Source of the DNA: Bacillota bacterium
GTDB lineage: Bacteria; Bacillota; Desulfitobacteriia; Desulfitobacteriales; JAJXUE01
DNA length: 42,777 nt
Reading direction: 5' to 3'
NCBI GenBank assembly: GCA_021783135.1
Contig: JAJXUE010000024.1
Location: 1-42,777, forward strand
The translations under genes and the position numbers were made by a program. This document shows, in pieces, positions 1-42,777 of this stretch. Numbering within the stretch: the first letter of the stretch is position 1; every line of letters starts with the position of its first letter. The notes beneath the pieces were generated by a model, which was given only the letters and a program-made list of their open reading frames with translations, did not search any database and had not been told where the DNA came from.

Positions 1-242
1 AGATCATCTAAACAAGTCAAAAAGGATTGCTGCTTAGGTTTTCAAAAAGAATTTATTAACTAGATTCTGGAGGTCTCGCCTTCGGAAATCAAACATTATG
101 AAATTGACTCGAATACTAAAATAAAGGAAATCGTTTTATTTCCAGCGAAATTACGCATAAATACTCAGTTAATTTAGTCATACAAGCGTTAATAGCTTTG
201 TCCACACAAAAAAACAGACAATCAAAAAGGGGATGGTTTGCA
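1..242. other. Leader region upstream of the transketolase/RLP operon
   Basis: No convincing gene lies here. A short inverted repeat (GGAAAT/ATTTCC, about 127-144) could form a small hairpin, but no run of T follows it. I see no clean sigma-A promoter with correct spacing. The operon promoter may lie here in a weak form or upstream of the window, where partner genes may also sit. Confidence 0.4.
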
Positions 243-1163
243 ATGCAACAAAAATTGAATAAAGCACCCTGGCAGGATGATGTTTACCGGGCAGCTAACG
301 GTATCCGGCGCCGGGTGCTTGAACATACGGTCAAAAATAACGGAGGATACCTCAGCCAGGCATGTTCTTCGGCCGAGATCCTCGCAACACTTTATGCTAA
401 GGTGATGAACTTAGCCCCTGTGATCCAGCCGATAATGCCGGATATGTTTTGCGGCGTGCCGGGACCTGACAACCCGGATTATGTGACAGGAGCTTTTTAT
501 AATGGAGCAAAAGGGGCTGAGTATGACCGCTTCTTTTTGTCCCCATCACAATATGCCTTAGTCGTCTATGCTGCTCTGATTGAATTGGGCCGGATGGATC
601 CACAAGGGCTGGAGATGTTCAACCAAGATGGCAGTATCGTTGAGATGATCGGGGCTGAGCATTCACCGGGGATGGAAGTAATGTCCGGTTCCTTGGGACA
701 GGGAATCAGTCAAGCAGCCGGAGTAGCCATGGCTCGCAAATTGAAAGGTGAACCGGGCAAGGTCTGGGTGTTCATGTCAGACGGAGAATTTCAATCCGGT
801 CAGACGTTGGAAGCGTTGCAGACTATGGCCTTTCACGGCTTAGATAACATGCGTATTTACGTAGATGTCAACGGCTGTCAATGCGATGGTCCAATGCTTA
901 GTGTCATGAATATCGAGCCCTTCGAGCAACGACTTGCAGGCTTTAATCTGCGCGTGTTTCGCGTCGATGGCCATGACATTGAAGTACTGGCTGCTCTTGG
1001 GCAGGTAAAATCTGACGGCCGTCCGACCGTCATTCTCTGTGACACATCGCCTCCACATGGCTTGGATATCTTAAAATCGCGTGCCCCCAAATATCATTAC
1101 GTACGCTTTCGAGATGCAGCAGAGCGCGATGAATTTGGTAGGGTTCTTGCCCAGCTGGGATGA
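243..1163 (+). CDS. Transketolase, N-terminal (TPP-binding) subunit
   Basis: This is the first half of a split transketolase, the subunit that binds the diphosphate and Mg end of thiamine diphosphate. In the 306-residue product the TPP region is clear: GSLGQGIS (149-156), then SDGE (179-182) and an Asn about 30 residues later (N210), the usual GDG-x(n)-N motif with Ser for the first Gly. ATG at 243 is chosen because AAAAGGGGAT lies about 10 bases upstream; a TTG at 198 in the same frame would add 15 poorly conserved residues. The C-terminal half starts 14 bases downstream and a RuBisCO-like gene follows, so the three are probably one operon. Split transketolases occur in ordinary pentose metabolism and in specialised routes such as apulose-4-phosphate transketolase (AptA/AptB). 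The substrate cannot be read from the sequence. Confidence 0.93.
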   Translation: MQQKLNKAPWQDDVYRAANGIRRRVLEHTVKNNGGYLSQACSSAEILATLYAKVMNLAPVIQPIMPDMFCGVPGPDNPDYVTGAFYNGAKGAEYDRFFLSPSQYALVVYAALIELGRMDPQGLEMFNQDGSIVEMIGAEHSPGMEVMSGSLGQGISQAAGVAMARKLKGEPGKVWVFMSDGEFQSGQTLEALQTMAFHGLDNMRIYVDVNGCQCDGPMLSVMNIEPFEQRLAGFNLRVFRVDGHDIEVLAALGQVKSDGRPTVILCDTSPPHGLDILKSRAPKYHYVRFRDAAERDEFGRVLAQLG

Positions 1164-1177
1164 GGAGGGATTAAGTA

Positions 1178-2185
1178 ATGGAAATTCTTGCGAAGGTGCA
1201 TGCCAAGCATTTAGTGAAGTGGGCGCAACACAAGCCCGAAGTTCTGGTCCTTTCCGCTGATTTGACCAGTTCTACCGAAATTGACTTATTCCGTGATGCG
1301 TATCCGGAGCGGTTTCTGTCTATGGGGATTGCCGAACAAAATATGTTAAGTTTTGCCGGAGGGTTAGCCCGCGAAGGATTTATACCTTTGATTCACACCT
1401 TTGCCGTGTTTATTTATCGGCGTGCTTATGATCAGATTGCCATGTCGGTAGCGTATCCAAATCTTCCAGTGAAGATGTTCGGTTTTTTGCCCGGCATCAT
1501 GACCCCTGGCGGCGCAAGTCATCAGGCGATTGAGGATATTTCTGTGTTGCGTTCTTTGCCCAATATGACGATTCTGGAATGCGGGGATGCCACAGATGTC
1601 GAATCAGTGTTGCAATTGGCCTACGAGATTCCGGGGCCGGTCTATGTCCGTATTTTGCGCGGGGAGATTCCCCGCCTGTTCGACGCCAATAACCCCATGG
1701 TTCTCGGCCACGCTCGTACACTTGCGGAAGGTACAGATGTTGCGCTTTTCTCCAGTGGTATTTGCATTGAAGAAGCAATGCGTGCGGTGCGCGTGCTACA
1801 AAACCGCGGCGTATCCATCAACCATATGCATGTTACCACCCTAAAACCGTTTAATGACCCTAGTGTCTTAGCAGCAGTTGCCAAGGCCAAGTACGGAGTA
1901 GTTACAATGGAAAACCATTCAATTATCGGCGGCCTGGGCTCAAGTGTTGCCGAGGTGATGGCCGAAGCAGGTATTGGCCGTAAATTAGTGCGCATTGGCA
2001 TTAAAGATACCTTTGTGCATGGCGCGAGTAAGCCCTACCTGATGCGAGAGTATGGTCTAGACGCCGTGGCCTTAATTGGTGAGGTAGAGAAACTCATGGA
2101 AGAACAGTTTGCGATTCAAACGGAAGAACTTGGCGAAGTTTATCTCGCTCCGGTCCATAGTGCGGCCAAAGCGGAGGCTTTATAA
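1178..2185 (+). CDS. Transketolase, C-terminal (pyrimidine-binding) subunit
   Basis: This is the second half of the split transketolase (335 residues), holding the pyrimidine-binding domain and the C-terminal domain. The catalytic glutamate that activates thiamine diphosphate is E53 in MGIAEQN (49-55). The conserved stretch with TPGGASHQAIEDIS follows at about residues 108-121, as in transketolase and DXP-synthase C halves. ATG 1178 has AGGAGGG about 8 bases upstream. The two halves have separate start sites and Shine-Dalgarno sequences, so this is a true two-gene arrangement and not a frameshift. Its stop lies one base before the start of the next gene, whose Shine-Dalgarno sits inside this coding region, so the two are probably translationally coupled. 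Confidence 0.93.
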   Translation: MEILAKVHAKHLVKWAQHKPEVLVLSADLTSSTEIDLFRDAYPERFLSMGIAEQNMLSFAGGLAREGFIPLIHTFAVFIYRRAYDQIAMSVAYPNLPVKMFGFLPGIMTPGGASHQAIEDISVLRSLPNMTILECGDATDVESVLQLAYEIPGPVYVRILRGEIPRLFDANNPMVLGHARTLAEGTDVALFSSGICIEEAMRAVRVLQNRGVSINHMHVTTLKPFNDPSVLAAVAKAKYGVVTMENHSIIGGLGSSVAEVMAEAGIGRKLVRIGIKDTFVHGASKPYLMREYGLDAVALIGEVEKLMEEQFAIQTEELGEVYLAPVHSAAKAEAL

Positions 2186-2186
2186 A

Positions 2187-3347
2187 ATGGCATTACAAGT
2201 AGATAATGACCGCTTACAAGGACTTATTTCAGGTGAGAGGTTTTCTGTCATCTATCGCCTCCAAGGTAATGAGACGGAAGCAAGCATGCAGGCCAGAGAT
2301 ATTTGCCTCGAGCAGACGGTAGAATTTCCGGAGGAGTTAGTGCCGGATGGAGTTATTCGGAATAAAATTCTAGGGCGCATCGAAAACATGGAAGCTTGGG
2401 ATGAAGCCAGTTTTAAGGTGGAAATTTCCTATGCTGTAGAGACCTCCGCTCTGGAATTAACCCAGCTTTTGAATGTGATTTTTGGCAACATCAGTATTAA
2501 ACCCGGCATCCGGGTAGAAGAAATTAATCTCCCGCAGAGCCTGCTCAGCTGTTTTAAAGGCCCCCGGTTTGGCAGGGACGGACTGCGCCAACTTCTCAAG
2601 GTAGCAAAGCGACCGCTGTTATTCACCGCACTTAAACCTATGGGACTATCCGCATCTGAACTTGCTGAGTTAGCATATCAATTTGCCCTGGGTGGAATTG
2701 ATATTATTAAGGATGATCACGGACTTACCGATCAATTGTTTGCACCTTTTGAGGAACGGGTAATCCTTTGCACGCAAGCCGTGCAAAGGGCCAATCAAGC
2801 GACAGGTCATCATGCTATTTATGTGCCGAATGTGACTGCTTCTTACCACAATCTGCTCAAGCGGGCTCGTTTTGCAAAGCAGGCGGGTGCCGGTGGGTTT
2901 TTAATCGCGCCCGGTTTGACCGGACTTGATGCAATACGCACCCTGGCGGATGATGACGCACTTGCACTCCCACTTTTTAGTCATCCGGCTTTTCAAGGCA
3001 GTTATGTAATGGGGACTAGCGGCATTGCCCATTATGCCCTTTACGGACAAATTATGCGGCTTGCCGGCGCCGATGCCGTCATTTACCCCAACTTTGGTGG
3101 GCGATTCTCGTTTAGTCGTGAAGAATGCACCCGGATTGCCCAAGGCACTTCTGTACCGATGGGGCCTATCCGCCAGATTTTCCCGAGCCCAGGTGGCGGG
3201 ATGAGTGTCGAAAGCATACCCGAGATGATTAAGGTCTATGACAACGATGTTATCTTTCTGATTGGCGGCGGACTGTTTAAGCAAGGACCTGATTTAGTTG
3301 AAAACTGCCGGTATTTTAGAGCCTTGGTAGAAAAGTACTATACTTAG
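2187..3347 (+). CDS. RuBisCO-like protein (type IV RuBisCO large-chain homologue)
   Basis: The 386-residue product has the RuBisCO large-chain fold motifs but not the full carboxylase set. K150 in ALKPMGLS matches RuBisCO K175, while the K177 position is Met. In GIDIIKDDHGL, K175 and D177 match K201 and D203, but E204 is replaced by H178. N101 matches N123. FSHPAFQG (264-271) replaces the HR (294-295) region, and PNFGGRF (301-307), SPGGGMS (334-340) and GGGLF (360-364) match the later loop and phosphate-binding segments. Loss of E204 and K177 argues against CO2 fixation. Known RLP jobs include enolisation in methionine salvage and decarboxylation of 3-oxo-isoapionate 4-phosphate (OiaX); the HPAF and GGRF signatures look closer to the non-salvage group, which is my inference. 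ATG 2187 has GGAGGC 9 bases upstream. No small-subunit gene or phosphoribulokinase is present. Confidence 0.9.
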   Translation: MALQVDNDRLQGLISGERFSVIYRLQGNETEASMQARDICLEQTVEFPEELVPDGVIRNKILGRIENMEAWDEASFKVEISYAVETSALELTQLLNVIFGNISIKPGIRVEEINLPQSLLSCFKGPRFGRDGLRQLLKVAKRPLLFTALKPMGLSASELAELAYQFALGGIDIIKDDHGLTDQLFAPFEERVILCTQAVQRANQATGHHAIYVPNVTASYHNLLKRARFAKQAGAGGFLIAPGLTGLDAIRTLADDDALALPLFSHPAFQGSYVMGTSGIAHYALYGQIMRLAGADAVIYPNFGGRFSFSREECTRIAQGTSVPMGPIRQIFPSPGGGMSVESIPEMIKVYDNDVIFLIGGGLFKQGPDLVENCRYFRALVEKYYT

Positions 3348-3475
3348 CAAACTGTGACCAAGGTCATAGCTGCATTACTCAATTAGGGTTAGAATATGAA
3401 GCAAACGAGATGGGCAACCTGCTAGGTAACTTGACCCGCCATTGCTATTTAACCTAATATCGAAGGAGATGTCAC
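3348..3475. other. Gap between RLP gene and MBL-fold gene
   Basis: A short perfect palindrome (TGACC/GGTCA, about 3355-3366) follows the RLP stop but lacks a U-tract, so it is a poor terminator. I see no other structure apart from the AAGGAGA ribosome binding site before 3476. Read-through from the operon into 3476 is possible. Confidence 0.35.
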
Positions 3476-4114
3476 ATGCAAACAATCTTTCCAGATTTAT
3501 TACAATTCAGCACCCATGTTCCTTCCATTGATCTTTCCTTTCATCAATACCTTCTGTCAGCGACACAACCCCTGTTAGTGCATACAGGCAACAAACACCA
3601 AGCTGCTGCCTTAATACCTCACCTTAAAATTGCTCTCAACGGCAGGACCTTAAACTATATCTTCATTTCTCACTTTGAAGCGGATGAATGTGGCGGATTG
3701 TCGCATATTCTAACTCATTTCCCGGCGGCTAAACCAATATGTTCGGAAGTAACTGCGCGTCAACTAAACGGCTTTGGTATCACAAACGACGTGGTAATTG
3801 GCACACCCGGCGAGAGTTTCGTAACGAATGATTATGAACTACAATTCTTGGCTTATCCCTCGGAAATGCATCTATGGGAGGGCCTGCTAGCCAGGGAAAA
3901 CAAGCGAGGTATTTTCTTTAGCAGCGACTTGATGCTGCGCTTCGGCAACTCCGGCGGCACAGTTGTTGAGTCCGAGTGGTCTACGGAAATTAACAACATC
4001 AAACCTGAGCAGGTACCCGACCCCGCCCGACGTACGCTACTGCAAGACACCTTGGCACAATTCAAACCACGTTTTGTGGCAACCGGGCATGGCCCTTGCC
4101 TCAACTGCAAGTAA
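3476..4114 (+). CDS. Stand-alone flavodiiron-type metallo-beta-lactamase-fold protein
   Basis: This 212-residue protein matches the diiron beta-lactamase domain of flavodiiron proteins (FprA, rubredoxin:oxygen oxidoreductase), without the flavodoxin domain. The ligand pattern H-x-E-x-D-H...H...D...H is largely present: H66, E68 and D70 in SHFEADE, H132 in EMHLWEG, D151 in SSDLM and H205 in ATGHGP. The residue after D70, normally His, is Glu (E71). Related stand-alone proteins are thought to sense or reduce O2 or NO, but the function here is not established. It begins with AAGGAGA 6 bases before ATG and follows the RLP operon by 128 bases, so co-expression is possible. Confidence 0.8.
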   Translation: MQTIFPDLLQFSTHVPSIDLSFHQYLLSATQPLLVHTGNKHQAAALIPHLKIALNGRTLNYIFISHFEADECGGLSHILTHFPAAKPICSEVTARQLNGFGITNDVVIGTPGESFVTNDYELQFLAYPSEMHLWEGLLARENKRGIFFSSDLMLRFGNSGGTVVESEWSTEINNIKPEQVPDPARRTLLQDTLAQFKPRFVATGHGPCLNCK

Positions 4115-4154
4115 GAAGGTCGCTATGGCTAATGGTCAGGGAGATGACCCCAAG

Positions 4155-4712
4155 TCAATCCCCTGCCGAAACCGCTTCATTCCATTGTTGCGTAGTTAAG
4201 ACTTTACTGAACCTCATTGCTTGAGTTACTAAAATGGCTCTGTGTAGTTCCTCATCCGTTACAGTTCCTGCATAATTAGAAAGTTTAAGTGTCCCGGTGG
4301 CATCGGATAAAAATTCAACCATGAATCCTAGATGCAGAGCCTGCCTTGCAGTGGTGTCACAACACATTTGTGTCATATATCCTGCAATGACTACAGTATC
4401 AATAGCTCGTTCCCTTAACCACTGTTCTAGATTAGTTCCTGTAAAACTTCCAGGCAGAGTCTTTTCAATTAGGTGGTCTCGCTGCATTCTTTCAATTGAC
4501 GGATGAAGCTCCCACTCAGCACTTCCTTTTCTAAAGGTCTGTGCGTTTTGTTGGGGAGCAGAGTGCTGTATGATTATCACTGGAACTTTATTTTCGCGGG
4601 CAACTTCCATTGTCTTAATGATATTGTCTAATGTACCGTAGGGGTACGTAACCGGCAACGAACCTGTGAAGTATTCATTTTGGACATCTATTACCAACAA
4701 TGCTCTCTTCAT
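4155..4712 (-). CDS. Isochorismatase/nicotinamidase-family cysteine hydrolase
   Basis: The 185-residue product carries the cysteine-hydrolase triad: D9 in [12 protein letters not shown]84 in [11 protein letters not shown] and nucleophile C117 in [15 protein letters not shown], with the usual cis-peptide region just before it. This is a normal length for the family, which includes nicotinamidases, isochorismatases and many uncharacterised amidases. No metal-binding DxHxxH of classical nicotinamidase is evident, so the substrate is unknown. ATG 4712 is preceded by AAAGGAAG. It converges with the MBL-fold gene and opens the accessory zone. Confidence 0.9.
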
Positions 4713-4841
4713 TTTCTTTTCTTCCTTTCATTGTTGACGCTTCAATCCTTCTCAAATACCTTTTTAATGGACAGATACTGGTAACCGTTGGCGGCAAAGC
4801 GAATGGTATAAACTTTGGTATAAAAAACAGTTTTATACTGA

Positions 4842-5246
4842 TCAGGTGGTGAGATAGGTAATGGACATTGGCGTTTTACCTTCCCCTATCTCAAACCCAC
4901 ATTTCTTATAAAATCCCATTTCTTTGTCGTAGGCAATTAAAACCTTTCTTGCGTAATCTTGGTACGTTTTTACCATCCAATTAACCAATTCTTTGCCAAT
5001 CCCTTGATCTTGATACTCTGTCCTAACTAACAAATAATGAAAGTAAGTAGTCATTACACCATCTGAAAGACAATTCATTAATCCGACCAATTTCTCTCCA
5101 TCCCACGCCGAGAACACTGAGTGCGAATTTTTCATTGCTACTTGGAGCTTATCCGGATAATTGCCTGAACTCCATTTCACCGAAAGAAACAAGTCTTGCA
5201 GTTGTTCAATAGTAAAATCTTTCGTAGTTCTAAATGTAATCTCCAT
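4842..5246 (-). CDS. GNAT-family N-acetyltransferase
   Basis: This 134-residue protein looks like a small GCN5-related acetyltransferase. The acetyl-CoA motif is visible as LLVRTEYQDQGIGKELVNWMV (split here as LLVRTEYQ and QGIGKEL), with QxxGxG/A at about residues 79-85, followed by the family's C-terminal part ending in FYKKCGFEIGEG. The substrate is unknown. The start has GGGGGAT about 9 bases upstream. Between this gene and the isochorismatase-like gene lie about 130 bases, with a short frame on the same strand ending in IKKVFEKD that may be the tail of a lost gene. Confidence 0.88.
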   Translation of the reverse strand: MEITFRTTKDFTIEQLQDLFLSVKWSSGNYPDKLQVAMKNSHSVFSAWDGEKLVGLMNCLSDGVMTTYFHYLLVRTEYQDQGIGKELVNWMVKTYQDYARKVLIAYDKEMGFYKKCGFEIGEGKTPMSITYLTT

Positions 5247-5519
5247 ATCACCAATCCCCCTTCATTAACTTTCAATTCTTTACTTGACTTAGAATGCTCT
5301 GCTTTCATACCAATCCCGGCCACAAAGGATTACATATTGCCAAAATGAACTACATGTTGCCCCTGGTACACGAGTATGAAAAATTGTATCGATCCATCAA
5401 TTTTAGAAATACCTTAAAACTAAGGCTCACCTTGTTGAGAAGTTGATATACTAACGGATTGGAGACGGGCTATGTTTCCAAGGAAGCGAAATTATAGCTT
5501 TGAAAGGAGCATTTATAAG
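5247..5519. other. Divergent intergenic region
   Basis: This 273-base A+T-rich region separates the GNAT gene (-) from the flavin-reductase-fold gene (+). I see the two ribosome binding sites, but no promoter with clean spacing and no strong hairpin. Confidence 0.3.
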
Positions 5520-6053
5520 ATGAATTTTGATCAACTATTTATAAAAATCTCTCCAGAAGAGATATGTGACAATGTATTCACATTAGTCGGAAAAGATTTT
5601 TATGTTGTTACTGCGGGCAAGGAAGACGATTATAATTCCATGGTAGGCAGTGGGGGTGGTTTCGGGCTACTTTTAAAGAAACCCACCACTTGGTGTTTTT
5701 TTCGAGCAGACCGCTATACTCTTGAAATGATTCAAAAAGAGCACACTTATACGCTGTCTTACTTCCCGAATGAATATAGGGAACAAATGCTTTTTTTGGG
5801 AAGTAAATCAGGAAGAGATAGTGAAAAGATGAAAGAGGTTGAATTGACAAGTGTGGAGACACCTTCCAGAGATGTGTCTTTCAAAGAAGCCAGACTAATC
5901 ATTGAATGTAAATTAACGGCAGTTACTACCGCCGATCCTAATGATTTTAACACGCAAGAAGCTAAGGACTTTATAAACGAAGCTTACAAAGAAGCAAACG
6001 TTTATCGCAAATTGGTTTTTGGAGAAATCACCTGTGTTTGGTTAAAGAAATAA
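5520..6053 (+). CDS. Flavin reductase-like (FMN-binding split-barrel) protein
   Basis: The 177-residue protein resembles the FMN-binding split-barrel proteins that bacteria often use as flavin reductases. Visible features are a VTAGKEDDYNSM segment (31-42), a GGGFGLLLKKPTTWCFFR segment (46-63), where these proteins contact flavin, and YTLSYFPNEYREQMLFLGSKSGRD (78-101) in the middle. ATG 5520 is preceded by AAAGGAG at about 11 bases, so it is preferred over the in-frame ATG at 5472. No partner redox gene is adjacent. The substrate is not evident. Confidence 0.8.
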   Translation: MNFDQLFIKISPEEICDNVFTLVGKDFYVVTAGKEDDYNSMVGSGGGFGLLLKKPTTWCFFRADRYTLEMIQKEHTYTLSYFPNEYREQMLFLGSKSGRDSEKMKEVELTSVETPSRDVSFKEARLIIECKLTAVTTADPNDFNTQEAKDFINEAYKEANVYRKLVFGEITCVWLKK

Positions 6054-6105
6054 AATAACGGGGTCCACTGTGTATCGGGTAGGTCATAAGCATAAACGTA
6101 TCCAT

Positions 6106-6291
6106 TCAAGGCAAATACCCGGGAATGTAAATAATTTTGTGTAAATGGACCGCCACAACATCGCGCCAGCTGCTTACATCACATTGGCCGCATTTATTGT
6201 CACCCACAGCCGTCACCATTCCGTCAGATTTAAGACCAACAGTATGACGCCGACCCGCCGCTATTATATGTTTGTATTTATATAAGTCCAT
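6106..6291 (-). pseudogene. Truncated RCC1-repeat protein
   Basis: ATG 6291 has a good GGAGGTAG ribosome binding site and the 61-residue reading frame begins with one RCC1-type beta-propeller blade: HIIAAGRRHTVGLKSDG followed by VTAVGDNKCGQCDVSS. Full proteins of this kind repeat this blade seven or more times. Here the frame runs off into unrelated sequence after WRDVVAV and stops, so only one blade remains. It is probably the broken 5' end of a larger RCC1-repeat gene. Confidence 0.75.
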
Positions 6292-6340
6292 TCCACTACC
6301 TCCAGTGAGTATGGTTCCAATTATCCTACGAATGCCATCC

Positions 6341-6760
6341 AGCTGCTACGGAGCTGGACGAAGAGGACCTTAGATTTTTTGTCCATTACCTCACCACTGA
6401 AAGAAAGCTGTCCTCTGGCTCAGTAAACACTTACAATAGCGCTCTTCGCTTCTTGTACGGGGTGACTGCAAACACCAATTTGAACTTAAGACACAATCCC
6501 CCGCCATCACATTCAGCGTAAATTCCCCGACATATTTACTGGAGTGAAAATCTAAGCACTTTTTGCTGGTTGCGATAACTCGAGTGACAAATACATTCTG
6601 ATAACTATTTATGGGTCAGGGCTTCGCATCAGTGAAGTGGCTGCAAAGTTTCCGGTATCGATAGCACCAAGATCCAGTTGTTTATTCGCGTCGACAAAGG
6701 CAATAAAGACCGCTATGCTCTACTCTCACAAGCAAACCTATTACCTTCGAGAGCTAATTG
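6341..6760 (+). pseudogene. Degenerate tyrosine recombinase/integrase
   Basis: Translating several frames recovers pieces of one integrase. The SAM-like N-terminal domain runs from about 6348 (ELDEEDLRFFVHYLTTERK, then SVNTYNSALRFLYG). The catalytic-arginine motif YGSGLRISEVA lies at about 6610-6642. A shifted frame from about 6657 gives DSTKIQLFIRVDKGNKDRY and ALLSQANL. Stops and a frameshift separate the parts, and the C-terminal His/Arg/Tyr region is gone. This is a dead recombinase and a sign of past mobile-element traffic. Confidence 0.8.
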
Positions 6761-6977
6761 CCTTCGTTTTAAACAATACGGTTAAAATTAATCCTACGAT
6801 TACTGGTATGCCGTAGGCAGTGAATATTGGTATTTGATAAGCCCAAAATGGTGCTGAATATTCAGGATGCTTTATGTAAGTCTGATAGGCAATTAGGGTT
6901 TGCACTACCCACGCGGCAATGATTAATACAGTGAGATTCAAACTTATAGCTGAAGCAGTCCTCAACTTATTTCTCAT
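6741..6977 (-). CDS. Small two-helix membrane protein, unknown function
   Basis: The 78-residue product has two hydrophobic stretches, at about residues 13-30 and 46-68, consistent with two transmembrane helices and a short positively charged tail. GGGAGG lies about 6 bases before the ATG. I do not recognise a family. Its 3' end overlaps the end of the recombinase remnant by about 20 bases on the other strand, so it probably arrived or survived after that gene decayed. Confidence 0.6.
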   Translation of the reverse strand: MRNKLRTASAISLNLTVLIIAAWVVQTLIAYQTYIKHPEYSAPFWAYQIPIFTAYGIPVIVGLILTVLFKTKAISSRR

Positions 6978-7096
6978 AATAACCTCCCGAAAACAGTTTC
7001 ACGTAATTTCCCAATATTCTACCAATGCGTCTCAGTTTAAGAATAATGGGAACATATGGTTACTGCGAGCAACGCCCATTAATGGTTAAAACTTTA

Positions 7097-7336
7097 TTAC
7101 TTCCACAAAATATTGGGAATTACAGGGAGGATAATAAGAGTTAAAATTATAAGAACGAAAATTATTGCAATTGGATGAGCAAAATTAACTGTCAGTCCCG
7201 TAATGGACCACCTTTTAAAGGCATCTGATCTCGGAACAAACAAATTGGTATCCTCTTCATCATAGTATATGAAATACATGTTGTGGTTTTTTCTATACTC
7301 ATCGATTTCTTCTTCTGACCATTTTCTTTTTGCCAT
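7097..7336 (-). CDS. DUF5808-like small membrane protein
   Basis: ATG 7336 (79 residues) is chosen because GAGGGAG lies about 7 bases upstream; an in-frame start 63 bases earlier would run through a hydrolase remnant. The pattern is a charged head (KRKWSEEEIDEYRKNHNM), a tyrosine/aspartate strip ending in FVPRSDAFKRW, then TVNFAHP and one transmembrane helix of about 22 residues. This resembles DUF5808-type proteins, whose role is unknown. That assignment is by eye. Confidence 0.6.
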   Translation of the reverse strand: MAKRKWSEEEIDEYRKNHNMYFIYYDEEDTNLFVPRSDAFKRWSITGLTVNFAHPIAIIFVLIILTLIILPVIPNILWK

Positions 7337-7351
7337 TGCATACTCCCTCAC

Positions 7352-7440
7352 CTTCCGCGTCAATTCGCAGAGCCAGCCTTCCGCCCATGCTGTGCCCAAT
7401 AATATATGTCTTGCCGTCCAACTTTACTAATGAGTTTTAT
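7352..7440 (-). pseudogene. Alpha/beta-hydrolase remnant
   Basis: The minus strand here encodes NSLVKLDGKTYIIGHSMGG followed by RLALRID. GHSMGG is the nucleophile elbow of an alpha/beta hydrolase. A stop codon precedes the segment and no other part of the fold remains nearby. It is a leftover about 30 codons long that abuts the DUF5808-like gene. Confidence 0.65.
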
Positions 7441-7474
7441 TAAGAAATGTATACTCATTAAGTCAGAATTTTTA

Positions 7475-7480
7475 TATAAT
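7475..7480 (+). promoter_or_regulatory. Candidate -10 box of the hotdog-fold gene
   Basis: A perfect TATAAT lies 34 bases before the start at 7514. The -35 region at 17 bases is weak (TACTCA). A 7-bp inverted repeat (AATGAGT at 7429-7435 and ACTCATT at 7453-7459) lies just upstream and overlaps the -35 region, so it could be an operator. Confidence 0.4.
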
Positions 7481-7513
7481 TAACCAAACAAGCAGTTGTT
7501 GGGAGGAGACTTT

Positions 7514-7891
7514 ATGAGTTTAAAAACAGGCGATATATTTACTTATCAAAAAACTTTTACGGATCAAGAAATTATACAATTTGGAGAACTTACTGGAGAT
7601 AAGGGAAACCACCATGTTGAGCGAGATGGTCAAGGTAGGCTCATGGCACAAGGGTTGCTTACTGCTTCTGTGGGAACAAAAATTGGCGGTGACTTAAACT
7701 ATATCGCAAGAGAAATGGTCAGCCAGTTCATTCGCCCAGTCTTTTCAGGAGACATAATCACTTGTGAACTAACTATCACAAAAGCCGATAAAAAAGAGGG
7801 CTTCACGGAAGTTGCAATGAAATCTGTCTATAAAAATCAACACGGAAAAGATGTGCTTATTGGAAATAGTTACGGAATTATCCGTGATTAG
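7514..7891 (+). CDS. Hotdog-fold (MaoC-like) dehydratase-type protein
   Basis: The 125-residue product fits the single-hotdog MaoC/FabZ-like group: FTDQEIIQFGELTGDKGNHHV (14-34), then MAQGLLTASVGTKIGG (42-57), which matches the long central helix, and FIRPVFSGDIITCEL (71-85) in the strand region. Such proteins hydrate or dehydrate acyl-CoA or acyl-ACP, or act as thioesterases. The catalytic Asp/His pair of enoyl-CoA hydratases would be the D29/H33 region, but this is not certain. ATG 7514 follows GGGAGGAG. Confidence 0.8.
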   Translation: MSLKTGDIFTYQKTFTDQEIIQFGELTGDKGNHHVERDGQGRLMAQGLLTASVGTKIGGDLNYIAREMVSQFIRPVFSGDIITCELTITKADKKEGFTEVAMKSVYKNQHGKDVLIGNSYGIIRD

Positions 7892-8061
7892 TTTGGCCCA
7901 GTCACTCAAAGGCAGGATTGGCCTATTTGATAAATTTCCGCACTTAACAGACGCATTCGTTGTAATCGCTGTCTTCAAAATCGAGTCTATTTTAAGCTGT
8001 GTAGAATTTCGCGAATGTCAGGTTAAGCGATTTATGGCTTTCTTTTATGAAACACTTGAGC
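7892..8061. other. Gap without recognised features
   Basis: These 170 bases separate the convergent hotdog gene and the HAD remnant. I found no clear hairpin with a U-tract and no recognisable coding frame. Confidence 0.3.
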
Positions 8062-8475
8062 TTAGCCCACAACCCGCAATAGTACTTTTCTCAATTCATT
8101 AACATCCTCGGCAATGAATGTTGGATGTTCATTTTCGAGTTCATGGCGTGAACCATATCCGTATAGTACACCGACCGAATCAATGCCTGTTTCTTTAGCG
8201 CCGATAATATCGTGTTTTCTATCTCCTAGTCCTTTGACCGCAAAATATTCCCTATACTTTTCAATTGCAAGCACAGCCTTATCATTGTCGAAACAATAAT
8301 ATTCCATAAAGGCTTCTTTAAGTGGGGGTCCAATAAACTTTTTTAATCGGCCCATGTCTTCCTCGATTATGCCGAAGTATTTTAATGAGTGTTGAATTGA
8401 GTTGATTATACCCACCTGTGGGTCGGTAAGCGTACCATCTAAATCAAATAGAATGACATCGTATTTTCTTATCAT
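8062..8475 (-). pseudogene. HAD phosphatase (phosphoglycolate phosphatase-like) with central deletion
   Basis: The frame is open for 137 codons but lacks the middle of the enzyme. The start is normal: VILFDLDGTLTD with nucleophile D11 and acid D13, then the cap-helix region to IEKYREYF (71-78). It then jumps through AVKGL into GDRKHDIIGAKETGIDSVG (84-102), the C-terminal motif IV, and YGYGSRHEL. Family members are about 215 residues long, so roughly 80 residues are missing, including the rest of the cap and motifs II (S/T) and III (K). The junction is at about 8226-8235 and is in frame. The product is very unlikely to be an active phosphatase. Confidence 0.8.
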
Positions 8476-8613
8476 TATTTCTATGCCCCATCCTCATCCA
8501 AATTGCTCTAAATATTCGCTTTCAAGCCATTTGTCGCCTTACGATTTTGGATCTGCGAAGTACTATCGCGAATACTCCTTAAAACGGTAATTATACAAAT
8601 TAAGTTCGCAGAT

Positions 8614-8712
8614 GTTACCTGCGTATTCCGGCTTATCCGGACAGTGAAACCGGAAACATCCGGACACCAATCCGGAGGCATCCGGACAGTGTTCCGGAAT
8701 TATTCGGACAGT
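8614..8712. repeat. IS21 left terminal multi-repeat region
   Basis: The left end holds the terminal inverted repeat followed by closely spaced copies of an ATCCGGACA core, the last one degenerate, interleaved with CCGGAA segments. These are the likely transposase binding sites. Confidence 0.75.
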
Positions 8713-8905
8713 TGTCGGTTAGTCGTGGGGTAATTATATTGGTTTGAAGAATACTCCAAAATATGCTAATGGTCAACATCAATATAGCCGTAGCCGCGGT
8801 TGTGGGGAGTGTGGATAAGCTCTTTTTAGGAATACCCCAGATTGCTTATCCAAGCCCTGTGGTCAACCCGTAGCGGCTGAGCGGAGGGTTGTCCACAGGG
8901 CGGCA

Positions 8906-9667
8906 CTATCCACAACCAATTTGGAGGTTCTTAATTATCTTTTCTGCCATCACTTCCCGCATAGACTTTTTGGAGTCAAGTGCTAGGATATATGAGTTGT
9001 GAATGACTCTATCCATGATGGCGTCTGCTATAGTGGGGTCTGGGAATAAATCATACCACTGTGTATGGGCGATTTGTCCGGCTAAAACCATAGAGCCTTT
9101 GTTGTAACGGCTTTCGGCGATTTCAAGGATATCCCGGCTTTCTTCCAGTGAGTATGACTTAAGACCGATGTCATCTAGGATTAGGAGTTTGGTGTTTTGA
9201 AGCTGAGCCATGAACTTGGCGTAGCGGTTGTCATTTTTGGCATCCTGAATTTCTAGTAAGAGTTCCGGGATTCTAAAGTATTTAACGCTATAGCCATGCC
9301 GACAGGCGTTATTCCCCAAGGCGCAGGCGATATAACTTTTTCCACTACCGGTTTTACCAGAGATCACGATGTTTAGTTTTTGCTCCATGAACATGCATGT
9401 TGACAGTGTCTGGATGGTCTTCTTGTCAATTGTTCTGTCTGCGCTATAGTCAATATCTTCAATACAGGCATTTAACCCGAGAGATGCATGATTTAAAAGC
9501 CTTTGGATTCGGCCGTTTTTCTTGGCTTGCCACTGCTTTTCAACCATGATACCGAGGCGTTCCTCAAAGGACAGATCCCGTAATGCTGAGTCTGGTTCAC
9601 TTAACATTTGAGCCATTACTTTAAGTTTTAAGTCCTTAAGCTTTTCTACTGTGGGGTTGTTAAGCAT
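8906..9667 (-). CDS. istB: IS21 transposition helper ATPase IstB
   Basis: IstB is the AAA+ ATPase that guides target choice for IstA. With the chosen start the product has 253 residues, normal for the family. It begins with MLNNPTVEKLKDLKL, shows Walker A GKTGSGKS (104-111) and a Walker B LLILDDIG, and ends with the arginine-rich AAA+ segment. ATG 9667 has GGGGGTGG upstream and overlaps the istA stop by 8 bases, the usual coupled arrangement. Longer in-frame starts (up to 9733) would add a non-family N-terminus. Confidence 0.92.
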   Translation of the reverse strand: MLNNPTVEKLKDLKLKVMAQMLSEPDSALRDLSFEERLGIMVEKQWQAKKNGRIQRLLNHASLGLNACIEDIDYSADRTIDKKTIQTLSTCMFMEQKLNIVISGKTGSGKSYIACALGNNACRHGYSVKYFRIPELLLEIQDAKNDNRYAKFMAQLQNTKLLILDDIGLKSYSLEESRDILEIAESRYNKGSMVLAGQIAHTQWYDLFPDPTIADAIMDRVIHNSYILALDSKKSMREVMAEKIIKNLQIGCG

Positions 9668-11180
9668 GGATACCACCCCCAGCATATGCTCTACTGCCTC
9701 GTATATTGACATGATTGACAATTTTCTCATCATTGGTATCTGTAGCTTTGGCAGTCACTTGTTTTAGTATGATGCTGAAATACTTAAAGGAATAGGTCTT
9801 TTGGGCTAGGGCCTCCTGGCTCGCAGCTTCCATAATTTCAGCAGAATGACTTTTGCTGAACCTCATAATTCCCATGCAGGCACGATAGGTTTGCACCGGG
9901 TATTCACGGCTTTCGAGAACATACTGTAGCAATTCTCGAGTATTGGGACCAATTTTCTCTGCCCAGTTCAGAAAGCGGTCCGGACTCCAACCAGATACGG
10001 CTTTATGGGCTTCCGGCATATGTTCAGGTAGCGTTATGTATCGTTTGTATGGGTTGTAGTTTCTCGGATAAGCAGCTACTCTTTCCCCGGCAATAAATAT
10101 TTCAATGGTTTTGGATGTTGCCCGTACTGAGCATGATTGGCCAACATTGGTAAAATGAACACTGTAGAAAAAGCCGTCGTAGTCAACATGGTAATTGAAT
10201 TGGACTTTAGTCTCTTTCCAGTCCGAAAATTCATATCTCGTGGCAGGAAGGGCCTGCAAAACAGGCTTGTCGATCTTCTCAAATGCCGTCAACCGGTTGC
10301 CCTTCATCTTCTGAAAGGGGCGGTTGACCAACTTCACCAGTTCTTCTTTGATTGATTCGTTAATCTCCAACAGGCTGAAAAACTGCCTGTTCCTGAGTGC
10401 TGCTATGATTCTTCTGGACACATTGCCAACCATGTTCTCATCAGCAGCCTTATCCTTTGGTCGGCCAGCGCGGGCCGGGACCAAGGTGGTTCCGTAATAC
10501 CTGGCCATTTCGCAATAACTCTTGTTTAATACCGGATCAACAAGATCCGTTTTAATAACTGCGGTTTTAGTATTGTCCGGGATCGTTACCTTTGGAACAC
10601 CGCCAAAGTATTCATAGGCCCTAACATGGGCATCTATCCAGTTAGGCAGTTTGGTATCACCAAAAGCATAAGCAAAAGGGTAGGCACTGGCGGGCAGGAC
10701 CGACACAAAGAGGTAAGCAGGCTTAATTTCTCCGGTTTCAGGTTCAACATAGGCCATTGTCGTTCCTGCCCAATCAACTTGCATCTCCTCGCCAGCTGTA
10801 TGCTCGACATGCATGGTTAACTGATTAGTCTTTCTAAACTTCCTGTAGCGCTCGCAAAATTGGGTATACATGATCCCATCGGGATGCTTCGCCTTGTATT
10901 CTTCCCAGAGAAGCATCAGAGTTACGTGCTTTTTCTTCATCTCGTAAAAGACGTACTCCATGTCGGGTTCGGGAACTGAATCTTTCTTCTCTGTAGGCGG
11001 GTACAGCAATGATAGCAACTGCTTGTCACTAAGATCAATTGGCCAAGTTATTCCGGCTTTCCCCGCTCGCTCAAGAATCTCTGAAACTGTTGATTTGCCA
11101 CAATTACACGCTTTCCCAATCTCACGTAATGACAATCCCACTTCATGTTTGAGCTTTAAAATTTCTCGCGCTTTCAGCAT
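9660..11180 (-). CDS. istA: IS21 transposase IstA
   Basis: The 506-residue product begins with a helix-turn-helix (LSLREIGKACNCGKSTVSEIL, here LSLREIGKAC and GKSTVSEIL) and carries a DDE integrase core: first D in EMQVDWAGTT, second in TIPDNTKTAV and the E in KAADENMVGNV. The C-terminal region has the FYSVHF and beta-barrel part common to IstA. ATG 11180 is preceded by GAGGAGG at about 6 bases, better than the ATG 15 bases further upstream. No frameshifts are visible. Confidence 0.93.
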   Translation of the reverse strand: MLKAREILKLKHEVGLSLREIGKACNCGKSTVSEILERAGKAGITWPIDLSDKQLLSLLYPPTEKKDSVPEPDMEYVFYEMKKKHVTLMLLWEEYKAKHPDGIMYTQFCERYRKFRKTNQLTMHVEHTAGEEMQVDWAGTTMAYVEPETGEIKPAYLFVSVLPASAYPFAYAFGDTKLPNWIDAHVRAYEYFGGVPKVTIPDNTKTAVIKTDLVDPVLNKSYCEMARYYGTTLVPARAGRPKDKAADENMVGNVSRRIIAALRNRQFFSLLEINESIKEELVKLVNRPFQKMKGNRLTAFEKIDKPVLQALPATRYEFSDWKETKVQFNYHVDYDGFFYSVHFTNVGQSCSVRATSKTIEIFIAGERVAAYPRNYNPYKRYITLPEHMPEAHKAVSGWSPDRFLNWAEKIGPNTRELLQYVLESREYPVQTYRACMGIMRFSKSHSAEIMEAASQEALAQKTYSFKYFSIILKQVTAKATDTNDEKIVNHVNIRGSRAYAGGGIHA

Positions 11181-11253
11181 TTCGATCCTCCTCATCTGTC
11201 GGCCCCCTTTTCGTCTGTAAAAAGGGTACCAGTTAGTTCACTAACTCGACAAG

Positions 11254-11330
11254 GTGTCCGGATGTTGCCGGAATGCTGTCCGGATGTTGCCGGAATGGGT
11301 GTCCGGATGTTTCCGAAATACGCAGTTACC
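11254..11330. repeat. IS21 right terminal multi-repeat region
   Basis: Three copies of GTCCGGATGTT-type motifs, separated by TGCCGGAATG spacers, precede the right inverted end. They are inverted relative to the left-end copies. Confidence 0.75.
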
Positions 11331-11465
11331 TTAAATTATATCTTAAAAAACATGCATGACACATCAGTTATTACAGAAAAAAGATATATATGGTGAATAT
11401 AGGAATAAAACTTTCATAGTAGCCGTCCCCTTGAATGTTGTCTAGAATTTAACGATAATATAGAA

Positions 11466-11489
11466 AGAGATGCCCATCGGGCATCTCTT
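11466..11489 (-). terminator. Terminator after ylzJ
   Basis: A nearly perfect hairpin AGAGATGCCC/GGGCATCTCT with a 4-base loop follows the ylzJ stop, ending in CTTTCTA. It closes the tepA-ylzJ transcript. Confidence 0.75.
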
Positions 11490-11490
11490 C

Positions 11491-11703
11491 TCAATTCATC
11501 GCTACGATTGTTCCGGGGGTGAGTTCTGGCCTTAAATAATCCATCGGGTTGCCTGAGATCAATCGCACCAGCCTAGCTTTGCCATTACCGATCGGATTTA
11601 CTTGCACCAGAAGTCCGTCATATTCCATATCTACTATTTGTTCGATTGGCTGGTCCCACCCCTTAAATACCTGGTCCAAATCCAGGGGGGTCCAATAAAT
11701 CAT
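11491..11703 (-). CDS. ylzJ: YlzJ-like protein
   Basis: This 70-residue protein matches the small YlzJ family of spore-forming Firmicutes ([16 protein letters not shown]... and LIDP-like LVQVNPIGNGKARLVRLIS). Its function is not known. The start overlaps the tepA stop (TGATG), with AGGGGGTAAGG upstream, so it is coupled to tepA exactly as in Bacillus, where ylzJ and tepA are neighbours. Confidence 0.85.
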   Translation of the reverse strand: MIYWTPLDLDQVFKGWDQPIEQIVDMEYDGLLVQVNPIGNGKARLVRLISGNPMDYLRPELTPGTIVAMN

Positions 11704-12470
11704 CAATTTACCTTACCCCCTCCGCGATATTCTTGCATTAGTTCTTCTAACTTCTTAACTGCCTGCCCAACACCTCCCATTTCATCAATCAGCCCTTCTT
11801 TCACCGCATCTTCACCGATAACTACCGTACCAATGTCGCGCGCCAGGTTCCCGGTCCGAAACATTAGCTCTCTAAACCTAATATCCGTGCATTTGGAATG
11901 CTCGGTAACAAAATTGACAACCCTGTCTTGCATCTTATCCAAGTAGTCCAAGGTCTGTGGCACGCCGATAACCAGTCCTGTCAGGCGGATAGGATGAATT
12001 GTCATTGTTGCGCTTGGCGCAATAAAGCTGTAGCGGGAAGAGCAAGCCACAGTCACACCAATTGAGTGTCCTCCCCCTAATACAAGTGACACCGTCGGTT
12101 TCGTTAACGTGGCAATCATTTCGGCAATGGCCAAACCGGCCTCAACATCGCCCCCTACCGTATTGAGGATAATCAATACCCCTTCAATTTGGGGGTTCTG
12201 CTCTACCGCTACCAATTGTGGAATAATGTGTTCATATTTTGTGGTCTTATTTTGCTGCGGCAACACCATGTGGCCTTCAATTTGACCCACCACTGACAAG
12301 CAATAAATATTGCTAGGAGGAGTGGGAATTTCAATTTGCCCCAATTCTTGGATATTTTCCAGGGCCTTACCCCTCTTACGGGTTTTTCCCCCAGGGATTA
12401 TTTCCGGCACTTCAGGCGGTTTAGCTGGCGAAGGTTCCTGGTTGCTTATCTGCTGAAATATATTATCCAT
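11703..12470 (-). CDS. tepA: TepA, ClpP-like translocation-enhancing protease
   Basis: TepA is a cytoplasmic ClpP-fold protein linked in Bacillus to protein secretion and spore development. In the 255-residue product the ClpP core starts at about residue 55. The nucleophile is S136 in [10 protein letters not shown] and the general base H159 in [10 protein letters not shown], both in place. Residues 1-50 form a Pro/Lys-rich low-complexity leader typical of the family. GGAGAG precedes ATG 12470. It forms a two-gene operon with ylzJ. In Bacillus this pair follows the RNase J gene; here an MFS gene separates them. Confidence 0.9.
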
Positions 12471-12501
12471 AGTTCACTCTCCATCGCTTCAATCTTTCTT
12501 T

Positions 12502-12530
12502 AGTATGGGCAGCCTCAACTAAATTATCAA
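12502..12530 (-). promoter_or_regulatory. Sigma-A-type promoter of tepA-ylzJ
   Basis: TTGATA (12525-12530) and CATACT (12502-12507) are 17 bases apart on the minus strand, about 30 bases before the tepA start. Confidence 0.6.
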
Positions 12531-12551
12531 AAAAACGCGTCATTACTCCGC

Positions 12552-12583
12552 AAAAAAATGACTAGAGCCAAGGCTCCAGTCAT
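12552..12583 (-). terminator. Terminator of the MFS gene
   Basis: A 12-bp stem with one mismatch (ATGACTGGAGCC/GGCTCTAGTCAT) begins at the stop codon of the MFS gene and is followed by seven T on the minus strand. Confidence 0.85.
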
Positions 12584-13791
12584 TATGCACCGATGTTAAT
12601 TTGTCGGGCCAAGATATTTTCATGTGATCGATAGAGGAGAAAGACCATCATCGCTCCCAAGAGAAAACCTACAGCTAAGTACCAGGTAGCGCTTCCGCCA
12701 CCACGGTCGAACAAGGCTCCTCCCAGTAATGGTCCCATCATTCTACCACCTGAAGCCATACCGGCTACCGCTCCTTGGTACAAACCTTCCCGGCCTGGCG
12801 GGGCCAGGCGAGCTGCCACCGTAGGCACAGCCGGAAGAATGAGCATTTCTCCCAAGGTCAAAAGTATTATACTCACTACATAGCCCTGATACGCACTTAT
12901 CCGCAGTAGGATTACGAAAGCACCCACCATCAGGCCACTACCCACCAAAAATTGACGTGGGAAGGTGTAAACCCACACTCTAATCGCCCAAGACACGAGT
13001 GGCTGGAGGAGTACGATGCATGCACCATTAATCGTCCACAGCACACTATATGACGCTAAACTAAAGCCGCGGTTGGTCATGACAATCGGCAGAATCGTTG
13101 TCATCTGAATATAAGCTGTCCAAACAAAGAAGATTCCCAAACAAAGTGAAACTAAGGTTTTAAAACCGAAATCTGATACTATACCATGCCAGTTAAATTT
13201 AGTTTCCACCCGGTCTTGACCAGGCTGTACGTCTTTCGGAATACCATATAAGACTACAACTAGGTACAGTAAAAAAGTGACTGCGTTACTAAGAAAAACC
13301 AACCGAAAGGAATATTGCGCAACCAACCCGCCCAACGCAGTTCCTATCGCCACTCCTGCATTAACTGCCACGTAAAGATAATTGAAGCCCCGGCGTTCCC
13401 CGGCCGGCCACAAAATACTGATTAACGCATTAAGGGGGACAAAAATCAAGGCTTGCGTCAGACCTAAAAAAATAATTGCCGGTACATACACCGACCAAAC
13501 TGGAAAGACACCAATCAAACCGACTGTTAGGCTGGCTAGTACCAAGCGCCATAACATTAAACGCCTAGCCCCGATTTTATCGGCTAAATAACCGCTTAAA
13601 AACTGTCCGCTTAACGCTAAGGCAGATTGCAAGGCAATTACCAAGCCCGCTTCAGTTAAGGTTTTACCTAGGACATCATGCATAAACAAACTGTTTAACG
13701 GCCAAACAAAAGAATTTCCGACCGCATTAATAAAAGCACCAATACCTAAGATAATTACAACCTTAGGCACTTTAGTTTTCTCCAAAGCCAC
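12583..13791 (-). CDS. Major facilitator superfamily transporter (12 TM)
   Basis: The 402-residue protein has about twelve hydrophobic segments and the MFS motif A between helices 2 and 3 (SGYLADKIGARR, about residues 64-75). The shape is that of a drug/H+ antiporter-like exporter, but the substrate is unknown. The likely start is GTG 13791 or TTG 13785; AAAGGTGA is better spaced for the TTG. It stands alone between rnj and tepA with its own terminator, and directly upstream lies an unusual heptamer repeat array. It interrupts the conserved rnj-tepA neighbourhood. Confidence 0.88.
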   Translation of the reverse strand: MALEKTKVPKVVIILGIGAFINAVGNSFVWPLNSLFMHDVLGKTLTEAGLVIALQSALALSGQFLSGYLADKIGARRLMLWRLVLASLTVGLIGVFPVWSVYVPAIIFLGLTQALIFVPLNALISILWPAGERRGFNYLYVAVNAGVAIGTALGGLVAQYSFRLVFLSNAVTFLLYLVVVLYGIPKDVQPGQDRVETKFNWHGIVSDFGFKTLVSLCLGIFFVWTAYIQMTTILPIVMTNRGFSLASYSVLWTINGACIVLLQPLVSWAIRVWVYTFPRQFLVGSGLMVGAFVILLRISAYQGYVVSIILLTLGEMLILPAVPTVAARLAPPGREGLYQGAVAGMASGGRMMGPLLGGALFDRGGGSATWYLAVGFLLGAMMVFLLYRSHENILARQINIGA

Positions 13792-13808
13792 TCACCTTTC
13801 AAGCCAGT

Positions 13809-13957
13809 TTCGCATATCGCACTTCACACTTCGCACTTCACACTTCACACTTCGCACTTCACACTTCGCACTTCACATTCGCACTTCACATTCACACTTC
13901 ACATTCACACTTCACACTTCGCACTTCACATTCACACTTCACACTTCACACTTCGTA
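13809..13957. repeat. Heptamer minisatellite (CACTTCA/CACTTCG)
   Basis: About 150 bases consist of imperfect tandem copies of CACTTCA, CACTTCG, CACATTC and GCACTTC. They lie just upstream of the MFS start and downstream of rnj. Units vary between 6 and 7 bases and higher-order 14-base doublets are visible. There is no open frame of interest, and the array is not CRISPR-like because no unique spacers are present. Confidence 0.9.
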
Positions 13958-14069
13958 TTTTGTATACGTTTCGACAGACGAAATAAAATTCCTGCTATTT
14001 ACAATGCCTTACTTTAATTATGTTTACAGTTTTAGTAAAATGAGTAATCGCAAGAGTTGGCAAACAATA

Positions 14070-14094
14070 AGCCATAGCTTAAATTGCTATGGCT
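14070..14094 (-). terminator. Hairpin downstream of rnj
   Basis: A perfect 9-bp stem (AGCCATAGC/GCTATGGCT) with a 7-base loop lies 18 bases after the rnj stop. The following TTATTGTTTG is only a weak U-tract. The rest of 13958-14069 shows nothing I can name. Confidence 0.6.
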
Positions 14095-14111
14095 CAAAAG
14101 GATGATATTAT

Positions 14112-15776
14112 TTAAATTTCCATTATGATCGGCAAGATCATCGGACGGCGTCGGGTTTTTTCATAGAAAAATTTACTGAGCACATCTCGCACTTGGGCTT
14201 TAATCAGCGCCCATTCGGTGAATTTGTTTTCGCCGCATTTGGTCAGGGCTTGACGTATTCTCTCTTTGGCTTCATCCAGCAAAATTTCCGACTCGCGAAC
14301 ATAGACAAAACCACGCGTCACGATATCTGGGCCGGCAACCACAGTGCCGGTCTCTTTACTTATGGTCATCACGACAATTAATATACCGTCTTGCGACAAC
14401 TGTTTGCGGTCCCTTAATACAATATTGCCGATGTCGCCGACCCCGAGGCCGTCAACTAAAATCCGGCCTGCTGTTACCTTGCCGGCGATGGCGGCGTCAC
14501 TTTTTGTGAACTCCATGATGCTGCCATTTTCCGCGACAAAAGTATTTTCTCGCGGTACACCCAGTTGTTCTGCCAACTGGGCATGTTTAATCAGCATACG
14601 GTACTCGCCGTGCACCGGAATGAAATATTTGGGTCGCACCAAATTCAGCATTAATTTAAGTTCTTCTTGGCTAGCATGCCCTGATACATGAATCCCTGAA
14701 ACTGCCTCATAAATAACATTGGCGCCTTGCTTAAAAAGATGGTCAATTGTCTTGGCGACCAGCTTTTCGTTGCCCGGGATCGGAGAAGCTGAGATAATCA
14801 CAGTGTCGCCCGGTTGAATTTCTACGCGGCGATGGTCTGACATCGCCATACGCGTCAACGCCGACATGGGTTCACCTTGACTACCCGTGGTCAGAATACA
14901 CACCCTGTTATCGGGTAATTCGGCAATATCATCAATTTCGATCATTGTATCTTCCGGCAGAGTTAAATAGCCCAAATCTGCCGCTATGTTCACAACGTTA
15001 ATCATGCTGCGTCCCACTACCGCAACTTTGCGCTCGTGTTTATATGCGGCATTAATAGCCTGCTGCAGCCTATGCACGTTAGATGCAAATGTAGCCACAA
15101 TAACCCTGCCAGTGGCATCATGAAAGGCATCATCAAAGGTACGTCCCACCACTCGCTCGGACATCGTAAACCCGGGACGCTCTACATTGGTACTGTCAGA
15201 CATTAACACCAAAACACCGTGATCGCCTAATTCAGCAAATTTGTGAAAATCAATGATATGACCATCCACCGGGGTTTGATCCAGTTTGAAGTCGCCCGTA
15301 TGCACAATAGTGCCGATCGGGGTGTGAATGGCTAGGGCGACAGCATCAGGAATGCTGTGGCTGACTCGCATAAATTCTACTTTTAGCGCACCAAGTTTGA
15401 TACTATCCCTTGGTTTAACCACGTTGACCCGGACATTGTTGACTCCGTTTTCCTTCAGTTTACCCTCTACCAGTCCGAGCGTCAGTCTAGTGGCATAAAC
15501 CGGAACATTTAAATCGCGCAGGACATAGGGTAACCCACCGATATGATCTTCATGTCCGTGTGTTAAGATAATCCCCTCTACTAGATCACGATTTTCTAAC
15601 AAGTACGAAATATCTGGAATAACTACATCAATTCCCAGCATCTCGTCTTCGGGAAACATCAAGCCGCAATCAATAACGACAATGGTGTTATCATAGCGAA
15701 TGGCGGTCATATTTTTGCCAATCTCACCCAAACCACCCAAGGGAATAATTTGCAACCTATTTTTTTCTTTGACCAA
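14112..15776 (-). CDS. rnj: Ribonuclease J
   Basis: RNase J is a beta-CASP metallo-beta-lactamase RNase with endo- and 5'-exonuclease activity, central to mRNA decay and rRNA maturation. The 554-residue product has the zinc motif HGHEDH (73-78), H-rich motifs VSHSIPDA and HTGDFKLDQTP, the beta-CASP region with GSQGEPMSAL and SGHASQEEL, and the PVHGEYRM motif. Length and order are normal. The start is TTG 15776 with GGAGGTGA upstream; a TGACCA/TGGTCA hairpin encloses this codon. In Bacillus the matching gene (rnjB) lies between dapA and ylzJ/tepA. I use rnj because the J1/J2 class cannot be decided by eye. Confidence 0.95.
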   Translation of the reverse strand: MVKEKNRLQIIPLGGLGEIGKNMTAIRYDNTIVVIDCGLMFPEDEMLGIDVVIPDISYLLENRDLVEGIILTHGHEDHIGGLPYVLRDLNVPVYATRLTLGLVEGKLKENGVNNVRVNVVKPRDSIKLGALKVEFMRVSHSIPDAVALAIHTPIGTIVHTGDFKLDQTPVDGHIIDFHKFAELGDHGVLVLMSDSTNVERPGFTMSERVVGRTFDDAFHDATGRVIVATFASNVHRLQQAINAAYKHERKVAVVGRSMINVVNIAADLGYLTLPEDTMIEIDDIAELPDNRVCILTTGSQGEPMSALTRMAMSDHRRVEIQPGDTVIISASPIPGNEKLVAKTIDHLFKQGANVIYEAVSGIHVSGHASQEELKLMLNLVRPKYFIPVHGEYRMLIKHAQLAEQLGVPRENTFVAENGSIMEFTKSDAAIAGKVTAGRILVDGLGVGDIGNIVLRDRKQLSQDGILIVVMTISKETGTVVAGPDIVTRGFVYVRESEILLDEAKERIRQALTKCGENKFTEWALIKAQVRDVLSKFFYEKTRRRPMILPIIMEI

Positions 15777-15788
15777 CCTAACTGGTCA
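15770..15788 (-). promoter_or_regulatory. Start-codon hairpin of rnj
   Basis: TGACCA (83-88 part) and TGGTCA pair across the TTG start, with the Shine-Dalgarno overlapping the 5' arm. It may restrain translation. Confidence 0.4.
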
Positions 15789-15948
15789 CCTCCAATATAA
15801 CTCGAATACGTCCGTACAGACCCCCAAAAGGCAATAACAAACTAGGGATTTTTACAAAATCCAAAAACACTAAACAAAGGTCCCGATCACCTTTGCCATA
15901 GTTCCTGAGTAATTGTTATTGAGCTAACCGTACACACTATCTGAACTA

Positions 15949-15977
15949 ATTATAGCGTAACACCTCAAGGGGTGCAA
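15949..15977 (-). promoter_or_regulatory. Sigma-A promoter of rnj
   Basis: TTGCAC (15972-15977) and a perfect TATAAT (15949-15954) are separated by 17 bases on the minus strand. The implied 5' leader of rnj is about 165 bases, in which I see only the start-codon hairpin. Confidence 0.75.
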
Positions 15978-16103
15978 GGCTGCAAATCAGGTTACACTAC
16001 TCTAGTTTCGCTACTCTTAGGATTGCCCCTTGGGTACAGCTTTAAACTACCTATATTATGAAAATTACCTTTTGAGGACTACCTTGAGAGCATTAACACG
16101 CAT

Positions 16104-16128
16104 GAAAAAAACCCGGCTTAAGCCGGGC
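16104..16128 (-). terminator. Terminator of the first aspartokinase gene
   Basis: GCCCGGCTTAAGCCGGG, a GC-rich near-perfect palindrome, is followed on the minus strand by seven T. It separates the riboswitch-controlled aspartokinase from rnj. Confidence 0.93.
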
Positions 16129-16183
16129 ATATAAGTCTTGCTATATCAAAATTAGACGTCGCGATGTCCTGCCTGCCAGCAAC

Positions 16184-17425
16184 CTACCGGTCCAAACGGA
16201 AGGATGCGTGCAAGGCGCGAACTGCCTGTACCATATTGTCTTTGGCCACCAATACCCAAATTGTGGCATTCGAATCCGCCGATTGCAGCACTTGAATATT
16301 CTCATTGGTTAAAGCCTCGATTACTTGAGCCATTACGCCTGTTACTTCCGCTATCCCACCGCCTATTACCGCTATCTTAGCACAGCTGGCCTTAACGACA
16401 GCCTCAAAGCCCATATTGGCAAGGATCTTAACTGCCTTTCCCGCCACTTCATCTTTTACCGTGTAAACCACAGCCGTGGGCAAAATCGTAATAAAGTCCA
16501 CGCTGATATCCGCCAAGGCCATCGCCGCAAAAATCTTTAAATTAAATTCCGGGGTATGTTTAGCAGGATCGACGTTGAGCCATAATTGGCTGACATTAGG
16601 GGTATGAGCAATACCGGTTATCAACCGATCACTTGTAATATCAGTGTGTGCCTCCATGGTATCACTGTCAACCTGATTAGTAACCAGCGTTCCACTGGCA
16701 TCGCTAAAGGTCGATTTTACCCATAACGGGATATTGCGTTGCGCCGCAATCTCAACCGCGCGAGGATGAATAACCTTCGCGCCCTGATATGCCAACTGGA
16801 CTATCTCATTGTAGGTAACTACATCGAGAATACGCGCATTTTCTACCAGTCGGGGATCTGCCGTCATGATTCCTTCGACATCGGTGTATATTTCAATTGC
16901 CTCAGCATTTAGCGCCACACCAAGGGCCGAGGCCGTAGTATCGCTGCCACCACGCCCCAAGGTCGTAATATCGCCATCTTCGGTAACCCCTTGAAATCCG
17001 GCCACCACCACAATCTTGTCCTGGGCCAAATTGGCTAGGATGTTTTTCGGTTCGATGCGAATAATGCGTGCATCGCCAAAGGTGTTTGTCGTGATAATTC
17101 CGGCCTGGGCACCTGTTAAAAGCACTGCCTCATAGCCTAGTGCCAACAAACTTGTGACCATGACAGAACCGGAAATCACTTCCCCACACGACATTAGAAT
17201 GTCTAGTTCACGGCGCGGAATATCATGATTGATGCCTTTAACTAAATTTAAAAAAGTATCTGTTGCATAAGGATCGCCATTACGCCCAATAGCCGACACC
17301 ACCACTACCGGACTGAATCCCGCATCTTTAGCGGCAATAATCTTCGCTGCGGCCTGTGCCCGGCGATCGGGATCTGCCACAGAAGTCCCACCAAATTTTT
17401 GCACCAATATTTTCAAATTGCGCAT
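16184..17425 (-). CDS. dapG: Aspartokinase (DapG-type), lysine-riboswitch-controlled copy
   Basis: Aspartokinase makes aspartyl phosphate, the first step to lysine, threonine, methionine and diaminopimelate. The 413-residue product has KFGGTSV (9-15), the kinase core with TTLGRGGSDTTA, and two C-terminal ACT domains (about residues 265-410). This single-polypeptide length fits DapG/LysC. It is closely similar to the second copy at 22362-23603, with the same length and no gaps apparent. It is monocistronic, with its own promoter, lysine riboswitch and terminators. In B. subtilis the riboswitch controls lysC (aspartokinase II), whereas here the protein resembles the dapG copy. Which amino acid inhibits this enzyme cannot be read from sequence. 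ATG 17425 has AGGAGAG upstream. Confidence 0.93.
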   Translation of the reverse strand: MRNLKILVQKFGGTSVADPDRRAQAAAKIIAAKDAGFSPVVVVSAIGRNGDPYATDTFLNLVKGINHDIPRRELDILMSCGEVISGSVMVTSLLALGYEAVLLTGAQAGIITTNTFGDARIIRIEPKNILANLAQDKIVVVAGFQGVTEDGDITTLGRGGSDTTASALGVALNAEAIEIYTDVEGIMTADPRLVENARILDVVTYNEIVQLAYQGAKVIHPRAVEIAAQRNIPLWVKSTFSDASGTLVTNQVDSDTMEAHTDITSDRLITGIAHTPNVSQLWLNVDPAKHTPEFNLKIFAAMALADISVDFITILPTAVVYTVKDEVAGKAVKILANMGFEAVVKASCAKIAVIGGGIAEVTGVMAQVIEALTNENIQVLQSADSNATIWVLVAKDNMVQAVRALHASFRLDR

Positions 17426-17520
17426 AATTCTCTCCTGTACAATTTATTTGCGTCCTGCATTGCACCCGGTTACCTTCCCAACGAATGCCTCAATCTATCC
17501 AGCCGAAAACTATCCTGCCG

Positions 17521-17562
17521 CAAAAATAAAAGCGGTTGCGAACACATAACTCGCCAACCGCT
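17521..17562 (-). terminator. Riboswitch-controlled terminator
   Basis: A stem AGCGGTTGGCGA/TTCGCAACCGCT (11 pairs with one mismatch) is followed on the minus strand by TTTTATTTTTG. It lies between the lysine aptamer and the aspartokinase start and is the expression platform. Confidence 0.85.
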
Positions 17563-17597
17563 GCAAAAGCAAAAGTAAAAAACTTTTTACCCCGTTG

Positions 17598-17767
17598 TGC
17601 AAGATAGCGCACCACCCGGATCTCGGGTGACAGTCTTGTACTTCTTAAGCACAAGCCCAGCAAGAATTCGGTCCAATTAAATCCCTGCTTCGGCGGCGAC
17701 TCCTTTCCACACCACTCATCGTTTGGTCACTCCCAGTGCGTACTCTTAATTCACCGCGCCTCTACCA
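17598..17767 (-). ncRNA. Lysine riboswitch (L box)
   Basis: The minus strand shows the L-box core in order: GGTAGAGGCGCG, AAGAGTA, GGAGTG, GGAGTCGCCGCCGAAGC, GCTGGGC, ACTGTCAC and GGTGCGCTATCTTG. These match the B. subtilis lysC leader in sequence and order. Bound lysine should favour the downstream terminator and lower aspartokinase expression. Confidence 0.93.
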
Positions 17768-17787
17768 TTCACTTTTCAATTGCATTT

Positions 17788-17817
17788 ATTATGCTACAAT
17801 TTTACCAGCAATGTCAA
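17788..17817 (-). promoter_or_regulatory. Promoter of the lysine-riboswitch aspartokinase
   Basis: TTGACA (17812-17817) and CATAAT (17788-17793) are 18 bases apart and place the transcript start just before the aptamer. Confidence 0.75.
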
Positions 17818-17828
17818 TAGTTACTTTG

Positions 17829-17848
17829 CCGCCTTTAAAGGTAGGCGG
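17829..17848 (-). terminator. Weak hairpin after the Rrf2 gene
   Basis: CCGCCT/AGGCGG forms a 6-bp stem with an 8-base loop after the Rrf2 stop. It has no T-run, so termination here is doubtful. Confidence 0.35.
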
Positions 17849-17883
17849 TGTAAGATGTTCTAGCCAATTTGTCCGGAAACTAA

Positions 17884-18288
17884 TCAGCGTATTAAGTCTT
17901 GAAAATTAAGCGCCCTAAGTTCTCCTCTTAGTTTTGCTTGCACATCAGCCAAAGCTGAATGAATTTCGCACGCTGGTGCGCCATGTTTGGTGCAGTAGGC
18001 ATAATCCGTCAAACATTTGTTGATCGCAATCGGACCTTCAACTGCCTCCACTACGTCCAAAAATGTAATTTCACCGGGCGGCTTAGCCAAGGTGTATCCT
18101 CCTCCTACGCCACGAAAGGACTTAACAATACCTGCCTTGATCAGAGACGGCATTATTTTCAGGAGAAAGCGCATCGGAACAATTTCTTGATGCGCAATAA
18201 TTTGAGCTTCACTCACTTCTCCCTGAGGTTGTTTAGCAAGGAAAAGAACTGCCCGCAGGGCATAATCAGTAGCTTGATTAAGTGTCAT
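17884..18288 (-). CDS. Rrf2-family transcriptional regulator, probable [2Fe-2S] type
   Basis: The 134-residue protein has an N-terminal winged helix (MTLNQATDYALRAVLFLA, with the recognition helix at MRFLLKIMPSLIKAGIVKSFRG) and a C-terminal region with three cysteines in NKCLTDYAYCTKHGAPAC. Such cysteines hold an iron-sulfur cluster in IscR, NsrR and similar sensors of iron, NO or redox stress. ATG 18288 is favoured by GGGGG 8 bases upstream and by family length. It lies 60 bases downstream of an MFS exporter gene on the same strand, so it may be cotranscribed with it. Which of the Rrf2 sensors it matches is unclear. Confidence 0.9.
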   Translation of the reverse strand: MTLNQATDYALRAVLFLAKQPQGEVSEAQIIAHQEIVPMRFLLKIMPSLIKAGIVKSFRGVGGGYTLAKPPGEITFLDVVEAVEGPIAINKCLTDYAYCTKHGAPACEIHSALADVQAKLRGELRALNFQDLIR

Positions 18289-18348
18289 GCAATACCCCCG
18301 CGTAATGTTTACCAATAGAGTATAATTTATGTAATTTTACCTTGCTCT

Positions 18349-19641
18349 TTATTCCTTGTCAAGGGCATACGCATGTGGCATGACTGCACATTCTGCACAC
18401 TCTTCCCGCGTTTTGCATTCTTCACGTCGATCCCAGCGTTCGAGGCCATACATTAAGCATGTAAACAGCAGCGTACTTACTCCAATTAACAACCACCCCC
18501 GCTCGATAGTTGTATACGCTAAAATATTGCCCATGCCGATAGGCCCTATGGTATAACCCAGACCCATAATCATCGGTAAGACCGCGCTCATCCTGCCCCG
18601 ATGCGAAATGGGGGTGTGGTTGATCACAAACGGCGTAATGCTGATGGATAGAACTATTTCACCTAGCGTAAAAATGAAACAGGAGATGAAGAAAAACCCC
18701 AATCTGCTCCACAGACTTAGCAAACCAAAGCCTGTCGCGTAAAGGAGGCCACCGTAAACCGCACGCCGAATGTAGGGGGTTCCTGTTACAAACCTTGTAA
18801 CGAGCGGGGTAAACAGCATTACAATTAAGCCATTAAAGCCGGCCATCCAGCCATAATATTGCACACCTAAAGCTTTGAACTGCTGAACAAATTGGAGTGG
18901 TAACAGAAATGACCACTGGGCATAGGCAAAGTTATAGCCAAAAGCGATAACCGCAAAATAGATTAGGATCGGCCGCTTCAACAGTATGGCAAAAATTGAC
19001 CCCTGCTCCCTTTTCTCTAGTTCCCGACTCGCATCAAAGCTACCGGCTCGCGTCGTTTGAATGGTTTCCTTGATAAATACACAAATCAAGGTGAGCGCTA
19101 CCAAGGCGGTCAAGGCATCGCCGATAAATACGAGTGGTAAGTGACGGTGGTATAAAAATCCACCCAGCACGGGGCCAATGGCAAAGCCCATGTTAAATCC
19201 CAAATAAGATAACGCATAGGCGCCATTTCTAGTTTGCGGCGTCGTCAAATCAGCCATCAAAGAGTCATGAGCGGGACCTGCCGCGCCCATGCACATCCCC
19301 GCTACCATCAGGAGATAGACCATCAGCATCGACGGTTGAATAAAGCCACATATTAAATACAGCACTGCTGACAAAAGATCAAACAAAATAATGATTTTTT
19401 TGCGACCCCAGGAATCGGACAATTTCCCTCCCAACATTGCGGCCGGCAGATACAAAAGACCGGACAAACTGATATAAAAGCCGGCTGCCTGTTGCGACAA
19501 ACCAATATTATTGGTCAAAATGATAGTTAACAGCGGCATAACAAAGAACCCTAGAGCGTTAATGATACGTGCCACAAAGATCACATAAACTTCACGGGGT
19601 AAGCCGCGATACGGGGCAAATAAACTTTTGATTACCGACAC
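18349..19641 (-). CDS. MFS multidrug-type exporter
   Basis: The 430-residue membrane protein has about twelve hydrophobic helices and MFS motif A (LGGKLSDSWGRKK, about residues 70-82). It has the build of a drug/H+ antiporter. The C-terminal tail is Cys-rich (CKTREECAECAVMPHA), which is unusual. GTG 19641 follows GAGGAGG. The transcript begins about 265 bases upstream and passes a leader ORF and hairpins before reaching this gene, so expression is probably attenuator-controlled. Confidence 0.9.
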   Translation of the reverse strand: MSVIKSLFAPYRGLPREVYVIFVARIINALGFFVMPLLTIILTNNIGLSQQAAGFYISLSGLLYLPAAMLGGKLSDSWGRKKIIILFDLLSAVLYLICGFIQPSMLMVYLLMVAGMCMGAAGPAHDSLMADLTTPQTRNGAYALSYLGFNMGFAIGPVLGGFLYHRHLPLVFIGDALTALVALTLICVFIKETIQTTRAGSFDASRELEKREQGSIFAILLKRPILIYFAVIAFGYNFAYAQWSFLLPLQFVQQFKALGVQYYGWMAGFNGLIVMLFTPLVTRFVTGTPYIRRAVYGGLLYATGFGLLSLWSRLGFFFISCFIFTLGEIVLSISITPFVINHTPISHRGRMSAVLPMIMGLGYTIGPIGMGNILAYTTIERGWLLIGVSTLLFTCLMYGLERWDRREECKTREECAECAVMPHAYALDKE

Positions 19642-19663
19642 TCTTTAATTCCTCCTCACAGGC

Positions 19664-19712
19664 ATAAAAAAATCATGGTGCTGGAGGCTTATCACCAACA
19701 GCTATGCCATGA
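19664..19712 (-). terminator. Attenuator terminator before the MFS exporter
   Basis: TCATGG/CCATGA forms the outer stem and GCTG/CAGC an inner stem. On the minus strand it is followed by TTTTTTTAT. It sits between the leader ORF and the MFS start, so it would end transcription unless an alternative fold forms. Confidence 0.8.
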
Positions 19713-19750
19713 CTAATGAAACACAGACATCCATGCCTGAATTATAAAAG

Positions 19751-19775
19751 CCACGGGTTATCTAACGACCCGCGG
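19751..19775 (-). promoter_or_regulatory. Leader stem B (alternative hairpin)
   Basis: CCGCGGGU pairs with ACCCGUGG (one G-U pair), followed by CTTTTAT. It shares the segment 19760-19769 with stem A, so the two cannot form together. Confidence 0.6.
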
Positions 19776-19828
19776 CAGACTGGTTTTTTCGCTCATAGGC
19801 GTATTATGGCCGCAGAAAGTCGTTAGAT
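19760..19828 (-). promoter_or_regulatory. Leader stem A overlapping the end of the leader ORF
   Basis: A perfect 10-bp inverted repeat, ATCTAACGAC (19819-19828 on the minus strand) with GTCGTTAGAT (19760-19769), places its 5' arm inside the last codons of the leader peptide. A ribosome held there would block it. Confidence 0.65.
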
Positions 19829-19872
19829 GCTGGATTCAGTTGCGCTGGCTTGACATAAATTGTGGTGCTCAC
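19804..19872 (-). CDS. Putative 22-residue leader peptide
   Basis: GTG 19872 has AGGAGG 8 bases upstream and opens a 22-codon frame (MSTTIYVKPAQLNPASNDFLRP). The transcript probably starts only about 30 bases before it. Its last codons overlap stem A. This layout (strong ribosome binding site, short ORF, rival hairpins, terminator, exporter gene) fits ribosome-mediated attenuation as seen for antibiotic-resistance and efflux genes. An overlapping ATG-TGA start-stop pair at 19875 is an alternative. Confidence 0.6.
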   Translation of the reverse strand: MSTTIYVKPAQLNPASNDFLRP

Positions 19873-19911
19873 ATCCACGACCTCCTTTAAATAAAATCAG
19901 ATAATGTACTC

Positions 19912-19940
19912 AGTATACAATATGCATTTGATCCTGTAAA
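19912..19940 (-). promoter_or_regulatory. Promoter of the attenuated MFS operon
   Basis: TTTACA (19935-19940) and TATACT (19912-19917) are 17 bases apart on the minus strand. Confidence 0.7.
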
Positions 19941-20002
19941 CGATACCTGCCAGATTTTTCATTATAAGCTCGTCATACAATATTTTTCTTTATTGTTATT
20001 AT

Positions 20003-20031
20003 TTGACATCTAAATGTATTGTCGCTATACT
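20003..20031 (+). promoter_or_regulatory. Promoter of the zinc-ribbon gene
   Basis: A consensus TTGACA (20003-20008) and TATACT (20026-20031) are 17 bases apart, about 120 bases before the zinc-ribbon start, back to back with the MFS promoter. Confidence 0.75.
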
Positions 20032-20150
20032 TTTACCTAAACCTAGTTTCCCGCAGTTCTCACATACTTAGCATAAAAGCACCGCTAGGGCAATATGTTA
20101 AGTCAGCATCATGCTACGGCAAGCCTAGTAAAGCAAAGGAGTGTAATAAC

Positions 20151-20423
20151 ATGCAATGTCCTAATTGTCACTCTTCCCTCCAAGGAGAATTTAAATTTTG
20201 CCCGCACTGCGGTACACAAATAGCCCAAAAATCATCATGTTCTGCTTGCGGTCAACCTGCTGAGCCGAGTTGGGTTTCCTGTCCGCATTGTGGAAATCAG
20301 TTGCGTAGTGGCGCAACCGAACAGCGTATGCACCAACCCTTACACGGCCGTTATCATGGCAGCAGCAGTTCCGGCGGCAAACATCGCAAAAGACGGGGCT
20401 TCTTGGGTGGTATCTTCTCTTCC
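20151..20423 (+). CDS. Double zinc-ribbon protein
   Basis: The 91-residue product has two zinc ribbons: CPNC with CPHC (residues 3-6 and 20-23), and CSAC with CPHC (about 33-36 and 47-50). A His/Ser/Gly- and Arg/Lys-rich tail follows. ATG 20151 has AAAGGAG upstream. Its UGA stop (20424-20426) is in the same frame as the kinase-like sequence that follows, so the two could once have been, or may still be, one polypeptide. Zinc-ribbon modules are common at the ends of bacterial Ser/Thr-kinase proteins, which supports that link. Confidence 0.85.
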
Positions 20424-20426
20424 TGA

Positions 20427-21209
20427 ACGGAAATCCCTTGGCTTGCGGATTATCGCCTCGAAGCATTATTAGGTCAGGGCAGCTATGGCGCAGTGCTTAA
20501 GGCACGCAAAGGGGAACTGACCTATGCTGTTAAGGTCTCGAGTTCACTTGGGGCGTCCTCCGGCCATAAGGTGGCAGACTTCGCTACAGAAAAGGCCATT
20601 TTAGCGCACCTTAATCATAGCCATATTCCAAGCCTGGTTGATGCCTTTTGTCACGCCAAGGTGAACTATATAGTACAAGAGTTTATCGACGGTTATCCCT
20701 TGAGTTACTACATTGGGAGCGGTCGCCGTTTTAGTGAGGCGGAGGTAAGAGAGGTCTTGCTACAATTATTGTTAATTCTGCAATACCTACATCAGCACGA
20801 CCAACCCGTAATCCACCGTGACTTACGCCTCTCCAACCTGATGTTAGCCGGCGACAAAATTCATCTAATTGATTTTGGTCTGGCACGATTTCTCAACTCA
20901 GCCGCAGTAGGTCCTGCAGCAGCAAGCCCTACCGCATCTAGCCTTGCAGCCCCAAAGCACGTGCGACCAAATTCGTATCGCAGTTTCCGTCAAGCGGTCT
21001 CTCCGGCCAGCGACCTGTTTGGGGCAGGAGTTGTCGGCGTAGATTTATTCACCAACTGGGTCAGTGACCCGGCGCATTTCGCTCTGAGCTGGCAGAAGCT
21101 TATTCCTGCCAGCCAACCTTTCATTACTTTCCTGGAGCAATTGCTAACAGGGCAAAAATACTTTTGTTCTGCCGCAGATGCCTATCACACCTTAAAATCA
21201 TTACCCTGA
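20427..21209 (+). CDS. Hanks-type Ser/Thr kinase-like protein, start unclear
   Basis: The frame opens directly after the UGA of the zinc-ribbon gene. The kinase fold starts immediately: LLGQGSYGAV (glycine-rich loop, 20466-20495), AVKV with the ATP-binding Lys, a Glu in the helix at FATEKAI, catalytic HRDLRLSN and metal-binding DFG in LIDFGLARF. No ATG, GTG or TTG lies in frame before the glycine loop; the first, GTG 20493, would cut it. Either translation reads through the UGA, a non-standard start is used, or the gene is a nonsense-mutated fusion. The frame is free of other stops and the catalytic residues are intact, so it appears under selection. The activation segment is Ala/Pro-rich and short on recognition motifs. 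Confidence 0.7.
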   Translation, partial: TEIPWLADYRLEALLGQGSYGAVLKARKGELTYAVKVSSSLGASSGHKVADFATEKAILAHLNHSHIPSLVDAFCHAKVNYIVQEFIDGYPLSYYIGSGRRFSEAEVREVLLQLLLILQYLHQHDQPVIHRDLRLSNLMLAGDKIHLIDFGLARFLNSAAVGPAAASPTASSLAAPKHVRPNSYRSFRQAVSPASDLFGAGVVGVDLFTNWVSDPAHFALSWQKLIPASQPFITFLEQLLTGQKYFCSAADAYHTLKSLP

Positions 21210-21240
21210 TTCATAGCTTAACTAACCATAACGAAAAGAG

Positions 21241-21285
21241 CTACCCTCGCGAGCAGACGGCAAAAAGGTCAACTCTCGAGGGTAG
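21241..21285. terminator. Shared terminator between kinase and dapA
   Basis: CTACCCTCG/CGAGGGTAG forms a 9-bp stem with a 27-base loop between convergent genes. T-runs are short on both sides (TTTC and CTCTTTTC), so it may act weakly in both directions. Confidence 0.6.
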
Positions 21286-21392
21286 TTTCATAGCGGATAA
21301 ATGTATCGTTTAGCTGGCATCAACCAGGCTTACAGCGCTTAATTGCCTGTAAGCCTTAGCTCCGGTAAAGCTAGGGTGAATCGACTTTACCT

Positions 21393-22352
21393 CTACACCT
21401 GCACGGGAACGTTGCCCTGGGCAGTAGCTGCTGCCTTGCTTTCTGGCATCGCGTCGTTGAGCTTACCTGCAGCCACCAATAACTTGCGTATTTCCGCCAA
21501 TTCCACAGCATTGGCCTCCACCAGCGGGAGTCTGACTTTACCCACATTAAGTCCCATCATGTTGCACGCTGCTTTAATAGGCACCGGGTTACTGGTCATA
21601 AACATACCTTTAAAAATTGGGTACAGTTCACAGTGTAGTTTGGCTGCTTGTGCCGTGTTACCGGCAAAAAACGCTTGCACCATGGCCTGAATCTCCGGCC
21701 CGACCACATGGGCCACAACACTGATAATGCCTTCACAGCCAACTGCTAACCAAGGCAAGGCCATCGAATCGTCGCCTGAGTAGACCATGAACTCCGGCGG
21801 CAGCAGGCGTTTCAACTCTGTAACTTGATCAGTCGAGCCTCCCGCTTCCTTAACCGCAACCACATTTTTGATTAAACTCAGACGGGCCACAGTTTGCGGC
21901 ATCAAGTTAGTTGAAGTCCGTCCCGGAACATTGTATAGCACTATAGGCAGTGAGCTCCCTTGGGCAATTGTGGCAAAATGCTGATATAACCCCTCCTGGG
22001 AAGGCTTATTATAATAAGGCACTACCAACATTGCCGCATCCACACCGACCTGCTCGGCGGCTTTAGTCAAGCGCAGGCTGGTAGCCGTGTCATTCGAACC
22101 TGTTCCCGCGATCACGGCAGCACGATCCCCCACAGCCTCTTTGACCGTTGCAAACATCTTAACCTTTTCCTCAAAAGTAAGCGTGGGCGACTCACCGGTT
22201 GTCCCTACTACCACTATGCCATCCGAACCATTATTTACCAAATAACGCGCCAGTACCTTGGCTTGCTCATAATCAACTTCGTTTTGCGCATTAAAAGGGG
22301 TTACCATCGCTGTAAGCACTCGTCCGAACTTTTTCAAGTTATTCACCACCAC
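21393..22352 (-). CDS. dapA: 4-hydroxy-tetrahydrodipicolinate synthase
   Basis: DapA joins aspartate semialdehyde and pyruvate. The 319-residue TIM-barrel product shows GTTGESPTL (about 50-58), the tyrosine region [10 protein letters not shown] and the Schiff-base lysine in VAVKEAGG. Three GTG codons precede the expected start; the family usually begins at the [11 protein letters not shown] segment, so TTG 22337 with GGTGGTG upstream is also possible. The gene follows dapG by 9 bases, probably in one operon. The C-terminus is longer than usual with an Ala-rich tail. Confidence 0.95.
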
Positions 22353-22361
22353 AATAGATTT

Positions 22362-23603
22362 TTAATTTCCTAAACGAAACGACTCATGCAAAGCTCGCAC
22401 CGCTTTGACCATGTCCTCCTTAGCCACTAAGACCCAAATCGTAGCATGGGAATCGGCTGACTGAAGCACCTGTACACCCTGGGCCGTCAAGCCCTCCAGG
22501 ATTTGGGCCATTACCCCCGGCACGCCGGCAATACCCCCGCCAATTACCGCAACCTTGGCACACCCCGGCCTGGTTTCGGCCGCAAAGCCCATATTTTTGA
22601 GAATCTTCACAGCTTTATCCGCCACATCGTCCTTGACTGTGTACACCACGACATTTGGCAATACCGTGATAAAATCAACGCTGATATCGGCTAGGGCCAT
22701 GCCTTTAAATATTTTCAAGTCTGCCGCAGGCACATTGGCTTCACTCTCAGTATTAACCCGGATTTGGGTAACGTTCGGTGTATGCGCTATCCCTGTTATC
22801 AGTCTGTCACCGGTAATATCAGTGCCAAGCTCTAAAAAATCACTGTCTACTTGGCTGGTGACCAAGGTTCCCGGGGCGTTGCTAAAAGTCGACTTGACGC
22901 GTAGCGGGATATTTTTTTGCATGGCAATTTCCACCGCACGCGGATGAATGACCTTAGCTCCTTGGTGCGCAAGCTGACATATTTCATTATAAGTAACCAC
23001 ATCCAATATACGGGCATCATCAACAATTCGGGGATCTGCCGTCATAATACCTTCAACATCGGTATAAACGTCAATGGCCTCAGCATCAAGGCCGACTCCC
23101 AAGGCTGCAGCTGTGGTGTCACTGCCTCCCCTGCCCAAAGTGGTAATTTCACCGGTTTCGGTGATACCTTGAAATCCGGTAACTACCACAATCTGATCTT
23201 GACATAGGTGTTCTAAAATATTCTTTGGTTCGATGCGCACAATGCGTGCATCGCCAAAAGTATTGTTAGTGATAATCCCAGCCTGCGCACCAGTCAGCAA
23301 TACAGCGTCATACCCCAGCCCAATCAAGGTGCTAACCAGAACCACGCCCGAAATAACCTCGCCGCAGGACATGAGAATATCCAACTCACGCCTGGGTACA
23401 TCAGGATAAATACCTTTAACCATATGTAAAAAAGTATCGGTTGCGTAGGGATCCCCGGTACGGCCTATGGCGGAAACGACTACAACCGGACTATAACCCT
23501 CTTCTTTAGCCGTAAATATTTTTTCCGCAACCTGAGCCCGCCTCTCCGGTGTGGCTACCGAAGTCCCGCCGAACTTTTGCACCAAAATTCTCAAGTTTTC
23601 CAT
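22362..23603 (-). CDS. dapG: Aspartokinase (DapG-type), dpa/dap operon copy
   Basis: This is the operon copy of aspartokinase, in the same place as B. subtilis dapG between asd and dapA. The 413-residue product has KFGGTSV (9-15), TTLGRGGSDTTA and two ACT domains like the copy at 16184-17425. ATG 23603 follows AGGAGAG. No lysine riboswitch precedes this operon in the window. In B. subtilis the dapG enzyme is inhibited by diaminopimelate and feeds cell wall and spore dipicolinate; the same role is inferred here. Confidence 0.95.
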   Translation of the reverse strand: MENLRILVQKFGGTSVATPERRAQVAEKIFTAKEEGYSPVVVVSAIGRTGDPYATDTFLHMVKGIYPDVPRRELDILMSCGEVISGVVLVSTLIGLGYDAVLLTGAQAGIITNNTFGDARIVRIEPKNILEHLCQDQIVVVTGFQGITETGEITTLGRGGSDTTAAALGVGLDAEAIDVYTDVEGIMTADPRIVDDARILDVVTYNEICQLAHQGAKVIHPRAVEIAMQKNIPLRVKSTFSNAPGTLVTSQVDSDFLELGTDITGDRLITGIAHTPNVTQIRVNTESEANVPAADLKIFKGMALADISVDFITVLPNVVVYTVKDDVADKAVKILKNMGFAAETRPGCAKVAVIGGGIAGVPGVMAQILEGLTAQGVQVLQSADSHATIWVLVAKEDMVKAVRALHESFRLGN

Positions 23604-23622
23604 GGTTCTCTCCTAATAATTG

Positions 23623-24621
23623 TTATTTGAGTAACAATTCTGCTATCTGTACTGCGTTCGTTGCTGCACCTTTACGAATCTGGTCTCCGACAACCCACAG
23701 ATTAAGACCGCGTTCGATCGACAGATCCTCACGAATCCTACCGACATAGACGGCGTCAGTATCCGCTGCGAACAACGGCATCGGATATTTGTCAGCGCTT
23801 GGATCGTCAATCAGCACCAGACCAGGCGCTTGGGCCAGCACCTCTCTAGCTTGGGAAGCCGTAATTTTCCGTTCCGTTTCAATATTGATGGACTCGGAAT
23901 GACTGCGGAACACCGGCACCCTAACCGTCGTGGCTGTAATCGCCATATTTTCGGCATGAAATATTTTCTGCGTTTCTTTGACCATCTTCCACTCTTCTTT
24001 GGTATAGTCACCTTCTTGGAACACATCGATCCTAGGAATGAGATTATACGCTATTTGATAGGGGAAAACTTGTGCAGTTACCTCTCTTCCTTCCACCAAT
24101 TCGCGAGTTTGGGCGGCAAGTTCTTCGATACCTTCGCGCCCCGCTCCGGAAACCGCTTGGTAGGTAGAGACCACGATACGTTTAATACCCGCTGCATCGA
24201 AAATAGGTTTTATGGCTGCAGCCATTATAATGGTAGAACAATTAGGATTAGCAATTATTCCTTTGTGCCACGCCACATCCTGTGGATTAACCTCGGGTAC
24301 GACCAAAGGCACTGCCGGATCCAAGCGAAAAGCGCTACTGTTATCAATGACTACAGCACCCCGTGCTACCGCATCCTGCGCAAATACCGTACTGGCTGAG
24401 CCACCCGCAAATAATGCAATGTCTATACCTGCAAAAGCTTCCGGGCTCGTCTCTGCCACGGTATAACTTTGCCCCTGCCATTCAATAAGTTTTCCGGCTG
24501 ACCGAGCTGTAGCGAGAAGACTTAACTTACCCACCGGAAACTCGCGTTCTGCCAAAATTTTCAAAAACTCTTGTCCAACCGCACCTGTAGCACCCACAAT
24601 AGCGATGTTATACTTTTGCAA
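23623..24621 (-). CDS. asd: Aspartate-semialdehyde dehydrogenase
   Basis: Asd reduces aspartyl phosphate to aspartate semialdehyde with NADPH. The 332-residue product has the nucleotide motif GATGAVGQEF (10-19), the catalytic Cys in NPNCSTI (about residues 128-134) and the family GRIREDLS near the end. The start is TTG 24621 with GGGAGG about 10 bases upstream. It is followed at 19 bases by dapG. A GGGACGG/CCGTCCC hairpin lies between dpaB and this gene. Confidence 0.95.
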   Translation of the reverse strand: MQKYNIAIVGATGAVGQEFLKILAEREFPVGKLSLLATARSAGKLIEWQGQSYTVAETSPEAFAGIDIALFAGGSASTVFAQDAVARGAVVIDNSSAFRLDPAVPLVVPEVNPQDVAWHKGIIANPNCSTIIMAAAIKPIFDAAGIKRIVVSTYQAVSGAGREGIEELAAQTRELVEGREVTAQVFPYQIAYNLIPRIDVFQEGDYTKEEWKMVKETQKIFHAENMAITATTVRVPVFRSHSESINIETERKITASQAREVLAQAPGLVLIDDPSADKYPMPLFAADTDAVYVGRIREDLSIERGLNLWVVGDQIRKGAATNAVQIAELLLK

Positions 24622-24655
24622 TCGACATTCCCTCCCTGATTAATATTTATCATAA

Positions 24656-24683
24656 GGGACGGCAACCATAAAGAAACCGTCCC
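24656..24683 (-). terminator. Hairpin between dpaB and asd
   Basis: GGGACGG/CCGTCCC forms a 7-bp stem with a 14-base loop and a poor T-run (TTAT). It could partly uncouple dpaA-dpaB from asd-dapG-dapA. Confidence 0.5.
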
Positions 24684-24697
24684 GCAGTAACAACATT

Positions 24698-25291
24698 CTA
24701 ACTCTCAATCCGGTATTCTTGCAACACCGGTTGTAGTTGCTGCCCCGCAACCGCAGCCTCAATGGTGTCCGCAATCAAATTCATATGGGCGACCAAAGAA
24801 TTTGCTTTATTATTCGGACTATCCTGTCCAAAGGGCACCAGATACACCTGCTTGGTGGCTAATAAAATACCGATATTCCTGGCATTTAACCCTAATCCGT
24901 CATTGGTTGATATTGCCACCACGACCGGGCGCTGATTGCGCAAATGAGCCTTGCAGGCCATAAGTACAGGCGTGTCGGTTATCGCATTGGCAAATTTGGC
25001 AAGTGTGTTGCCAGTGCATGGGGCTACTACCAAAACATCTAGCATTTTCTGTGGACCCACAGGCTCAACGTCACTTATAGTACTTAACGGCCTACGCCCA
25101 GTGATACTTTCCAGCTCCTCTTTCCAAGCTTGGGCTTTGCCAAAGCGGGTATCCATCGTGTCCACAGCCTCGGAAATAATCGGAAAAACTTCGGCCCCTT
25201 CTGCAACCAACCTTCTAACCTCAAGCATAATGTCTTTGAGGGTACAGTGGGAACCTGTTAGCGCAAAACCCACCTTAAGCCCTTTTAGCAT
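24698..25291 (-). CDS. dpaB: Dipicolinate synthase subunit B (SpoVFB)
   Basis: DpaB and DpaA convert dihydrodipicolinate to dipicolinic acid, the calcium chelator of the spore core. The 197-residue product is a flavoprotein of the HFCD type: MLKGLKVGFALTGSHCTL start, VVAPCTGNTLAKFANAITDTP middle and the CKAHLR segment. ATG 25291 has GGAGGTG 6 bases upstream and gives the family length (about 200). An earlier in-frame ATG at 25336 overlaps the dpaA stop and would add 15 residues. Confidence 0.93.
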   Translation of the reverse strand: MLKGLKVGFALTGSHCTLKDIMLEVRRLVAEGAEVFPIISEAVDTMDTRFGKAQAWKEELESITGRRPLSTISDVEPVGPQKMLDVLVVAPCTGNTLAKFANAITDTPVLMACKAHLRNQRPVVVAISTNDGLGLNARNIGILLATKQVYLVPFGQDSPNNKANSLVAHMNLIADTIEAAVAGQQLQPVLQEYRIES

Positions 25292-25335
25292 CCCCAGCAC
25301 CTCCACGTTTTTGTCCAAGGAGTTCTGTAAGGACA

Positions 25336-26226
25336 TTATGTTACAAGTTGACGAAGAATGAGTTTGGGCAATACTTGAGCCAAAATTCTTCCGGCACTTT
25401 TTGGGGCTACTATGCCCGGTAAACCCGGGGCCAACAACGCCTTAATGCCAAGAAAAGAAGCATACTCAAAATCCGTTCCTCCCGGCGGTGAAGCAATGTC
25501 GATAATTACGACTTCGCGGTTAACGTTATCCAAGACCACGCGATCCAAAATCAGGCTAGGTATTGTATTAAAGATAATGTCCGCCCGCCCTACTTCTTGA
25601 GCCAAATCCACACTGTGAATAGCTTCCAGGCCCATGGCATACGCTCGCGCCAAATCACCGTCTTTGCGGGCTGCCACCATTACCCTAGCACCCATAGCGT
25701 GCAACAGGTTGGCTAACGTGAAACCGCTCTTGCCAAATCCCAATACCAGTGAGCTGCTGCTGTGGATTGTAATCGAAGTCGCTTCCATCGCCATCTGTAC
25801 TGCGCCCTCCGCTGAGGGAATAGAATTTAGAATGGATATCTCATCCGAACCATTGTATTCAACCAGCTTAAGCCCAAAAGCTATCGCAGCCGTTTTCAGG
25901 GCCGGACGAGCCCAGCCGATAAATACCGGCACAGATGGCGGAATTAGTTGCAGCACTTCCTTGGTTAGCTGCATTGGTACCTGAGCATACTTCGCTTTAA
26001 CTACCCCACGTTCGTCAGTTCCCGGCATTGGCAGCAAGATTACGTCTACACCGCAGACGGCGTCAGCCAGCAGTGCAGCCGTGTCTACACCGGCAATCTC
26101 CGGAGCCTTTTCGAAGCCGATAATTTTTATGTATGCTCCCATTTTAAGTAATTCGGGGATGAGGACCAATTCCCGGTCATCACCACCAATTATGGCCAAC
26201 CTGACACCCCGTAAACCCGAACTCAT
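25336..26226 (-). CDS. dpaA: Dipicolinate synthase subunit A (SpoVFA)
   Basis: The 296-residue DpaA has a Rossmann fold (LVLGFGKSGFTLANLL, about residues 161-176) and the GGTDFEYAS and APGLPGIVAPKSAG segments of the dipicolinate-synthase A family. AAAGGGGG precedes ATG 26226. A candidate sigma-K promoter lies at 26266-26294, as expected for mother-cell expression. It starts the run dpaA-dpaB-asd-dapG-dapA and its presence makes the host a spore former. Confidence 0.94.
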   Translation of the reverse strand: MSSGLRGVRLAIIGGDDRELVLIPELLKMGAYIKIIGFEKAPEIAGVDTAALLADAVCGVDVILLPMPGTDERGVVKAKYAQVPMQLTKEVLQLIPPSVPVFIGWARPALKTAAIAFGLKLVEYNGSDEISILNSIPSAEGAVQMAMEATSITIHSSSSLVLGFGKSGFTLANLLHAMGARVMVAARKDGDLARAYAMGLEAIHSVDLAQEVGRADIIFNTIPSLILDRVVLDNVNREVVIIDIASPPGGTDFEYASFLGIKALLAPGLPGIVAPKSAGRILAQVLPKLILRQLVT

Positions 26227-26265
26227 TACTATTGCCCCCTTTGAGACAATGTCCCATAACTACTA

Positions 26266-26294
26266 CAGTATATGAGTTATTTTAGGTTGGGGTG
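26266..26294 (-). promoter_or_regulatory. Candidate sigma-K promoter of dpaA
   Basis: CATATACTG (26266-26274) matches the sigma-K -10 pattern CATAnnnT, and a CACC (26291-26294) holds the AC core of the -35, with 16 bases between. It lies about 45 bases before the dpaA start. B. subtilis spoVF is driven by sigma-K. Confidence 0.5.
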
Positions 26295-26338
26295 CCTGAC
26301 TTGGCATGAACTCACTGTCATATCCAGTTTTGAAAGAG

Positions 26339-27130
26339 CTACATAATATTTTCCAAACCAACTACCAAGCCATTTAGCGTAACGACGTTTTTTATCGCCA
26401 AAAGCACACCTGGCATGTATGTCTCGCGACTGTAAGCATCATGGCGTATCGATAGGGTTTGCCCCAGCCCGCCAAAGATAACTTCCTGATGTGCCACAAG
26501 ACCCGGTAGGCGGATACTGTGGATACGGAGTCCTTGATAGTTGCCCCCACGCGCACCCGGTAGTTTTTCATATTCTTCGGCATGCCCTTGATTAAATTCC
26601 GGGCGTACCGTTGATATCAACTCTGCAGTTTTAAGACCAGTGCCTGACGGTGCATCTAATTTTTGATCATGATGCAGTTCAATAATCTCGACATTGGGAA
26701 AATAGCGCGCTGCCTCTTGCGCAAACCGCATCATTAAAATTGCTCCGGTGGCAAAATTAGGTGCCACAAAAGCGCCTGAATCTGCTGCCAGCGCCCGGAT
26801 TTCTGCTAGGTCAGCTTCAGATAGTCCTGTGGTCCCAATAACTGGCCTCACCTTGTTTTGCAAAGCTAGTTTGGCGTTTTTCAAGACAGAATGAGGTGCT
26901 GTGAAATCAACCAAAACTTGAGCTCCGGTCATTTTAAGCACTTCAGGCGAAAATTCACTAATTTTGATACCCAACGCTTCTATTCCGGCCAGCTCACCCG
27001 CGTCCGTACCATGTAATTTCATATCAGCTGCGCCAACGAGTTCAAGTTCTTTATCTGCCGCAACCGCCTTGATCACTTCCCGACCCATCTTGCCCGCAGC
27101 GCCCGCAACAAAAACTTTGATCCGACCCAA
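26339..27130 (-). CDS. dapB: 4-hydroxy-tetrahydrodipicolinate reductase
   Basis: DapB reduces HTPA to tetrahydrodipicolinate with NAD(P)H. The 263-residue product has the nucleotide motif VAGAAGKMGRE (8-18), IGTTGLSE, the E(L)HHDQKLDAPSGTG active-site segment (about 150-164) and a normal C-terminus. The start is TTG 27130 behind GGGAGGC. It lies 112 bases before dpaA on the same strand, so lysine/DAP and dipicolinate genes form one cluster. Confidence 0.95.
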   Translation of the reverse strand: MGRIKVFVAGAAGKMGREVIKAVAADKELELVGAADMKLHGTDAGELAGIEALGIKISEFSPEVLKMTGAQVLVDFTAPHSVLKNAKLALQNKVRPVIGTTGLSEADLAEIRALAADSGAFVAPNFATGAILMMRFAQEAARYFPNVEIIELHHDQKLDAPSGTGLKTAELISTVRPEFNQGHAEEYEKLPGARGGNYQGLRIHSIRLPGLVAHQEVIFGGLGQTLSIRHDAYSRETYMPGVLLAIKNVVTLNGLVVGLENIM

Positions 27131-27221
27131 AATAAAAGCCTCCCGCCTGTGTTTAAGTCTTTAACTAAGGAAAAATCCTATTAATAAATTGTCTTATAAT
27201 TATACAGCATTGTCAACAAAT

Positions 27222-27250
27222 AAGAAAAAGCGCGTGGCGCTTTTTCTTAA
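27222..27250. terminator. Bidirectional terminator near dapB/ymxH
   Basis: AAGAAAAAGCGC/GCGCTTTTTCTT is a 12-bp palindrome with a 3-base loop, with T-runs inside both arms. It ends the ymxH transcript upstream of dapB. Confidence 0.85.
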
Positions 27251-27276
27251 TTATACATTATACAGTTACTACGAAA

Positions 27277-27543
27277 CTAAATGGTGTAGCTTTTACCGCG
27301 CTTTTCACTCATATCAACAATAATAACCTCATTGCCAATCTTTTTTACCGCTTGCCAAGGAATAGCTATATAATCCTTTTCGCCGCCTCCCCACCAGCTG
27401 CGCATGCCCCGTTCCGGTAAAATCAAAGACTCAATCACACCACTTTCCGGCACAATGACCAAGTCAGTATCTCCTACAGTGCCAAGTTTTGCTCCATCTT
27501 CCAGATTAATAATCTCCTTACCGGCCAGTTCGCTTAATAACAT
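27277..27543 (-). CDS. ymxH: YlmC/YmxH-family PRC-barrel sporulation protein
   Basis: The 88-residue protein is a single PRC-barrel domain: LSELAGKEIINLEDGAKLGTVGDTDL at the start, then the strongly conserved WWGGGEKDYIAIPWQ segment. The YlmC/YmxH family is found in spore formers, and ymxH lies near dut/mlpA-type genes in Bacillus. Function is not known. ATG 27543 follows AAGAGGTG; an earlier frame start would run into the upstream gene. Confidence 0.85.
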   Translation of the reverse strand: MLLSELAGKEIINLEDGAKLGTVGDTDLVIVPESGVIESLILPERGMRSWWGGGEKDYIAIPWQAVKKIGNEVIIVDMSEKRGKSYTI

Positions 27544-27548
27544 AATTT

Positions 27549-27881
27549 TCACCTCTTGTGTAACCATTTTTTTCTAAAATTATTAAGTCTAATAAGGTAT
27601 GGTTGCAGCATAGACAAAAAGATGGATAACAGGGCGAGCGGATCGAGTCCAATACCATAAGCACGCACCCTATCCGGTAATTCTAAGTTTAAAAAAGATG
27701 CTAATACACCTAACGCAAGATAAATACCACCTGCAATTCCCACCATTTGCGCAATAGCGGTTGACAAAGGTGAAGCAATTTGTTCTATCCGGCGTTGCCT
27801 GTTCCAAAAGACTTTCTCCTTGACCGCAAAATAACCGCAACTCGCTATGGCTAGCAGCCAAAGCCAACTCCCATAGCCCAT
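27549..27881 (-). CDS. Small multi-pass membrane protein, unknown
   Basis: ATG 27881 (110 residues) is preceded by AAGGGG 8 bases upstream; the GTG 27890 is an alternative. Three hydrophobic stretches are visible (about residues 4-20, 42-62 and 72-92), with positive residues in the first loop (NRQRRIEQ) and the tail. I do not recognise the family. It ends 6 bases before ymxH and probably forms an operon with it. Confidence 0.65.
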   Translation of the reverse strand: MGYGSWLWLLAIASCGYFAVKEKVFWNRQRRIEQIASPLSTAIAQMVGIAGGIYLALGVLASFLNLELPDRVRAYGIGLDPLALLSIFLSMLQPYLIRLNNFRKKWLHKR

Positions 27882-27941
27882 CCTCCCCACCCCTTATGCT
27901 AAAAACATTATGCATACCCAACCCAAGATATACTTTAACTC

Positions 27942-27986
27942 AAAAAACATCATAGTTAGCGGTTATTGCACCGGCCAACCATGATG
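27942..27986 (-). terminator. Terminator of the dut transcript
   Basis: CATCATGGTTGGC pairs with GCTAACTATGATG (bulged) and is followed by six T on the minus strand. It lies between dut and the membrane protein gene. Confidence 0.75.
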
Positions 27987-28013
27987 CTTTCTATGTCATG
28001 ATTTAGTTGTTAT

Positions 28014-28481
28014 TTACTTATCCTGCGGCGCTGTGATTGTGCCTGTTGAACCAAAGCCACCAGTACCACGATTTGTTGCGGCTAAAGTGTCAACCGGTTT
28101 AAGGCGTGCGATTGCTATTTTGTTGAATACCAGTTGTGCTATTCTCTCACCCCGGGTAATAGTGTATGGCTCTGTTCCGAGGTTAATTAATATTACTTTC
28201 AGTTCCCCGCGATAATCAGCATCAATAGTGCCGGGCGTATTTAAACAAGTTATGCCGTGTTTAAGCGCCAACCCACTGCGCGGTCTCACTTGGGCCTCAT
28301 AACCACAAGGAATGGCCATACTAAGACCCGTAGGCACAAGTACTCGGCTGCCGGGCTTAACCTCCAAGTCAGTCTGCACCGCAGCCAGCAAGTCTAACCC
28401 TGCCGAACCCTCAGTCATGTAACTTGGCAGCGGCATATCGGGAAAAAGCTGGATAATTTCAACGTCAATATAATCAATCAT
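28014..28481 (-). CDS. dut: dUTP diphosphatase (dUTPase)
   Basis: Dut hydrolyses dUTP to dUMP, protecting DNA and supplying thymidylate synthesis. The 155-residue protein has all five trimeric-dUTPase motifs: [29 protein letters not shown] and [10 protein letters not shown]. Its start lies 7 bases after the M16 protease stop with only AGTAGGA upstream, so translational coupling is likely. Confidence 0.96.
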
Positions 28482-28487
28482 AGCTAA

Positions 28488-29753
28488 TTATAGTCCTACT
28501 CGCTTCACTACTTCAGGCAAATCCAAGTCAAACCGGCCCGGGCCGATCGTTGTGAGTGCCAAAGCCTTAGGATCGAACATAATCCGCGCCAGCTCAGTAA
28601 CATCATTAAGCGTCACCTTGCTCAGTTTTTCGACTACCTCATCAATCGAAATCACTCGATTAAAGCTCAGTTCATTTTTGCCTAAACGGCTCATTCTGCT
28701 GTTAACGCTTTCTACACTCAAGTAAAGGCTGCCTTTAATTTGTGCTTTGGTCCGGTCCAATTCGTCACGACTAATCCCGTCATTTTTAAGCTTAGCCATT
28801 TCAGTGAGTATACACTCGATTACACTGTTACTATTGGCAGGTCTGGTTCCGGCATATACTGCAAATAGACCGCTGTCCACAAAAGTGGAGTGATATGAAT
28901 ATATGGAGTAGGCCATGCCTCTTTCTTCTCTGACCTCCTGAAACAGGCGCGAACTCAACCCACCGCCAAGAACATTGTTCAAAACATGCAAAGCGTAAAT
29001 TTTAGGGTCTTCTTGTGCTAAACCGGGGACACCCAAGACAATTTGCATTTGTTCCGTTTCTTTGGCGACATGCTTAATTACCGGGTGGGCTAGTGGCTTA
29101 TGGTCCAATATTCTGTTACACGCACCTTGAAATAGACCAAAAATCGGAGCCAACTTGGCGTGAACTTCTTGCTGCGATATTTTACCGGCAACCGCAATTA
29201 CTAAGTTTTGCGGTGCGTAATGGCACTTCAGATAACGGTCAATCTTGTCTCGGTTCATTTCGGCAATACTGTCCGCCGTACCTAAGATTGGTTTACCCAA
29301 GGGATGGCCTTCCCAAATCGCTTGGGTAAACACATCATGAATCAGCTCGTCCGGGGAATCTTCATACATTTTAATTTCTTCCACGACGACCTTTTTCTCT
29401 TTTTCTATCTCTTTGGGTTCGAATCGCGAATTAAAATACATGTCGCTCAATACGTCGACAGCTAAATCAAAATCCTCATCCAAAATTTTGGCGTAATAAC
29501 ACGTATACTCTTTGGCGGTAAAGGCATTGAGTTGCCCCCCTACCGCCTCCAAAGACTCCGCCAAATCCTTGGCACTGCGCTTTAAGGTACCCTTGAAGAA
29601 CATATGCTCAATAAAGTGGCTTATACCGGCATTATCCTCCTGCTCGTCGCGTGTACCGGCGCCAACCCACAAACCTATCGCCACAGAGCGAACATGCGGA
29701 ATTTCTTCTGTTATAATACGTACCCCATTGGGTAGAGTTTCTTTTCTATACAC
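28488..29753 (-). CDS. M16-family zinc protease (YmxG/MlpA-like)
   Basis: The 421-residue protein has the inverted zinc motif HFIEH (H46, E49, H50) and the downstream glutamate region at about residue 120, plus the R-Y-like second domain, as in processing-peptidase-like M16B enzymes. In B. subtilis the neighbouring gene is mlpA/ymxG. Its role is unclear; the protein is probably cytosolic, because no signal peptide is seen. GTG 29753 follows AGAGGTGAGC. Confidence 0.92.
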   Translation of the reverse strand: MYRKETLPNGVRIITEEIPHVRSVAIGLWVGAGTRDEQEDNAGISHFIEHMFFKGTLKRSAKDLAESLEAVGGQLNAFTAKEYTCYYAKILDEDFDLAVDVLSDMYFNSRFEPKEIEKEKKVVVEEIKMYEDSPDELIHDVFTQAIWEGHPLGKPILGTADSIAEMNRDKIDRYLKCHYAPQNLVIAVAGKISQQEVHAKLAPIFGLFQGACNRILDHKPLAHPVIKHVAKETEQMQIVLGVPGLAQEDPKIYALHVLNNVLGGGLSSRLFQEVREERGMAYSIYSYHSTFVDSGLFAVYAGTRPANSNSVIECILTEMAKLKNDGISRDELDRTKAQIKGSLYLSVESVNSRMSRLGKNELSFNRVISIDEVVEKLSKVTLNDVTELARIMFDPKALALTTIGPGRFDLDLPEVVKRVGL

Positions 29754-29833
29754 GATTTGCTCACCTCTTTGCTGTCCAATACATGCTCCATTCGCGCTTC
29801 AACGCAAAAAACCCTTTATTGTAACGTGACAAG

Positions 29834-31006
29834 CTATTCGGCAAGTTCTTGCTGCCTAATTAGGTTCAACCGCTGCCATAGGCTTAGTTGCGCAACCGAA
29901 TTAGCCGCAGCCAGCGAGGCTTGTCCGAGCACTTGCCCGTGTAGACTGTACTCCGCATAGCCTAATACTTCGCCAGCCTTAATAGGAGCTGCATTCCCCC
30001 GGGTCCAGACCAGCGTGCGTTCGACGCTAGCCTTGTCTTTAGGATTCGCCAGGAATTTCACACTTGAGCCTAGCACCACCGGCACCCGAGGTTGCGTGCC
30101 ATTGGTTACGGCAAAGTTCCCGGCAGGTTCACCCTTGGCGCCACGGGTGACGGTTTGGAAATTATTAAACCCATATTCCAGCAGTTTCATAGCATCTTGG
30201 AACCGAGCCGGACTATTTAAGACTACCGCAATCAGTTGCCGTCCATTTTTAGTGGCAGAAGCTACTAAACATTTACCGGCAGCATTGGTGGTACCTGTTT
30301 TCACGCCATCGGCAAATTCATACATCCAAAGCAGTTTATTCGTGTTGCGAATAGGTAAGGTTGTATGGGGTTGAATAAATTCAATGGCTGTTTCCTTAAT
30401 GCGTGTAACTTCCGCGAATTTGGCAAGATGAGTACCGTGTCTTGCCATTAAAGCCAAGTCGTAAGCCGTGGAATAGTGTTGTTTATTCGGTAGCCCATTA
30501 GTGTTAACAAAATTTGTATCATAGGCTCCTAAAACCCGAGCTTTGGCATTCATCAACTGGACAAAAGCCTCTTCCGAGCCGGCAATCTGTTCGGCGATAG
30601 CTACACATGCATCATTCCCGGATTTAATTAATGCACCTTCAATTAAACTGCCTAACGTTAATTTTTCGCCTGGATCAAGATGAATTGTTGACTCCCCTAC
30701 CTTAGCAGCATGGTCACTTACCGTTACGACATCAGCTAAATTGCCAAACTCAAGCGCCAAGATGGTAGTCATAATTTTAGTTGTACTCGCTGGCGGCCTG
30801 CGCTTATGGGCTTGCTTGTCAAACAATATTTGTCCATTATTGGAGTCAATCAAGACTGCTGCATCCGCTGTAAGCGTAGGCTGGAATGCCTTAGTCCCAT
30901 TTTGCCCTCCACCTTGTTGGTTACCCGGCGTGGCACCAACGGGAACAATTTGCCCGCAAATAAGACATAAACAGACCACGCAAGACAAAATATACTTTTT
31001 AAACAT
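29834..31006 (-). CDS. dacF: D-alanyl-D-alanine carboxypeptidase (DacF-like)
   Basis: This is a penicillin-binding DD-carboxypeptidase of 390 residues, secreted by an N-terminal signal peptide (MFKKYILSCVVCLCLICG..., cleaved near VGA). The serine-enzyme motifs are SxxK (S74, K77 in PASTTKIM), SGN (129-131) and KTG (236-238). The C-terminal part resembles the PBP5 extra domain and membrane anchor. DacF is a sporulation carboxypeptidase in Bacillus; here it follows ylxY by 63 bases. Confidence 0.93.
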   Translation of the reverse strand: MFKKYILSCVVCLCLICGQIVPVGATPGNQQGGGQNGTKAFQPTLTADAAVLIDSNNGQILFDKQAHKRRPPASTTKIMTTILALEFGNLADVVTVSDHAAKVGESTIHLDPGEKLTLGSLIEGALIKSGNDACVAIAEQIAGSEEAFVQLMNAKARVLGAYDTNFVNTNGLPNKQHYSTAYDLALMARHGTHLAKFAEVTRIKETAIEFIQPHTTLPIRNTNKLLWMYEFADGVKTGTTNAAGKCLVASATKNGRQLIAVVLNSPARFQDAMKLLEYGFNNFQTVTRGAKGEPAGNFAVTNGTQPRVPVVLGSSVKFLANPKDKASVERTLVWTRGNAAPIKAGEVLGYAEYSLHGQVLGQASLAAANSVAQLSLWQRLNLIRQQELAE

Positions 31007-31069
31007 TAAATCACCTCACCTAAGGACAATCACTATTTATTATGTCTTTTGGCGAGGTAATTACCCTGT

Positions 31070-31810
31070 CTAATTTTTCCTGCCAATTAGTTGGGTGATA
31101 GTAACGAAACTGAATCCTTGATTTTTCAACATCTGCAGCATTTGCGGTAAAGCTTTGACTGTGTTTGGTTTGGGATGCATAAGTACAATCGCTCCGCGTT
31201 TATCCGGGTTACCGCCTGATTTAACCTGTGGCTCCACTATTCTGCGGGTTATGAGTTCAGTCGTACTATCTGCGCGCCAGTCAACCGTATCTAGAGTCCA
31301 AAGCGTCAATGTATACCCTAATTCGCGTGCGGCCCTAAGCACGTTTTTACTATTTTCGCCATACGGTGGGGCGAAGAAAGTTGTTTTCCGGCCGGTAATT
31401 TGTTCAATCACCTGTTCAGTCCGCAGAATTTCACGCTTATTCTCATCAAGTGAAATGTTATTGGGATGTGGGTGCGAATAGCCGTGGTTCTCTAGCTCAT
31501 GTCCGGCCGCAACTATCTGTTTGAGCAATTCAGGATTTTTTTTTGCCCACCGTCCGCTGACAAAAAAGGTGGCTTTGACTCCTTCTTTCTGAAATACATT
31601 AAGCATAGCCGGAATATTCTCCTCGCCCCAGTCTACATTAACGGTTAGCGCCATGATTGGCTCCTGGGTTTTAACCTGGGCAACAGGGTCCAAGGCAGCA
31701 GTAGGTACCGTCGGCATGATCTGTCTTGAACCAATTACCACCCCCAACACCAGACATAAGCCAAATAGGATCAAACCTAAGCGGGATGGTTTTACATAAA
31801 TTACACGCAT
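31070..31810 (-). CDS. ylxY: Polysaccharide deacetylase-like protein (YlxY-like)
   Basis: The 246-residue protein has a membrane anchor (about residues 10-30) and a NodB-type fold. The histidine pair HGYSH (about residues 134-138) and FAPPYGEN are in place. At the metal site TFDDG, however, the sequence reads NVDWG, so the second Asp is Trp, as in YlxY of Bacillus. Activity on chitin- or peptidoglycan-type polymers is therefore uncertain. Residue 1 has GAAGGAG upstream. It lies between pnp and dacF, as in other spore formers. Confidence 0.85.
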   Translation of the reverse strand: MRVIYVKPSRLGLILFGLCLVLGVVIGSRQIMPTVPTAALDPVAQVKTQEPIMALTVNVDWGEENIPAMLNVFQKEGVKATFFVSGRWAKKNPELLKQIVAAGHELENHGYSHPHPNNISLDENKREILRTEQVIEQITGRKTTFFAPPYGENSKNVLRAARELGYTLTLWTLDTVDWRADSTTELITRRIVEPQVKSGGNPDKRGAIVLMHPKPNTVKALPQMLQMLKNQGFSFVTITQLIGRKN

Positions 31811-31930
31811 AAGCCAGACTCCTTCATGATGAAAATTCTGTCATAACTTTATGCGTCAAAGGAGATTGTCATGCCGCCTTAGCAAAAATTTACTTTATGC
31901 TTACCAACCAATTATACTTACTCACCAAAT

Positions 31931-31980
31931 AAGGGCTGACACCTGATTGAAAATTGCATTTCGCTCAGGAGTCAGCCCCT
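31931..31980 (-). terminator. Terminator between pnp and ylxY
   Basis: A long stem GGGCTGACtCCTGA/TCAGGtGTCAGCCC with one mismatch is followed by TTATTT. It ends the pnp transcript. Confidence 0.85.
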
Positions 31981-31996
31981 TGTTTAAAAACTTTTC

Positions 31997-34138
31997 CTAT
32001 CTTTGTTCTTGACGGGCTTCGCGCAACACTTCCTTATGCGAGAGGTTGAGTCGACCCTGTTTGTCTATACCAGTTGCTTTGACCATAAGCTCATCACCCA
32101 GTTTGACCACATCCTCCACCTTTTCCACCCTGTCCGACGAAAGTTGCGAAATGTGCACCAAACCTTCCTTGCCCGGCAAGCCCATAACACCCGGTAGCAC
32201 CTCTACGAATGCACCAAAATCCATAATGCGCATAACTTTACCCTTGTAAGTCTTACCAACCTCAATTTCTTGGGTTAGCCCTTTAATGATGGCCATGGCA
32301 CGGTTACCAGCTTCCCCATCAATCGCCGCAATAAACACCCGTCCATCGTCTTCAATATCGATTTTCACGCCTGTTTCGTCGATGATTTTCTTGATCGTTT
32401 TACCACCAGGTCCAATTACATCACGAATTTTATCAGGATGAATAGTGGTTGTGATGATGCGCGGAGCGAACTTGGATAACTCAGTTCTCGGTTTATCAAT
32501 AACCTCGAGCATCTTACCCATAATATGCATTCTGCCATCTTTAGCTTGTGCCAACGCCCGCTTTAGTACCTCACGCGTTACGCCGCTAATCTTAATATCC
32601 ATTTGCAAGGCTGTTACACCTGTTGCGGTGCCTGCCACCTTGAAATCCATGTCACCAAAATGATCTTCCATGCCCTGAATGTCGGTAAGCACGGCAATGT
32701 TTTCTCCCTGCTTAATCAAACCCATCGCAACTCCTGCTACGGGAGACTTAATCGGTACTCCGGCATCCATCAAGGATAAAGTACTGCCGCAAACACTGCC
32801 CATCGATGTCGACCCATTTGATTCCATGACTTCAGAGACCAACCTTAGCGTATAAGGAAAATCAATGACGGAGGGAATCATTGGTTCTAAAGCTCTTTCG
32901 GCCAGGGCTCCGTGTCCAATTTCGCGTCGTCCCGGCCCCCGCATTGGTCTGGTTTCACCCACACTATAGGGTGGGAAGTTATAATGGTGCATATAACGTT
33001 TCGACTCTTCTAAACCTAAACCGTCTAAGATTTGTTCGTCACCTACTGCCCCGAGCGTAGTAACGGTCATGACCTGAGTTTGACCACGCGTAAACAGGCC
33101 AGTACCGTGGGTACGCGGCAAGACCCCTACTTCACACCAAATTGGCCGTACTTCTGTCAGCTTACGCCCATCAGGGCGAATCCCTTTGACCGTAATCAGT
33201 TCACGTACAATCTCTTGCACTATATCTTCCAGGACACTTTTAATTAACTTGGTTTCAGTTGCATGGCTTTCTGCCAAATGCTGCAGTGTATCTGACTTGA
33301 CTTTGTCGATTGCTTGTTCCCGCGCTAGTTTGTCCGAAGTCTGCACCGCACTACTCATGCGTTCGAAGGCAAACTCGCGTACCGTCTGCTCTAACTCTTG
33401 AGGAATTTCAAACAGTTTGACCTCGCGCTTAACTTTAGCAAGTCCCTTTTCGAGTGCCGCTGCACGAAATCTCTCGATAAACTCAACAATTTTGCTCACT
33501 TCGGCATGTCCAAACATAATTCCGTCTAAAATGACATCTTCCGGAACTTCTTTCGCGCCGGCTTCCACCATCATAATAGCATCTTTGGTACCAGCTACAA
33601 CCAAGTGCATCAGGCTCTTTTCCGCCTGCTCTACACTGGGATTAATGATAAACTCACCGTCTATCAACCCGACAATTACTGCGGCAATCGGTCCGTCAAA
33701 CGGAATATCCGATAAGGTAATAGCAGCTGAAGCGCCATTTATAGCGGTTACATCAGGCGGATTATTTTGATCCACCGACATTACCATGGTAACCACTTGT
33801 ACATCATTACGAAAACCCTTAGGAAATAAAGGACGTATTGGCCGGTCGATCAGACGACTGGACAAAATTGCCTTTTCACTCGGACGACCTTCTCGTTTAA
33901 TAAAGCCTCCTGGGATTTTACCGACTGCATAAAGTTTTTCTTCGTAATCTACGGTTAAGGGGAAAAAGTCAATCCCCTCCCGCGGCTCGGCTGAGCAAGT
34001 AGCGACAGCATTAACTACTGTATCACCATACCTGACAAAAGCCGCTCCCCCAGCCTGCTTGGCCAGTTTACCGGTCTGAATCGTCATGGGACGGCCGCCA
34101 ACCTCCAGCGTCATTTCTAATGCGTTATAATTCTGCAC
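31997..34138 (-). CDS. pnp: Polyribonucleotide nucleotidyltransferase (PNPase)
   Basis: PNPase degrades RNA phosphorolytically in 3'-5' direction. The 713-residue product has two RNase PH repeats (about 1-140 and 310-540) with [25 protein letters not shown] and [10 protein letters not shown], then a KH domain (about 554-613) with the GPGGKTIK loop and an S1 domain (about 620-690). GTG 34138 follows AGGAGG. It is one gene of the conserved rpsO-pnp region. Confidence 0.97.
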
Positions 34139-34216
34139 CTAAATAGAGCCTCCTTAGTTCTTTTCCTTCTTTATATAACAGTTTTCACTTCGACATATTG
34201 GTATTATTTCCTTCCT

Positions 34217-34245
34217 TTTATAAAAAAAATCCTATTTTCAGTCAA
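34217..34245 (-). promoter_or_regulatory. Promoter of pnp
   Basis: TTGACT (34240-34245) and TATAAA (34217-34222) are 17 bases apart; the spacer holds a run of T. Confidence 0.65.
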
Positions 34246-34260
34246 AATAAAGGGGAACTC

Positions 34261-34305
34261 AAAAAAGGGAACAAGCCCTGGTATCCAGGTAACTTGTCCC
34301 TTCGT
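34261..34305 (-). terminator. Terminator after the lipoprotein gene
   Basis: AAGGGAcAAG/CTTgTTCCCTT with an inner CCTGG/CCAGG stem is followed by TTTTTTGAG. Confidence 0.85.
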
Positions 34306-34321
34306 TATACCTACGCGTAAT

Positions 34322-35128
34322 TTAATTAGAGGAAAGTAAAGTCTCAATTTCCTGTTTCGCCGCTGGATATTTGTAGGAAAACTCGTGATATGTAACGTAA
34401 TCATCATAAATCTTCATACTGTGATTTTGACCCCTAATGCTAAACGTTAACACGATAGGATCCTTGGTAGTTTCCGGAAGCGTCGTACGTTCCAACTTAA
34501 TGGACCTAATTTTGCGTAAAACTGTGTTTTTAGCATAACTGATATCCGTCTCGGCGGCAAAGGAACCCCCTAGTATGGTCAATTTATCAGCCTTAAACAG
34601 ATACCCAGTCTGATTTACAGCATAGAGGGTTGGCGGCAGCCACCTGTTCAAACTGTTCCAAATACTTCCCGTCTCCATGTAGTAATGGGGTGAATTTTCA
34701 CCAAAGCCCAAGTGCAAGCTGTCATAAAAATTTAGCGTAATATTTTTGTCTGGGATCTGAAGCTGATAGTTAGGAAATTCAGGATTCGCAACAATCGCTG
34801 CTAACTCCTTGTTCTCTTTTAACTCGCCGGAATTAGCCAATAGGCTGCTTAGGGTGTCGCGCTGAGCCGTATTGAGTTCTACATTTTGGCTAGAATCTTG
34901 GGCTACCAGTTTGACTGTCTGGGCGTCCTTCAGTGCGGCCTGAATATCCTGCAGGGAAAATTCTTGTGTGGCAGTTTGGTCGGTTTGGACCTGATCAGGG
35001 TTACCTGCACTCGTTGTCACCGCGGGTTGTGCGGGTTGGGGCTGTTTCTTGACCACCTTGTCCAAGATGTTAGAACAACCAGTCAGAGTTAGTAAGACAA
35101 TTAACACAGCAACGAGACGCAACTTCAA
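34322..35128 (-). CDS. Lipoprotein, unknown function
   Basis: The 268-residue product begins with a lipoprotein signal: LKLRLVAVLIVLL, lipobox LTGC at about residues 14-17. A Pro/Gln/Thr-rich linker follows and then an unassigned domain of about 190 residues with many beta-strand-like stretches. I do not recognise the domain. TTG 35128 is chosen because GGGAGG lies about 5-6 bases upstream and the promoter predicts transcription starting near 35158. It sits in the pnp-rpsO block only in this lineage or is shared by few relatives. Confidence 0.75.
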   Translation of the reverse strand: MKLRLVAVLIVLLTLTGCSNILDKVVKKQPQPAQPAVTTSAGNPDQVQTDQTATQEFSLQDIQAALKDAQTVKLVAQDSSQNVELNTAQRDTLSSLLANSGELKENKELAAIVANPEFPNYQLQIPDKNITLNFYDSLHLGFGENSPHYYMETGSIWNSLNRWLPPTLYAVNQTGYLFKADKLTILGGSFAAETDISYAKNTVLRKIRSIKLERTTLPETTKDPIVLTFSIRGQNHSMKIYDDYVTYHEFSYKYPAAKQEIETLLSSN

Positions 35129-35164
35129 TGGAATCCCTCCCTTGGTATCTTCTTTCATTTACCA

Positions 35165-35193
35165 ATTTTATCCATTTGAAGTTGTGCTGTCAA
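35165..35193 (-). promoter_or_regulatory. Promoter of the lipoprotein gene
   Basis: TTGACA (35188-35193) and TAAAAT (35165-35170) are 17 bases apart. The implied transcript start is close to 35158. Confidence 0.75.
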
Positions 35194-35216
35194 CAGTTTC
35201 TCAGCTATATGTTAAA

Positions 35217-36710
35217 TTATGACATTTCCTTTAGGCTTTCTTTTGGCAATAGGAAAATAATGCCCAGGCTTAAAACAGCAAAGACGGCGACACCCCAGTA
35301 AACGTAATGCAAGGAACTAGTTAACCCTCTTTGCAATACGTTCACTAGCGAGGCTGGTAGCGCCGCGCGTTTGGCAGGGTCAAGTAATACGTCGGTAAAG
35401 TCGATACTCAGTGGCGCCTTGCTCCCACTTGACAACCCTTTTAAATAGCTACCCATACCGCTGTTTAGGATACCTCCCAGCAAAGATGCGCCCAAAGTAT
35501 TTCCCAGGATGCGCATAAACATATTCGAAGCGGTCGCAGTACCTCGCACTGACCACTCGACGCTACTTTGAATCGCTACAATGAAAGTTGTCGTAGCCAG
35601 CCCTAGCCCTGCGCCGATAAAAAATGCCCCTACTCCGGCCCACACCGGGCCTTTTGCCGGCTGAAGCGTAACAAAAAACACCGAACCGATGACCAAAATT
35701 ATGCCACCCAGTAACGCAGTCTTCCGCACCCCTGCGCTCAACAAGAGCTTACCGGCCAATGTGGACGCCAGCGGCCAGCCAATGGACATCATACCTAAGG
35801 TTAAACCGGCAATTGTCGGTGATTTTTCCATTACTCCTTGGACAAAAGTAGGCAAAAAGGTGGAGATACCAATCATAACTATCCCCGTAGTAAGGGAGGC
35901 GGCATTAGCAACTGCGATCAACCGATTGCGCCAGATTCGCAATGGTACGATCGGTTCTTCTGCCCGTAATTCCTGTCTGATGAACATGTACAAGGTGAGT
36001 GCAAAGGTGAGCATCAGCAGCAGGCTGGGCATGGACAGCCAAGGCCAGCCAACACCCCCTTCAATCATCGCCACCATCAAGAGTCCAGTAGCTGTCAGCA
36101 ATAGACACGCACCAAGATAATCAATCTTGTGTTGCTTTTTGGTTATATCCTCATGCAAATAGCGGACAATACCGACTATGGCCAAGATACCCAGCGGTAT
36201 ATTGAGCCAGAAGACCCATGACCAACTGATATACTGGACCATCACCCCACCTACAGCCGGTCCGGCTACCGAAGAAATCCCCCAAACACTGGATAGGTAC
36301 CCTTGCACCTTAGCCCGTTCTTGGACACTGTAGATATCTCCCACAATAGTAGTTACTATCGGTTGAACCGAGCCTGCTCCCAAGCCTTGGATCAAACGAA
36401 ATAAAATCAGCATACTCATACTGTGCGCCAAGCCGCAAAGGAGGGAGCCGAACAAGAATACAATCACGCCCACCACAAATACCGGTTTGCGGCCAAACAA
36501 ATCTGCCAATTTGCCATAAATAGGGATTGTAACGGCCTGCATAAGTAAAAAAATAGAAAATACCCAACTAAATAGAGCGAAACCGCCCAACTCACCCACA
36601 ATACTCGGCATGGCCGTAGCCACTATCGTCGCTTCAATCGCCGACATAAACATTGCCAAAATAATTGCAGTTAGTACCAGTGGTCGGTTAGTTTTTGCCT
36701 GTGTATCCAT
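35217..36710 (-). CDS. DHA2-family MFS exporter (14 TM)
   Basis: The 497-residue protein has about 14 hydrophobic segments and MFS motif A (YGKLADLFGRKPVF, about residues 65-78), with the first-helix signature MFMSAIEATIVATAMPSIVGELGG of EmrB/QacA-type drug exporters. ATG 36710 follows GGAGG; an in-frame start 21 bases upstream is less likely. It lies in the rpsO-pnp interval, where Firmicutes normally have neither this nor the lipoprotein gene, so it is a probable insertion. A weak promoter-like TTTGGG/TATAAT overlaps the rpsO terminator. Confidence 0.9.
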   Translation of the reverse strand: MDTQAKTNRPLVLTAIILAMFMSAIEATIVATAMPSIVGELGGFALFSWVFSIFLLMQAVTIPIYGKLADLFGRKPVFVVGVIVFLFGSLLCGLAHSMSMLILFRLIQGLGAGSVQPIVTTIVGDIYSVQERAKVQGYLSSVWGISSVAGPAVGGVMVQYISWSWVFWLNIPLGILAIVGIVRYLHEDITKKQHKIDYLGACLLLTATGLLMVAMIEGGVGWPWLSMPSLLLMLTFALTLYMFIRQELRAEEPIVPLRIWRNRLIAVANAASLTTGIVMIGISTFLPTFVQGVMEKSPTIAGLTLGMMSIGWPLASTLAGKLLLSAGVRKTALLGGIILVIGSVFFVTLQPAKGPVWAGVGAFFIGAGLGLATTTFIVAIQSSVEWSVRGTATASNMFMRILGNTLGASLLGGILNSGMGSYLKGLSSGSKAPLSIDFTDVLLDPAKRAALPASLVNVLQRGLTSSLHYVYWGVAVFAVLSLGIIFLLPKESLKEMS

Positions 36711-36746
36711 TAAACCTCCGTCTGTGGTCAAAGTAACTAATTATAA

Positions 36747-36783
36747 AACAAAGTGGCATAACCCAAATGGGCTGCCACTTTGT
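36747..36783 (-). terminator. Terminator after rpsO
   Basis: CAAAGTGGCA/TGCCACTTTG forms a 10-bp stem around GCCCATTTGGGTTA and is followed by TTTTATAAT. Confidence 0.88.
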
Positions 36784-36803
36784 GCGTTGTCAAGGTTTTT
36801 TGA

Positions 36804-37073
36804 TTAATGGCGTAAGCCGAGACTGGCAACAATAGCACGATAACGTGCAAAGTCACTCTTTTTAAGATAATTGAGCATACCACGTCTTTGACCAACCATC
36901 TTTAACAGACCGCGTCGAGAATGATGATCCTTTTTGTGGGTTTTAAAATGCTCGGTTAGATAAGTAATGCGCTCGGACAAAATGGCAATTTGTACCTCGG
37001 GAGAACCCGTATCCAAATCATGCAGTTTGTACTTCGCAATTATCTCTTGTTTTTTCTCTGGAGTAAGTGCCAT
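36804..37073 (-). CDS. rpsO: 30S ribosomal protein S15
   Basis: The 89-residue protein is a standard S15 ([18 protein letters not shown], then [15 protein letters not shown] and [10 protein letters not shown]), an early 30S assembly protein that binds 16S rRNA. GTCAGGAGGTG precedes ATG 37073. It is preceded by its own promoter and a structured leader, consistent with S15 autoregulation. Confidence 0.98.
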
Positions 37074-37099
37074 GAAAATTCACCTCCTGACTTAATTTA

Positions 37100-37250
37100 T
37101 CCCCGTAAGCCAAGGAAACCGTCGGAGTAGCGGTATTCTGAGCAAACGGTTTTTATGGATCAGAGCGTATTTTAACGCTCATCCTGCGTGTAGTTCCCAA
37201 GCTTCGAGTTCTACAACAGTGCTTATTTTAGCACAATACAAGGTGAAAGT
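37100..37250 (-). promoter_or_regulatory. rpsO leader with promoter and hairpins
   Basis: TTTACT (37248-37253) and TAAAAT (37225-37230) form a promoter with 17-base spacing. The leader contains hairpins GAGCG/CGCTC (about 37160-37177) and AAACCGT/ACGGTTT (about 37118-37155). It is a candidate S15-binding autoregulatory element; the consensus was not confirmed. Confidence 0.5.
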
Positions 37251-37254
37251 AAAG

Positions 37255-38247
37255 TTACAGCAATCCCGTTTGGGCAGCTATGTTTTGGGCAAAGCCGGGT
37301 TTTTCCGTCTCACTTTGCAATACATGTAGTGTTTGCATTTTGTCTTGTTGCAGTTGGGCAATCAATTCATCTATACTGGCAAATTTGCATTCATCACGTA
37401 AGCGCTGACAAAAAATTATTTCTACTTTATGATCGTAAATATCCTCGGCAAAGTCAAACAGATGAGCCTCAATTGTTGGTCGCTCCACGGTTTGGAAAGT
37501 TGGCCTTAATCCGATATTCACCATGCTCGGCCACAGCTTTCCATCTACCGCAACCCACGCAGCATACACACCCCTCGCCGGTATGAGGATCTCATCCAGG
37601 GGCTCTACATTGGCCGTTGGGAAACCTATCGTGCGACCCACCCTATCACCAGAAACTACAATACCTTCCAACGCCGGCCAGTACCCCAGAAAAGCCTTAG
37701 CATCAGCAATATCGCCCCGTTCCATAGCTTGCCTCACCTCGGTAGACGAGACTGTAACCCCCTGCACAGCAATTGGTCCAATCACGCTTACACCAAAACC
37801 ATATGTCCGGCCCAACTCTTCCAACTCAGCCGGTCCGGCCTTCCCGCCCTGGCCAAAGGTGTAGTTAAAGCCCACGAAGATATGAGCTGCATGCAGTTTA
37901 CCCACTAAAACATCCGCGACAAATTTCTGCGGTGACTCGTCCGCAATTTCCTGCGTAAAAGGCAGTAGAATTGTCTGATCTACCCCTAATTGCGCAAAAT
38001 AATGCAACCTCTGATTCAACGTACTCAACAGCCGGGGAAATTTGTCCGGCGCCAGAAGTTGAAGCGGGTGCGGGTTGAAGGTTAAAACAGTGGCCTGAGC
38101 ACCCAGTTGCTTGGCCTTCGCAACAGTCGCAGTAATTAATTGGCGATGTCCAATGTGCACACCGTCGAAATTCCCTAAAGCTATTACTTGGGGGCCAGGT
38201 CCGTTTGTGTCTAATTCTGTCCATTTATCAATGATCTTCACTGTCAC
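37255..38247 (-). CDS. ribF: Bifunctional riboflavin kinase/FAD synthetase
   Basis: RibF makes FMN and FAD. The 330-residue product begins with the FAD-synthetase nucleotide motif GNFDGVHIGH (about 26-35) and continues with the riboflavin-kinase domain motif GFPTANV (about 205-211) and the WPSMVNIGLRPTF stretch. GTG 38247 follows GGAAAGGG. Gene order truB-ribF-rpsO is the usual Firmicutes order. Confidence 0.96.
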   Translation of the reverse strand: MTVKIIDKWTELDTNGPGPQVIALGNFDGVHIGHRQLITATVAKAKQLGAQATVLTFNPHPLQLLAPDKFPRLLSTLNQRLHYFAQLGVDQTILLPFTQEIADESPQKFVADVLVGKLHAAHIFVGFNYTFGQGGKAGPAELEELGRTYGFGVSVIGPIAVQGVTVSSTEVRQAMERGDIADAKAFLGYWPALEGIVVSGDRVGRTIGFPTANVEPLDEILIPARGVYAAWVAVDGKLWPSMVNIGLRPTFQTVERPTIEAHLFDFAEDIYDHKVEIIFCQRLRDECKFASIDELIAQLQQDKMQTLHVLQSETEKPGFAQNIAAQTGLL

Positions 38248-38259
38248 GGTTTCCCTTTC

Positions 38260-39183
38260 CTAAAAAATCTGACTGCTCGCGACAAAGACTTTTTTCGGTT
38301 TAATTGCACCGGCATCATCTCTAAGCCCCAGGGCCAAAAATTGACCTTGTTGGTCATACAGGCGCACCCAGGACGCAGCCTGGTCTTGTTTCACGTCAGC
38401 GGTATAGTAGTCGTGTGCGGCAAGGCTGAGTCCGTTCAAGAGGGCTTTAACCCTATGGCCCGCAACTACTAAGCGTGGTAAATCATCTGCCCCGCGATCA
38501 GGTGGCTGAAGAAAGTCGCTGGTACCGCGCGTTACCGCTGCCGCAATTTCCTCCAGTGTCCAGGCATCAGCCAAATCAAATGGCCCGGACCGTGTGCGCA
38601 ACAAAAAAGACATATGCGCACCACACCCCAGACTGTCACCCCAGTCGGCGCAAAGTGTACGCATGTAGGTACCCTTAGAGCATACTACATCAAACATTAT
38701 GGTTGGATAATCACCCTGCCAATTGACTTCGATCGGTGTAATTTGTGCGATAACAACTTCCCGTGCAGGGCGCTCAATCTCCAGGCCCTGACGTGCTAAC
38801 TCATAAAGCTTCTTACCTCCGACTTTTACGGCCGAGACCATGGGTGGAGTCTGTTTGATCTTACCCGTAAAGGCCGGGAGTACATTAAGGGCGTCTTGGG
38901 CGCTAAAATCAACCGGTCTTTGCGTAACTACCTTACCAAAGCTATCCTGACTATCGGTAGTAATCCCAAAGGTAATCTCTACCCTATAGTTCTTACCACC
39001 GGCAGTTACAAACTCTGCCATTCGAGTAGCCTTTCCCATGCAAACGGGCAGAACCCCCGGAACGCTCGGATCAAGCGTACCGGTATGACCTATGGTCTTC
39101 GTCTGTAAAAGACGCCTTAAATAGGCCACCACATCGTGTGAGGTCATACCCGGTGGTTTTAAAACATTAATTATGCCGTCCAT
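38260..39183 (-). CDS. truB: tRNA pseudouridine(55) synthase
   Basis: TruB makes pseudouridine 55 in tRNA. The 307-residue product starts MDGIINVLKPPGMTS and has the catalytic Asp D38 in HTGTLDPSVPGVLP, then YRVEITFG and RSGPFDL. The start overlaps the nrnA stop by 17 bases, with GAGGCGG upstream. Confidence 0.95.
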   Translation of the reverse strand: MDGIINVLKPPGMTSHDVVAYLRRLLQTKTIGHTGTLDPSVPGVLPVCMGKATRMAEFVTAGGKNYRVEITFGITTDSQDSFGKVVTQRPVDFSAQDALNVLPAFTGKIKQTPPMVSAVKVGGKKLYELARQGLEIERPAREVVIAQITPIEVNWQGDYPTIMFDVVCSKGTYMRTLCADWGDSLGCGAHMSFLLRTRSGPFDLADAWTLEEIAAAVTRGTSDFLQPPDRGADDLPRLVVAGHRVKALLNGLSLAAHDYYTADVKQDQAASWVRLYDQQGQFLALGLRDDAGAIKPKKVFVASSQIF

Positions 39184-40159
39184 GTGCCGCCTCGATAACC
39201 TCGCAGGTTTTTTTAATCACTCGTTCGACTGTTTTCGACAAGTCGCCGTTGATGTTGCAGCCGGCTGCCCGGGTGTGCCCGCCGCCGCCAAAGAACATCG
39301 CCAGTTGATTGACGTCCACCAGCTGTTTGGAGCGAAACCCGACTTTGATTTTACCCGGGCTCAATTCGCGAAAGAGCAGACCGACTTCAACGCTGTCTAT
39401 AGCCCTAGTATAGTTGATAATTCCCTCCGTGTGCTCATCCTTAGCACCCAACTCAGCCAGATAGTGCAACGGAATAACCACCCAGCCCACCTTACCGTTT
39501 TCTGATACCTGCAGGTTTTCAAGCGCTCGCCCCAATAGACGTATGGATGGCAGGGATTTGGTTTCATACAAGGCTTGATTGATTCTGGCCACGTCCAAGC
39601 CCTGTTCAACCAACCTTGCTGCTAAGCGATGTACGTCACCGGTTGTATTTCCATATTGAAAGGAACCGGTATCAGTTGCAATCGCTGTATAGATCAAAGT
39701 GGCCAGATCATGATTCCACGCTACATTTAAAGCTGCAATCAACGTAGCTACCAGTTGACCTGTAGCAGCAGCGTCGGGTTCCACCCAGTTAATCGTGCCA
39801 TATCGGTTATTGGAAACATGATGGTCAATGTTAACAATATTATTTAAACCCCGCACGCTGGCTGCTAGGCCGCTACCTAATCTCTCCAGATCACTACAGT
39901 CAACACATATCACAAGTTCGGGCCAGTCCGTAATTTGTGCTGCAAGTTGTACCTGACTTGCACTAGGCAGAAAACTCAAATACTGTGGAACCGGGTCGTT
40001 ATTGGCCATTATCACCTTTTTACCCATGCTCTGTAGCGCTAGACCTAAGGCCAGCATAGAACCGATACAATCCCCGTCAGGTTGAACATGAGAAAGAATA
40101 ATAATATTTTGGGCCTCCGACAATGCCGCAACGGCCTGTTGTTGATCATCCATACTCAT
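39167..40159 (-). CDS. nrnA: DHH-family oligoribonuclease/pAp phosphatase (NrnA-like)
   Basis: The 330-residue product has the DHH superfamily motifs: HVQPDGDCIGS (about 25-35), VDCSD, IDHHVSNNRYG and the C-terminal DHHA1 motif GGGHTRAAG. NrnA degrades nano-RNA and pAp. Its ATG overlaps the rbfA stop (ATGA), with GGAAGGGC upstream, so translation is coupled. Location between rbfA and truB is conserved in Firmicutes. Confidence 0.93.
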   Translation of the reverse strand: MSMDDQQQAVAALSEAQNIIILSHVQPDGDCIGSMLALGLALQSMGKKVIMANNDPVPQYLSFLPSASQVQLAAQITDWPELVICVDCSDLERLGSGLAASVRGLNNIVNIDHHVSNNRYGTINWVEPDAAATGQLVATLIAALNVAWNHDLATLIYTAIATDTGSFQYGNTTGDVHRLAARLVEQGLDVARINQALYETKSLPSIRLLGRALENLQVSENGKVGWVVIPLHYLAELGAKDEHTEGIINYTRAIDSVEVGLLFRELSPGKIKVGFRSKQLVDVNQLAMFFGGGGHTRAAGCNINGDLSKTVERVIKKTCEVIEAAHGRHN

Positions 40160-40524
40160 GCCTGCCCTTCCGGTTTAGAGGTATTATCATGGACCTCATT
40201 TATCAACTTGGCAATTCTGATGGCGTGATCAAGTGATTGATCATGTTTAAAAACGATTTGTGGGGTATGAAACAAGCGGACACGTTTACCCACTTCACTG
40301 CGCACAAAGCCAGCCGCTCTGTTTAAGGCTGCAATTGATTCCTTTACTGCCGTGTCATCACCTAGGATGCTGACGTAAGCTACAGCATGACCTAAATCCT
40401 GAGCCACCTCGACGCCGGTAACAGTTACAAACCCTATCCTAGGATCTTTCAGTTGTTCCCGCACAATAGCCGATATTTCCTCTTTTAGGCTTTCGGCTAC
40501 CCTGCCTAACCTGTACTTACCCAT
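40156..40524 (-). CDS. rbfA: Ribosome-binding factor A
   Basis: The 122-residue KH-like protein is a normal RbfA (MGKYRLGRVAESLKEEIS, LKDPRIGFVTVTGVEV, VRLFHTPQIVFKHDQSLD), which matures the 16S rRNA 5' end. GGGGGG precedes its ATG. The gene lies 19 bases after infB. Confidence 0.95.
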   Translation of the reverse strand: MGKYRLGRVAESLKEEISAIVREQLKDPRIGFVTVTGVEVAQDLGHAVAYVSILGDDTAVKESIAALNRAAGFVRSEVGKRVRLFHTPQIVFKHDQSLDHAIRIAKLINEVHDNTSKPEGQA

Positions 40525-40543
40525 CGGTCATACCCCCCGAAAC

Positions 40544-42777
40544 CTAAAGTTCGCGTTTTACTTCTTCCATCATAAAGGCTTCGACAATGTCGCCTTCTTT
40601 GAAGTCGTTAAACTTTTCAATACCGATACCACATTCGTATCCGGTAGCAACTTCCTTTGCATCATCCTTGAAGCGTCGAAGCGATTCAAGTTTGCCTTCC
40701 AAGATGACTATACCGTCGCGAATAACCCTGATCTCAGAGTTACGGGTAATTTTTCCATCCGTTACAAAGCAACCTGCAATCGTTCCGGCCTTAGGTACTT
40801 TGAAGGTGGCCCTGACTTCAGCATGGCCCATGACTGTTTCTTTAAAATCAGGATCAAGCAGACCACTCATCGCAGCTTTAACGTCCTCGATCGCATCATA
40901 AATAACACGATACAAGCGAATATCTACTCCCTGACGTTCTGCAGTGTTCTTCGTGTTAGCATCTGGGCGCACGTTAAAGCCAATAATTATGGCATTAGAG
41001 GCTGCCGCCAGCATAACATCGGTTTCCGTGATTGCTCCCACTCCGCCGTGAATCGGGTTGACCCTGACTTCACCGGTGGATAAGCGTTCCAGTGATTGGC
41101 GTAACGCTTCAATCGAGCCCTGGACATCAGCCTTGATAATTACATTGAGTTCCTTTACTTGGCCCTCTTTGATCTTGTCAAACAAATCTTCCAAGCTGAC
41201 TTTAACGTTACGTTTAGCATCCTCCGCCTTTTTCTCGCCTTGACGATAGGTTACAACAGCTTTGGCCGTCTTATCATCTTCCACAGCATTAAAAATATCA
41301 CCGGCCATCGGCACTTCAGAAAGACCTAAAACTTCAACTGGTGTGGACGGACCAGCCTTCTTAATACGGCGGCCTTTATCGTCAATCATTGCTCTAACTT
41401 TACCGGAGGTTGCACCGGCTACCAAGATGTCGCCAACTTCCAGCGCACCTTTTTGGACCAAAACAGTAGCAACAGGACCGCGACCTTTATCCAATTGCGC
41501 TTCAACTACGGTACCGTAGGCCTTACGATTAGGATTGGCTTTTAAGTCTTGCACTTCAGACACCAGAAGAATCATTTCTAATAGGCCTTCAATGTTTTGT
41601 TTAGCCTTAGCGGATACCGGAACCATAATGGTATCGCCGCCCCATTCTTCGGCAACTAAACCATACTCGGTCAGCTCTTGTTTGACCCTTTCAGGCAGGG
41701 CATTTTCTTTGTCGATTTTGTTAATCGCCACAATAATCGGCACACCAGCGGCCTTAGCATGGTTGATCGCCTCAACGGTTTGCGGCATTACTCCATCATC
41801 AGCTGCTACTACTAAAATGGCAATATCTGTAACCTGAGCGCCGCGTGCCCGCATTGCAGTGAACGCTTCATGCCCGGGAGTGTCTAAAAATGTAATTTTT
41901 TGGCCTTTTATTTCTACTTGGTATGCCCCAATATGCTGGGTGATACCACCGGCCTCACGCGCTATGACATTAGTTGTCCGAATAGCGTCGAGTAAGGAGG
42001 TCTTCCCGTGGTCAACGTGTCCCATAACTGTAACTACAGGCGGCCTGGTCGCGAGTGATTCCGGTGCATCAACAATTTCCTCGACAATTCCGGCCGGTTT
42101 TTCAATTTTAACTTCAACCTCAATACCAAACTCGTGGGCGATCAAAGTTGCGGTCTCCGCGTCGATTTCTTGGTTAATGGTCGCCATTACGCCTAGCGCC
42201 ATTAGCTTCACAATCAGTTCTGATGATTTCCGGCTCATAATGCTAGCTAAGTCTTGTACAGTTATGATTTCAGGAATGACTATATGTTTGGGGGCTGATT
42301 CATGAATATCACGCACCGGGCCTCTGGCGTGCTTACCTTTAGCTCGTTTTAACAAACGATCCTCTGTTTCGCGTTTGTCCCTGCTGTCACGCCGGTCAGG
42401 CTGGGTCTTCCCACCCTTTTTGCTGTCGAACCTGGGGCGCTGGGTGGTTTGATCCTGACCAACAGCTTGCGGCGGAGCTGGAATAGGCGGCAATCCCGGT
42501 CTGCCTCCTCTTGCTCCCTGTGGTCCTGCCATGCCCGGTCTGGGTGGACGACCGGCCGGTGCACCACTTGGTCTGGGTCCGCCCCCACCATACGGAGGAC
42601 GCTGTTGACCTTGGAAACCATCCGGACGTTGGCCTTGTTGACCTTGATATCCCCCTGGACGCGGTCCCTGCGGACGTTGTCCCTGGAATCCCTCCGGGCG
42701 TTGACCTTGGAAACCTTCCGGACGCGGCCCCTGCGGGCGTTGGCCTTGGAAGCCCTCCGGACGCGGTCCCTGCGGGC
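40544..42777 (-). CDS. infB: Translation initiation factor IF-2 (5' end beyond window)
   Basis: The frame is open from the window edge to 40544, so the gene is partial at its N-terminus. The GTPase domain has [20 protein letters not shown] and NKIDK, followed by the EF-Tu-like and C1/C2 domains. The N-terminal part is a Gly/Pro/Gln/Arg-rich disordered region, ending with tandem copies of a [13 protein letters not shown]-type unit at 42597-42777. A start at the in-frame ATG 42532 would discard this region; the continuous frame argues against it. Confidence 0.96.
42597..42777 (-). repeat. In-frame IF-2 tandem repeat
   Basis: The coding strand has imperfect repeats of about 30-36 bases, giving at least four GFQGQRP-type units with PRPEGF or PQGPRP between. 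The array continues past the window edge. Confidence 0.85.

Follow-up and report, generated by a model that had tools for sequence, protein, structure and literature searches.

To our knowledge, few oxygen-independent routes for the salvage of 5'-methylthioadenosine (MTA) have been described, and its recycling in strict anaerobes is partly known. One such route, the MTA-isoprenoid shunt of Rhodospirillum rubrum and Rhodopseudomonas palustris, employs MtnP, MtnA, a RuBisCO-like protein (RLP) of the Deep-Ykr class, a cupin methylsulfurylase and an O-acetylhomoserine sulfhydrylase (PMC4958253, PMC5893883). R. palustris RLP1 isomerises 5-methylthioribulose-1-phosphate to 1-methylthioxylulose-5-phosphate (PMC5893883), and Rru_A2000 is the methylthioxylulose-5-phosphate sulfurylase of R. 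rubrum (PMC4958253). In the cupin step, deoxyxylulose-5-phosphate is formed by a glutathione-dependent reduction. The DHAP shunt proceeds through MtnP (or a nucleosidase plus MtnK), MtnA and the class II aldolase Ald2, which cleaves 5-methylthioribulose-1-phosphate directly, with neither an RLP nor a transketolase.

The locus studied here resembles the first of these systems and departs from it at the cupin step. The window, a complete contig of 42,777 nucleotides (G000:C58:1-42777), carries from position 243 a tight operon of three genes encoding the two halves of a split transketolase (TktN and TktC) and an RLP (Table 1). Coordinates and domain matches agree with the arrangement described in the initial annotation, with gaps of 14 bases between TktN and TktC and of 1 base between TktC and the RLP. 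As in the MTA-isoprenoid shunt, which is likewise oxygen-independent, the RLP class, the upstream enzymes and the sulfhydrylase are all matched in the window's genome, and the cupin family of the shunt adjoins close relatives of the window's RLP. However, the genome lacks the cupin and has a divergent split transketolase in that place, so that deoxyxylulose-5-phosphate is not the expected product. The proposed recruitment of a transketolase for an unusual sulfur-bearing sugar in anaerobes recalls the sulfo-transketolase SqwGH (PMC9594981); in SqwGH the sulfur remains on the aldehyde product, whereas here it would sit on the cofactor-bound C2 unit.

Table 1. Features of the three-gene operon, in window coordinates.
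Feature	Position	Strand	Description
TktN	243-1163	+	306 aa; Pfam Transketolase_N, 66.5 bits; in a divergent split transketolase, the half that binds thiamine diphosphate
TktN signature NNGGYLSQACS	336-368	+	Replaces SGHP of ordinary transketolases; E. coli TktA His26 -> Tyr
TktC	1178-2185	+	335 aa; Transket_pyr, 109 bits, and Transketolase_C, 68.5 bits; pyrimidine-binding and C-terminal half
TktC FLPGIMTPGGASH	1484-1522	+	Against HDSIGLGEDGPTH in E. coli TktA; His461 -> Phe, Asp469 -> Gly, His473 kept
RLP	2187-3347	+	386 aa; RuBisCO_large; Deep-Ykr-like, predicted 5-methylthioribulose-1-phosphate isomerase
RLP motif KDDH	2709-2720	+	Active site; K201, D202, D203, then His for Glu204

The RLP, the only RuBisCO-family protein of the genome, has its closest solved relative in 3qfw, an RLP of R. 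palustris (E 1.6e-76), which is again the first match of its predicted fold. We take 3qfw to be RLP1 of this organism, RLP2 being 2qyg. By sequence, 3qfw scores 261 bits, versus 164.8 bits for the best MtnW, and it also stands nearer to the RLP than OiaX or RuBisCO do. The residues read earlier from the sequence stand: the motif IIKDDHG keeps K201 and D203 with a histidine for E204, and ALKPMG lacks K177 while retaining K175 (RuBisCO numbering). KDDH is invariant across five aligned relatives and is also found in 3qfw. Sequence and fold model thus point to the Deep-Ykr class, with 5-methylthioribulose-1-phosphate as the probable substrate.

The closest solved chains to TktN and TktC are 6yak (N-terminal chain) and 6yaj, both from the split transketolase of Carboxydothermus hydrogenoformans, which shares the two-gene split but has canonical equivalents of His26, His66, His100 and Asp469. 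The window's genome also has an ordinary split transketolase of its own, separate from the trio, and a DXS-like gene; TktN and TktC are 30% and 39% identical to the corresponding halves of the former. We aligned 53 trio proteins and compared their active-site columns (E. coli TktA numbering) with those of DXS and canonical split transketolases. The machinery of the cofactor is conserved: Glu411, Asp155, His473 and Arg520 are retained, the catalytic Glu, metal-binding Asp/Asn, His473 and Arg520 columns holding in 52-53 of 53 proteins (His473 itself in 53/53). The positions that would contact an ordinary donor are not. Tyrosine fills the His26 column in all 53 trio proteins, whereas E. coli TktA, the two DXS proteins and the two canonical split transketolases have histidine there, and Asp469 is glycine in 52 of the trio proteins. 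His100 is replaced by methionine in 51 of 53 (DXS has Phe), in a column made less certain by a one-residue gap alongside, and a new conserved histidine lies five residues beyond it. His461 is phenylalanine in 53/53, which is weak evidence, as canonical split enzymes also lack a histidine there. The lost histidines hold the donor hydroxyls in ordinary enzymes; the C2 unit handled by DXS has no C1 hydroxyl. Judged from the alignment, TktN/TktC keep the cofactor machinery and have an altered channel for ketose-phosphate donors.

The trio is present in 59 of 82 related loci from many phyla, an arrangement that is therefore far from chance, and the spacing of the TktC and RLP reading frames lies between -200 and 60 bases in 49 of the 59. 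A cupin takes the place of the transketolase in nine of the 82 loci and the two never occur together (nominal hypergeometric 2.8e-6); in eight others, neither partner lies near the RLP although the sequence extends far enough upstream. These cupins match 3kgz (E 4e-43) and 3jzv (E 2.5e-41), that is, Rru_A2000. The same either/or pattern is seen in a survey of 250 genomes of the phylum, where six have the RLP (>390 bits), three of them with TktC and the other three with the cupin; at the thresholds used, neither partner was detected in the other genomes, and the window's genome gave no cupin match at E 1e-40 or better. In a quick tree, cupin-linked RLPs are scattered among transketolase-linked ones (5 changes), and because the two are intermixed the reaction of the RLP is probably the same in both. 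A lack of glutathione does not account for the exchange, as neither the cupin genomes nor the transketolase genomes have glutamate-cysteine ligase (PF04262).

The neighborhoods of the trio lead to MTA and methionine. Among transketolase loci, mtnA is found in 12 and mtnK in nine, and the loci bearing them span Bacillota, Chloroflexota, Spirochaetota, Pseudomonadota and Lokiarchaeota. The operons of Clostridium ljungdahlii and C. drakei that end with the trio are headed by a SAM riboswitch and contain a sugar transporter, mtnK and mtnA. In another locus (L025) the trio has corrinoid-methyltransfer genes on one side and, on the other, a SAM riboswitch accompanied by metX, a metB/metC-type gene and cysK. 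Genes for a corrinoid protein and its activase immediately precede the trio there and recall the corrinoid mlp clusters proposed for anaerobic methionine salvage, although the main text of that paper mentions neither transketolase nor RuBisCO (PMC10418091). The window's own operon has no SAM riboswitch and no mtn gene; an Rfam search of its leader (1-260) gave no credible match, and promoter and terminator scans gave a signal no higher than in shuffled sequence. The upstream steps are elsewhere in the genome, as the initial annotation had anticipated: contig C66 carries mtnP-mtnA, a class II aldolase and an MTA/deoxyadenosine-deaminase-like gene, an operon reminiscent of the DHAP shunt, and contig C56 an O-acetylhomoserine sulfhydrylase. 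MtnP, MtnA and the sulfhydrylase exceed their cut-offs of 274.9, 279 and 495.1 bits; MtnK is absent from this genome, with MtnP in its place. The co-occurrence of mtnA with the trio across the phylum is uninformative, as 194 of the 250 genomes have mtnA.

We consider the assignment to MTA salvage strong, and the trio is probably the second half of an oxygen-independent route in which a transketolase replaces the cupin. MtnP, or a nucleosidase and MtnK, followed by MtnA, would supply 5-methylthioribulose-1-phosphate, which the RLP would convert to 1-methylthioxylulose-5-phosphate, and TktN/TktC would occupy the step of the cupin methylsulfurylase. Since a transketolase cannot perform the glutathione-dependent reduction of the cupin, the replacement should give different products. 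We infer methylthioxylulose-5-phosphate as the substrate of TktN/TktC, as well as their exact chemistry. Thiamine diphosphate would attack C2, the C2-C3 bond would break and glyceraldehyde-3-phosphate would depart; the methylthio-C2 unit left on the cofactor would then most likely expel methanethiol from the adjacent carbon, leaving an acetyl unit to be freed as acetate or acetyl phosphate. Such expulsions are known from phosphoketolase (water) and sulfoacetaldehyde acetyltransferase (sulfite). Methanethiol could then be turned into methionine by O-acetylhomoserine sulfhydrylase. We tentatively propose, as one possibility, that TktN/TktC form a new thiamine-diphosphate lyase that converts 1-methylthioxylulose-5-phosphate to glyceraldehyde-3-phosphate, methanethiol and acetyl phosphate. 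If so, it would parallel phosphoketolase on a methylthio substrate, and anaerobes would have a redox-neutral way to salvage MTA that recovers both sulfur and an energy-rich acetyl group. We found no description of the route in the open-licence literature searched. Present across many phyla, industrial acetogens included, the trio would extend the known MTA routes by one that involves a novel thiamine enzyme activity. It would also give a likely function to one RLP clade, as well as to a divergent kind of split transketolase, which automatic annotation would label as ordinary.

Alternatively, the pathway could be the same and the C-S bond kept, yielding glyceraldehyde-3-phosphate and 2-(methylthio)acetaldehyde or transferring the methylthio-C2 unit onto a different sugar phosphate. 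Transketolases ordinarily react in this way, and the core cofactor residues are all retained; the DHAP shunt is known to yield methylthioacetaldehyde (PMC5893883), and zinc alcohol-dehydrogenase family genes lie near the trio in four loci (L034, L067, L080, L082). We nevertheless find it unlikely: the aldolase of the same genome would already yield methylthioacetaldehyde, making such a route redundant, and the exchange with a methanethiol-freeing cupin, together with the links to SAM riboswitches, metX and sulfhydrylase-family genes, points to the release of sulfur.

The substrates might also be deoxy-sugar phosphates (5-deoxyribulose-1-phosphate and 1-deoxyxylulose-5-phosphate) instead of methylthio compounds. 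Many named carriers of the trio are anaerobes, a single enzyme set of the DHAP shunt deals with both by-products (PMC10986504), the mtnP-mtnA operon contains the deoxyadenosine-deaminase-like gene, and the C1 pocket of TktN/TktC resembles that of DXS; both kinds of substrate could even be used. Yet sulfur salvage is indicated by what surrounds trio or cupin loci, namely SAM riboswitches, metX, cysK and O-acetylhomoserine sulfhydrylase, the exchanged cupin works on a methylthio compound (PMC5893883), and cleaving deoxyxylulose-5-phosphate would squander an isoprenoid precursor, all of which makes an exclusively deoxy-sugar role improbable.

The initial annotation had proposed that the RLP makes a ketose which the transketolase splits, within a pathway akin to apiose/apionate breakdown. 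The two enzymes very probably do work one after the other on an unusual sugar phosphate, but the link to apiose does not hold. Although AptA/AptB split transketolases and the RLP OiaX are known from those pathways, decarboxylation of a 3-oxo acid phosphate by the RLP and use of apulose-4-phosphate by the transketolase are very hard to credit: the RLP scores 82.3 bits against an NCBIfam equivalog cut-off of 700 for OiaX, and the annotated conserved neighbors in relatives belong to MTA and methionine metabolism, transport and regulation, with no apionate family among them. Least credible of all is an MtnW enolase of oxygen-dependent methionine salvage beside an unrelated transketolase, since the two enolase models that top the NCBIfam matches of the RLP fall short of their cut-offs (221.5 bits for a cut-off of 409, 171.1 for one of 513.6), the motif is KDDH and not the KDDE of MtnW structures, the C66 aldolase scores 82 bits versus 137 for mtnB, and 59 loci pair the transketolase with the RLP. 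As a counterpoint to the proposed route, this aldolase could itself use up 5-methylthioribulose-1-phosphate.

The split transketolase halves, TktN and TktC, and the RuBisCO-like protein (RLP) are laid out as the initial annotation had described them, with spacings of 14 and 1 bases, in a window that is one entire contig. Its reading of the RLP active site holds as well: K201 and D203 (RuBisCO numbering) are present, Glu204 is replaced by His, and K177 is missing. This is the sole RuBisCO-family protein encoded in the 2.7 Mb genome (G000). The closest NCBIfam models are those of the MtnW enolase, yet the RLP scores far under their cut-offs; the OiaX model is more distant still. Among solved proteins, the Rhodopseudomonas palustris structure 3qfw is by far the top match (E 1.6e-76 versus 2.9e-47 for the runner-up); it shares the KDDHG motif and again ranks first for the predicted model of the RLP (mean pLDDT 71). 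The PDB entry is silent on the RLP number, and we take 3qfw to be R. palustris RLP1 because RLP2 is 2qyg in the PDB. RLP1 and the Rhodospirillum rubrum RLP are Deep-Ykr enzymes, converting 5-methylthioribulose-1-P to 1-methylthioxylulose-5-P and 1-methylthioribulose-5-P in a 3:1 ratio; RLP2 does not convert 5-methylthioribulose-1-P (PMC5893883).

Features of the window and of two clostridial loci
Feature	Location	Strand	Remark
TktN	window 243-1163	+	
TktC	window 1178-2185	+	
RLP	window 2187-3347	+	
IS21-type element (IstA, IstB)	window 8906-11195	-	
Aspartate-kinase-like gene	window 16184-17425	-	preceded by lysine riboswitch
Lysine riboswitch	window 17597-17772	-	upstream of aspartate-kinase-like gene
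Eight-gene SAM-riboswitch operon	L040:1562-11110		Clostridium ljungdahlii
Eight-gene SAM-riboswitch operon	L047:1431-11107		C. drakei

Searching GTDB genomes with a profile built from five RLPs recovered 211 relatives, of which the top 80 were retained together with flanks of up to 10 kb either side; with the window and other loci at hand, minus one duplicate, they make 82 distinct loci. The trio, whose conservation the initial annotation had put at stake, is kept in relatives: 59 of the 82 loci carry the transketolase halves, counting a few short contigs that show one half only, and in 49 TktC ends -200 to 60 bases from the RLP ORF. A cupin homologous to Rru_A2000 replaces the transketolase in nine loci, and the two occur together in none of the 82; eight with enough flanking room have neither, and six are on contigs too short for judging partner presence. 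Hosts belong to Bacillota, Chloroflexota, Spirochaetota, Nitrospirota, Planctomycetota, Acidobacteriota, Calditrichota, Elusimicrobiota, Pseudomonadota and Lokiarchaeota, and are often metagenome bins, which calls for caution on any single placement. A Lokiarchaeota bin has mtnK-mtnA-tktN-tktC-RLP (L078:4571-10139) and, if clean, may extend the route to archaea.

The best solved matches of the cupin are 3kgz and 3jzv, the latter being Rru_A2000 itself, the methylthioxylulose-5-P sulfurylase of R. rubrum (PMC4958253). On a quick tree, RLPs with cupin are interspersed among those with transketolase (five changes, no more than one of them forced when well-supported branches alone are counted). 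Of 250 evenly sampled genomes of the phylum, six have an RLP above 390 bits; TktC (E 1e-110) is found in three of these and the cupin (E 1e-40) in the remaining three, and at these thresholds neither turns up elsewhere in the sample. The nominal chance of three random genomes all falling within the six is 20/2,573,000. One of the cupin genomes, G168, carries cupin and RLP on separate contigs, and their tie is therefore more than neighbourhood. Of these TktC genes, the one in the fragmented assembly G173 contains an in-frame TGA. Probably this is the TktC reading frame at L029:4239-5243 (contig G173:C235), where a single in-frame TGA lies between intact TktN and RLP genes and may reflect either decay or an assembly error. 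Taken most simply, these patterns suggest that the cupin and the transketolase are interchangeable in function downstream of the RLP.

Among the 59 transketolase loci, mtnA occurs in 12 (two of them less certain, at 42-45% identity to G000 MtnA) and mtnK in nine. In C. ljungdahlii and C. drakei, a SAM riboswitch precedes a run of a three-gene sugar-type ABC transporter, mtnK, mtnA, tktN, tktC and RLP, a good laboratory model. At another locus, a corrinoid protein and a RamA/AcsV-like activase lie directly upstream of the trio (L025:4459-11122), with a SAM riboswitch, metX, a metB/metC-type gene and cysK downstream (L025:11455-15616); this physically links the trio to a corrinoid cluster of the kind proposed for anaerobic methionine salvage (PMC10418091). 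G000 itself lacks mtnK, encodes an O-acetylhomoserine sulfhydrylase on contig C56, and has on C66 an operon of mtnP, mtnA, a class II aldolase and an MTA/deoxyadenosine-deaminase-like gene (L096:6495-10373). It seems to hold a DHAP-type shunt plus the RLP/transketolase route, and the trio very probably serves salvage of 5'-methylthioadenosine (MTA) or 5'-deoxynucleosides.

G000 also encodes a DXS-like protein and an ordinary split transketolase; identity to the latter is 30% for TktN and 39% for TktC. The catalytic Glu411, Asp155, His473 and Arg520 (E. coli TktA numbering) do not vary across 53 trio proteins, Asn185 and Ser385 hardly do, and the His66 column holds His or Gln. His26 is Tyr in all 53, Asp469 is Gly in 52, and His100 is Met in 51, its exact counterpart being uncertain given a one-residue alignment gap; an extra conserved His lies five residues further on. 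In known transketolase structures, His100 and His473 bind the donor C1 hydroxyl, and His26 and Asp469 its C3/C4 side. The losses fit a donor with SCH3 in place of OH at C1; in DXS, which handles a plain acetyl group as its C2 unit, Phe occupies the His100 site.

Methylthioxylulose-5-P is a probable substrate of the transketolase. TktN/TktC would split it at C2-C3, freeing glyceraldehyde-3-P and leaving a carbanion/enamine on the cofactor, adjoining the SCH3-bearing carbon, from which methanethiol would be eliminated. Phosphoketolase (water) and sulfoacetaldehyde acetyltransferase (sulfite) are thiamine enzymes with parallel eliminations. By this chemical analogy, methanethiol elimination is a tentative proposal, and its coupling to acetyl phosphate as product a slightly more speculative one. 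Alternatively, the enzyme may simply release methylthioacetaldehyde, or transfer the C2 unit to another sugar.

The trio route would work like the MTA-isoprenoid shunt, but lacks its cupin; since the cupin is a defining feature, we regard the route as a variant rather than a member of that shunt. Among the open-licence papers searched, none links a transketolase with the metabolism of methylthioribulose or methylthioxylulose; an earlier description in subscription papers or preprints is possible.

Four loci (L013, L091, L094, L095), mostly from Planctomycetaceae bins, form a divergent RLP subclade at which neither transketolase nor cupin was found, three of the four contigs being short upstream of the RLP. 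At L011:59-2469, the RLP is followed by pyridoxamine-oxidase-like and nucleoside-phosphorylase-like genes. The lysine riboswitch and aspartate-kinase-like gene of the window are an ordinary arrangement.
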